Shown here piece after piece: positions 1 through 38,856 of a stretch of 38,856 nt of DNA. This DNA is from Candidatus Gastranaerophilales bacterium. Its GTDB lineage: Bacteria > Cyanobacteriota > Vampirovibrionia > Gastranaerophilales > Gastranaerophilaceae. The stretch is taken from assembly GCA_944326635.1 (NCBI GenBank), contig CALVEU010000006.1:1-38856 (forward strand). The letters are read 5' to 3'. Position numbers and translations under genes: made by a program. The notes under the pieces were generated by a model that saw nothing but the letters and a program-made list of their open reading frames with translations, was not told where the DNA came from and did not search any database. Positions within the stretch are counted from its first letter, which is position 1. Every line of letters starts with the position of its first letter.

Positions 1-297
1 AATCAAGAGTTAACAAATGTAAAAAATACTCTGAATGATGTGTTGGATTTGTTGGACTTTGGTGCTATAATAAGTGTAATAAGTTTTCACTCTTTAGAGG
101 ATAGAATAGTGAAACACTTATTTAAATATCACTCGCAGAGGTGTCATTGTGATAAGTCTCAAATGATATGTCATTGTCCGCCTCCAATATTAGAACTGGT
201 AAATAAAAAACCGATAATAGCGAGTGATGAGGAGATAAAAATAAATCCTCCTTCAAGAAGTGCCAAACTCAGAATAGCTAGATGTATTAGGCACTAG
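1..297 (+). CDS. rsmH: 16S rRNA (cytosine-1402-N4)-methyltransferase RsmH, C-terminal part
   Basis: The gene is cut by the window edge; the frame is open from base 1 and ends with TAG at 295-297. The visible 98 residues carry the family hallmark VISFHSLEDRIVK, a Cys-rich stretch (RCHCDKSQMICHCPP) and the closing signature RSAKLRIAR. RsmH uses S-adenosylmethionine to methylate N4 of C1402 in the ribosomal P site of 16S rRNA. The N-terminal SAM-binding motifs lie outside the window. An FtsL-like gene follows 27 bases downstream, the usual arrangement at the head of a division/cell-wall (dcw) cluster. Confidence 0.93.
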   Translation, partial: NQELTNVKNTLNDVLDLLDFGAIISVISFHSLEDRIVKHLFKYHSQRCHCDKSQMICHCPPPILELVNKKPIIASDEEIKINPPSRSAKLRIARCIRH

Positions 298-324
298 GGT
301 GAGGTTAGAACCTGGGGTAGAAAA

Positions 325-795
325 TTGAATACAGCAAGAGTAAGAACATCAGAATTAGTAGTATCGGAAGAAAATTATTATAGTCAATCATATGTAAATA
401 ATCCGATAAGAGAAGAAAATCAAGTAATTGAAGGTTATTTTCAAAAGGAGATTTCACAAAAAGCTATGGCTATCAGAAAAGTTAATAAAACATTATGTGG
501 ATTATTAGGAATTGCCGTAATTGTAGCTTTTATCGGTTATTATTTTGCGATGTCTAATGAACTTACTTTGAATAAACTTAGTCGTCAGATTACTACTTTG
601 AATGATGAAAATGCTGAGCTGCAAAATCAGTTGGACAGATTAAAATCTTTCAATAATGTGGACAGTAAAATGATGCAGTATAATATGCTTCAAAAAGCTT
701 CTAAAGTTATTGAAGTTCCTGCTGTTCATTCTGCTGTTACAGTTGATAAAAAACTGGAAAAAACAGCTGCATTTAACTGGGCTATTGGTTATTAA
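325..795 (+). CDS. ftsL: FtsL-like cell division protein (septum formation initiator type)
   Basis: This is a 156-residue bitopic membrane protein. It has a cytoplasmic N-terminus of about 55 residues, one hydrophobic segment (LCGLLGIAVIVAFIGYYF, roughly residues 57-75) and then a short heptad-like coiled coil (LSRQITTLNDENAELQNQLDRL). That architecture, and its place directly after rsmH, match FtsL, which forms a periplasmic coiled coil with FtsB and helps recruit and activate septal FtsWI. The start is TTG at 325 with a GGGG-containing ribosome site about 8 bases upstream. FtsL diverges quickly in sequence, so the call rests on topology and synteny. No ftsI/pbpB follows, so the cluster is broken here. 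Confidence 0.65.
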   Translation: MNTARVRTSELVVSEENYYSQSYVNNPIREENQVIEGYFQKEISQKAMAIRKVNKTLCGLLGIAVIVAFIGYYFAMSNELTLNKLSRQITTLNDENAELQNQLDRLKSFNNVDSKMMQYNMLQKASKVIEVPAVHSAVTVDKKLEKTAAFNWAIGY

Positions 796-798
796 TTT

Positions 799-1188
799 AT
801 GGAAAATATAATACTCTATGCCATCCCGTTTATTTTATTTTTTGTCTTAGTTTCAATTCAGTTAATTTCAACAAAACCGAACGGCAGAGTTATTAAAAAA
901 TATGGAAAACCGATAAAATACTTTTCAAACAAAAAGTGCTTTAATACTGTTCCTATGCGAGGTACATCTGTTGGGATGTATATTTATTCTGATTTTATAA
1001 TTCTATTAGATGGCGGAAAAGAATATTTTTTAGATAAAGAATTTAAAAATTTTAAATTGTATGGAAGTATTCTGATAAAAATATTTGAAATAGATATTGA
1101 AAATGGAAAAACGCTTCAAATCAACATAAATCAGAAGCAGGAGAATGTATTAAAAGAATTTTTTCGAATAGAAAATGAAAATCTATAA
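799..1188 (+). CDS. Small membrane-anchored hypothetical protein
   Basis: I do not recognise this 129-residue protein. It has one N-terminal hydrophobic helix (about residues 4-22) followed by a mostly beta-rich, lysine-rich soluble part of about 100 residues. It starts three bases after the FtsL-like stop, so it is probably translated from the same mRNA. There are no catalytic motifs or cysteine clusters. A link to division or the envelope is only suggested by position. Confidence 0.6.
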   Translation: MENIILYAIPFILFFVLVSIQLISTKPNGRVIKKYGKPIKYFSNKKCFNTVPMRGTSVGMYIYSDFIILLDGGKEYFLDKEFKNFKLYGSILIKIFEIDIENGKTLQININQKQENVLKEFFRIENENL

Positions 1189-1206
1189 CTAAAGAATGAA
1201 TTATCC

Positions 1207-1220
1207 CATACTAAAGTATG
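1207..1220. repeat. 6-bp perfect inverted repeat CATACT-AA-AGTATG
   Basis: The two 6-base arms are separated by AA, downstream of the 799-1188 gene and 19 bases ahead of the sigma-28-like promoter. It could be a weak transcript 3' hairpin or a protein-binding dyad. There is no T tract strong enough to call a terminator. Confidence 0.35.
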
Positions 1221-1238
1221 AATTTTTGTAAAATTTAT

Positions 1239-1266
1239 TAAAGTTTTTTCTGTATCGTGCCGTATA
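1239..1266 (+). promoter_or_regulatory. Sigma-28 (FliA-type) promoter candidate
   Basis: TAAAGTTT at 1239-1246 is an exact match to the enterobacterial sigma-28 -35 consensus. GCCGTATA at 1259-1266 differs from GCCGATAA by two bases. The spacer is 12 bases, one more than the E. coli 11. It sits 33 bases upstream of the HD-GYP-like gene at 1300. A FliA/WhiG-type sigma factor is encoded in this window (11885-12712), so the cognate factor exists. Confidence 0.5.
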
Positions 1267-1299
1267 TATATTTGAAGGCATGTATGTAAGGAAATTTTA

Positions 1300-2553
1300 A
1301 TGAAAAAAGAAGAAAAAAATAACGGTGTGTCACTTTTTTCACAATCTGATTATATGATTGGAGAAGATCCTATTGAAGAAATTTTTGCGCTTAATTTGGG
1401 CGATTTTCTGGCTGAAAATCTTATTTCAGAGGATTTGGCAAGAAAAATCGGAAATAGTGTAAAAGATAAAAAATCAGGTTTGATAAATCAATTAAAAGAA
1501 TTGATTTCTATATATTCTTTACAAAATACGTTATGTGTTTTGAGTTTTGATAAATCAGAAGAGCAAGCTATTTATACATCTATTGCTCATTCTGTAAAAC
1601 AAATGTTAGAAATTCAGGCATGTCATATTTATCTTGAAAAAAATAATGAATTAGATCTTGTAGGTACAACATCAGCGAGTACTGAAATTTTTCAAATAGA
1701 TGAAAGTACGCCGGTGGGTAGATCATTTTTGGCTAAAGAATCTATATTTGATAAAGATGCAACAATTATTCCAATGCATTGTAATATAAAATCTACTGGT
1801 GTAATTGTTTTAGAAAATTCAGAACAAATTAATCGGGAGTATATTGATCTTGTGGAAAGTATTGCAATTCTATTTGCTACATCAATGACTTTACAACATA
1901 CTATCGATGAAACTAATAAATTGATTAATGATGAAAATTCTTCTGTTTCAGATTTGCAACATATGAGAGCAGAACTTACTGCATTAATCGGCGATCTTTG
2001 TGATTATCAGCAAAGTTTTGTTGAAAATCTTGCAAATGCTGTGGATACAAAAGGCGGATATAAAGTTTCTCATTCTAAGAATACTGCAAAACTTGCAAGA
2101 CAACTTTGCAAGCAATTAGGTTTAAATGAAAAAACAACTGATTTGATATATTATGCAGGTCTATTGCAAAATATCGGTAAAATTGCGCTTCCAGAAAAAA
2201 TCTTTGCAACAAATGGTAAATTATCTGCAGAAGAATTGCAAAAAATTCAGGAACATTCAAATATTGGGGTTCATTTATTAATGAATATCAATTTCTTATC
2301 AGAAGTTGTTCCATATATAACTTATCAAAAGGAAAGATATGATGGTACAGGATCTCCTGAAGGTTTAATAGGTCAGTCAATTCCGTTTGGTTCAAGAATT
2401 ATTGCAGTGGCAGATGCTTATTCTGCAATGACATCTGATAGACCATATAGAAAAGCAATGCCAGTTGGTAAAGCATTAGAAATAATGCAGTCTGAAGCCG
2501 GATCAAAATGGGATCCTGTAGTTATTAATGTATTAGCAGATGTTGTAAAATAA
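1300..2553 (+). CDS. GAF plus degenerate HD-GYP domain protein
   Basis: This is a 417-residue soluble protein. Residues ~75-200 look like a GAF-type sensor domain and ~250-415 align with the HD-GYP domain of cyclic-di-GMP phosphodiesterases. The first His (SHSKNTAKLA) and the later EHSNIG His are kept, as is VADAYSAMTSDRPYR. The HD pair is replaced by Gln-Asn (AGLLQNIGKI, ~290-291), the HH pair by Tyr-Gln (TYQKERYDG), and GYP by GSP. With these metal ligands gone, hydrolysis is unlikely, and a binding or signalling role is inferred. It has its own ribosome site (TAAGG) and lies behind a sigma-28-like promoter, which suggests a link to motility. The hairpin at 2575-2603 closes the unit. Confidence 0.8.
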   Translation: MKKEEKNNGVSLFSQSDYMIGEDPIEEIFALNLGDFLAENLISEDLARKIGNSVKDKKSGLINQLKELISIYSLQNTLCVLSFDKSEEQAIYTSIAHSVKQMLEIQACHIYLEKNNELDLVGTTSASTEIFQIDESTPVGRSFLAKESIFDKDATIIPMHCNIKSTGVIVLENSEQINREYIDLVESIAILFATSMTLQHTIDETNKLINDENSSVSDLQHMRAELTALIGDLCDYQQSFVENLANAVDTKGGYKVSHSKNTAKLARQLCKQLGLNEKTTDLIYYAGLLQNIGKIALPEKIFATNGKLSAEELQKIQEHSNIGVHLLMNINFLSEVVPYITYQKERYDGTGSPEGLIGQSIPFGSRIIAVADAYSAMTSDRPYRKAMPVGKALEIMQSEAGSKWDPVVINVLADVVK

Positions 2554-2574
2554 TTAACCATTTTATATATTGAA

Positions 2575-2603
2575 AGAGCCGTCAAAAATAATTTGGCGGC
2601 TCT
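2575..2603. terminator. Hairpin between convergent genes
   Basis: AGAGCCGTC at 2575-2583 pairs with GGCGGCTCT at 2595-2603 (9 bp, one G-U) around an AT-rich loop. It lies between the convergent HD-GYP-like gene and the small gene at 2616-2909. The T tract is weak, so it may act mainly as a 3' stabiliser or a weak terminator. Confidence 0.5.
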
Positions 2604-2615
2604 GTTGTATATAAA

Positions 2616-2909
2616 TTATTTAATAATGCTAAATGCAACAATGTTATGAATCCCAATATTTAGCCAATCGTATTTGAAACAGACATAATCATTGCAATTG
2701 CAATTATCGCCGTCGCAGGTACAATAGTCTGAAAGTCTACATACTAAAGCATTTTCTAGTGTAATAAAGTCATCATGGCATTCTTCGCATTTTCCTTCAG
2801 GTAAAAATATTTCTCCATCGATTTTTAAATGACCTGTGAATATTGTGATTTTGTTAGTTCCGCTTTCTTCAATGATTTTTGCAATTGATTTAATTAGATG
2901 TTTTGTCAT
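2616..2909 (-). CDS. Small cysteine-rich hypothetical protein
   Basis: This 97-residue protein has a good ribosome site (AGGAG about 9 bases before ATG on the minus strand). The middle holds eight cysteines, including CEECHDD and the dense run CTCDGDNCNCND, which looks like a metal or Fe-S binding patch. The N-terminal half (KITIFTGHLKIDGEI...FITLENALVCRL) resembles the strand pattern of a small Sm/SH3-like barrel, but this is only a resemblance. It is transcribed divergently from gyrB. Function unknown. Confidence 0.6.
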   Translation of the reverse strand: MTKHLIKSIAKIIEESGTNKITIFTGHLKIDGEIFLPEGKCEECHDDFITLENALVCRLSDYCTCDGDNCNCNDYVCFKYDWLNIGIHNIVAFSIIK

Positions 2910-3044
2910 AATAAATCTCCTATGTAATAACCTTCAATTGCAGTATATGGAAATTTATTATAAATATAATCAGTCAGTGTAGCTAATCATAATTCTGTAT
3001 TTTCTTAAAATCTAATTTATCAAAGTTACAAAAAATAAAGAATT

Positions 3045-3073
3045 TTGTTTTTTTTATATGTTTGTGTTACAAT
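3045..3073 (+). promoter_or_regulatory. Sigma-70-type promoter of gyrB
   Basis: TTGTTT (3045-3050), a 17-base spacer and TACAAT (3068-3073). Transcription would begin near 3080, giving a leader of about 38 bases with AAGGGGAG at 3098-3105 as ribosome site. Confidence 0.65.
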
Positions 3074-3099
3074 ATTTGCAAGGGAATTAGTCTAATTAA

Positions 3100-5661
<2,562 letters not shown>

Positions 5662-5708
5662 AGTGCAGTTTTTTAACAGTAACTTTAAGTATTGATGAAT
5701 TTTTATAT

Positions 5709-5732
5709 AAAAAGCCCTTTATGGGGCTTTTT
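5709..5732 (+). terminator. Rho-independent terminator of gyrB
   Basis: AAAAAGCCC (5709-5717) pairs with GGGCTTTTT (5724-5732) around a 6-base loop. The stem ends in a T-rich run, 48 bases after the gyrB stop. Confidence 0.85.
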
Positions 5733-5796
5733 ATTTGAACAATTTTTTTGCTTGTTGTAATATTATTACATAAGTTATACGAAAGAGAGATTTAAA

Positions 5797-6456
5797 ATGA
5801 CAAAAAAAGAATTAATTTTTTTAGGACCACCAGCTTGTGGTAAAGGTACACAAACAAACAAATTAGCAGAATATTTACATTTCCCACACATTGATACAGG
5901 ATCTCTTTTAAGAGCTGAAATCAAAGGTGAAACAGAAGCAGGGAAAGAAGCTAAGGCTTATATTGACAAAGGGCAATTAGTTCCTGTTGAATTAGTTACA
6001 AGGATTATCAAAAACAGATTATCTCAAGAAGACTGCAAAAACGGTTACATTTTAGATGGTTTTCCAAGAAGCGTTGAACAAGCTGCAGAACTTGAAAAGA
6101 TGAATGCTGAAATTGATAATGGTATTGATACTAAATTTATTGCAGTATACTTTGATATCGATACAAGTATTCTTGTTGAAAGAATTGTAAATCGTCGTTC
6201 TTGCCCTGTTTGTGGAGAAATTTATAATCTTGAATTTAAACCTCCAAAAGTTGCAGGTCATTGTGACAAAGATGGTGCTGAACTTACTCAACGTAAAGAT
6301 GATACAAGAGAAGTTGCTCAATCAAGATTTGATACTTACAATAAAGAAACAGCTCCTTTGGTAGAATATTATACAAATAAAGGAGTACTAAAATCTATCG
6401 ATGCAAACGGATCAATTGATGAAGTTTGGGAAAGATTGTTACAAGTAATTAAATAA
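5797..6456 (+). CDS. adk: Adenylate kinase
   Basis: This 219-residue enzyme interconverts ATP + AMP and two ADP. The P-loop is GPPACGKGTQ (residues ~9-18). AMP-binding signatures are HIDTGSLLR and LDGFPRSVEQA. It is the long-LID form with a metal site: CPVC in the first pair and CDKD in the second, a Cys3-Asp zinc arrangement known in Gram-positive and some other Adk. A GAGAG ribosome site precedes ATG. In many bacteria adk and map follow secY in the ribosomal-protein operon; here the adk-map order is kept but the ribosomal genes are absent. Confidence 0.97.
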   Translation: MTKKELIFLGPPACGKGTQTNKLAEYLHFPHIDTGSLLRAEIKGETEAGKEAKAYIDKGQLVPVELVTRIIKNRLSQEDCKNGYILDGFPRSVEQAAELEKMNAEIDNGIDTKFIAVYFDIDTSILVERIVNRRSCPVCGEIYNLEFKPPKVAGHCDKDGAELTQRKDDTREVAQSRFDTYNKETAPLVEYYTNKGVLKSIDANGSIDEVWERLLQVIK

Positions 6457-6468
6457 AAAAGAAAGGTG

Positions 6469-6539
6469 CGATAGTTTATAAATTATAAGAGGGACAATTA
6501 GTTTTAAATTCTAAAAGTCCCTCTGTATATAAATTATCG
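6469..6539. repeat. Long imperfect inverted repeat between adk and map
   Basis: The core is AGAGGGAC (6488-6495) pairing with GTCCCTCT (6517-6524), extended inward by TTAG/CTAA and outward by CGATA (6469-6473) with TATCG (6535-6539). It fills nearly the whole adk-map spacer. There is no T tract after it, so it is more likely an RNA processing or leader structure, or a binding dyad, than a terminator. Confidence 0.5.
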
Positions 6540-6551
6540 TAAAATAGAATT

Positions 6552-7304
6552 ATGATTCATAAAAAGTCTCGTGATGAAATAAAAAGAATGCGTCATGCTG
6601 GGCATATCGTTGCTCTTGTTCATCAAAAAATGAGAGAAGTGATTGAACCTGGTATAAGTACAAAAGAATTAGATAGTATTGCTCATGATATTATTCGTAA
6701 AGAAAGAGCAATTCCTACATTCCTAGGCTATCATGGTTTTCCTGGATGTATTTGTGCATCAATTAATGAGCAGGTCGTACATGGTATTCCTAATGAAAAT
6801 GTAAAAGTAAAAGAGGGTGATATCATAAGTATTGATGTCGGAGCTACTTATGCAGGAATGGTTGGTGATGGCGCTTGGACTTATCCTGTAGGAAAAGTCA
6901 GTGAAGAATGTCAAAGACTTTTAAAAACAACAGAGGAAGCTCTTTTTGCAGGTATTGCACAGATGAAAGCAGGGAATGTTTTAGATGATGTATCTGGAGC
7001 AGTAGAGGCTGTTGCATTGAGAGAAAAATTAGGTATTGTTCGTCAATATGGTGGTCATGGTGTAGGTCATGAAATGCATGAAGATCCGTTTTTATTTAAC
7101 TATAAAGTTGGTGATAGAACTTTATTAAAATCAGGTTATGCAATAGCAATTGAGCCAATGTTGAATTTAGGCGGAGACGAAGTTGTTGTGGCAGATGATG
7201 AATGGACAGTTAGCACAAGTGATAATATGCCATCCGCTCATTTTGAGCATACTGTGCTTGTTACAGATGATGAACCTTTAATAATTACGCAGTTACTAGC
7301 GTAA
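6552..7304 (+). CDS. map: Type I methionine aminopeptidase
   Basis: This 250-residue cytosolic metalloenzyme removes N-terminal Met from nascent proteins. It shows the pita-bread fold and the five-ligand dimetal site: the two Asp in IDVGATYAGMVGDGAW, His in GGHGVGHEMHEDP, Glu in AIAIEPML and Glu in FEHTVLVT. Length is typical of the type Ia form without an N-terminal zinc extension. No Shine-Dalgarno is seen. TAAAAT at 6540-6545 ends six bases before ATG, which suggests a leaderless transcript. The next gene starts 12 bases after its stop. Confidence 0.96.
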   Translation: MIHKKSRDEIKRMRHAGHIVALVHQKMREVIEPGISTKELDSIAHDIIRKERAIPTFLGYHGFPGCICASINEQVVHGIPNENVKVKEGDIISIDVGATYAGMVGDGAWTYPVGKVSEECQRLLKTTEEALFAGIAQMKAGNVLDDVSGAVEAVALREKLGIVRQYGGHGVGHEMHEDPFLFNYKVGDRTLLKSGYAIAIEPMLNLGGDEVVVADDEWTVSTSDNMPSAHFEHTVLVTDDEPLIITQLLA

Positions 7305-7316
7305 GGAGAATTATAT

Positions 7317-7940
7317 ATGAATTATTATGTGGGCTTATCACTTGCAGCATCATCAGGTATGGACAGTGGGCTTGCAATCTTAGATGAAGAAAATAATTTA
7401 ATTCTTGTGGATAAACTATACACAATGAATGATGTTATGTTCTTTTTTGACAATTATCCGTCATTAAAGTATTCAAAAATTTGTGTGTCTCTTGTGTGGG
7501 ATAGGACAATGCTTAACGGTAAATGGAGGATATTAGGTAAACCATATCAAATGGTTGCAACAAATCCTCTAATTCCGAATAGAGAAGGGTGGACCCAAAG
7601 ATATTCTACAAGAGGTTGTGAGTATTTTAAATCATTAATGGAAAAAGGTGCCGAAATTAATAGGTTTGAGCTTTATTTAACAAGACAAAGTTTACATTTG
7701 AATTCTTGTTATAAAGAAAGATCTCCTGCTGATTGTAAATTTTTACAGCAAACTTTAAAAAATGAATGGCATATTGATTTACCTTCGAATATGATGCCAA
7801 TGTCACAATTAGAGGCAATTGTCGGTGCAATTTTGGCAAAAGAAAATGCTAAAAATCCTGAGAATATAAAAGTACTATCTCATTTTAGAGATGCGAATGT
7901 AATTGATGTTATTAGTAATCCTAAAATGCTTGCTGTATAA
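7317..7940 (+). CDS. DUF429-like protein (RNase H-fold type)
   Basis: This 207-residue protein shows the layout of DUF429: an opening strand with small residues (YVGLSLAASSGMDSGLAIL), a second hydrophobic strand with a polar tip (KICVSLVWDR), a central RYSTRGCEYFKSLMEKG helix, and a late SQLEAIVGAILAKE helix. The family has a predicted RNase H-like fold, but its biochemistry is poorly known. The usual acidic residue after the first strand appears replaced (GLSLAAS instead of GIDLAAS), so activity is uncertain. GGAGA lies just after the map TAA, so it is probably co-transcribed with map. Confidence 0.5.
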   Translation: MNYYVGLSLAASSGMDSGLAILDEENNLILVDKLYTMNDVMFFFDNYPSLKYSKICVSLVWDRTMLNGKWRILGKPYQMVATNPLIPNREGWTQRYSTRGCEYFKSLMEKGAEINRFELYLTRQSLHLNSCYKERSPADCKFLQQTLKNEWHIDLPSNMMPMSQLEAIVGAILAKENAKNPENIKVLSHFRDANVIDVISNPKMLAV

Positions 7941-8462
7941 TTATTCTCTACTACTTAGCAGACCTAATGCAAGACCAATTGCAGCACCTATGCCTAAGCC
8001 CCAATAAAGTTTTGTCTTTTTAACACTTCTAAAAGCTTCATTACAAGTATTTTCCATTAAGCTTGGCTGCTTTTTAAAAGTATCAAAATTATTAGCAAAA
8101 TTGTCTTTTAGATTTTTTACAGCTGTTTTGTCTGTAATTTTTTTATCAAGCTCAATACATTTTTGAGTAATAACACTTACATCTTCTGTTAATCCCATTT
8201 CTTGTAAAATCATTTTACTTTCAGTTGAGACAGCTTTTTTATCTACTTCTTTTGCTATTTTCGCAAGAGTTGCAATTTGTGATTGAGTTTGATTTTTAGT
8301 AATATCGAAAGCTCTTTGTATAAATATATCTTTAGAAACCGGTAAATAGTATGCATTCATACCAATAAGTGCTCCTGCCATTGTTGCTCCGATTTTTCTT
8401 TTACGAGCAGCAGAAGGATTTGGTTGGTAATATGTCATTGAAGGTGTAATTTGTGTACTCAT
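7941..8462 (-). CDS. Hypothetical membrane protein with terminal hydrophobic segments
   Basis: This is a 173-residue protein. A short N-terminal stretch with basic residues (ARKRKIGATMAG) leads into a weak hydrophobic segment (~24-40). A mostly helical, Lys/Thr-rich middle (45-145) follows, then a Gly-rich C-terminal transmembrane helix (LGIGAAIGLALGLL). Its stop abuts the stop of the converging DUF429 gene with no spacer. Its upstream side faces the promoter of the first poly-G pilin gene. Function unknown. Confidence 0.6.
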   Translation of the reverse strand: MSTQITPSMTYYQPNPSAARKRKIGATMAGALIGMNAYYLPVSKDIFIQRAFDITKNQTQSQIATLAKIAKEVDKKAVSTESKMILQEMGLTEDVSVITQKCIELDKKITDKTAVKNLKDNFANNFDTFKKQPSLMENTCNEAFRSVKKTKLYWGLGIGAAIGLALGLLSSRE

Positions 8463-8528
8463 ATGCGCGCCTTAAAATTTTTTATCTAGTATATTAATGA
8501 TCCTAAAAAAAAAATTTGCTATTTAAGA

Positions 8529-8557
8529 TTGAAAATTATGTAAAAATTTGTTATAAT
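8529..8557 (+). promoter_or_regulatory. Sigma-70 promoter of pilin-like gene 1
   Basis: TTGAAA (8529-8534), a 17-base spacer and TATAAT (8552-8557). AGGAG at 8577-8581 lies 6 bases before the ATG at 8588. This near-consensus arrangement shows that translation is meant to start upstream of the G tract. Confidence 0.75.
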
Positions 8558-8587
8558 AAAAAAAAGATATTAAGAAAGGAGCTATAT

Positions 8588-9327
8588 ATGAAAAGATTTG
8601 AGAAAGTCGGGGGGGGGGCAGTTTAGCAGCTCCATTTAAAGGTTTTACCCTTGCAGAGGTGTTAGTAACTTTAGGGATTATTGGTGTGGTGTCTGCAATG
8701 ACAGTACCTACTCTTATGCAAAATCATCAGAGAAAATCTTATGTAACCCAGTTGCATAAAGTTTATAATATTGTGCAACAAGCAAGTATTCAATATATGA
8801 CAGATAGAAATGCTGTAAATTTGAGAGAGGCTGGATTGAATAGTGAAGATGCTGCTGCTAATTTTATAAAACAATATTTTAAAGTTGTGCAAGATTGCGG
8901 AACTGATCAAACTCCATGTTTTGCAGCAACAGCAGATTATAAAAAAATAGCAGGGGTTACAATTACAAAATGGTACGCAAAACGTCATTTTGTGTTAGCT
9001 GATGGAACAGCTATTGCAACATATTATACTGGTGGTAGAACTGCTGAAACTCATATATTAGAAGTATGGGTTGATACAAATGGACAAAAAGGTCCTAATA
9101 TTGTTGGACGTGATTTGTTTGTTATGTATTTATATAATAACGGAGTAATAGATGATATGGCTGCAAAAGGAGGATCCGATGATGATACAGAGTTAACAAC
9201 ATCTGTTCCAATGTCTTCAGATGAAAGAGAACAAAGGTTTAATAATTATTGTAATTCAAATAATGCAAATAATTACCATGGTTGTTTTGGAAAAATATTA
9301 AATGATAATTGGGAAATGACATATTAG
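8588..9327 (+). CDS. Type IV pilin-like protein 1, frame interrupted at a poly-G tract
   Basis: From ATG 8588 the frame reads MKRFEKVGGGAV and stops at TAG 8624-8626. The pilin body lies in the -1 frame and is open from 8602 to 9327. With 11 (or 8) Gs instead of 10 the product would begin MKRFEKVGGGGSL and continue AAPFKG, then the prepilin-peptidase site G/FTLAEV with Glu5, then a hydrophobic LGIIGVVSAM helix. It ends YHGCFGKILNDNWEMTY. In the pilin frame there is no start codon before the cleavage motif; the only one (GTG 8659) lies inside it. Likely a type IV pilus or type II secretion pseudopilin exposed on the envelope. The stop overlaps the converging tmk stop by 4 bases. Confidence 0.8.
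8609..8618 (+). repeat. Poly-G tract (10 G) in pilin-like gene 1
   Basis: Ten consecutive Gs follow GTC seven codons after the start. The genome here is strongly AT-rich and glycine is normally GGT or GGA, so a pure GGG run is not expected from codon choice. This length supports slipped-strand mispairing in known phase-variable genes. Confidence 0.9.
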
Positions 9328-9944
9328 AGATTTTTCAATTTTTCATTAATAATTTCTATTACTTTATTATGGATATCTTCAATAGATTTAGTCGCATCAA
9401 GAACCTTAATTCTTTTAGGTTCTTGTTTTGCAAGTTCAAGATAGCCTTCTCGAACTCTATTATGAAAATCTATTCCGGCACTTTCCATTCTGTCTTTTTC
9501 TTTACCTACTCGTTTCATAGATGTTTCTACATCTATGTCAAATACAAAAGTTAAGTCAGGTTTTTTCCCATTTGTTGCTATATCATTTAATTTGTTAATT
9601 CTTTCGATATCTAGTCCTCTGCCGTAACCTTGATAAGCTACAGTAGAATCTATGTGTCTGTCACAAAGAACAATTTTACCTTGAGAAACTGCAGGGTTGA
9701 CAATTATATCAATATTTTGAGCTCTGTCTGCTAAAAATAGAAAAGATTCGCATCTGTCAGATACTGGCCCATTGTAATTTAATAAAATTTCTCTTACTTT
9801 TTCTCCGAGTCCTTTACCACCAGGTTCTCTTGTGAGCAATACATCTTTTTCGTTATTTTTTAAATATTCTGCTAATAATTCCATTTGTGTGGTTTTTCCA
9901 CACCCGTCAGCTCCCTCAAATGTTATAAATAATCCTTTTTCCAT
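9324..9944 (-). CDS. tmk: Thymidylate kinase
   Basis: This 206-residue enzyme phosphorylates dTMP to dTDP. It has the P-loop FEGADGCGKTTQ (residues ~8-19), the TREPGG loop, the DRHIDSTVAYQGYGRG dTMP-binding motif (DRH where many have DRY) and a basic lid region (RVGKEKDRME). The ribosome site is AGAGG about 8 bases before ATG. It is divergent from the M16 homologue, and a 10-bp palindrome sits between them. Confidence 0.96.
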   Translation of the reverse strand: MEKGLFITFEGADGCGKTTQMELLAEYLKNNEKDVLLTREPGGKGLGEKVREILLNYNGPVSDRCESFLFLADRAQNIDIIVNPAVSQGKIVLCDRHIDSTVAYQGYGRGLDIERINKLNDIATNGKKPDLTFVFDIDVETSMKRVGKEKDRMESAGIDFHNRVREGYLELAKQEPKRIKVLDATKSIEDIHNKVIEIINEKLKNL

Positions 9945-9983
9945 TTTTAACCTCTTTATTTAATTATATCAAAAAAATCGCAT

Positions 9984-10012
9984 TTGTGTTTTAGCATATG
10001 TTATGCTAAAAT
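9984..10012 (+). promoter_or_regulatory. Promoter with embedded palindrome ahead of the M16 homologue
   Basis: TTGTGT (9984-9989), a 17-base spacer and TAAAAT (10007-10012). A perfect inverted repeat, TTTTAGCATA-TGT-TATGCTAAAA (9989-10011), spans the whole spacer and overlaps both boxes. This is the classic position of a repressor operator. The region is also the upstream side of tmk. Confidence 0.6.
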
Positions 10013-10033
10013 TCACCTAAGAGGAGAGATTAT

Positions 10034-11248
10034 ATGGGTACTAAAATCACTAAACTTAATAATAATATAGAATTTGCGTATAAAAGAAATCCTAATACTC
10101 CAAGGGTTGCTTTTTATTTAAATTTTTCGTTGAATAGACCTGTAACAGAGCCTGGTGTTTATTCTTTAATGGTAAGATTGTTTATGCAAGGGACTAAATC
10201 TCGAACAGCTCAACAGTTATCAGAAGAATTGGATAAATATGCAATTGATTTCTCTGTTGAATTAAAATTGGATTATATTAAATTCAAATTTGTTTGTTTG
10301 AATGAAGATTTTGAAAAAGCTCTTGAAATTTTTACAGATATTGTCAAAAATACTACTTTTGAAGAATTTGAAAAAGAACGTACAAAACTTCAAGGTGAAA
10401 TAGTTGCAGAATTAGATTCTCCTCGTGCAAAAATTATTGATAGTTATTATAAAAATATTTATGAGGGGCATAATTATGGGTTTACAAATACTGTAATTCT
10501 TGAAAATTTACCTAATATAAAAAAAGAAGATGTAATTAATGCTTATAATGAAATTGTTGCAAATAGCAAAAAAGTTTGTGCATTTGTAGGTGATTTAGAT
10601 TTTGATTATGTTGATAATTTATTGCAAAAGCATTTAGGTGATATTAAAGAATCTACTGAAGAATTGCCAGAATTGCCTAGCCCAATTCTTAAAGAAATGA
10701 AAAATGTAGAAGTTATTCAAGATGATTTAAACCAAGCACATATTTTAAAAGGTTGGACAGTATCTTCTGCAGATAGTGATGATTTCGCTGCTATTTCTTT
10801 ATTGAATATTATTTTAGGAGCGAGTGGGCTATCTTCAAGATTATTTTTGGAATTGAGAGATAAAAAAGGTTTGGCATATGTTGTAAGAAGTGCTTATGAT
10901 GTTGCAAGACTTTCTGCTAATTTTTCTATTTATATTGCGACAGAACCTAATAATATTGAAACTTCTTTAAAAGGTTTTGAAGAAGAAATTCAAAAGATAA
11001 AAACAGTTCTTGTAAGTGAGGAAGAATTAGAAAACGCAAAAAATAATATATTTGGGAAATGGGCTTTTATAAGTGAAACTAATTCTCAACAGGCACATTG
11101 GCTTGCTCATTATGGAGTAATGGGATTTGGTTATGATTTCCATAAGAAGGCTGTTGAAAAAATTAAAAAAGTAACTCCTCAAGATATTATGGATTGTGCT
11201 AATAAATACTTTAATGGCACTTATGTATTAACTGTCTTAAAGCCGTAA
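10034..11248 (+). CDS. M16 family peptidase homologue lacking the zinc motif
   Basis: This 404-residue protein has the two-lobe M16 layout: an N-terminal half with GVYSLMVRLFMQGT, FEEFEKERTKLQGEIVAE and NYGFTNTV, and a C-terminal half with LNIILGASGLSSRLFLELRDKKGLAYVV. In active members the first motif is HXXEH (as in AHFLEHMLFKGT); here the corresponding residues are Y-S-L-M-V, so no zinc site remains. The C-terminal substrate-binding R/Y region is preserved (GLAYVVRSAYD). Active M16 enzymes often pair with an inactive homologue, but no active partner is visible nearby. It has no signal peptide. Its ribosome site is AGGAGAG. Confidence 0.85.
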   Translation: MGTKITKLNNNIEFAYKRNPNTPRVAFYLNFSLNRPVTEPGVYSLMVRLFMQGTKSRTAQQLSEELDKYAIDFSVELKLDYIKFKFVCLNEDFEKALEIFTDIVKNTTFEEFEKERTKLQGEIVAELDSPRAKIIDSYYKNIYEGHNYGFTNTVILENLPNIKKEDVINAYNEIVANSKKVCAFVGDLDFDYVDNLLQKHLGDIKESTEELPELPSPILKEMKNVEVIQDDLNQAHILKGWTVSSADSDDFAAISLLNIILGASGLSSRLFLELRDKKGLAYVVRSAYDVARLSANFSIYIATEPNNIETSLKGFEEEIQKIKTVLVSEEELENAKNNIFGKWAFISETNSQQAHWLAHYGVMGFGYDFHKKAVEKIKKVTPQDIMDCANKYFNGTYVLTVLKP

Positions 11249-11264
11249 CCAAATCAGCCAATAG

Positions 11265-11305
11265 ATATGCTCTTAAATATCAGAAATAATATTCAAGAGG
11301 CATAT
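11265..11305 (+). promoter_or_regulatory. Hairpin that would hide the ribosome site of the OmpA-like gene
   Basis: ATATGC (11265-11270) plus TCTT pairs with AAGAG-GCATAT (11295-11305, one bulged G). The AAGAGG Shine-Dalgarno at 11295-11300 lies in the 3' arm and GTG follows at 11308. An inner AATAT/ATATT pairing is also possible. Confidence 0.4.
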
Positions 11306-11307
11306 TT

Positions 11308-11895
11308 GTGTTGAAGAATTTATATTTATTTCTGTTGACTTTAATATTATTTTTTTGCACCGGTTTTTCAAATCCCGTTGTAGATATTTCTTTATCTTAT
11401 CAGCCAAACGTTGATAGGTTAGATAAGATGTTTCGAGAATATTTGCCTATAAAAAAAGATGATATTATTTTTACAAAAGTGCCAAGAGGATTGATTGTAA
11501 GTGTTAATGAAGATTGCTTTTTTAACGAGGGTGAGTCCCGAATTAAAGAAAGTTCTTTATGTTTATTGGATACAATAATTTTATTGTTAAAACAATTGCC
11601 AAATTATTGTGTTGTTGAAAATCATACAGAGGAAAATAGTAATGATGACGAAAATTGGGAATTGTCTTTAGAAAGGTCTGATAATATTGTTGAATATATG
11701 ATTACATATGGAGCATTGCCATCTTCACAGTTATTTGCACTAGGGTATGGTCAATATATGCCTTTCAGGGGAAATGTTGAACCTACAGAAGGGCTTGATA
11801 GTATTGATAAAGAAAGCCTTAAATATAGTTATAATAATAAGAAAATTAATAATCGTGTTGATTTTGTAATTCTTGAATATGAAGCTAGGCGATAA
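11308..11895 (+). CDS. OmpA/MotB-like peptidoglycan-associated domain protein
   Basis: This 195-residue protein has an N-terminal signal or membrane helix (LYLFLLTLILFFCTGF) and then an OmpA-like domain. GLIVSVNEDCFFNEGESRI matches the opening strand and helix, VVENHTEE stands where GHTD usually is, ELSLERSDNIVEYMI matches the LSxxRA helix, and NNRVDFVILEYE is the closing strand. The family binds peptidoglycan at the cell envelope. The Asp of the usual HTD motif is Glu here. The gene converges on the FliA-type sigma gene with an 11-base overlap, so a MotB-like role is possible, but general envelope anchoring fits equally. Start GTG 11308; TTG 11311 is an alternative. Confidence 0.7.
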   Translation: MLKNLYLFLLTLILFFCTGFSNPVVDISLSYQPNVDRLDKMFREYLPIKKDDIIFTKVPRGLIVSVNEDCFFNEGESRIKESSLCLLDTIILLLKQLPNYCVVENHTEENSNDDENWELSLERSDNIVEYMITYGALPSSQLFALGYGQYMPFRGNVEPTEGLDSIDKESLKYSYNNKKINNRVDFVILEYEARR

Positions 11896-12712
11896 TACTT
11901 TTTTGTAATCTTGTAGTTCTATTTTCACTGAGAATATTTTTTAGTTTCATAATTGCTTGAGCATGTAATTGGCATACTCGAGATTCAGACATATTGATTG
12001 TTTGTCCGATTTCTTTTAAAGTCATATTCTCTTGATAATATAAGACCATTATAATTCTTTCTCTTTCGGGCAGTCTTCTTAGAGCTTTTTCTAATTCTTG
12101 TTTAACATTTTGTTCTTCGGCTTGCTCTTGAGGATTTAATTTATTTGTATCTTGAATTGTATCAATGATTTCAACGCTGTCATCCGTGGAACCTTTCTTG
12201 TCGTATAAAGATGTCATAGTTGTATCTTCTGACAGGATTTGTGTAACTTTTTCTGGATCCATGTCTAAGAAAGTAGCTACTTCATTTGTAGTCGGCATAC
12301 GACCAAGCTCTTGTTTAAGATGTTCTTGAGCATTTTTAATGTCTTTTATTTTCTTTCTTACGCTTCTTGGTAAAAAGTCTTGGGCGCGAATTCTATCTAA
12401 TATGGAGCCTCTTATTCTTATAAGAGCATAAGTTTCAAATCTTGTATTCTTTTGAGGAGAATATCTTTCAATCGCATTTATAAGACCTTCTACACCGTAA
12501 CCGGCAATGTCTTCAATTGAAATAGTTGAAGGTAATGTAACTTTTACTCTGCCTACAACATATCTAATTAAATAGATATATTGTACAATTAAAGTATCAC
12601 GGGCGGTTTTGTTTGTTTTATCACTTAGATATTCTTGCCATAAATTTGCAAGTTCTTCCTCCGTAAGTCTTTTTATATTATTGTATGATGTAAAATCAAA
12701 ACTTTGGCTCAT
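11885..12712 (-). CDS. fliA: FliA/WhiG-type RNA polymerase sigma factor (sigma-28)
   Basis: This protein of about 275 residues has sigma regions 2, 3 and 4. Region 2 includes YIYLIRYVVGRV, ISIEDIAGYGVEGLINAIERY and TRFETYALIRIRGSILDRIRA, followed by the subfamily mark DFLPRSVRKK. Region 4 has LPERERIIMVLYYQENMTLKEIGQTINMSESRVCQLH. This is the WhiG/FliA pattern used for flagellar and motility genes. ATG at 12712 has GGGAAG just upstream; a TTG four codons earlier lacks a ribosome site. Likely clients include flagellar genes and the HD-GYP-like gene at 1300. No anti-sigma FlgM is recognisable in the window. Confidence 0.92.
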   Translation of the reverse strand: MSQSFDFTSYNNIKRLTEEELANLWQEYLSDKTNKTARDTLIVQYIYLIRYVVGRVKVTLPSTISIEDIAGYGVEGLINAIERYSPQKNTRFETYALIRIRGSILDRIRAQDFLPRSVRKKIKDIKNAQEHLKQELGRMPTTNEVATFLDMDPEKVTQILSEDTTMTSLYDKKGSTDDSVEIIDTIQDTNKLNPQEQAEEQNVKQELEKALRRLPERERIIMVLYYQENMTLKEIGQTINMSESRVCQLHAQAIMKLKNILSENRTTRLQKSIIA

Positions 12713-12836
12713 TAAACTTCCCAAATATTGTTCAAATATCTTACATATCTATTCTATACAATATAAGTTTGTCTACATCATTTAAAAAGAGGAATTGTTT
12801 TTAAAATAGTAAAGTTTGTGGTGGAATTACCATGCT

Positions 12837-14207
12837 CTAATTTTGTTGTTTTGCTTGTTCAGTATTTTCAGTTTCTGAGCTTTGTTCTATTTTAACAATC
12901 TCTAGTTTGGTAATTCTTGCTCCATCTACTTCTTTTACTACGAATATAAGATTATTTAATTCAACTTTATCATTAACTTCAGCAAGGCGTCCTAAAAGTT
13001 TTACAACAAGTCCGCCTATTGTATCGATATCATCATCATCAATTTCTTTTTCATTAATTTGAAAGTATTCTGCAAATTCATCTAATCTCATCATTGCATT
13101 TGCTATGTATGTATTAGGAGCAACTTCTACAATGTCTTCTTCTTGTTCTTCTTCTTCATCAAATTCATCTTGAACATCACCGAAAATTTCTTCAATTACA
13201 TCTTCCAATGTTACAAGACCTGATGTACCACCAAATTCATCAACTACAATTGCCATTTGTCCTTTGCGTTTTTTGAATTCTAAAACTAAATTGTCCATTG
13301 TTATTGTTTCTGGAACTAGTAATACATCTCTTAAAATATTAGAAATAGGACAAGTTTGGTCTTTAATAGATAAAGAATATAAATCCTTAACGTGAACTAA
13401 ACCTATTATATGATCTATGTCTTCGTCATATACAGGGTATCTGGTATATTGATTTTCTGCAGCTAATTTGTTTAATTCTTCCATAGACATATCACTTGGT
13501 ATACATACCATGTCAGTTCTAGGAACCATAACTTGTTTAGCTGTTAAATCAGAAAATTTGAATACGTTATGTAACATATCTTTTTCTGTTTCATTTAATA
13601 CACCACCGTCATAGCTTGCATTTACAAGCATATCTAATTCTTCTGTTGAATGAACTAATGATCCTTTATGAGAATGAGGAATGTTCATTAGTTTTAATAC
13701 AAAATTTCCAAAACCGTTAAGTAACCAAATGAAAGGATTAAATATAAAAGTTAAAACTTGCATTGGACGAGCAACCCATAGAGCAGTTTTTTCAGTGTAT
13801 TCTAGGGCAATTGATTTTGGAATTAGTTCTCCCAATACAACGTGGAAAAATGTAATTAATGCAAATGCGATTGATACAGACATTGTGTGAGTTGCAATGT
13901 TTTGACTGATTCCTGGTAAAAAGGCAAAAATCGGTTCAATGATATGTGCTAAAGTACCTTCACCAACCCAACCTAGACCGATACTTGATATTGTGACACC
14001 AAGTTGTACTGCTGCGATAAATTTATCTAAGTCTTTTAAAGCTTCTAAGGCTATTGATGCATTGTAATTGCCTTCGTTTACTAATTGTTCAATTCTTGTT
14101 TTTCGAACTTTTACCATTGCAAATTCTGATGCAACGAAAAATCCGTTTGAAAATAGTAAAAATGCTATTACAAACAAATTGAATATTGTATTACCCGAAC
14201 CATCCAT
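12837..14207 (-). CDS. CorC/HlyC (CNNM-type) DUF21-CBS membrane protein
   Basis: The 456 residues run in three parts. An N-terminal DUF21 domain has about four hydrophobic helices (FLLFSNGFFVASEFAMVKVRKTRI is the family start). Two CBS repeats follow around MVPRTDMVCIPSDM, YTRYPVYDEDIDHIIGLVHVKDLY and MAIVVDEFGGTSGLVTLEDVIEEIFGDV. Next comes an acidic linker (DEFDEEEEQEED) and a C-terminal CorC_HlyC domain (DDDIDTIGGLVVKLLG). Relatives affect magnesium or cobalt homeostasis; 'hemolysin' in older names is misleading. It has its own AAGGA ribosome site and sits between the sigma factor and the phosphoesterase on the same strand. Confidence 0.93.
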   Translation of the reverse strand: MDGSGNTIFNLFVIAFLLFSNGFFVASEFAMVKVRKTRIEQLVNEGNYNASIALEALKDLDKFIAAVQLGVTISSIGLGWVGEGTLAHIIEPIFAFLPGISQNIATHTMSVSIAFALITFFHVVLGELIPKSIALEYTEKTALWVARPMQVLTFIFNPFIWLLNGFGNFVLKLMNIPHSHKGSLVHSTEELDMLVNASYDGGVLNETEKDMLHNVFKFSDLTAKQVMVPRTDMVCIPSDMSMEELNKLAAENQYTRYPVYDEDIDHIIGLVHVKDLYSLSIKDQTCPISNILRDVLLVPETITMDNLVLEFKKRKGQMAIVVDEFGGTSGLVTLEDVIEEIFGDVQDEFDEEEEQEEDIVEVAPNTYIANAMMRLDEFAEYFQINEKEIDDDDIDTIGGLVVKLLGRLAEVNDKVELNNLIFVVKEVDGARITKLEIVKIEQSSETENTEQAKQQN

Positions 14208-14274
14208 TATATATTTTTTCCTTCTTACTTCTGTTTTAGTGTAATTATAATATTTTTTATAAAAAAATGCAATC

Positions 14275-15093
14275 TTATTCTTGTGATTTAGGCATTTCTA
14301 CTTCTTTAAGTTCTGTATAAATCATTGGAGAAAAGCCTTTTGTTGTTGAAACTGTAATTATTTTATATACAGGAGGGGTATTTAGTAAAGTTGGAGATGT
14401 AATATGGTATACTCCATTTCTCATAACTTCATCGTTTATATGAAGATGACCTGAAATAATAGAGATTACATTATCGTGTTTATCTAAAATGTCTAAATAT
14501 TTGTCTTTTTGATAAACAGTATGTGTTGGTCTTTCTTTTGTCATAATAATAGGAAAGTGTTGAAAAATAACTACAGGGTCGTTTTTGTATTTTTTTAATT
14601 GTTTGTCTAACCAACTTAAGGTATTTTCTTTATAAAATCCGTTAGAGCCCGGTATTACTTCTTTTGCCCCATCAAGGACAATGAAAACAAATCCATTTTG
14701 TTTGAAAACGTAATTGGGCTTTTTATATTTATAAAAATAATTGTAATCTTTGATGATTTCTAAATAATGAGCTTTAGATAATCCATTTTGTTTGAAAACG
14801 TCATGATTCCCTATTACAATGTAGTATGGAACATTGAGTTTATTTATTATTTTTACAAAATCAGGCAGGTATTGTTCTTTAGGAGAGTCTAAATTGTCGC
14901 CGGTAAAAACAACAAAAGAAATATCTTTTTCTTTGTTTATACTATTTACAGTTTCTTGTAGAACTTCTGTTCTGTATTCGTTTTTTGCAATAAAATGAGA
15001 GTCTGTTACTTGGACAAACTTTATTACATTTGCGAATACTGTATTTTGTAATAATAATATAGAAAGTATAGTTAAAATTATATTTTTTTTCAT
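14275..15093 (-). CDS. Secreted calcineurin-like metallophosphoesterase
   Basis: This is a protein of about 272 residues with an N-terminal signal peptide (KKNIILTILSILLLQNTVFA). All five metallophosphoesterase motifs are present: TDSH (D-x-H), FTGDNLD, VIGNHDVF, QHFP and SGHLH. The product should act outside the cytoplasm on phosphoester substrates that the sequence does not reveal. ATG at 15093 is chosen; a GTG two codons earlier is possible because AGAGGG lies close upstream. It diverges from rqcP with a 60-base spacer. Confidence 0.9.
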   Translation of the reverse strand: MKKNIILTILSILLLQNTVFANVIKFVQVTDSHFIAKNEYRTEVLQETVNSINKEKDISFVVFTGDNLDSPKEQYLPDFVKIINKLNVPYYIVIGNHDVFKQNGLSKAHYLEIIKDYNYFYKYKKPNYVFKQNGFVFIVLDGAKEVIPGSNGFYKENTLSWLDKQLKKYKNDPVVIFQHFPIIMTKERPTHTVYQKDKYLDILDKHDNVISIISGHLHINDEVMRNGVYHITSPTLLNTPPVYKIITVSTTKGFSPMIYTELKEVEMPKSQE

Positions 15094-15153
15094 TCGCACT
15101 TAGCCCTCTGGACAAATTATATCATAAATTATATTATATACAAAGGAGAAAAT

Positions 15154-15399
15154 ATGAGATTAGATAAGTTTTTAAAAGTTTCAAGATTAATAAAAAGAAG
15201 AACTGTTGCAAATGAAGTATCAGATATGGGCAGAGTGTATGTAAACGGAAATTCTGCAAAACCTTCAAAACAGATTAAAGAGGGTGATGAAATTAAAATA
15301 GAGTATGCAAATAGAACTGTAATTGCTAAAGTATTGAAAGTCCCTTCAAATAATGTAAGTGTTCAAGAAGCTCCTTCTTTGTATGAGATAGTTGAATAA
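15154..15399 (+). CDS. rqcP: S4-domain RNA-binding protein RqcP (YabO/Hsp15 family)
   Basis: This 81-residue protein is almost entirely an S4 fold: MRLDKFLKVSRLIKRRTVANEV, then GRVYVNGNSAKPSKQIKEGDEI. It matches YabO/RqcP, which binds 50S-peptidyl-tRNA complexes and supports alanine-tail synthesis with RqcH in ribosome quality control. RqcH itself is not in the window. A strong AAAGGAG precedes ATG. The -35 box of pilin-like gene 2 overlaps its last codons. Confidence 0.88.
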   Translation: MRLDKFLKVSRLIKRRTVANEVSDMGRVYVNGNSAKPSKQIKEGDEIKIEYANRTVIAKVLKVPSNNVSVQEAPSLYEIVE

Positions 15400-15420
15400 A
15401 TTTCTAAAATATGTTAAAAT
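15392..15420 (+). promoter_or_regulatory. Sigma-70 promoter of pilin-like gene 2
   Basis: TTGAAT (15392-15397, inside the end of rqcP), a 17-base spacer and TAAAAT (15415-15420). AAAGGAG and ATG 15454 follow, nearly identical to the leader of gene 1. Confidence 0.65.
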
Positions 15421-15453
15421 TAATATGTTTATAAATAAAGAAAGGAGCTATTT

Positions 15454-16280
15454 ATGGAAAGATTTGAGAAAGTCGGGGGGGGGGCGTTTTAAAGCTCGTT
15501 AAGTCTGTGTTTAGGGGTTGTGAATTAGAAAAAATATGTTATAATAGTGATGTGGATAATCAAAATATAAAAGAGGATTTTATCGTGAAACAGGGCTTTA
15601 CTTTAGCAGAAGTATTGGTTACGCTGGGAATAATTGGGGTTGTTTCCGCAATGACCGTACCTACTTTGATGCAAAACTACCAGAGAAAATCTTATGTAAC
15701 CCAATTGCATAAAGTTTATAATGAGTTATCGCAGGCAGTTGTTCAGTATCAAACAGACAGAAATGCTGTAAATTTGACTGAAGCTGGTCTAAATTCTGTG
15801 GATGCTTTATCAAAATTTTTTAAAAACTACTTCAAAGTAGTCCAAGATTGTGGAAATGATAGTACGCCTTGTTTCGCTGATTCTTATAAAAAAATAGCTG
15901 GAACAGATACGTTATTTTATTGCAATAATAATTGTATGGTTTTGGCAAGTGGTGCATCTATTGGAACTCTTAATGAAAATAAAGATGGAAATTCTGAAAT
16001 AATTACGCAAATTGTAGTTGATGTAAATGGTAAAAATGGTCCAAACATATTTGGTCGAGATGCTTTTTCTTTATTTTTATATAAAAATGGTGTTATTGAT
16101 GATTTAACTGTCGCAGACCCATCTGATGATGAAAATTATGATTGGGCAGTTGTTCCTGCACCATTATCTAAAGAACAAAGAGAAGAAAATTTTACTTATG
16201 GTTGTATAAGTTCTAATGGCGGTCATTATCATGGTTGTTTTGGAAAAATATTAAATGATAATTGGGAAATGACATATTAA
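15454..16280 (+). CDS. Type IV pilin-like protein 2, frame interrupted at a poly-G tract
   Basis: ATG 15454 reads MERFEKVGGGAF and then TAA. The pilin body is in the -1 frame and would be joined by 11 (or 8) Gs, giving GGGGVLKLVKSVF and a leader of about 48 residues. KQG/FTLAEV with the prepilin-peptidase site and LGIIGVVSAM helix follow. The mature part is closely related to gene 1 (shared QRKSYVTQLHKVYN, DRNAVNL and the identical C-terminus). Unlike gene 1, a second start is possible: GTG 15585 (MKQGFTLAEV) with AGAGGA upstream and a promoter at 15518-15545. A short form could therefore be made whatever the tract length. Confidence 0.8.
15475..15484 (+). repeat. Poly-G tract (10 G) in pilin-like gene 2
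   Basis: Ten Gs at the same codon position as in gene 1, preceded by an almost identical 5' segment. The ATG frame ends at TAA 15490-15492. Confidence 0.9.
15518..15545 (+). promoter_or_regulatory. Internal promoter between the poly-G tract and the pilin body
   Basis: TTGTGA (15518-15523), a 16-base spacer and a perfect TATAAT (15540-15545). It would give a transcript starting near 15552 that reaches AGAGGA and GTG 15585, which lies in the pilin frame. Confidence 0.5.
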
Positions 16281-16401
16281 TATTGACTTTTCTTTAAAAA
16301 TCATTAATTTCATGACACATCTAGTACAAATGGATGATTTTATACAAAATAATTGATTATATTTTGAAATTGTCCGATTGTGTTAGAAAAAAGAGGTAGT
16401 C

Positions 16402-17097
16402 ATGATAATTAACGGCGGAATCAGGTACTGTGAAAAAGGATTAACAACATCACTTCGAGCTATGCATGTTCAAAGTGAGTTAATCGGTATGTATAATGAA
16501 AATGTTACAGGGTTTGATAAAATCGGTTATCAAAGAAAAGACCCTGTAGTATCATCATTTACCGAATATATCGGGGTACATGGCCTTTCTCAGACAGTAG
16601 ATGATAAAGTCGGCCGTATTGCTATGTCTGATAATCCTTTAGATTTAGCATTGGCTAATAAAGGTTATTTTCAGACTCAAAGTGCTGATGGAATAAAACT
16701 TACAAGAGATGGAAGATTTAAAATTGATAAGGATGGAAATTTATTAACTCTTGAAGATGCAAATGTGCTATCAAGTGCAGGTGTTCCTATAAAATTACAT
16801 GTAGTACCTGAAAAAATTGAAGATATTAAAGTTAATTCTAAAGGGCTTGTAAGTGTATTTAATAAAAATACAAACAAGCTTGAAAATGTTGCATTTCTTG
16901 GAATTGTAGATTCAAATGGTGTTGTTGTAATGGATCCTCAAGTAAAGCAAGGATATAATGAGTATTCAAATGTAGCATTGCAAAATGAATTTATTTCAAT
17001 GATGCCAATTATTAGAAATTTTGAAGCAAATAGACAAATTTTTATGATACAAAATCAAAATTTGCAAAAAGTAATTTCTCAGTTAGGACAAGCATAG
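16402..17097 (+). CDS. flgF: Flagellar rod protein of the FlgF/FlgG family (FlgF-like)
   Basis: This 231-residue axial protein has the family ends: an N-terminal helix (GGIRYCEKGLTTSLRAMHVQ, then NENVTGFDKIGYQRKD) and a C-terminal coiled-coil helix (ALQNEFISMMPIIRNFEANRQIFM). The middle has GRIAMSDNPLDLALANKGYFQ and LTRDGRFKIDKDGNLL, the usual basal-body rod motif. FlgF forms part of the proximal rod. Assignment to FlgF over FlgG rests on order (it precedes a better FlgG match) and the atypical N-terminus (ENVTGF rather than NLANVNTTGF). GAGGT is upstream of ATG. First gene of a four-gene cluster. Confidence 0.8.
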   Translation: MIINGGIRYCEKGLTTSLRAMHVQSELIGMYNENVTGFDKIGYQRKDPVVSSFTEYIGVHGLSQTVDDKVGRIAMSDNPLDLALANKGYFQTQSADGIKLTRDGRFKIDKDGNLLTLEDANVLSSAGVPIKLHVVPEKIEDIKVNSKGLVSVFNKNTNKLENVAFLGIVDSNGVVVMDPQVKQGYNEYSNVALQNEFISMMPIIRNFEANRQIFMIQNQNLQKVISQLGQA

Positions 17098-17112
17098 TAA
17101 AGGAATAATATT

Positions 17113-17826
17113 ATGTATAGTATGCAAGGTATAGTAAGAAAAAGTGTAAATAACGTAACTACTCAGTTTGAAAAATTAGGTTATGTCGCAAACAGTCTTG
17201 CTAATATGAATACAAGAGGATATAAATCTGTTAGTTTTGAGCAGATGCTTAATGAAGAAGGTTACTTGACAGGAGCTATTAGAACTGATTACAAACAAGG
17301 ATCTATCCAAATTACAAGTAATCCTTATGATGTCGCAATTAACGGAACCGGATTTATACCTGTAGTATCTCCTGAGGGTGAAGTTGCATATACAAGAGAC
17401 GGTCAATTTATGCAAGGAAAAGATGGATATCTTGTAACAACTGATGGTTGGATTGTTGGTGAAGGTATTCAAATCCCTACTAATTGTTATAAATTTGAGA
17501 TAAAACCTAACGGTGAAGTTTATTCTTATGATGGAAAAAATACTCAGCCTAAAAAATTAGGGACAATCCCATTAGTGAGATTTGCTTCTCAAGAAAACTT
17601 AGAACAAGTTGGAATGAATAAATTAATGCCAACAGAAGATTCTGGAGATCCTCAATTGGTAAAAGATCATGATTGTTTCTGTCAAAACAATTTAGAAAAC
17701 TCAAACACAAATATTTATGCATCAACTTCAGATATGTTGCGTTTGAACGCATCATTACTTGCAAGTACTCGTATGATGAAAGTTGTAGATGATATGTACA
17801 ACAAAGCAATTAATATCAGAGAGTAG
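17113..17826 (+). CDS. flgG: Flagellar distal rod protein FlgG
   Basis: The 237 residues open with VTTQFEKLGYVANSLANMNTRGYK, the canonical rod N-terminus, followed by QGSIQITSNPYDVAINGTGFIPV and AYTRDGQFMQGKDGYLVTTDG, and close with a C-terminal coiled-coil helix (STSDMLRLNASLLASTRMMKVV). FlgG forms the distal rod of the flagellar shaft, exported by the flagellar type III system and so lacking a signal peptide. It begins 16 bases after the previous stop with AAAGGA as ribosome site. The usual C-terminal ALxxEFVxMI helix is altered, so FlgF/FlgG identity is a best guess. Confidence 0.82.
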   Translation: MYSMQGIVRKSVNNVTTQFEKLGYVANSLANMNTRGYKSVSFEQMLNEEGYLTGAIRTDYKQGSIQITSNPYDVAINGTGFIPVVSPEGEVAYTRDGQFMQGKDGYLVTTDGWIVGEGIQIPTNCYKFEIKPNGEVYSYDGKNTQPKKLGTIPLVRFASQENLEQVGMNKLMPTEDSGDPQLVKDHDCFCQNNLENSNTNIYASTSDMLRLNASLLASTRMMKVVDDMYNKAINIRE

Positions 17827-17863
17827 TAGCATAATTAATTAGAAAATAAAAGAAAGGACAAAA

Positions 17864-18211
17864 ATGTTCACATCACTAGATAATATGGGTAAAGTTACAT
17901 TAATGATGGACTTGATAACGCAAAGACAAAGAGCGTTAGGCTCAAACCTTGCGAATATTGATACCCCTGGGTATGTTCGTCGTGATATAAATTTCGGGGA
18001 TTACTTAGGTTCAATGAATAGTCCTTTAGAAACAAAATTGTCAGAAAAATTAGGACCTTCTGGAGTAATTGAAGAACGTCAATATGAAGAAATTGACCCT
18101 GCAAATGAGTTGATGGAATTACAACAAAATTCACTTCTTTATACGATGGCAACAAGAAGAATGTCTAATATAATTACTGAGATGAAAACAGTTATCAATG
18201 TCGGCAAATAG
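17864..18211 (+). CDS. flgB: Flagellar basal-body rod protein FlgB
   Basis: This 115-residue protein has the rod signature RQRALGSNLANIDTPGYVRRDINF and the C-terminal ELMELQQNSLLYTMATRRMSNII helix typical of FlgB. It forms the proximal rod together with FlgC. AAAGGA lies 9 bases before ATG. Slightly shorter than the common 130-140 residues. Its position before flgC is conserved across bacteria; having flgF and flgG upstream of it is less common. Confidence 0.9.
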   Translation: MFTSLDNMGKVTLMMDLITQRQRALGSNLANIDTPGYVRRDINFGDYLGSMNSPLETKLSEKLGPSGVIEERQYEEIDPANELMELQQNSLLYTMATRRMSNIITEMKTVINVGK

Positions 18212-18348
18212 GAACGTAGCCGTTCCATCCGCCAAATGATTAAGGCAAAACTAAATAAAAATAATCGTTAGAAAGGATAAAAACGGGAGCAAACGAGAGT
18301 GAGCGACTGACAAAAATATTTAAAATTAACGCATAACCGTTAGAAAGG
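18211..18348. repeat. flgB-flgC spacer with hairpin and a duplicated flgC leader
   Basis: GGAACG-TAGC-CGTTCC (18211-18226) forms a hairpin over the end of flgB. CGTTAGAAAGG occurs at 18266-18276 and again at 18338-18348, 72 bases apart. The second copy leads into TATAAAAATG (flgC start). The first leads into ATAAAAACG, so it looks like an older leader copy whose ATG became ACG. Confidence 0.5.
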
Positions 18349-18356
18349 GTATAAAA

Positions 18357-18800
18357 ATGAGTATAATGGAATCAATGAATATTGGAGCAAATGCTTTAAA
18401 AGCACATGGCTTAAGGCTTGATATTCATGCGAAAAACGTAGCGAACGTTGATACTCCAAATTATGTAAGAAAAATCCCTGTTTTAAATGCGACTGAGGAT
18501 ATATCTTTTCATGGATTAATGAATTCAATGAAAGAAGATGTATTCGGAGTAGGAACTCTCCCTTATTTGCAAGGTGGTGTTGTATTTAACGGTTGTGTTG
18601 AAGACCCGACTTTGGGTGATAAAATTTATCGCCCCGGACACCCTGATGCTGATGCAAACGGTTACATAAGAGCTTCAAATGTAAATCCTGCTGTGGATAT
18701 GGCTGATGCTATTTTGGCTCAAAGAGCATATGAAGCTAACTTAGCTCTTATTAATATTACAAAATCAATGGCTCAAAAAGCAACAGAAATCGGTAGATAA
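18357..18800 (+). CDS. flgC: Flagellar basal-body rod protein FlgC
   Basis: This 147-residue protein has the FlgC pattern: MNIGANALKAHGLRLDIHAKNVANVDTPNYVRKIP at the start, GYIRASNVNPAVDMADAILAQRAYEANLALINITKSM at the end. FlgC joins FlgB in the proximal rod. The ribosome site is GAAAGGG about 8 bases before the ATG. fliE, which often follows flgBC, is not present; a glycosyltransferase comes next. Confidence 0.93.
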   Translation: MSIMESMNIGANALKAHGLRLDIHAKNVANVDTPNYVRKIPVLNATEDISFHGLMNSMKEDVFGVGTLPYLQGGVVFNGCVEDPTLGDKIYRPGHPDADANGYIRASNVNPAVDMADAILAQRAYEANLALINITKSMAQKATEIGR

Positions 18801-18813
18801 TAATATTTTATTT

Positions 18814-18932
18814 TTGTCATTTTGAGTGTATTAGTCAGAAAAAATCCAGCCTATAGAAAGTAAAATTTAAAAGCTGGATTGTTTGGTGTTCGTCAGCAAT
18901 GATAAATTGTCATTCTGAACTTGTTTCAGAAT
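18814..18932. repeat. Worn palindromic intergenic repeat plus TTCTGAA/TTCAGAA hairpin
   Basis: TTGTCATTTTGAG begins the left side at 18814. AATCCAGC (18843-18850) pairs with GCTGGATT (18873-18880), and the right side fades into GTTCGTCAGCAATGATAA. A second element follows: ATTCTGAA (18912-18919), a 5-base loop and TTCAGAAT (18925-18932). The TGTCATTCTGA...AATCCAG layout resembles intergenic palindromic repeats known from many bacterial genomes. No ORF is present. Confidence 0.5.
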
Positions 18933-18951
18933 CTATATTTATGTTTTATGT

Positions 18952-18957
18952 TATAAT
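18952..18957 (+). promoter_or_regulatory. -10 box next to the glycosyltransferase start (leaderless)
   Basis: A perfect TATAAT ends six bases before ATG 18964 and no Shine-Dalgarno is present, so transcription would start at or next to the ATG. No good -35 is visible at 17 bases; TTCAGA lies at 21 bases. Confidence 0.45.
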
Positions 18958-18963
18958 CAATTT

Positions 18964-19923
18964 ATGACAAAGTTATCTATTATAATTCCGATTTATAATG
19001 TTGAAAAATATATTCCACAATGTTTGGATAGTATTTTAAATCAGTCGTTTAAAGATTTAGAAGTTATATGCGTAAACGATGGATCTTCAGATGATTCTTT
19101 ATCTGTTTTGCAAAGTTATAAGGCAAAAGATGATCGTGTTTTAATTATTGATAAAAAAAATGAAGGTTCAGGTGTCGCAAGAAATACAGCCTTAGCTATC
19201 GCAAAAGGTGATTATGTTTATTTTGTGGACGGCGATGACTGGTTAGAAGATGGAGCTTTAGAAAAAGTTGTCGCAAAAGCAGATCAGTTAAATACTGACA
19301 TATTAATCTTTAGCGGGCTTTCATATTACAACGGTAAAGGGCAAAATGGGGCTTACAGTAAAAATAAATTGCCTCAAAAATATTTTGATAAAGTTTTTTC
19401 TTCTAAAGATATAAAAAAAGATATTTTTAAATTTCCATCTACAGCTTGGACAAAATTGTATAAAAGAGATTTTTTGATAAGAAATAATATAAAATTCCAA
19501 AATATAAAAGTAGGACAAGATCAACTTCCGTTTTTCCATTCAATGATAAAAGCAGAAAGAATTGCAATTTTGCCTGAAAATTTATATTGTTATAGAAAAA
19601 ATAGAAAAGGTGCTGTGACATCGGCAAAAAAGAAAAAGAATTTTTCACCGATATATGTTTTCTATGGAATAGAAGAAATGTTGAAATTAGAAAATCTGTT
19701 AGATGATTATAAAGCTATTTTTGTAAATAGATATTTTTCAAAAGCAACATCTTGGCTCGGTAAATTCCAAGACGATTTGAAACATGAGTATTTTCTTGAA
19801 TATACAAAACTTTTAGACCATGTAAAAATGGAATATCCTTTTGGTTGGTGGACTAAATTTAATCCGAAAGAAAACGACGGTTATTGGAATTTAAAAATTA
19901 AACAATTTATTGCAAAGATATAA
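18964..19923 (+). CDS. Family 2 glycosyltransferase
   Basis: The 319 residues contain a GT-A fold: SIIIPIYNVEKYIPQCLDSIL, VICVNDGSSDDS (nucleotide-binding Asp), GSGVARNTALAIAKGDYVYFVDGDDWL (DxD metal site as DGDD) and TAWTKLYKRDFL. It transfers a sugar from a nucleotide donor to a surface glycan, lipid or protein; the acceptor is not readable from sequence. No membrane helix is seen. Lying directly after flagellar rod genes, it could modify flagellar or pilus protein, but that is only a possibility. A strong bidirectional terminator follows. Confidence 0.9.
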   Translation: MTKLSIIIPIYNVEKYIPQCLDSILNQSFKDLEVICVNDGSSDDSLSVLQSYKAKDDRVLIIDKKNEGSGVARNTALAIAKGDYVYFVDGDDWLEDGALEKVVAKADQLNTDILIFSGLSYYNGKGQNGAYSKNKLPQKYFDKVFSSKDIKKDIFKFPSTAWTKLYKRDFLIRNNIKFQNIKVGQDQLPFFHSMIKAERIAILPENLYCYRKNRKGAVTSAKKKKNFSPIYVFYGIEEMLKLENLLDDYKAIFVNRYFSKATSWLGKFQDDLKHEYFLEYTKLLDHVKMEYPFGWWTKFNPKENDGYWNLKIKQFIAKI

Positions 19924-19941
19924 TTAAAGAAATATCCAACT

Positions 19942-19971
19942 CAAGAGAATTAAAAATATTTAATTCTCTTG
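19942..19971. terminator. Bidirectional hairpin terminator
   Basis: CAAGAGAATTAAA (19942-19954), loop AATA and TTTAATTCTCTTG (19959-19971) form a perfect 13-bp stem between two convergent genes. Confidence 0.6.
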
Positions 19972-19979
19972 GTATTTAA

Positions 19980-20177
19980 CTAGACTTTAATATTTAGCTT
20001 ATTGTCTGTAACAGATACCAGTTTTATCCCATTTTCTTTAATGTATTGCATACTTTTTTCAAATGATTTGTTAACAATTGACTTTGCATTGTAAGGATTT
20101 CTTAAAACCATTTTAGTAACCATTTCTGAAGGATTGTTAATTACTCCATAAGGTGTTTTTAATTTAGTTATTTTCAT
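19980..20177 (-). CDS. Small hypothetical protein
   Basis: This 65-residue basic protein has a strong AGGAGG ribosome site before its ATG, which supports it as a real gene. It starts MKITKLKTPYGVINNP and ends VSVTDNKLNIKV. There are no membrane helices or cysteines. Function unknown. The 178 bases upstream, to the next gene, show nothing clear. Confidence 0.6.
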   Translation of the reverse strand: MKITKLKTPYGVINNPSEMVTKMVLRNPYNAKSIVNKSFEKSMQYIKENGIKLVSVTDNKLNIKV

Positions 20178-20355
20178 TTAAACCTCCTATATAAATGTCG
20201 ATAAGCTCTCGAATATGGAACCTTTCGATAAGATTGTTTTATTCAAAAATATCCTTTATTCCAATTTGGTTTACATAATGAAAGACTCTACTTTTGAATA
20301 CTATAACATGAGAATGGCTCTAGGCTTAGAATGTGCATGATAATATACTACCGTA

Positions 20356-20709
20356 TTAAATTTCTTTTGGAGAGAGCATTGCTAATACAAAAACTGGAAT
20401 CGTTCCAAGAACACCTCCCATTAAAATTGCACCTGCTATGGATAATAAAGCCATGATTATAGCTAATGGATTTGTTACAATTTTTTTGGATACAATAATA
20501 GCAATTGACAAAGCTGTATAAAAAACAATGCTTGTAATATGACCTACTCTTAACCCTAGTTGGTATCCCGAATTAAAATCAGGTACTGAATTTGATAATG
20601 TTACAACTAGTCCACTAATAATACCACCCAGTAGTGCACCTATAATTAATATAACTAATGCAAATAACAATGCTTGTCCAAAAGTTTTTTTCTTCGATAA
20701 ATCTAACAT
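20356..20709 (-). CDS. Small hydrophobic membrane protein
   Basis: This 117-residue protein has three hydrophobic stretches: LLFALVILIIGALLGGIISGLVV, ITSIVFYTALSIAIIV and LAIIMALLSIAGAILMGGVLGTIPVFVLAML (possibly two helices). Glycine-rich helix packing (GALLGGIISG) and a short charged N-terminus are visible. I recognise no family. It lies downstream of tRNA-Leu on the same strand, with about 40 bases between. Confidence 0.6.
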   Translation of the reverse strand: MLDLSKKKTFGQALLFALVILIIGALLGGIISGLVVTLSNSVPDFNSGYQLGLRVGHITSIVFYTALSIAIIVSKKIVTNPLAIIMALLSIAGAILMGGVLGTIPVFVLAMLSPKEI

Positions 20710-20748
20710 ATAATCACCTAAATTAAATAGTTACTGACCAACTTAAAA

Positions 20749-20833
20749 TGGTGTCGACGGGGGGACTTGAACCCCCACAGCTCTCGCCACATGCACCTCA
20801 AGCATGCGTGTCTACCATTCCACCACATCGACA
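20749..20833 (-). tRNA. tRNA-Leu (anticodon GAG)
   Basis: The acceptor stem GTCGATG pairs with CGTCGAC (one T-G), followed by discriminator A and an encoded CCA. The anticodon arm is CATGC-TTGAGGT-GCATG, giving GAG, which reads CUC/CUU leucine codons. A long class II variable arm (GGCGAGAGCT) and the TGGGG-GTTCAAG-TCCCC arm fit Leu. Its first ten bases belong to the 117-bp tandem repeat next door. Confidence 0.93.
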
Positions 20834-21097
20834 CAAAAAAATATTAAATTTTCACGGAACATGTTATATCATTTGTGGTGGATGTGCTTCGCACCCTCTC
20901 CTCTAATGTGACATTTAGTCACATTCTCGTCGGCAGAGTACCACATCGACATAAACCTTGATTAAATTTTCACAGAACAGTTAAATCATATGCTTTGGAT
21001 GAGTTTTGCACCTTTTTTTACAATATGCCATTTAGTCATATTCCATTCGGTAGAGCACCTCATCAACATAAGCCTTGATTTAATTTTCAATTTGTAT
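20824..21097. repeat. Degenerate tandem repeat, 117-bp period, overlapping the tRNA-Leu 5' end
   Basis: CCACATCGACA recurs at 20824, 20941 and, as CCTCATCAACA, at 21058. ATTAAATTTTCAC recurs at 20844, 20961 and, altered, at 21078: exactly 117 bases each time. Each full unit holds a hairpin: AATGTGAC/GTCACATT (20905-20925) and AATATGCC/GTCATATT (21022-21042), both around loop ATTTA. This fills most of the gene-free stretch before the MmcQ/YjbR gene. Confidence 0.65.
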
Positions 21098-21139
21098 AAT
21101 CATACTATCATAAATAACTCGGATTGCAAAGGTGTTTTT

Positions 21140-21487
21140 ATGGATAAGAATGATTTAATTAAGCGTTGTCTTAAATTTCAAGATGCTGTAGAAACTTATC
21201 CTTTCAAAGATAAGACTTACTATGAGTATGCTGTTTTAAGGCATAAAACTAATGGCAAATGGTTTGGTTTAGTTTTTTATTTGAATAATCGTTTATGTAT
21301 TAACTTAAAATGTAATCCTGTTGATTCAGCTATTTTAAGAGATGAATACAAATTTATTACACCTGCTTGGCATATGAATAAAACTCATTGGATTATGGTT
21401 GATGTGAATAAATCGCCTAAGGATTTACTAGATGCCTTGATTAAAGAAAGTTTTGAATTGACAGCAAATAAGCGAAAATCCAAATAA
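21140..21487 (+). CDS. MmcQ/YjbR family protein
   Basis: This 115-residue protein matches the family from end to end: LKFQDAVETYPFKDKTYYEYAVLRH (the hallmark E-x-P-F), GKWFGLVF, INLKCNPVDSAILRDEY, the conserved ITPAWHMNKTHWIMVDV and a closing LIKESFEL helix. Members have a CyaY-like fold and are sometimes called DNA-binding, but a role is not established. ATG 21140 is preferred; longer upstream readings run into the tandem repeat. A TATAAT lies at 21095-21100. Confidence 0.85.
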   Translation: MDKNDLIKRCLKFQDAVETYPFKDKTYYEYAVLRHKTNGKWFGLVFYLNNRLCINLKCNPVDSAILRDEYKFITPAWHMNKTHWIMVDVNKSPKDLLDALIKESFELTANKRKSK

Positions 21488-21508
21488 TTCTCATCTCATC
21501 TGGTATTC

Positions 21509-21538
21509 TTGAAATCAGTTTTTTACATGCAATAATAT
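21509..21538 (+). promoter_or_regulatory. Promoter of uvrA (leaderless)
   Basis: TTGAAA (21509-21514), an 18-base spacer and TAATAT (21533-21538). ATG 21543 lies four bases after the -10 box and has no Shine-Dalgarno, so the mRNA would start at or very close to the start codon. No LexA-type box is obvious. Confidence 0.55.
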
Positions 21539-21542
21539 TGGT

Positions 21543-24380
21543 ATGTTAGATACAATTACCGTAAAGGGAGCTAAAGAGCATAATTTAAAAGATGTTTCGC
21601 TGGAATTGCCGAAAAATGAATTAATCGTTTTTACGGGAGTTTCTGGGTCTGGAAAATCTTCGCTTGCTTTTGATACGATTTTTGCAGAAGGTCAAAGGCG
21701 TTATATAGAAAGTTTGTCTACTTATGCAAGACAATTTCTCGGGCAAATGGATAAGCCAAATGTAGATTATATTGACGGGCTTTCTCCTGCAATTTCTATT
21801 GACCAAAAGTCTACCAGCAACAACCCTCGATCTACAGTCGGAACTGTTACTGAAATTTATGATTATTTAAGACTTTTATATGCTCGTGTCGGAACTCCTT
21901 ATTGTCCTGTGTGTGGTGAAAAGATTAAACCTCAAACTATTGATGAAATTGTATCTAGTATAATGAAATTGGGAGAAGGAACAAAAATTCAAATTCTAGC
22001 TCCGATTGCAAGAGGTAAAAAGGGGGAGTTTTCTTCAACATTTGAAGAACTAAGACAAGAGGGCTTTGTTCGTGTAAAAGTTGATGGCGAAATTTTTAAC
22101 CTTGACGAAGATGAAATATCTTTAGCAAAGACTAAAAAACATGATATTTCTGTGGTTGTAGATAGGATTGTAGTAAAAGAATCTGCACAATCAAGAATTG
22201 CTGACAGTGTTCAAATTGCGTTAAAAAAAGCTGATGGAATTGCAGTTGTAGACGTAATCGGTGATAAAGAAATTATATATAGTGAAAAATTAGCTTGCCC
22301 TAAGTGTAACTTGAGCTTTGAAGAGCTAGCTCCGAGAATATTTTCTTTCAACGCTCCTTACGGTGCTTGTGAAAGATGTTCAGGGCTTGGAGCTGATTTT
22401 GTGATTGATCCGAATTTAATTGTACCTGACAGAAAAAAATCTCTTAAAGACGGTGCAATTTACCCTTGGTCAAAGACTTCTACATCCTATTATGAAGATG
22501 TTTTGAAATCAGTTTGTCATCATTTTAATATTGATATGGATAAGCCATTTGAAGAATTGTCTGAAAAAGACCAAAAAACAATTCTTTATGGTAGTGATGA
22601 TATTGTAAAATTTACCGTGATGCGTTTTGGAACACATCGTTATGAAACAAAATATAGAAAATTTGACGGTGTAATTCCGTTTTTGGAAAAACGATATAAT
22701 GAGTCTAACGGTGAATATTGGCGTGAAGAAATTGAAAAATATATGACAACTACTCCTTGTCCGGCATGTCATGGTGCAAGGCTTAAACCTTTTCCTCTTG
22801 CTGTAAGGATTAAAGATAAAAATATTTATGAATTTACATTGATGCCCATTGATGAGGCGCTAGATTTTGTGTCTGATTTATATTTGGAATTGAATGAATT
22901 TCAAATGCATATTGCAAAACAAATTTTAGATGAAATAAGAGCTCGTTTAAGATTTTTGAAAGATGTTGGACTAAGTTATCTTGACTTAGCTCGTCGTGCA
23001 GGGACATTATCTGGAGGTGAAGCACAGCGAATAAGGTTAGCGACCCAAATAGGCAGCGGTCTTTCAGGCGTTTTGTATGTTCTTGATGAACCATCAATTG
23101 GACTGCATCAAAGAGATAATGATAGATTGATTAAAACTCTTATAAAATTGCGAAATCTTGGAAATACTTTGATTGTTGTTGAACATGATGAAGATACAAT
23201 AAGAAATGCTGATTATATTGTTGATATTGGGCCTAAGGCAGGAGTTAACGGTGGAAAAGTTATAGGTTGCGGTTCTGTTGATGATATTATAAATTCAAAA
23301 GGTTCAATTACAGGAAAATATTTGAGCGGGGAAAAATTTATTCCAATTCCTGAAAAAGTTAGAGAAGGTAACGGGTATTTTTTACATGTTAAAAATGCAC
23401 ATATTAATAATTTAAAAAATATTGATGTTGATATCCCACTAGGGAAAATAGTATGTCTTACAGGAGTTTCAGGCTCTGGAAAATCTTCTTTAATGCAGGA
23501 TTTGATATATGAATATGCAGTGCATAAATTAAGAGGTAATAAACCAAAACCTCAAGGGGTAGATGAAATTATAGGATTTGAAAATATTGATAAAATTATT
23601 GCAATTGATCAATCTCCTATTGGTAGAACTCCAAGATCAAATCCTGCAACTTATACGGATTTATTTACACATATTAGAGATTTGTATTCAAAAACAAATG
23701 AGGCAAAACTTCGAGGTTATAAGCCCGGCAGGTTTAGTTTTAATGTAAAAGGCGGAAGATGTGAGGCTTGCAAAGGTGATGGTGTAATAAAAATCGAGAT
23801 GAATTTCTTATCTGATGTATATGTCAAATGTGATGTATGTAAGGGCAAACGCTATAATCGAGAAACTTTAGAAGTGAAATATAAAGGGAAAACAATTTCT
23901 GATGTCCTTGATATGAGCGTGAAAGAAGCTCTTGAATTTTTTGATAGTATTCCGTCTATTAAAAATAAACTTCAAACATTGAATGATGTCGGGCTTGATT
24001 ATATGAAACTTGGTCAAAGTGCGACAACTCTTTCTGGTGGAGAAGCTCAAAGGATTAAACTTGCAGCAGAGTTAAATAAACGTTCGACAGGGAAAACTCT
24101 TTATTTGCTTGATGAACCTTCAGTTGGGCTTCATTGGTATGATTTGGATAAACTTATAAAAATTTTGCAACAATTGGCTGATCAGGGAAATACTATTTTA
24201 GTTATTGAACATAATCTTGATTTTATAAAAGTTGCTGATCATATAATTGATTTAGGTCCTGAAGGAGGTATTGGCGGTGGTGAAGTGATTGCTCAAGGTA
24301 CCCCTTTAGAAGTTTCTAAATGCAAAAAGTCATATACAGGTCAATATTTAAAACCTATTTTGGAAAATTCTGCAAAATAA
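21543..24380 (+). CDS. uvrA: UvrABC nucleotide excision repair subunit A
   Basis: This 945-residue damage-recognition ATPase has two ABC-type modules. First: Walker [10 protein letters not shown] (~32), an early CPVC pair, the zinc module CPKC...CERC (~255-280), signature [19 protein letters not shown] and Walker [14 protein letters not shown]. Second: Walker [10 protein letters not shown] (~645), zinc module CEAC...CDVC (~740-765), signature [15 protein letters not shown], Walker B and [10 protein letters not shown]. All key motifs are intact and length is normal. It probably shares a transcript with the downstream secreted-protein gene (26-base spacer). Confidence 0.98.
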
Positions 24381-24406
24381 TAAATAATAAAGAAAGTTGG
24401 TCAAAA

Positions 24407-25042
24407 ATGCGTAAAATATTTTTATATACTATATTGATTTTATGTATGATAACTCAGCCTGTTTTCGCGAAAGCAATAGCTGTTCAAGCATTAGATGATT
24501 TTTCTACAGAAAATCCTTCCTCCACTATGCGTATAAAAGTTCTTGAAGATGTTGTGATAAATGATGAAACAACTCTTGCTTCTGGTTGTGTTGTAGAGGG
24601 TAAAATAGTTGATGTTGTAAGTCCTAAAAGATTAAAAAGGAATGCTTCTTTTACTTTTGTCCCATTGAATTATACAGATTTGAGCGGAAAGACATATGAT
24701 GTAAAAGGCTATTATCCGGCTAAATATACTACCAAATTAAATAAAGGAGAATTGGCAAAAACGGCTGCTCTTGGGGTTGGTAGCTTTTTTGTAAAAGGTC
24801 TTTCTTTAGGGTACAGTGCAATCGAAGGCGCTGTTAAAAATGAAAAGGATAATCGTTTCAAATCAAGTGTAAATTCTGTATATGAGGATTCTCCATTTTC
24901 GTATGTTGAAAAGGGTGGAGAAATTGAAATTAAGAAAGAACAAAATTTCTTTCTTAATTTCAAAGTAAAAGATGATGTTGAAAATGAAGAAAATTTGCCA
25001 AATTATAATTATGTAGAACTTGATTCTAAAACTGAAAATTAA
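24407..25042 (+). CDS. Secreted hypothetical protein (paralogue A)
   Basis: This 211-residue protein has a clear signal peptide (MRKIFLYTILILCMITQPVFA, cleavage after VFA). The mature part has a beta-rich domain (SSTMRIKVLEDVVINDETTLASGCVVEGKIVDV, ASFTFVPLNY, YYPAKYTTKL), then a Gly/Ser hydrophobic patch (TAALGVGSFFVKGLSLGYS) and a charged tail. ATG 24407 is chosen because the longer reading starts inside uvrA and would bury the signal peptide. It is homologous to the next gene over the first 110 residues. The G-x-V-V-x-G-x-I-x-D-V pattern suggests a small barrel exposed in the periplasm or outer membrane. Function unknown. Confidence 0.75.
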   Translation: MRKIFLYTILILCMITQPVFAKAIAVQALDDFSTENPSSTMRIKVLEDVVINDETTLASGCVVEGKIVDVVSPKRLKRNASFTFVPLNYTDLSGKTYDVKGYYPAKYTTKLNKGELAKTAALGVGSFFVKGLSLGYSAIEGAVKNEKDNRFKSSVNSVYEDSPFSYVEKGGEIEIKKEQNFFLNFKVKDDVENEENLPNYNYVELDSKTEN

Positions 25043-25067
25043 CTTATATAACCTATATATAAGGGAA

Positions 25068-25096
25068 TTGACGGAATTTTAAAAGTATGTTATTAT
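25068..25096 (+). promoter_or_regulatory. Sigma-70 promoter of the second secreted paralogue
   Basis: TTGACG (25068-25073), a 17-base spacer and TATTAT (25091-25096), followed by TGGAGA and ATG 25124. Confidence 0.65.
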
Positions 25097-25123
25097 CCTC
25101 TTATAACAAATGGAGATATATTA

Positions 25124-25756
25124 ATGAAAAAGATATTATTTGGAATTGCATTATTAATGGGATTAACTACAGTACCTGCATTCGCAAAAACTGCACCAGT
25201 ACAAACTTTGCAAGATTTTTCTATTGCAAAACCTTCTCAGACTTTGCTTGTTAAAGTTTTATCTAATGTTCAATTAAACAAGGATGTAATGTTACATGAA
25301 GGTTATTATGTGCTAGGTCAAATAATGGACGTTTCTAATTCTACATTTGTATTTGTTCCAATAAAATATCAAAATTTCCATAATGAAGTTTACAATATTA
25401 ATGGAAATTATCCTGCAAAATTTGTAGAGATGATTGATTCCCCTAATAAATCTCCTAACCAAGGGCTAATTCCAAAAGATTCAAAATTTTTACTTGATTT
25501 TGTAATTGTTGATGAAGCTCCAAATAATGAAATTGGGGCAAAGTATCAAAATGTTCAAACTCCGGAAAGTGGAATTTCTTCATTAGTAAATAAATCAGAG
25601 CCTGTTATTTATGATGGGTCTATTCCTCAGACAATGAAAGATTTTCCTGGTATAAAGCTTAATTCTTTTGATAATGGTAGTAACTTTAATATTCCTAAAA
25701 AGTTAATTATTCCTGTAGAAAAAAAAGATAGTAATATTAATTCATTAAAGCAATAA
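25124..25756 (+). CDS. Secreted hypothetical protein (paralogue B)
   Basis: This 210-residue protein has a signal peptide (MKKILFGIALLMGLTTVPAFA). It shares with paralogue A the order KxxPVQxLxDFS, PSxTxxxKVLxxV, the GxxVxGxIxDV turn, TFVFVPIKY and NGNYPAKF. It then diverges into a Pro/Asn/Ser-rich C-terminal half with no obvious fold. It has its own promoter, so the tandem pair can be regulated separately. I do not recognise a named family. Confidence 0.72.
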   Translation: MKKILFGIALLMGLTTVPAFAKTAPVQTLQDFSIAKPSQTLLVKVLSNVQLNKDVMLHEGYYVLGQIMDVSNSTFVFVPIKYQNFHNEVYNINGNYPAKFVEMIDSPNKSPNQGLIPKDSKFLLDFVIVDEAPNNEIGAKYQNVQTPESGISSLVNKSEPVIYDGSIPQTMKDFPGIKLNSFDNGSNFNIPKKLIIPVEKKDSNINSLKQ

Positions 25757-25791
25757 TTTATAATTAATAATTTTATTATTGGAAGGGCTTT

Positions 25792-26886
25792 ATGTTAAGA
25801 ATAAAAAGAAACATTGTTTTAATTGCTGTTATAATTTTTATTCTTTTGACTTTGTGCATTCAAACTATTCCTAAAATGCAGTATTATTCAAAGATGAAAC
25901 AAAGCAATTTAGTTGAGTTAGAAACTTTGGTTAAAGAGTATCCTAATTATCCTGAAGCCTATATATTGTTGGGTGAAAAGTATAGTCCTTTAATTCCAGA
26001 AAAAGCTGCTTTTAATTATAAAAAAGCTGTTGAAATAGTTAATAATAAAAATTTTGAAGCTGCAATGGATGAATATACAGCTTCTGCTTATTTGAAAAAT
26101 GGGAATGCTGTTGCAGCTGTAAAATATTATTCAAATCCTATTCTTGTGAAATTTAATTTAACTACTAATATTTTGTTAGCAAATATTTTACAAACTATGG
26201 GAAGATATGATGAATCAATTTATGTTTTAGATTCATTTGAGAAAAATGATTTTTTGTCTATTGCTAGTGCAGAACCTGATATGTTTTCTCGTTTACGCTT
26301 AGAACTTTGGTATAATATTTTATCATCATTTGATGATGGTACTTATGCAAAAAATATGATTTTACATGCAAAAGCTATTGTTTATTATGAAAAAGCTGAT
26401 TATGAAAATGCTTTGTTTTATTTAAATGAGTTTATGAAAAATTCAAATAATATCCCAATTTCTTTATTATTAAGAATATATACTGCAATTGGGGATTTGG
26501 ATAAAGCTGAAAAATATTGTAATCTTTTGAATAAATATGAAAAATCTCAAAATTTTATGGATAGTTATTCTTTAGCTCTTTATTATTTAAAAATAAAAGA
26601 TTATAAAAAATCAGAAGATATTTTAAAAGATATGGTTAATTCATCAAATAGAAATTTAACTTCAGATAAATTGTCAAAAGCATTATATGGATTTTATGGT
26701 TTGGGTATTTTAAATTTAGAAAAGGGAGATTATAAATCGGCGATAAAATATTTATCTAAAGCATTGGAATATAGGCCATATTATTATAATGCTGTGGTTA
26801 AGTTAGCAGAATGTTATAAGAAAACAAATGATTTAAAAAATTATAATAAGTATAATTTGAAAATAAAAGCATTATTAACATATTAA
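25792..26886 (+). CDS. Membrane-anchored TPR protein
   Basis: The 364 residues start with an N-terminal transmembrane helix (NIVLIAVIIFILLTLCIQTI). TPR-like helix pairs follow along the rest: YPEAYILLGEKYSPLIPEKAAFNYKKAVEI, AIVYYEKADYENALFYLNEFM, YSLALYYLKIKDYKKSEDIL, and the best match GILNLEKGDYKSAIKYLSKALEYRP. TPR arrays are protein-docking scaffolds; this one would face the periplasm or outside if the first helix is an anchor. GGAAGG precedes ATG. A strong terminator closes the unit. Confidence 0.8.
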   Translation: MLRIKRNIVLIAVIIFILLTLCIQTIPKMQYYSKMKQSNLVELETLVKEYPNYPEAYILLGEKYSPLIPEKAAFNYKKAVEIVNNKNFEAAMDEYTASAYLKNGNAVAAVKYYSNPILVKFNLTTNILLANILQTMGRYDESIYVLDSFEKNDFLSIASAEPDMFSRLRLELWYNILSSFDDGTYAKNMILHAKAIVYYEKADYENALFYLNEFMKNSNNIPISLLLRIYTAIGDLDKAEKYCNLLNKYEKSQNFMDSYSLALYYLKIKDYKKSEDILKDMVNSSNRNLTSDKLSKALYGFYGLGILNLEKGDYKSAIKYLSKALEYRPYYYNAVVKLAECYKKTNDLKNYNKYNLKIKALLTY

Positions 26887-26921
26887 AAAAAAGACCGATT
26901 TTCTATATCGGTCTTTTTTTT
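26885..26921. terminator. Bidirectional rho-independent terminator
   Basis: An A-rich left arm ending GACCGAT (26893-26899) pairs with ATCGGTC plus a T run (26907-26921). It serves the TPR gene on the plus strand and tsf on the minus strand. Confidence 0.88.
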
Positions 26922-26936
26922 GTGTTTCTAAAGAAA

Positions 26937-27800
26937 TTAACCTTTAATTTGGCTCATTACTTCATCAGCGAAGTTTTCTTGGCGTTTTTCTAAACCTTCA
27001 CCAAGCATATATCTTGTGAAAGCTTTAATTGTTAATTTGCCATCAATAAGTTGTCCTACTGTAACGTCAGGGTTTTTGATGAATGGTTGTTCTAACAATA
27101 CTTTTCCAGATAAAAGTTTGTTTACACGACCTTCAACGATTTTAGCTCTGATTTGTTCAGGTTTCTTTTGAAGGTCTTCTTTACCCATTTCGATTTCAGT
27201 TTCATGGTCAATAACAGATTGAGGAATTTCATCTCTTGAAATAAATTCAGGAGCAGATGATGCGATGTGTAAACAAATATCATTCATTAATTCTTCATCT
27301 TTTTTATCTGTTTGGATTAATACACCTATTTTACCATTGTGGATATAAGAAGCTGTATTTCCTTCATAACGAACAAATCTTCTGAATGTGATTTTTTCGC
27401 CGATAGATGCGATTTTTTCTTTAATTACTTCAGAAATAACTTTACCGCATTTTTCGCAAGTAGAAGCTAATAAAGCATCATTATCAGCAGGGTTTGTTTT
27501 TGCAACAACTTCTGCTAGGCTATTTGTTAATTCTTTGAATTCTTCATTTTTTGCAACGAAGTCTGTTTCGCAGTTAACTTCAACCATAGCACCGCAATCA
27601 GCTTGGATAGAAGAAGCTACTAAACCTTCAGCAGCGATTCTTCCCATTTTTTTATCAGCAGAAGCAATACCTTTTTGGCGAAGAACTTCCATTGCTTTTT
27701 CCATATCTCCGTCAGTTTCAACAAGTGCTTTTTTTGCATCCATCATACCTGCACCTGTTTTGTCACGGAGTTCTTTTACCATTTGAGCTGTAATGTTCAT
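26937..27800 (-). CDS. tsf: Translation elongation factor Ts
   Basis: This 287-residue EF-Ts exchanges GDP for GTP on EF-Tu (tuf is also in the window). The N-terminal domain starts MVKELRDKTGAGMMDAKKALVE with the TGAGMMDCKKAL-type signature. The core has the TDFVAKNEEFKEL motif that contacts EF-Tu, and the C-terminal part ends QNFADEVMSQIKG. ATG 27800 with GGAGAG upstream is the true start; a longer reading exists but begins in the structured spacer. Lies downstream of rpsB, the usual order. Its Cys-x2-Cys (CEKCGKV) is an unusual detail. Confidence 0.96.
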   Translation of the reverse strand: MNITAQMVKELRDKTGAGMMDAKKALVETDGDMEKAMEVLRQKGIASADKKMGRIAAEGLVASSIQADCGAMVEVNCETDFVAKNEEFKELTNSLAEVVAKTNPADNDALLASTCEKCGKVISEVIKEKIASIGEKITFRRFVRYEGNTASYIHNGKIGVLIQTDKKDEELMNDICLHIASSAPEFISRDEIPQSVIDHETEIEMGKEDLQKKPEQIRAKIVEGRVNKLLSGKVLLEQPFIKNPDVTVGQLIDGKLTIKAFTRYMLGEGLEKRQENFADEVMSQIKG

Positions 27801-27831
27801 TATAATTCTCTCCTTTTTTATTAGTAGAACG

Positions 27832-27897
27832 GAGGTCAAGATGTTTGGAGGTAAAGCTATTATCGGATAATGGCCTGCCTTCTTTTATCTTGACCTC
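27832..27897 (-). promoter_or_regulatory. Long hairpin in the rpsB-tsf spacer
   Basis: GAGGTCAAGAT at 27832-27842 is a perfect 11-base inverted repeat of ATCTTGACCTC at 27887-27897; an inner ATTATC-G-GATAAT stem lies at 27859-27871. No T tract follows on the minus strand, so it is more likely an RNA processing or attenuation structure than a full terminator. Confidence 0.5.
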
Positions 27898-27906
27898 TGA
27901 ACTTCT

Positions 27907-28680
27907 TTATTCTGCAACTGTTTCTGCAGCTTCTGCTGTAACGCCTGCATCTTCAGGTTTAATGCTTTCTAATTTTTTAGCGTTTGCATTAGCTTCTTTT
28001 AATTGTTTTCCTTCTAAAATAGCATCAGCTAATTTTGAAGTGATTAATTTAATAGATCTGATTGCATCATCATTACCAGGAATAATGTAGTTGATACCAT
28101 CTGGATCTGCATTTGTATCAGCTAAACAAATAACAGGAATGTTTAATTTGTTAGCTTCTTGAATAGCAATATCTTCTTTTTTCTGGTCTACGATGAAGAT
28201 TAAATCAGGTAATCCTCTCATATCTTTGATACCGCCTAAAGTTTTGCTTAATTTGCCTAATTCTCTGTTTAATTTAGCAATTTCTTTTTTAGGTAATTTT
28301 TCAGCGTGCCCAGAGTTCATGAAATCTTCTAATTCTCTTAATTTGTTTACACGACCTCTGATAGTTTCGAAGTTAGTAAGCATACCGCCTAACCATCTTC
28401 TGTTAATATAATAAGCTCCAGATCTAAGAGCTTCTTCTGCAACTACTTCTGCAGCTTGTTTTTTTGTACCTACAAATAAGATATTTTTATTTTTAGCTGC
28501 GAAATCTCTAACAACAGCATATGCTTCATCAAGCAAGTCTGTAGTTTTACGCAAATCTAAAACGTAAATACCGTTTCTAGCACCGTAAATATACGGTTTC
28601 ATTTTAGGGTTCCATCTTTGAGTTTGGTGTCCGAAGTGAACGCCTGCTTCTAAAAGTTCAATCATAGATGCTACTGGCAT
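27907..28680 (-). CDS. rpsB: 30S ribosomal protein S2
   Basis: This 257-residue protein has the S2 signatures: [70 protein letters not shown] and [31 protein letters not shown]. It binds the 30S head-body junction and is needed for S1 recruitment. The C-terminus is a short Ala/Glu-rich tail. AAGGAG precedes ATG. The 250 bases upstream hold the terminator of the adenosyltransferase gene and presumably the rpsB promoter, which I cannot fix. Confidence 0.97.
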
Positions 28681-28838
28681 CGGTTTTCTCCTTTTGTTTT
28701 AACTTATTGTACTACGGGTTATACTGTCTCATTTTTATATTCATAAAAACTAGGGCAAAACCTATCAGACTAGTGTAACCAATTATATGATAATACAAAC
28801 ATGCCTTTATGCAAATTTATTATTGCGTTTTATTACAT

Positions 28839-28873
28839 AAAAAAAACGGACTTTCTATAAAATAGATTGTCCG
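28839..28873 (-). terminator. Terminator of the cobalamin adenosyltransferase gene (minus strand)
   Basis: CGGAC (28847-28851) pairs with GTCCG (28869-28873), with an inner TCTAT/ATAGA stem. On the minus strand the stem is followed by eight Ts (complement of 28839-28846). Confidence 0.75.
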
Positions 28874-28930
28874 GTATTTCATTTTCTGAAACAAAAAGGA
28901 TTTACATTAACTTATATTGTGTTTTAAAAT

Positions 28931-29464
28931 CTAGTATTCAATACCTTGTCTTGCCATAACTCCCGTATCAAAGTAATGCTTGATAGGTTTCATTTCAGTA
29001 ACAAGATGTGCCATTGCTTTTAATTCAGGGTGTGCATAACGTCCTGTTAATACAATTTCAAGGTTTTCAGGTTTGTTTAGTAATGCTTCTTTAACATCTG
29101 ATACTTTAATCATATTCATTGCAGTGCATATGTTAATTTCATCAAGAATAATCAATTGATACTTTCCTGAATTGATAGCTTCTTTTGCAAATTCCCAACC
29201 TTTTTTAGCTTCTTTAAAATCTTCCATACAAACGTTATGAGAATAACATACTCTATCCATTCCAAATTGTACAACATCTAAGTTTGGTAGAAATTTTGAA
29301 GAAGAAACAATTTCTCCATAAGATGTTGCACTATCTCCTTTTGTAAATTGAATAATAAGTACCTTCCAGCCGTGTCCCAATGCTCTTAGAGCTAATCCTA
29401 GAGATGCTGTAGTTTTCCCTTTTCCATCTCCTGTGTAAATTTGAATATAACCATGTTCTAACAC
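28931..29464 (-). CDS. cobO: Cob(I)yrinic acid a,c-diamide adenosyltransferase (CobO/BtuR type), copy 1
   Basis: This 177-residue enzyme adenosylates cob(I)alamin or precursors. The P-loop is YTGDGKGKTTASLGLALRALG (residues ~10-30), then KVLIIQFTKG, LIILDEINICT (Walker B-like) and VLTGRYAHPEL. The family C-terminus KPIKHYFDTGVMARQGIEY is complete. The start is GTG 29464 with GGAGGT eight bases upstream. No other corrinoid gene is adjacent, which fits salvage rather than synthesis. It is clearly paralogous to the gene at 37092-37673. Confidence 0.93.
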   Translation of the reverse strand: MLEHGYIQIYTGDGKGKTTASLGLALRALGHGWKVLIIQFTKGDSATSYGEIVSSSKFLPNLDVVQFGMDRVCYSHNVCMEDFKEAKKGWEFAKEAINSGKYQLIILDEINICTAMNMIKVSDVKEALLNKPENLEIVLTGRYAHPELKAMAHLVTEMKPIKHYFDTGVMARQGIEY

Positions 29465-30001
29465 GACTCACTACCTCCAAATAAAACTGATAAGTTCCTC
29501 TATCCTTATTTTAACGAATTTTTCTCACTATTTAATCGTTCTAAAGTTGGATAAATATATCGAGCAAAAGATGGATAAATGTATCTATCCCCGCTCCCAA
29601 GATTTGTATATTCATCATAGAACTAAATTAAAAAAAATAAATAACTTTAAACGTTTCCATGCCAATCTTTTTACAATTAATTTTTAATAAAATCTATTAA
29701 TTGGCAGTCTATCTATTTTTTAGGATTTTTTAATCTTTTCTAAAAAAATTTACATAATTTTTGTAAAGTATTTGTTAAAAAGTCTTGCATATTTTGAATA
29801 AAGTCTTGCTGTAGGGATTCATGGTGGTTTTTTGTATATTAATATTATTAATATATTAATTGAATTTATAAATAAAAATATGGGCATAATAAAACTAGGT
29901 CGATAAAATATATTAACTTATGTAACAAAATTTAGTATTGCTGAAATTTGTTTAATTCCAAAGCGTTTACATGTTTAAGAGTATAAAAAAGAGAAGAGCA
30001 T
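29465..30001. other. 537-bp AT-rich gene-free region
   Basis: No credible ORF is visible. It holds two direct repeats: TGGATAAATATATC (29548-29561) with TGGATAAATGTATC (29572-29585), 24 bases apart, and AAAGTCTTGC at 29779-29788 and 29800-29809, 21 bases apart. A perfect palindrome ATTAATATATTAAT lies at 29847-29860. It probably contains regulatory sites for the coiled-coil gene at 30002; AGAAGAG precedes its ATG. Confidence 0.5.
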
Positions 30002-31198
30002 ATGAGTGTAAACAAACCAGGATTACCAAAACTGAATATGCAACAAAACGCTCTAGGCAGTGCATCTTTTAAAACGAGCACTGCTAGTAAGCTTGCAACT
30101 TCAACTCGTACTGGTTATGGGATCATGGCTCAACGTACCAAGGTTGGTACTGGTGCTATATTTAACGTAAAAACATACAATAGTGATTCTATAAGTGCTC
30201 AAAGACATGCTTTAAATGATAATAGAACAATAATAAAAAATAATAACATTATAGGAACTCCTGTTGCTCACAACTGTTCAGGGAATAATGCAATGAATAA
30301 GTATGCTATGGCATTACAAGCAGCTAGTTTGGTTACGCAAGCATTAGGATCTTTAACAGCAGCTAAGTCATCAGGAAGTGCTGTCGCAAATATAACCTCT
30401 TCTGTGACTTCTGGTACAACAGGAGCTATAGGTGATCTTGCTAATGCTAAATATTCATCTGAAATTCAAAAAGGTCTATCAAAACTTGAAACAGAAATGA
30501 ATGATTATGAAACTAAGATGAATAAAGCTGAAGAAACAATCCAAAAAGAAACTAAATTGAAATCTGAAAATGAAACTAAGCTTAAAGATACAGAAAATCA
30601 GATACAAAGTGAAAAACAAAATATTACAAAACAAGAAGGAACTATTACAAAACTTCAAAGCTCAATTCAAACTGATAAAATGACATTAAGTTCTTTAAAA
30701 TCTCAGTTAAGTACTGCAGGTGATTTGGCAAAAATGTCTATTCAATCTCAAATTTCTGAATTGGAGGCTAAGATTGCTCAAGAAGAACAACAATTAAAAG
30801 AAGCTCAAGAATCTAAAGCAAATTCTCAAAAGAATTTAGAAGAACTTGGAAATACTAAAAAAGATTTAACAAATCAAATAGCTAATAATGAGAAAAATAT
30901 TCAAAACGCAGAAGCTGAAAAGAACTCAGCATCTGCAAAAAAAGATAAATTAGAAGATGCAAAAATAAAATATACTAAAAAATTAACAGAAGCACAAAAT
31001 AAAGAGTCTAAAGAGTTGTCAAAACTGTTTAATGAAATTGGTAATTACGCAAAAGAGTTCCAAGAAACTACTGATGTGAATAAGAAAAATAAATTATCAG
31101 AAAAATATACTGAAAAAGCTAAAGAATATAATGAATTAGTTAGAAAAACAAGTTCAAGCAGTTACACAGAAGTTGGTTTAGATTTGAATAGTTTATAA
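30002..31198 (+). CDS. Long coiled-coil hypothetical protein
   Basis: This 398-residue protein has no signal peptide or membrane helix. The first ~110 residues are Ser/Thr/Asn-rich and look unstructured. Residues ~110-145 are Ala/Gly/Ser/Thr-rich (LTAAKSSGSAVANITSSVTS). From ~155 to ~370 it is an almost continuous Glu/Lys/Gln/Asn coiled coil (for example TKLKSENETKLKDTENQIQS). The C-terminus ends in TEVGLDLNSL. The composition recalls secreted or type III-exported structural proteins, but I see no diagnostic motif. It is monocistronic with a strong terminator and a long upstream region. Confidence 0.75.
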   Translation: MSVNKPGLPKLNMQQNALGSASFKTSTASKLATSTRTGYGIMAQRTKVGTGAIFNVKTYNSDSISAQRHALNDNRTIIKNNNIIGTPVAHNCSGNNAMNKYAMALQAASLVTQALGSLTAAKSSGSAVANITSSVTSGTTGAIGDLANAKYSSEIQKGLSKLETEMNDYETKMNKAEETIQKETKLKSENETKLKDTENQIQSEKQNITKQEGTITKLQSSIQTDKMTLSSLKSQLSTAGDLAKMSIQSQISELEAKIAQEEQQLKEAQESKANSQKNLEELGNTKKDLTNQIANNEKNIQNAEAEKNSASAKKDKLEDAKIKYTKKLTEAQNKESKELSKLFNEIGNYAKEFQETTDVNKKNKLSEKYTEKAKEYNELVRKTSSSSYTEVGLDLNSL

Positions 31199-31270
31199 CA
31201 TATTGTAACAAAGAACTTTACTTTTGAATATATATAATTTATAATGAACGCATAGACAGTATTGTCATTC

Positions 31271-31300
31271 AAAAAAGAACGGGATTTCCCGTTCTTTTTT
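31271..31300 (+). terminator. Rho-independent terminator of the coiled-coil gene
   Basis: AAAAAAGAACGGG (31271-31283), loop ATTT and CCCGTTCTTTTTT (31288-31300). Confidence 0.9.
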
Positions 31301-31340
31301 ATCTATAGATAGGGTTTAAAGAAAGGGTAAGGTTTATTTT

Positions 31341-31823
31341 ATGAAACAGGAAATTAACAGACACGATGTCTTGGAAAAAATTACACCGTTGATAGAAAAT
31401 ACTGCCATGCGTTTCGGGTATATTCCTATCGAAATTGAGTTTGTCAAAGAAAATCATAGATGGTTTTTGAGAATTTATCTTTATTCAAAAGAAAAAGAAG
31501 TAACATTGGATGATTGTGAAAATGTGACAAGAAGTTTGTCAGACTTTCTAGATGAATTAATTCCTGTTAAATATTATTTGGAAGTTTCATCTCCTGGTCT
31601 GGAAAGAAAGTTTAAGTCCGAAAAAGAATTTATAATATTCAATGGTAGAAGAATTAGTTTAAAGCTTAAAGAACCTTTGGAAGGCGAATCAGAAAAGATT
31701 TTTAAAGGCGAAATTCTTGATTATGATGAAAATGAAGGATTAAAGTTTTTTAGATTTGATGATGGGAGAGAGTTACAAATTCCAAAATCTAATATTCAAT
31801 CAGCTAAATTATATATTGATTAA
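31341..31823 (+). CDS. rimP: Ribosome maturation factor RimP
   Basis: This 160-residue protein helps 30S assembly. Family features are the ITPLIENTAMRFGYIPIEIEF opening, the VTLDDCENVTRSLSDFLDE helix, the hallmark YYLEVSSPGLERKFKSEKEF and a C-terminal SH3-like barrel (FKGEILDYDENEGLKFF). The ribosome site is GAAAGGGTAAGG. nusA follows 33 bases later, the conserved rimP-nusA order, although ylxR, infB and rbfA do not follow here. Confidence 0.94.
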   Translation: MKQEINRHDVLEKITPLIENTAMRFGYIPIEIEFVKENHRWFLRIYLYSKEKEVTLDDCENVTRSLSDFLDELIPVKYYLEVSSPGLERKFKSEKEFIIFNGRRISLKLKEPLEGESEKIFKGEILDYDENEGLKFFRFDDGRELQIPKSNIQSAKLYID

Positions 31824-31856
31824 TAACAAAAATTAAAAATATGAAAGGATAACATT

Positions 31857-33092
31857 ATGATTAAAATCGGAACAGCATTATTTGAAGCTTGTGAAGAATT
31901 GGAAAGAGAAAGAGGAATCGCAAAAGATGTATTGATAGCATCTCTATGTGATGCTATGGTTGCTGCTTATAAAAAACATATGCATATTAAAGAAGCAACA
32001 AATATCGAAGCAATTTTAGATGAACAATCAGGAGAAATAGGCGTATTTAGAACAAAACTTGTAGTAGATGATGTTGAAGATCCTGATACTCAAATTACTT
32101 TAGCAGATGCAAAAGAAATTGTTGAAGATGTAGAAGTTGGTGACGAAATTAAAATAGAAGTTACACCTGAACAATTTGGACGTATTGCAGCTCAATCAGC
32201 AAAACAAGTTATCACTCAAAGAATTAGAGAAGCTGAAAGAAATCTTGTATTGCAAGAATTTATGGATAAAAAAGGAACACTTACTACAGGTATTATTCAA
32301 AGAGTTGAAAATCGTAATGTAATTGTAAATATTGGAAAAACTGATGCTATTATGCCTCAGAAAGAACAAATCCCAGGAGAATATTATAAACCTGGTAACA
32401 GAATCAGAGTTTTTGTTCTTAACGTTAAAGAAACAACAAGATTACCTCAAGTAATTGTATCTCATGCTCATGCTGAAATTGTAAGAGAATTATTTGAATT
32501 AGAAGTTCCGGAAATTGAAGATGGAATTGTTGAAATTAAATCAATTTCTCGTGAAGCTGGTTATAGAACAAAAATAGCTGTTTGGTCAAATGATCCAGAA
32601 GTTGATTCAGTAGGAGCTTGTATTGGTCCTCGTGGAAGCAGAATTCAAACAATTGTTTCTGAATTAAAAAATGAAAAAATAGATATTGTGAGATATTCTG
32701 AAGATCCTGTAGAATACATTGTAAATGCTTTATCTCCAGCAAGAGTTGTTTCTGTTGATATTTTAGCAGATGATGAATATGCTCATGATGCAATGGTTGT
32801 AGTGCCAGATGATCAATTAAGTCTTGCAATTGGTCGTGAAGGTCAAAATGTAAGATTGGCTCATAAACTTACTGGTTGGAAAATAGATATAAAGAGTGTT
32901 TCTCAAATGGAAAAAGCGGAAGCTCAAAATATCAGTAACTATGAAGAACCAGCTGAAGATAATTATGATGATACAGAAGAAGAAGTTGATGAATTACAAC
33001 AAGAAATTGAAGAAGAAATGAATCAACAAGCATTAGATGAAGAAGATTTCCATGAAGATGATTCATCTGAATCTTCTGAAATTGAAGAATAA
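31857..33092 (+). CDS. nusA: Transcription termination/antitermination factor NusA
   Basis: The 411 residues contain the N-terminal RNA polymerase-binding domain (to ~130), an S1 domain with TGIIQRVENRNVIVNIGKTDAIMPQKEQIPGE, KH1 with VGACIGPRGSRIQTIVSELKNEKIDIVRYSED and KH2 with LAIGREGQNVRLAHKLTGWKIDI. It lacks the acidic repeat domains of E. coli NusA and instead has a strongly acidic, disordered tail (EEPAEDNYDDTEEEVDE onward). AAAGGA precedes ATG. It probably shares a transcript with rimP and ends at the terminator at 33115. Confidence 0.97.
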   Translation: MIKIGTALFEACEELERERGIAKDVLIASLCDAMVAAYKKHMHIKEATNIEAILDEQSGEIGVFRTKLVVDDVEDPDTQITLADAKEIVEDVEVGDEIKIEVTPEQFGRIAAQSAKQVITQRIREAERNLVLQEFMDKKGTLTTGIIQRVENRNVIVNIGKTDAIMPQKEQIPGEYYKPGNRIRVFVLNVKETTRLPQVIVSHAHAEIVRELFELEVPEIEDGIVEIKSISREAGYRTKIAVWSNDPEVDSVGACIGPRGSRIQTIVSELKNEKIDIVRYSEDPVEYIVNALSPARVVSVDILADDEYAHDAMVVVPDDQLSLAIGREGQNVRLAHKLTGWKIDIKSVSQMEKAEAQNISNYEEPAEDNYDDTEEEVDELQQEIEEEMNQQALDEEDFHEDDSSESSEIEE

Positions 33093-33114
33093 TTTATAAA
33101 AAATATAACTATAA

Positions 33115-33149
33115 AAAAAAGGGACTTTTAGCCAAAAAGTCCCTTTTTT
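33115..33149 (+). terminator. Rho-independent terminator of rimP-nusA
   Basis: AAAAAAGGGACTTTT (33115-33129) pairs with AAAAGTCCCTTTTTT (33135-33149) around a 5-base loop. Confidence 0.92.
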
Positions 33150-33156
33150 ATATTGG

Positions 33157-33189
33157 TTGACAAAAAATATTGAGCAAATATTATATAAT
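33157..33189 (+). promoter_or_regulatory. Promoter region of tuf
   Basis: A perfect TTGACA (33157-33162) is followed by ATTATATAAT. TTATAT at 33181 gives an 18-base spacer; TATAAT at 33184-33189 is the better box but with 21 bases. The tuf leader is about 55 bases with AAAAGGAG as ribosome site. Confidence 0.55.
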
Positions 33190-33251
33190 TAAATGGCTTA
33201 AAATACCAATTTAGTATTGTAGTATAAGTAGAAAAAAAGGAGATTAATCTC

Positions 33252-34460
33252 ATGGCAAGAGAAAAGTACGAACGTACCAAACCGCACGTTAACATCGGTA
33301 CAATTGGCCACGTTGACCACGGTAAAACAACATTAACAGCAGCTATCACAGCTGTATTGGCTGCTCAAGGTCAAGCTGCATTGAAAAAATTCGATGAAAT
33401 CGATGCTGCTCCAGAAGAAAAAGCAAGAGGTATTACAATCTCTACAGCTCACGTAGAATATGAAACAGCAAAAAGACACTATGCACACGTTGACTGCCCA
33501 GGCCACGCTGACTATGTTAAAAACATGATCACTGGTGCTGCTCAAATGGACGGTGCAATTCTTGTAGTTGCAGCTACTGATGGTGCTATGCCTCAAACTC
33601 GTGAACACATCTTGTTAGCTCGTCAAGTTGGCGTTCCTAACTTGGTTGTATTCTTAAATAAATGTGATATGGTTGATGACCCTGAATTATTAGAATTAGT
33701 TGAAATGGAAGTTAGAGAACTTCTTTCTTCATACGAATTCGACGGTGACAACATCCCATTCATCCACGGTTCAGCTTTAAAAGCTTTAGAAGCTGCTCAA
33801 GCTAACCCAACAATTGCTCGTGGAGCAGATAAATGGGTTGATAAAATTTGGGAATTGATGGATGCTATCGATTCTTACTTCCCAACTCCAGAACGTGATT
33901 TAGACAAACCATTCTTGATGCCTGTTGAAGACGTATTCTCAATCACAGGTCGTGGTACAGTTGCAACTGGTAGAGTTGAACGTGGTATCGTTAAAGTTGG
34001 TGACGAAGTTGAATTAGTTGGTTTAGGCGAAACTAAGAAAACTACAGTTACTGGTGTTGAAATGTTCAGAAAATCTCTTGACCAAGGTCAAGCTGGTGAC
34101 AACATTGGTGCTTTATTACGTGGTATTGATAAAACTGAAATCCAACGTGGTCAAGTACTTGCAAAACCAGGTACAATTCACCCACATACAAAATTCACAG
34201 CTAACGTTTACGTATTGACAAAAGAAGAAGGCGGACGTCACACTCCATTCTTCCCTGGTTACAGACCACAATTCTATATCAGAACTACTGACGTAACTGG
34301 TTCAATCAAATTCGACGGTCAAATGGTAATGCCTGGTGATAACGTTGTAATGGAAGTTGAATTAATCGCTCCTGTTGCAATCGAAGAAGGTATGAGATTT
34401 GCTATCCGTGAAGGTGGCCACACAGTTGGTGCTGGTGTTGTTGATAAAATTATTGAATAA
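33252..34460 (+). CDS. tuf: Translation elongation factor Tu
   Basis: This 402-residue GTPase delivers aminoacyl-tRNA to the ribosome. It has G1 GHVDHGKT (~18-25), the switch I RGITI motif, G3 DCPGHADY (~80), G4 NKCD (~135), G5 GSALKA, and domains 2 and 3 ending [11 protein letters not shown]. Codon use differs from neighbouring genes: many C-ending codons (AAC, TTC, CAC), as expected for a very highly expressed gene. It is monocistronic, without rpsL/rpsG/fusA beside it, between two terminators. Confidence 0.98.
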
Positions 34461-34483
34461 TTTTAATACAGCATTATAATTTT

Positions 34484-34514
34484 AAAAACGAGCTTGGAAA
34501 CAAGCTCGTTTTTT
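34484..34514 (+). terminator. Rho-independent terminator of tuf
   Basis: AAAAACGAGCTTG (34484-34496), a GAAA tetraloop and CAAGCTCGTTTTT (34501-34513). Confidence 0.93.
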
Positions 34515-34528
34515 CTATTCCTATACTA

Positions 34529-34556
34529 AAAAGTCTGTCAAAAATGACAGACTTTT
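34529..34556. terminator. Second, bidirectional hairpin terminator
   Basis: AAAAGTCTGTCA (34529-34540), loop AAAA and TGACAGACTTTT (34545-34556). It backs up the tuf terminator and can end the minus-strand genes at 34635-35050. Confidence 0.75.
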
Positions 34557-34634
34557 ACAATTCTTTTTCCCCTATAAAATTTTTCCTTTTCCCAAAAATA
34601 ATATTGACCTTGACCTTTAAAATATTGACTAGAG

Positions 34635-34796
34635 TTATTTTGCAATTTGTAGAGCTTGGAATTTTGTTGCTTCTTTAGATTTTTGTAAGTATTTTACTAA
34701 AGATTTTGCAACTAATTCAGAACGTTTTTTATTTTCTCTATCTAAGATTTCGAAGTATTCATCAAGTGATGACATAATATATTCTGTATTTTCCAT
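34635..34796 (-). CDS. Short ribbon-helix-helix-like protein
   Basis: This 53-residue protein starts MENTEYIMSSLDEYFEIL. The segment ENKKRSELVAKSLVKYLQ lines up with ENRTRSELIREALRTYMY of the gene just upstream, so both probably share the ribbon-helix-helix helix pair, although the N-terminal strand is less clear here. ATG 34796 has AGGGGAAAAG upstream; a longer reading starts inside an A-rich leader and is rejected. It could be a DNA-binding regulator or an antitoxin-like partner. No toxin gene is adjacent. Confidence 0.6.
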   Translation of the reverse strand: MENTEYIMSSLDEYFEILDRENKKRSELVAKSLVKYLQKSKEATKFQALQIAK

Positions 34797-34861
34797 TTTC
34801 TTTTCCCCTTTGTGATTATTATAACTCAATTCTTTTTTTTTGTTCAATTTGTTTCTTTTTT

Positions 34862-35050
34862 TTAACTTAAAAGAGCATCTAAGATTTCTGCATTTTTGTT
34901 AGCTTTTTGAGAGTTTCTAATTTGATTTCTGTACATATAAGTTCTTAGAGCTTCTCTGATTAATTCAGAACGTGTACGATTTTCATTTCCTGCTACTTGA
35001 TCTATTTCGTTTAAAAATCTTTCGGGCATTGATATTAAAACTCTAGCCAT
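34862..35050 (-). CDS. Ribbon-helix-helix (CopG/MazE-like) DNA-binding protein
   Basis: This 62-residue protein has a clear RHH fold: strand ARVLISMPERFLNEIDQVA, then NRTRSELIREALRTYMYR. RHH proteins dimerise and insert the N-terminal beta-strand pair into the DNA major groove, often repressing their own operon. Antitoxins of the MazE/EndoAI group look alike, but the following gene is another short RHH-like protein, not MazF. AAGGAG precedes the ATG. Confidence 0.8.
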   Translation of the reverse strand: MARVLISMPERFLNEIDQVAGNENRTRSELIREALRTYMYRNQIRNSQKANKNAEILDALLS

Positions 35051-35183
35051 ATTGTTCTCCTTTTAATTAATTATTCCCTTTGTAAATTCCCCTTGTATTT
35101 ATATAAAGGAAATTATTAATTAAAAATTGCGTAAAGTGTATATATTTTTTATTAATATCTTAATAAAAGTTAATATATTTTAC

Positions 35184-35894
35184 TTAAAACCTTCTTACAT
35201 AGTAGTTTTTGTCATTTTTTAATTCTTCTTTAATTAAAGATAGTTCTTTGTTGTTTTCAAAATTAGAGAGAATTTTAGCAGTTTTTTCTCTGATTGTGTA
35301 TTCTTGAATATTTTTGGTTTCATTTAGCAGTTGAATTAAATCTTTTATATTAATGTATTCATAAAATTCTGATATTGTTTCAAGGTACCAATATAGTTTG
35401 AATATTTCTTTATTGATTTTATATTTCCCATCTTGTATGTCAAAACTTTTTATAGGTTCAATAAGTGTGTTAGCTCTATCTATAAGCATTTTACAGAAAT
35501 TATCTGTAAACTCGTTATATTGTTTTAGATTTTTTATTGCTTCAATTGTATTTCTACAGATATTTCCATTAATATCAATTATTGCATCAATTATAATTGG
35601 GGCACAATTTTTGAAAAATTCCGGATTTTGCGGAATAAATTCTTTCAATCTAAAGGATACAGCTTCTCTAATTTTTCCGTCACAGCCGGTTAGGTTATTG
35701 ATAAATATTTTTGCTTCTTCTTGATTATTTATTTTGTCAATTTTTAGGGTAGCAACTTGTTTCTCTACTATAGTGCCATTTTTTAATAACTCTATTAAAT
35801 AATCATGAGAATATGAATTTTCATATATATTTAAAGCTGTATTAAAATCTTCATTATATTTATCTGTAAGAATTTTTGAATTATTATTGTTCAA
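35184..35894 (-). CDS. HEAT-repeat-like helical protein
   Basis: This 236-residue, all-helical protein has repeated paired helices, such as SHDYLIELLKNGTIVEKQVATLKI, CDGKIREAVSFRLKEFIPQ, PIIIDAIIDINGNICRNTIEAIKNL and YTIREKTAKILSNFENNKELSL. This resembles HEAT/Armadillo-type scaffolds used for protein binding. There is no signal peptide or catalytic motif. It ends at KNYYVRRF and may be monocistronic. Function unknown. Confidence 0.65.
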   Translation of the reverse strand: MNNNNSKILTDKYNEDFNTALNIYENSYSHDYLIELLKNGTIVEKQVATLKIDKINNQEEAKIFINNLTGCDGKIREAVSFRLKEFIPQNPEFFKNCAPIIIDAIIDINGNICRNTIEAIKNLKQYNEFTDNFCKMLIDRANTLIEPIKSFDIQDGKYKINKEIFKLYWYLETISEFYEYINIKDLIQLLNETKNIQEYTIREKTAKILSNFENNKELSLIKEELKNDKNYYVRRF

Positions 35895-36019
35895 ATTTTA
35901 CACCTTTGCTCGTTATATTTATAATATAGCATAAACTACAATGTTTTTTTTGCCTAAAATAGTTTTAATGTATGATATAAATTTAATAATATATTTTATA
36001 ATAGATTAAGGAGAATATT

Positions 36020-36199
36020 ATGAAAGAACTTATATCATTTTTTAAAGATATTTTTATGATAAGTGATGAAAATTCTAAAGTAAAAATCGGCTTATCACAA
36101 TTTAAAGATGAAAAATCTGTAGAGAAAAAAAAGGTTAAAAAAGTTTCAAAAATCCAGAAAGAAGTAAAACTTTCTGATTTGATGAGAAGAAGTGCGTAA
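36020..36199 (+). CDS. Small basic protein (59 residues)
   Basis: ATG 36020 follows AAGGAG (36008-36013) and a TATAAT (35997-36002), so expression signals are good. The product is MKELISFFKDIFMISDEN at the start, then a Lys-rich middle (EKKKVKKVSKIQKEVKL) and LMRRSA at the end. It ends 45 bases before the third poly-G pilin start and may share its transcript. There are no membrane helices. Function unknown. Confidence 0.6.
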   Translation: MKELISFFKDIFMISDENSKVKIGLSQFKDEKSVEKKKVKKVSKIQKEVKLSDLMRRSA

Positions 36200-36244
36200 T
36201 TAGAATAAACTCATTATTAATTTATAATTTGAAAGGAGCAATGT

Positions 36245-37095
36245 ATGAAAGGATTTACTACAAGACAAACACAAAAATTTTCCAAATTAAAAGATAATTG
36301 TGTAGAAATGTCTACGCACGTAGTGCTCGGGGGGGGGGCGATTTAGAGCTTATCCTACAAAATTGTCGAGTAGGGGTATTTAAAAAATTAGTGTCGAGTC
36401 AAGCGGCACGTTTGGGATTTACATTAGCAGAGGTATTGATAACTTTAGGAATAATCGGTGTAGTTGCAGCATTAACTATTCCTACCTTGATGGCAAATTA
36501 TCGTAAAAATGTAGCATTAAATAAATTAAAAAAGGCCTATACAGAGATTTCTCAGGCATTTAAAATGGCAGAATTAGATTATGGTCCATGTGAATATTGG
36601 GATTATGGTACAGCATTTGATGGTGATTCCGCAGTTAATTTTATGAATAAATATTTAGTTCCTTATATGAATGTTGTGAAAAATTGTGGTAAAGGTACAG
36701 GTTGTTGGAATGGTGATGTATATTCATTAAGTGGTGTTAGAAATTTCACATATGGGGATAATAGTACTCTTACTGCAAAAATAATAGTTAATTCTGGTTA
36801 TACTATAGGAATTACAAGTGGTGGTACATATGTTGCAGTTCAAATAAATTTAAATGGACCATCGAAAGCTAAAAAATCTATTATGGGAAAAGATTTATTT
36901 TTTGGACGGTTGAAAAGTAATGAGAATAATTCTTGTAGATTTGTTGCTGGTGGTCAAGGTAGTACTGAATCTTCTCTTTTGAATGGTGATCAGTCTTGTT
37001 CGATTAGTGGAGGAGCAACTGATGGTATGGCTTGTTTAGGACTTATAATCCATGACGGTTGGCAGATTAGGAAAGGTTATCCAGCTAAATTTTAG
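36245..37095 (+). CDS. Type IV pilin-like protein 3, frame interrupted at a poly-G tract
   Basis: AAAGGAG and ATG 36245 give MKGFTTRQTQKF..., reach CTC and ten Gs, and stop at TAG 36344-36346. The pilin frame is -1; 11 (or 8) Gs would give GGGGDLELILQNCRVGVF and lead to AARLG/FTLAEV, LGIIGVVAALTIPTLM. The leader would be about 58 residues. GTG 36391 and TTG 36298 are in the pilin frame but lack ribosome sites. The mature part differs from copies 1 and 2 (Cys-rich, glycine-rich; ends IHDGWQIRKGYPAKF) but keeps the same fold order. Its stop overlaps the converging adenosyltransferase stop by 4 bases. Confidence 0.78.
36329..36338 (+). repeat. Poly-G tract (10 G) in pilin-like gene 3
   Basis: Ten Gs, again followed by a TTA leucine codon in the pilin frame that creates TAG in the ATG frame. 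It lies 28 codons after the start, not 7 as in copies 1 and 2. Confidence 0.9.
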
Positions 37096-37673
37096 TATTC
37101 AATTCCTTTTCTTGCGGTAATCCCAGTATCCCAATAGTGTTTTATAGGTTTTATTTCAGAGACAAGGTGGGCAATATCTATTATTTCCTGCCTTGCGTTT
37201 CTACCTGTTAAAACGATTTCCATTTCTTCAGGTTTATTTTTTAGTATTTCCAGCATCTCATCTAAATCTATTAATCCTAAATCAATTGCAATATTTGCTT
37301 CATCAAGGATTATCAAATTATATTCATCATTTTTTATTGCTTTTTTAGCTAATTCCCAACCTTTTTTTATTTCATCTGCATCTGATTGGGTTTTGTTAGT
37401 TGAATATACAATTCTATCAAGGCCTGCTTGGATAATAGTTAAATTCTGTGATATTTCAGGTGAAAGGTTTCTGAAAGAGTTGAGCTCACCATAGTTATCT
37501 CCACCTTTTGTGAACATAATTATTAAAACTTTCCAGCAACGACCGAGTGCTCTCATTGCAAGTCCTAAAGATGCTGTTGTTTTACCTTTTCCGTCACCGG
37601 TATAGACTTGTATGTATCCGTGTTTTGCCCAATTAGGATTTATTAAATTATTATTTTCACATTTGTCCATCAT
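37092..37673 (-). CDS. cobO: Cobalamin adenosyltransferase (CobO/BtuR type), copy 2
   Basis: This 193-residue protein has an extra N-terminal segment (MMDKCENNNLINPNWAKHG), then the same core as copy 1: YTGDGKGKTTASLGLAMRALG, LIIMFTKGGDNYGEL, LIILDEANIAI, VLTGRNARQEI and KPIKHYWDTGITARKGIEY. The two copies are clearly diverged rather than recent duplicates. It diverges from the cyclo-ligase gene with only 24 bases between start codons. The second copy could prefer a different corrinoid or adenosylation step; nothing in the sequence proves it. Confidence 0.9.
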   Translation of the reverse strand: MMDKCENNNLINPNWAKHGYIQVYTGDGKGKTTASLGLAMRALGRCWKVLIIMFTKGGDNYGELNSFRNLSPEISQNLTIIQAGLDRIVYSTNKTQSDADEIKKGWELAKKAIKNDEYNLIILDEANIAIDLGLIDLDEMLEILKNKPEEMEIVLTGRNARQEIIDIAHLVSEIKPIKHYWDTGITARKGIEY

Positions 37674-37691
37674 TTGTATTTATTATATATT
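37663..37691 (+). promoter_or_regulatory. Promoter of the cyclo-ligase gene (leaderless)
   Basis: TTGTCC (37663-37668, inside the divergent gene's coding start), a 17-base spacer and TATATT (37686-37691). ATG 37698 is six bases after the -10 box, with no Shine-Dalgarno. Confidence 0.5.
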
Positions 37692-37697
37692 AAAAAC

Positions 37698-38210
37698 ATG
37701 GATAGTAAAATTGACTTACGGATTAAGGCTAAAAGTATAAGAAAAGATTTAGATATAAGCAAAATAAGTTCTTTAGCTGTTTCTAAAATCAGAGATGTTG
37801 ATGTATATAAATCGGCTAAAAATGTTTTAATTTTTTATCCAATGCGTTATGAAATAGATTTATTGGCATTATTAGATGACGATAAAAATTTTTATTTGCC
37901 AAAAGTTTCTGGGCAAAAACTTTTTATTTGCCCGTTTAATAAAGGTGATAAGTTAGAAAAATCTTATTTTAATGTAAATGAGCCTTGTACATCACCTGTT
38001 GATCCAAATGTTTTGGATTTGATTATAGTTCCAGCTTTAATGGTTGATAAAAAAGGGTTTCGTTTAGGTTATGGTGGTGGGTTTTATGACCGATTTTTAG
38101 GAGAAAACTCATTTATAAAAACTATTGCGCCAATTCCAAAAGAATTGTTTGTTGAAAAGTTACCTGTTGAGAATTTTGATAAAAAAATTGATGTTGTTAT
38201 AACTATATAA
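37698..38210 (+). CDS. 5-formyltetrahydrofolate cyclo-ligase family protein
   Basis: This 170-residue protein converts 5-formyl-THF to 5,10-methenyl-THF with ATP, recycling a folate storage form. It shows LRIKAKSIRKDL (N-terminal ATP-binding Lys/Arg), VLIFYPMRYEID, LDLIIVPALMVDKKGFRLGYGGGFYDRFL (the glycine-rich hallmark) and a short C-terminal strand. ATG 37698 fits the family N-terminus (DLRIKAKSIR) better than the upstream TTG 37674. Confidence 0.9.
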   Translation: MDSKIDLRIKAKSIRKDLDISKISSLAVSKIRDVDVYKSAKNVLIFYPMRYEIDLLALLDDDKNFYLPKVSGQKLFICPFNKGDKLEKSYFNVNEPCTSPVDPNVLDLIIVPALMVDKKGFRLGYGGGFYDRFLGENSFIKTIAPIPKELFVEKLPVENFDKKIDVVITI

Positions 38211-38216
38211 AATGGT

Positions 38217-38247
38217 AAAAAGGGATTCACTATTAAGTGAACCCCTT
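38217..38247 (-). terminator. Terminator of the minus-strand Met/Gln-rich gene
   Basis: AAGGGATTCACT (38220-38231) pairs with AGTGAACCCCTT (38236-38247) with one mismatch. On the minus strand it ends in a T run. It may also limit the cyclo-ligase transcript. Confidence 0.7.
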
Positions 38248-38293
38248 ACAGGTTAGTTAAGGATAGGATTTATTAAGTTATTGTTTTCTATCT

Positions 38294-38815
38294 TTAAGCT
38301 GTATATTCAGGTTTCATTGCTTTAATTCCTGCATCTTCACCTTGTTTACAAGCTTCATATTCTTGTTCTAACATTTTTAATTGAGTTTCAAGTTTAGCTT
38401 TTTCTTGTTGAATTTGTTTTTCCTGTTCATTGAGAAGTTTTGTTTCTTGTTTTCCCATTCTTTCGCGTTCTTGATCATAAAGATTTTTAAAGATCCATTG
38501 TTGATACATAGCTTGCATATTAGGATCTTGCATTTGTTGCATTTGCATTGCAATCATTGGTTGCATCATTCCAAATTTTTGTTGCGCACCGAACAATGCT
38601 CCATTATGAGCATATTGCATATACATCATTTGACGACCAAACATTGAACTTGGAGTGTTCATCATATCGCTCATTGAAACAGATCCGTCAGCTATATTTG
38701 CTGCATATTGTTGCAGGTCAGATAACTTTCTGTTCAAATTCATTAAACGATATTGAATGTCGTTTCTTTGACGTATAATGTCTAATTTTCGGTATGCGAA
38801 AATTAATAGACCCAT
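38294..38815 (-). CDS. Met/Gln-rich coiled-coil hypothetical protein
   Basis: This 173-residue protein has an N-terminal helix (LLIFAYRKLDIIRQRNDIQYRLMNLNRKLSDLQQYAANI), a strongly Met/Gln-rich middle (QMMYMQYAHN, MMQPMIAMQMQQMQDPNMQAMYQQW), and a C-terminal coiled coil (ETKLLNEQEKQIQQEKAKLETQLKMLEQEYEAC). About 20 methionines in 173 residues is unusual. There is no clear membrane segment. I recognise no family; a structural or assembly role is a guess. GTAGGAG lies upstream of the ATG. Confidence 0.65.
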   Translation of the reverse strand: MGLLIFAYRKLDIIRQRNDIQYRLMNLNRKLSDLQQYAANIADGSVSMSDMMNTPSSMFGRQMMYMQYAHNGALFGAQQKFGMMQPMIAMQMQQMQDPNMQAMYQQWIFKNLYDQERERMGKQETKLLNEQEKQIQQEKAKLETQLKMLEQEYEACKQGEDAGIKAMKPEYTA

Positions 38816-38856
38816 TGTCGTTTCTCCTACCTTTTAATTTATAACTAACCTTTTTT

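Follow-up and report, generated by a model that had tools for sequence, protein, structure and literature searches.

Results

A tandem repeat upstream of a tRNA-Leu gene

The stretch of DNA analysed here (38,856 nucleotides, hereafter the window) contains a single tRNA gene detectable by ARAGORN, a tRNA-Leu(GAG) gene transcribed from the minus strand. The gene is adjoined by a 117-bp tandem repeat, on the far side of which lies a divergent yjbR-like gene (Table 1). An earlier note on this DNA had described two full repeat units and a partial third. Both analyses of periodicity bear this out: TRF reports 2.1 copies with a period of 117 and 78% matches between 20843 and 21089, and the best ungapped 117-nt self-match of the window, among all distances from 30 to 599, is one of 85/117 positions at a distance of 117, starting at 20856. 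Since the runner-up scores 65/117, the repeat stands far above background. The note had the repeat begin inside the tRNA gene. Part of the tRNA is indeed common to the units, but the frame of reference has to be turned around: since the gene is on the minus strand, the units lie upstream of it and read on that same strand. Similarly, the sharing of the first tRNA bases is real, its extent being about 12 nt instead of ten. Each unit comprises a leader and a perfect or nearly perfect copy of some 12 nt from the tRNA 5′ end, beyond which follows sequence that is absent from the tRNA.

Table 1. Features of the tRNA-Leu(GAG) locus and its surroundings (window coordinates).
Feature	Position	Strand	Basis
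tRNA-Leu(GAG), intact gene downstream of the units	20749-20832	-	ARAGORN; Rfam RF00005
Proximal unit: small hairpin and leader (20833-20894), module (20895-20939), tRNA 5′-end copy (20940-20951)	20833-20951	-	sequence, TRF, covariance model
Intact module A: ACTCTGCCGA, hairpin, GAGAGG	20895-20939	-	covariance model R1, 37.1 bits, E 9.6e-7
Hairpin of the earlier note, inner part of module stem P3	20905-20925	-	sequence, folding
Distal unit, decayed: degenerate module (21012-21056), tRNA 5′-end copy (21057-21068)	20952-21068	-	sequence, TRF
Partial third repeat, leader sequence only	21069-21089	-	sequence, TRF
Divergent yjbR-like gene, likely start at 21140; neighbour defining the orthologous locus	21140-21487	+	Pfam YjbR, tblastn

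The sequence also confirms the 8-bp stem with an ATTTA loop that had been picked out in the proximal unit, the compensatory change from G-C (20908/20922) to A-T (21025/21039) between the two units, and the loss of one stem pair, which occurred in the distal unit. A second pairing is compensated as well: on the minus strand, the proximal unit has GATGTG/CACATC and the distal one GATGAG/CTCATC. The module of the distal unit gave no match to covariance model R1 at E values up to 10; of the two units, the proximal one is the only full member of the module family. A sigma-70 scan detected no promoter on the minus strand and, judging by the likeness to loci devoid of units, the promoter may lie beyond the repeats. 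A leader motif resembling T(G/T)GA(A/C)AATT(A/T)AATA immediately precedes a large number of tRNA genes, whether they have units or not (20833-20860 in the window; also upstream of the tRNA in loci L220, L223, L257 and L258).

The unit contains a covarying hairpin module

The portion of the unit that is foreign to the tRNA (module A) spans 38-45 nt, its ends being set by the search pattern used, and consists of ACUCUGCCGA, a hairpin and GAGAGG. Aligned matches from the genus yield the consensus ACT[CG]TGCC[GA]A, hairpin, GAGAGG. The arms of the hairpin are variable, with 89 different 5′ arms among 150 distinct modules, and are matched to one another: the fraction of paired positions is 0.908 for the two arms of one module, compared to 0.710 for equal-length arms taken from different modules. 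In an alignment of 37 of the 84 distinct modules with a 25-nt core (alignment A3), both partners have changed in all ten pairs of the hairpin stem, P3. Compensatory cells number 87, compared to an average of 21.5 after shuffling, figures of this kind being inflated by kinship among the modules. Nevertheless, when the partners are slid by one to three columns, pairing falls from 95.4% to 65.1% or less. Tandem G-A/A-G takes the place of pairs 2 and 3 in 23 of the 84 modules. A further helix, CUC/GAG, is almost invariant and thus yields no covariation signal; a CTG variant breaks its pairing.

A kink-turn is an RNA motif in which a 3-nt bulge with tandem G-A pairs separates two helices. P3 is flanked by GA/GA, with the nearly invariant CUC/GAG as the outer helix. 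Along these lines, one might regard the unit as a regulatory or processing RNA within the pre-tRNA leader, perhaps built around a kink-turn-like internal loop, whose decoy tRNA 5′ end would affect transcription or maturation of the tRNA. The strong covariation, together with the conserved unpaired letters, would be well accounted for in this manner, as would the compensated closing stem of the window's two units. The wobble counts fit less well: G-T outnumbers A-C by 36 to 17 in P3 overall, but by 21 to 17 once the first pair is left out, which gives no clear wobble bias. Nor is the closing stem, formed between the tRNA copy and the 3′ end of the unit, a feature of the family, as it reached p≤0.05 against mononucleotide shuffles in just 13 of 100 units, and it was rejected as such. 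By eye, it can be discerned in the units of the window and in a few of those at Leu, Pro and Met tRNAs.

Among Rfam families (release 15), only tRNA was matched at the gathering score, weaker matches below threshold being unrelated. A likeness to twister-sister (GCCGACG) found no counterpart in the Rfam matches and was dropped.

Module A is multicopy and, among the genomes searched, confined to one lineage

Used as a query, the window's two units matched 27 of 33 genomes of the genus, in many cases immediately upstream of tRNA-Leu genes. The module pattern was found in 31 of the 33, at 0-41 occurrences per genome, while the reversed control pattern scored 0 in all. A covariance model search of related genomes, the check that the earlier note had proposed, covered 286 genomes of the order and returned matches in 262, of which 258 belong to the window's family and four to other families; among those listed of the 24 genomes lacking a match, six are in the window's family and 14 in others. 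When 117 genomes were drawn from the phylum, 48 had matches, all in the window's family (Gastranaerophilaceae); the 20 listed non-matching genomes all lie outside the order, and no listed genome outside the order matches. The family with a covarying hairpin suspected from two repeat units is therefore conserved far beyond their locus and widespread in the order. Among the genomes searched, the module is multicopy and restricted to a single lineage.

The highest numbers of model matches per genome are at least 55 (genome G064), 50 (G073) and 49 (G025), matches being counted up to a ceiling of 55 per genome in the phylum draw and of 22 in the search of the order. The named carriers, among the matches listed (80 of at least 114 stretches), include many Candidatus Gastranaerophilales or Melainabacteria MAGs, many other records being labelled "uncultured bacterium" and a few Heliobacteriaceae, Clostridiaceae or Cyanobacteria. 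As to a phage or plasmid origin, the pattern found no match in IMG/VR, and blastn found none in 50,697 phage and 72,556 plasmid records with a 41-nt query, which makes for a weak search. Several copies lie less than 100 bases from a contig end (e.g., L104, L112, L121, L153, L169, L174). Assemblies are thus likely to be interrupted at these repeats, and the true copy numbers may be higher than those counted.

Modules lie beside duplicated tRNA ends and within other palindromes

Genomic context was analysed for 245 copies with distinct 25-nt flanks from 197 loci, many of which were picked for holding a module, so that the proportions are not genome-wide rates. In 102 copies, the module has directly on its left a copy of the 5′ end of a tRNA gene that lies on the same strand, no more than 300 nt further downstream. 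This class involves 13 kinds of tRNA: Val (17), Leu(TAG) (15), Pro(GGG) (13), Leu(GAG) (12), Met (11) and eight others. Eighteen copies lie in antisense orientation beside the 3′ end of a tRNA gene, together with a copy of that end; in one of these loci (L141) the duplicated 3′ end includes a terminator-like hairpin. A further 21 copies are near a tRNA gene without a copy of its end, two were too short for classing, and 102 have no tRNA within 300 nt. Altogether, a tRNA-end copy accompanies 120 of the 245 modules; a control using the ends of other tRNAs succeeded in 76 of 1948 trials. Of the 120 insertion points, 112 could be resolved; the bases that follow directly in the intact tRNA are GCA, GGA or GTA in 111 cases and GAA in the remaining one. 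In the cases examined, an intact tRNA gene is left beside the module or elsewhere in the genome.

Because of their position between the upstream gene and the tRNA, the units of the 5′ class are probably transcribed. This would suit a leader RNA, as does the presence of units at the same tRNAs in many species. It is difficult to reconcile such a role with the antisense copies at tRNA 3′ ends, including the one with a duplicated terminator-like hairpin, and with the 102 copies that have no tRNA nearby.

Several of the latter copies were seen by eye to lie inside other dispersed palindromes, e.g., CCCTCCC..GGGTGGG and TCATTGCGAGC.., and 11 of the 77 non-tRNA copies tested are spanned by an open frame 120 codons or more in length. 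In genome G025 (L054, L062-L079), many modules are part of a larger palindromic repeat, GAAATTTC..GAAATTTC with CCCTCCC/GGGTGGG arms; since many dispersed copies of this genome have longer flanks in common, these have spread as a larger composite repeat. A right flank, TAGACCCCATG, is common to the modules of L105, L111, L162, L179, L180, L187 and L210. Modules are found in tandem or in pairs in L104 and L179.

Units are present or absent at orthologous loci

Among 27 loci of the genus that carry tRNA-Leu(TAG), 16 are filled (15 with module A and one with module B, see below) and 11 are empty. Three of the 15 module A loci have another module nested inside and one is cut by a contig end. Filled and empty loci can share their upstream sequence, as do L234 and L235 and, likewise, L217 and L218 (the filled locus being named first in each pair). 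The locus linked to yjbR tells the same story. It contains two units in the window, one in L247 and L266, at least three, of which three are intact, in genome G015 (L002), and none in L249, L250, L251 and L267, with the tRNA identical over 81 nt in L249 and L250. This comparison covers 29 of 30 loci, L246 being left out; L260 and L245, where the yjbR hit is on the opposite side of the tRNA, were not included in the orthologous set. Thus, presence or absence at orthologous sites is polymorphic, as in transposable elements; units come and go, and the tRNA can do without them. This finding, too, weighs against a leader RNA, as does the decay of the window's distal unit. Between near-identical strains, no fresh insertion came to light.

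What is duplicated is a tRNA end with its leader, of variable length, as opposed to a clean target duplication of fixed length, and on the right-hand side of the module the unit has more tRNA sequence than expected from a simple insertion. Filled locus L217 amounts to empty locus L218 with the addition of a module, part of the D-arm, a leader of different sequence and another tRNA 5′ end. Here the second leader is not a copy of the first and, therefore, a duplication model does not fit every locus. Such an arrangement would be expected if the unit were a gene-less, tRNA-specific micro-element akin to a tRNA island, bringing a replacement for the tRNA 5′ end at which it inserts, with a putative host or phage integrase recognising the module and acting in trans. 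The nested module and leader end that genomes G009 and G019 have in common are also in line with this idea. On the other hand, one and the same module is shared by 13 kinds of tRNA whose 5′ ends differ, and is met at 3′ ends and inside repeats unrelated to tRNA as well; we consider the idea improbable.

A second module with the same habit

Module B is made up of GCAGAG, a stem and GTTTAATGCGAG. The pattern identified it at 14 non-redundant places, and it is found in loci L015, L017, L136, L237, L245, L072 and L288. Module A lies inside module B in L126 and L295; conversely, a B-like module lies inside module A in L233 and L234 and, by eye, in L241. Module B occupies the T-loop of a tRNA in L245 and follows the same duplicated tRNA 5′ ends as module A in L237, L015 and L017. 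Two different hairpins thus share one habit.

Discussion

Nature of the units

We propose that the unit arose when one end of a tRNA gene was partially duplicated, that it carries a mobile hairpin module with a preference for tRNA loops, and that one tRNA is kept intact. We put the probability of this reading at about 0.6. The module would move as a folded single strand of DNA, and its targets would be sequences that themselves fold: the D-arm on the sense strand, the T-arm on the antisense strand and other palindromic repeats. As tRNA genes are essential, surviving insertions would be those in which the tRNA end had been tandemly duplicated together with its leader or terminator. This duplication might arise by template switching in the same event or else through selection among rare duplications. 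Arrays such as that of the window could then grow, shrink and decay via unequal recombination. For the tRNA, whose 5′ leader it lengthens, the unit is probably of no benefit. Several points count against this reading: no enzyme emerges from the candidates considered below, a clean target duplication of fixed length is lacking, the duplication model does not fit every locus, and near-identical strains show no new insertion. In addition, the feet of the module are preserved in diverged species at a large number of tRNA loci, as would equally be expected of a functional leader.

The earlier note had left the choice between an expressed RNA family and decayed duplicates of the tRNA upstream region. 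On the sequence evidence, the first is not supported, given the orthologous tRNA genes without units, the antisense 3′-end copies, the copies without a tRNA and the wobble counts; a regulatory or processing role in the leader accordingly strikes us as unlikely, if conceivable for the 5′ copies. The second captures part of the picture, as leader and tRNA 5′ end are partially duplicated, but leaves out the conserved module of other origin lodged in the duplication. A third interpretation, that the module is a spliced intron of tRNA genes, is very improbable and was rejected: excision restores a complete tRNA across the junction in one of the 245 copies (L087), and the genome concerned has an intact tRNA-Met elsewhere. 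In that locus (G008:C6:97354-97451), the D-arm of an elongator tRNA-Met is interrupted by the module, the intact tRNA-Met being on another contig; the arrangement looks like a deletion between unit and tRNA. Decay of a tandem upstream duplication with no foreign element involved would account for the composition of the unit and the state of the distal copy, but as a full explanation it is refuted by the module's covariation, its many contexts and its spread through hundreds of genomes.

If the module is mobile, the enzyme responsible is not apparent from the distribution of two candidates. The Y1 transposase domain (PF01797) is encoded by six of the 33 genus genomes and is absent from G025, with its 49 model matches, and from the window's genome. 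RVT_1 (PF00078) is found in 13 of the 33 and is likewise absent from G025. Across these genomes, neither tracks module copy number. In a broader and rather doubtful extension of our proposal, gene-less, transposase-free mobile hairpins (at least A and B) might as a class enter tRNA loops in folded form and copy along the nearby tRNA end with its leader or terminator, thereby rebuilding the host gene.

If the mobile module proposed here is real, a gene-less element has been reshaping tRNA genes across a family of common gut bacteria, sparing the tRNA by copying its end. With hundreds of genomes in which copies can be counted, it would lend itself to the study, in nature, of how palindromes multiply with no evident transposase, a question that is open also for the mitochondrial GC clusters of yeast (PMC4478555) and for REPs of the CGTC type (PMC3733652). 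The repeats also bear on genome assembly and on the annotation of partial tRNA copies in bacteria of this family.

Comparison with known systems

Text searches of the open-access PMC literature listed no account of such elements in Gastranaerophilales, Melainabacteria or Vampirovibrionia, nor of the tRNA-end habit. Integrative elements that target tRNA genes restore the gene after insertion. Unlike them, the units described here are gene-less, measure 70-190 bp and occur at both tRNA ends. The palindromic elements of Rickettsia are mobile and are described as entering genes; in module A, open frames overlap the minority of non-tRNA copies mentioned above.

Among bacterial repeats, REPs are the closest kind. 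REP, BIME and REPIN sequences are short multicopy palindromes, some of them mobilised by RAYT transposases (PMC3733652). As far as the relevant sections of that source go, module A resembles them in being a species-variable, multicopy, gene-less palindrome with tandem and composite arrangements. The module agrees with their definition as multicopy palindromes of 20-40 bp, with at least 55 matches in one genome, though at 38-45 nt it is slightly longer. It has no constant counterpart of the unpaired GTAG/CGTC end tag of REPs: of 242 copies, 38 have GTAG at their 3′ edge, and the 5′ foot is ACTCTGCC. A RAYT-type Y1 gene, which would be expected of RAYT-mobilised REPs, is absent from most carriers. 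Moreover, unlike REPs as presented there, the module prefers tRNA ends and is accompanied by tRNA-end duplication.

Organelle genomes offer further parallels. The hairpin and double-hairpin elements of sponge mitochondria are likewise repeats of one or two hairpins that have the ability to spread, RNA genes being among their targets; in the passages of that report pertinent here, they lie mostly in intergenic regions and rRNA genes, without a duplicated tRNA end (PMC2800124). Closest in behaviour are the GC clusters of yeast mitochondria. In addition to residing in an organelle, GC42 differs from module A in its AG target and two-base duplication, and the portion of the source consulted mentions no duplicated tRNA end (PMC4478555). 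Like module A, however, these clusters are mobile palindromes of about 42 nt that vary in copy number, merge with other elements and multiply by a copying mechanism that the same source portrays as unsettled.
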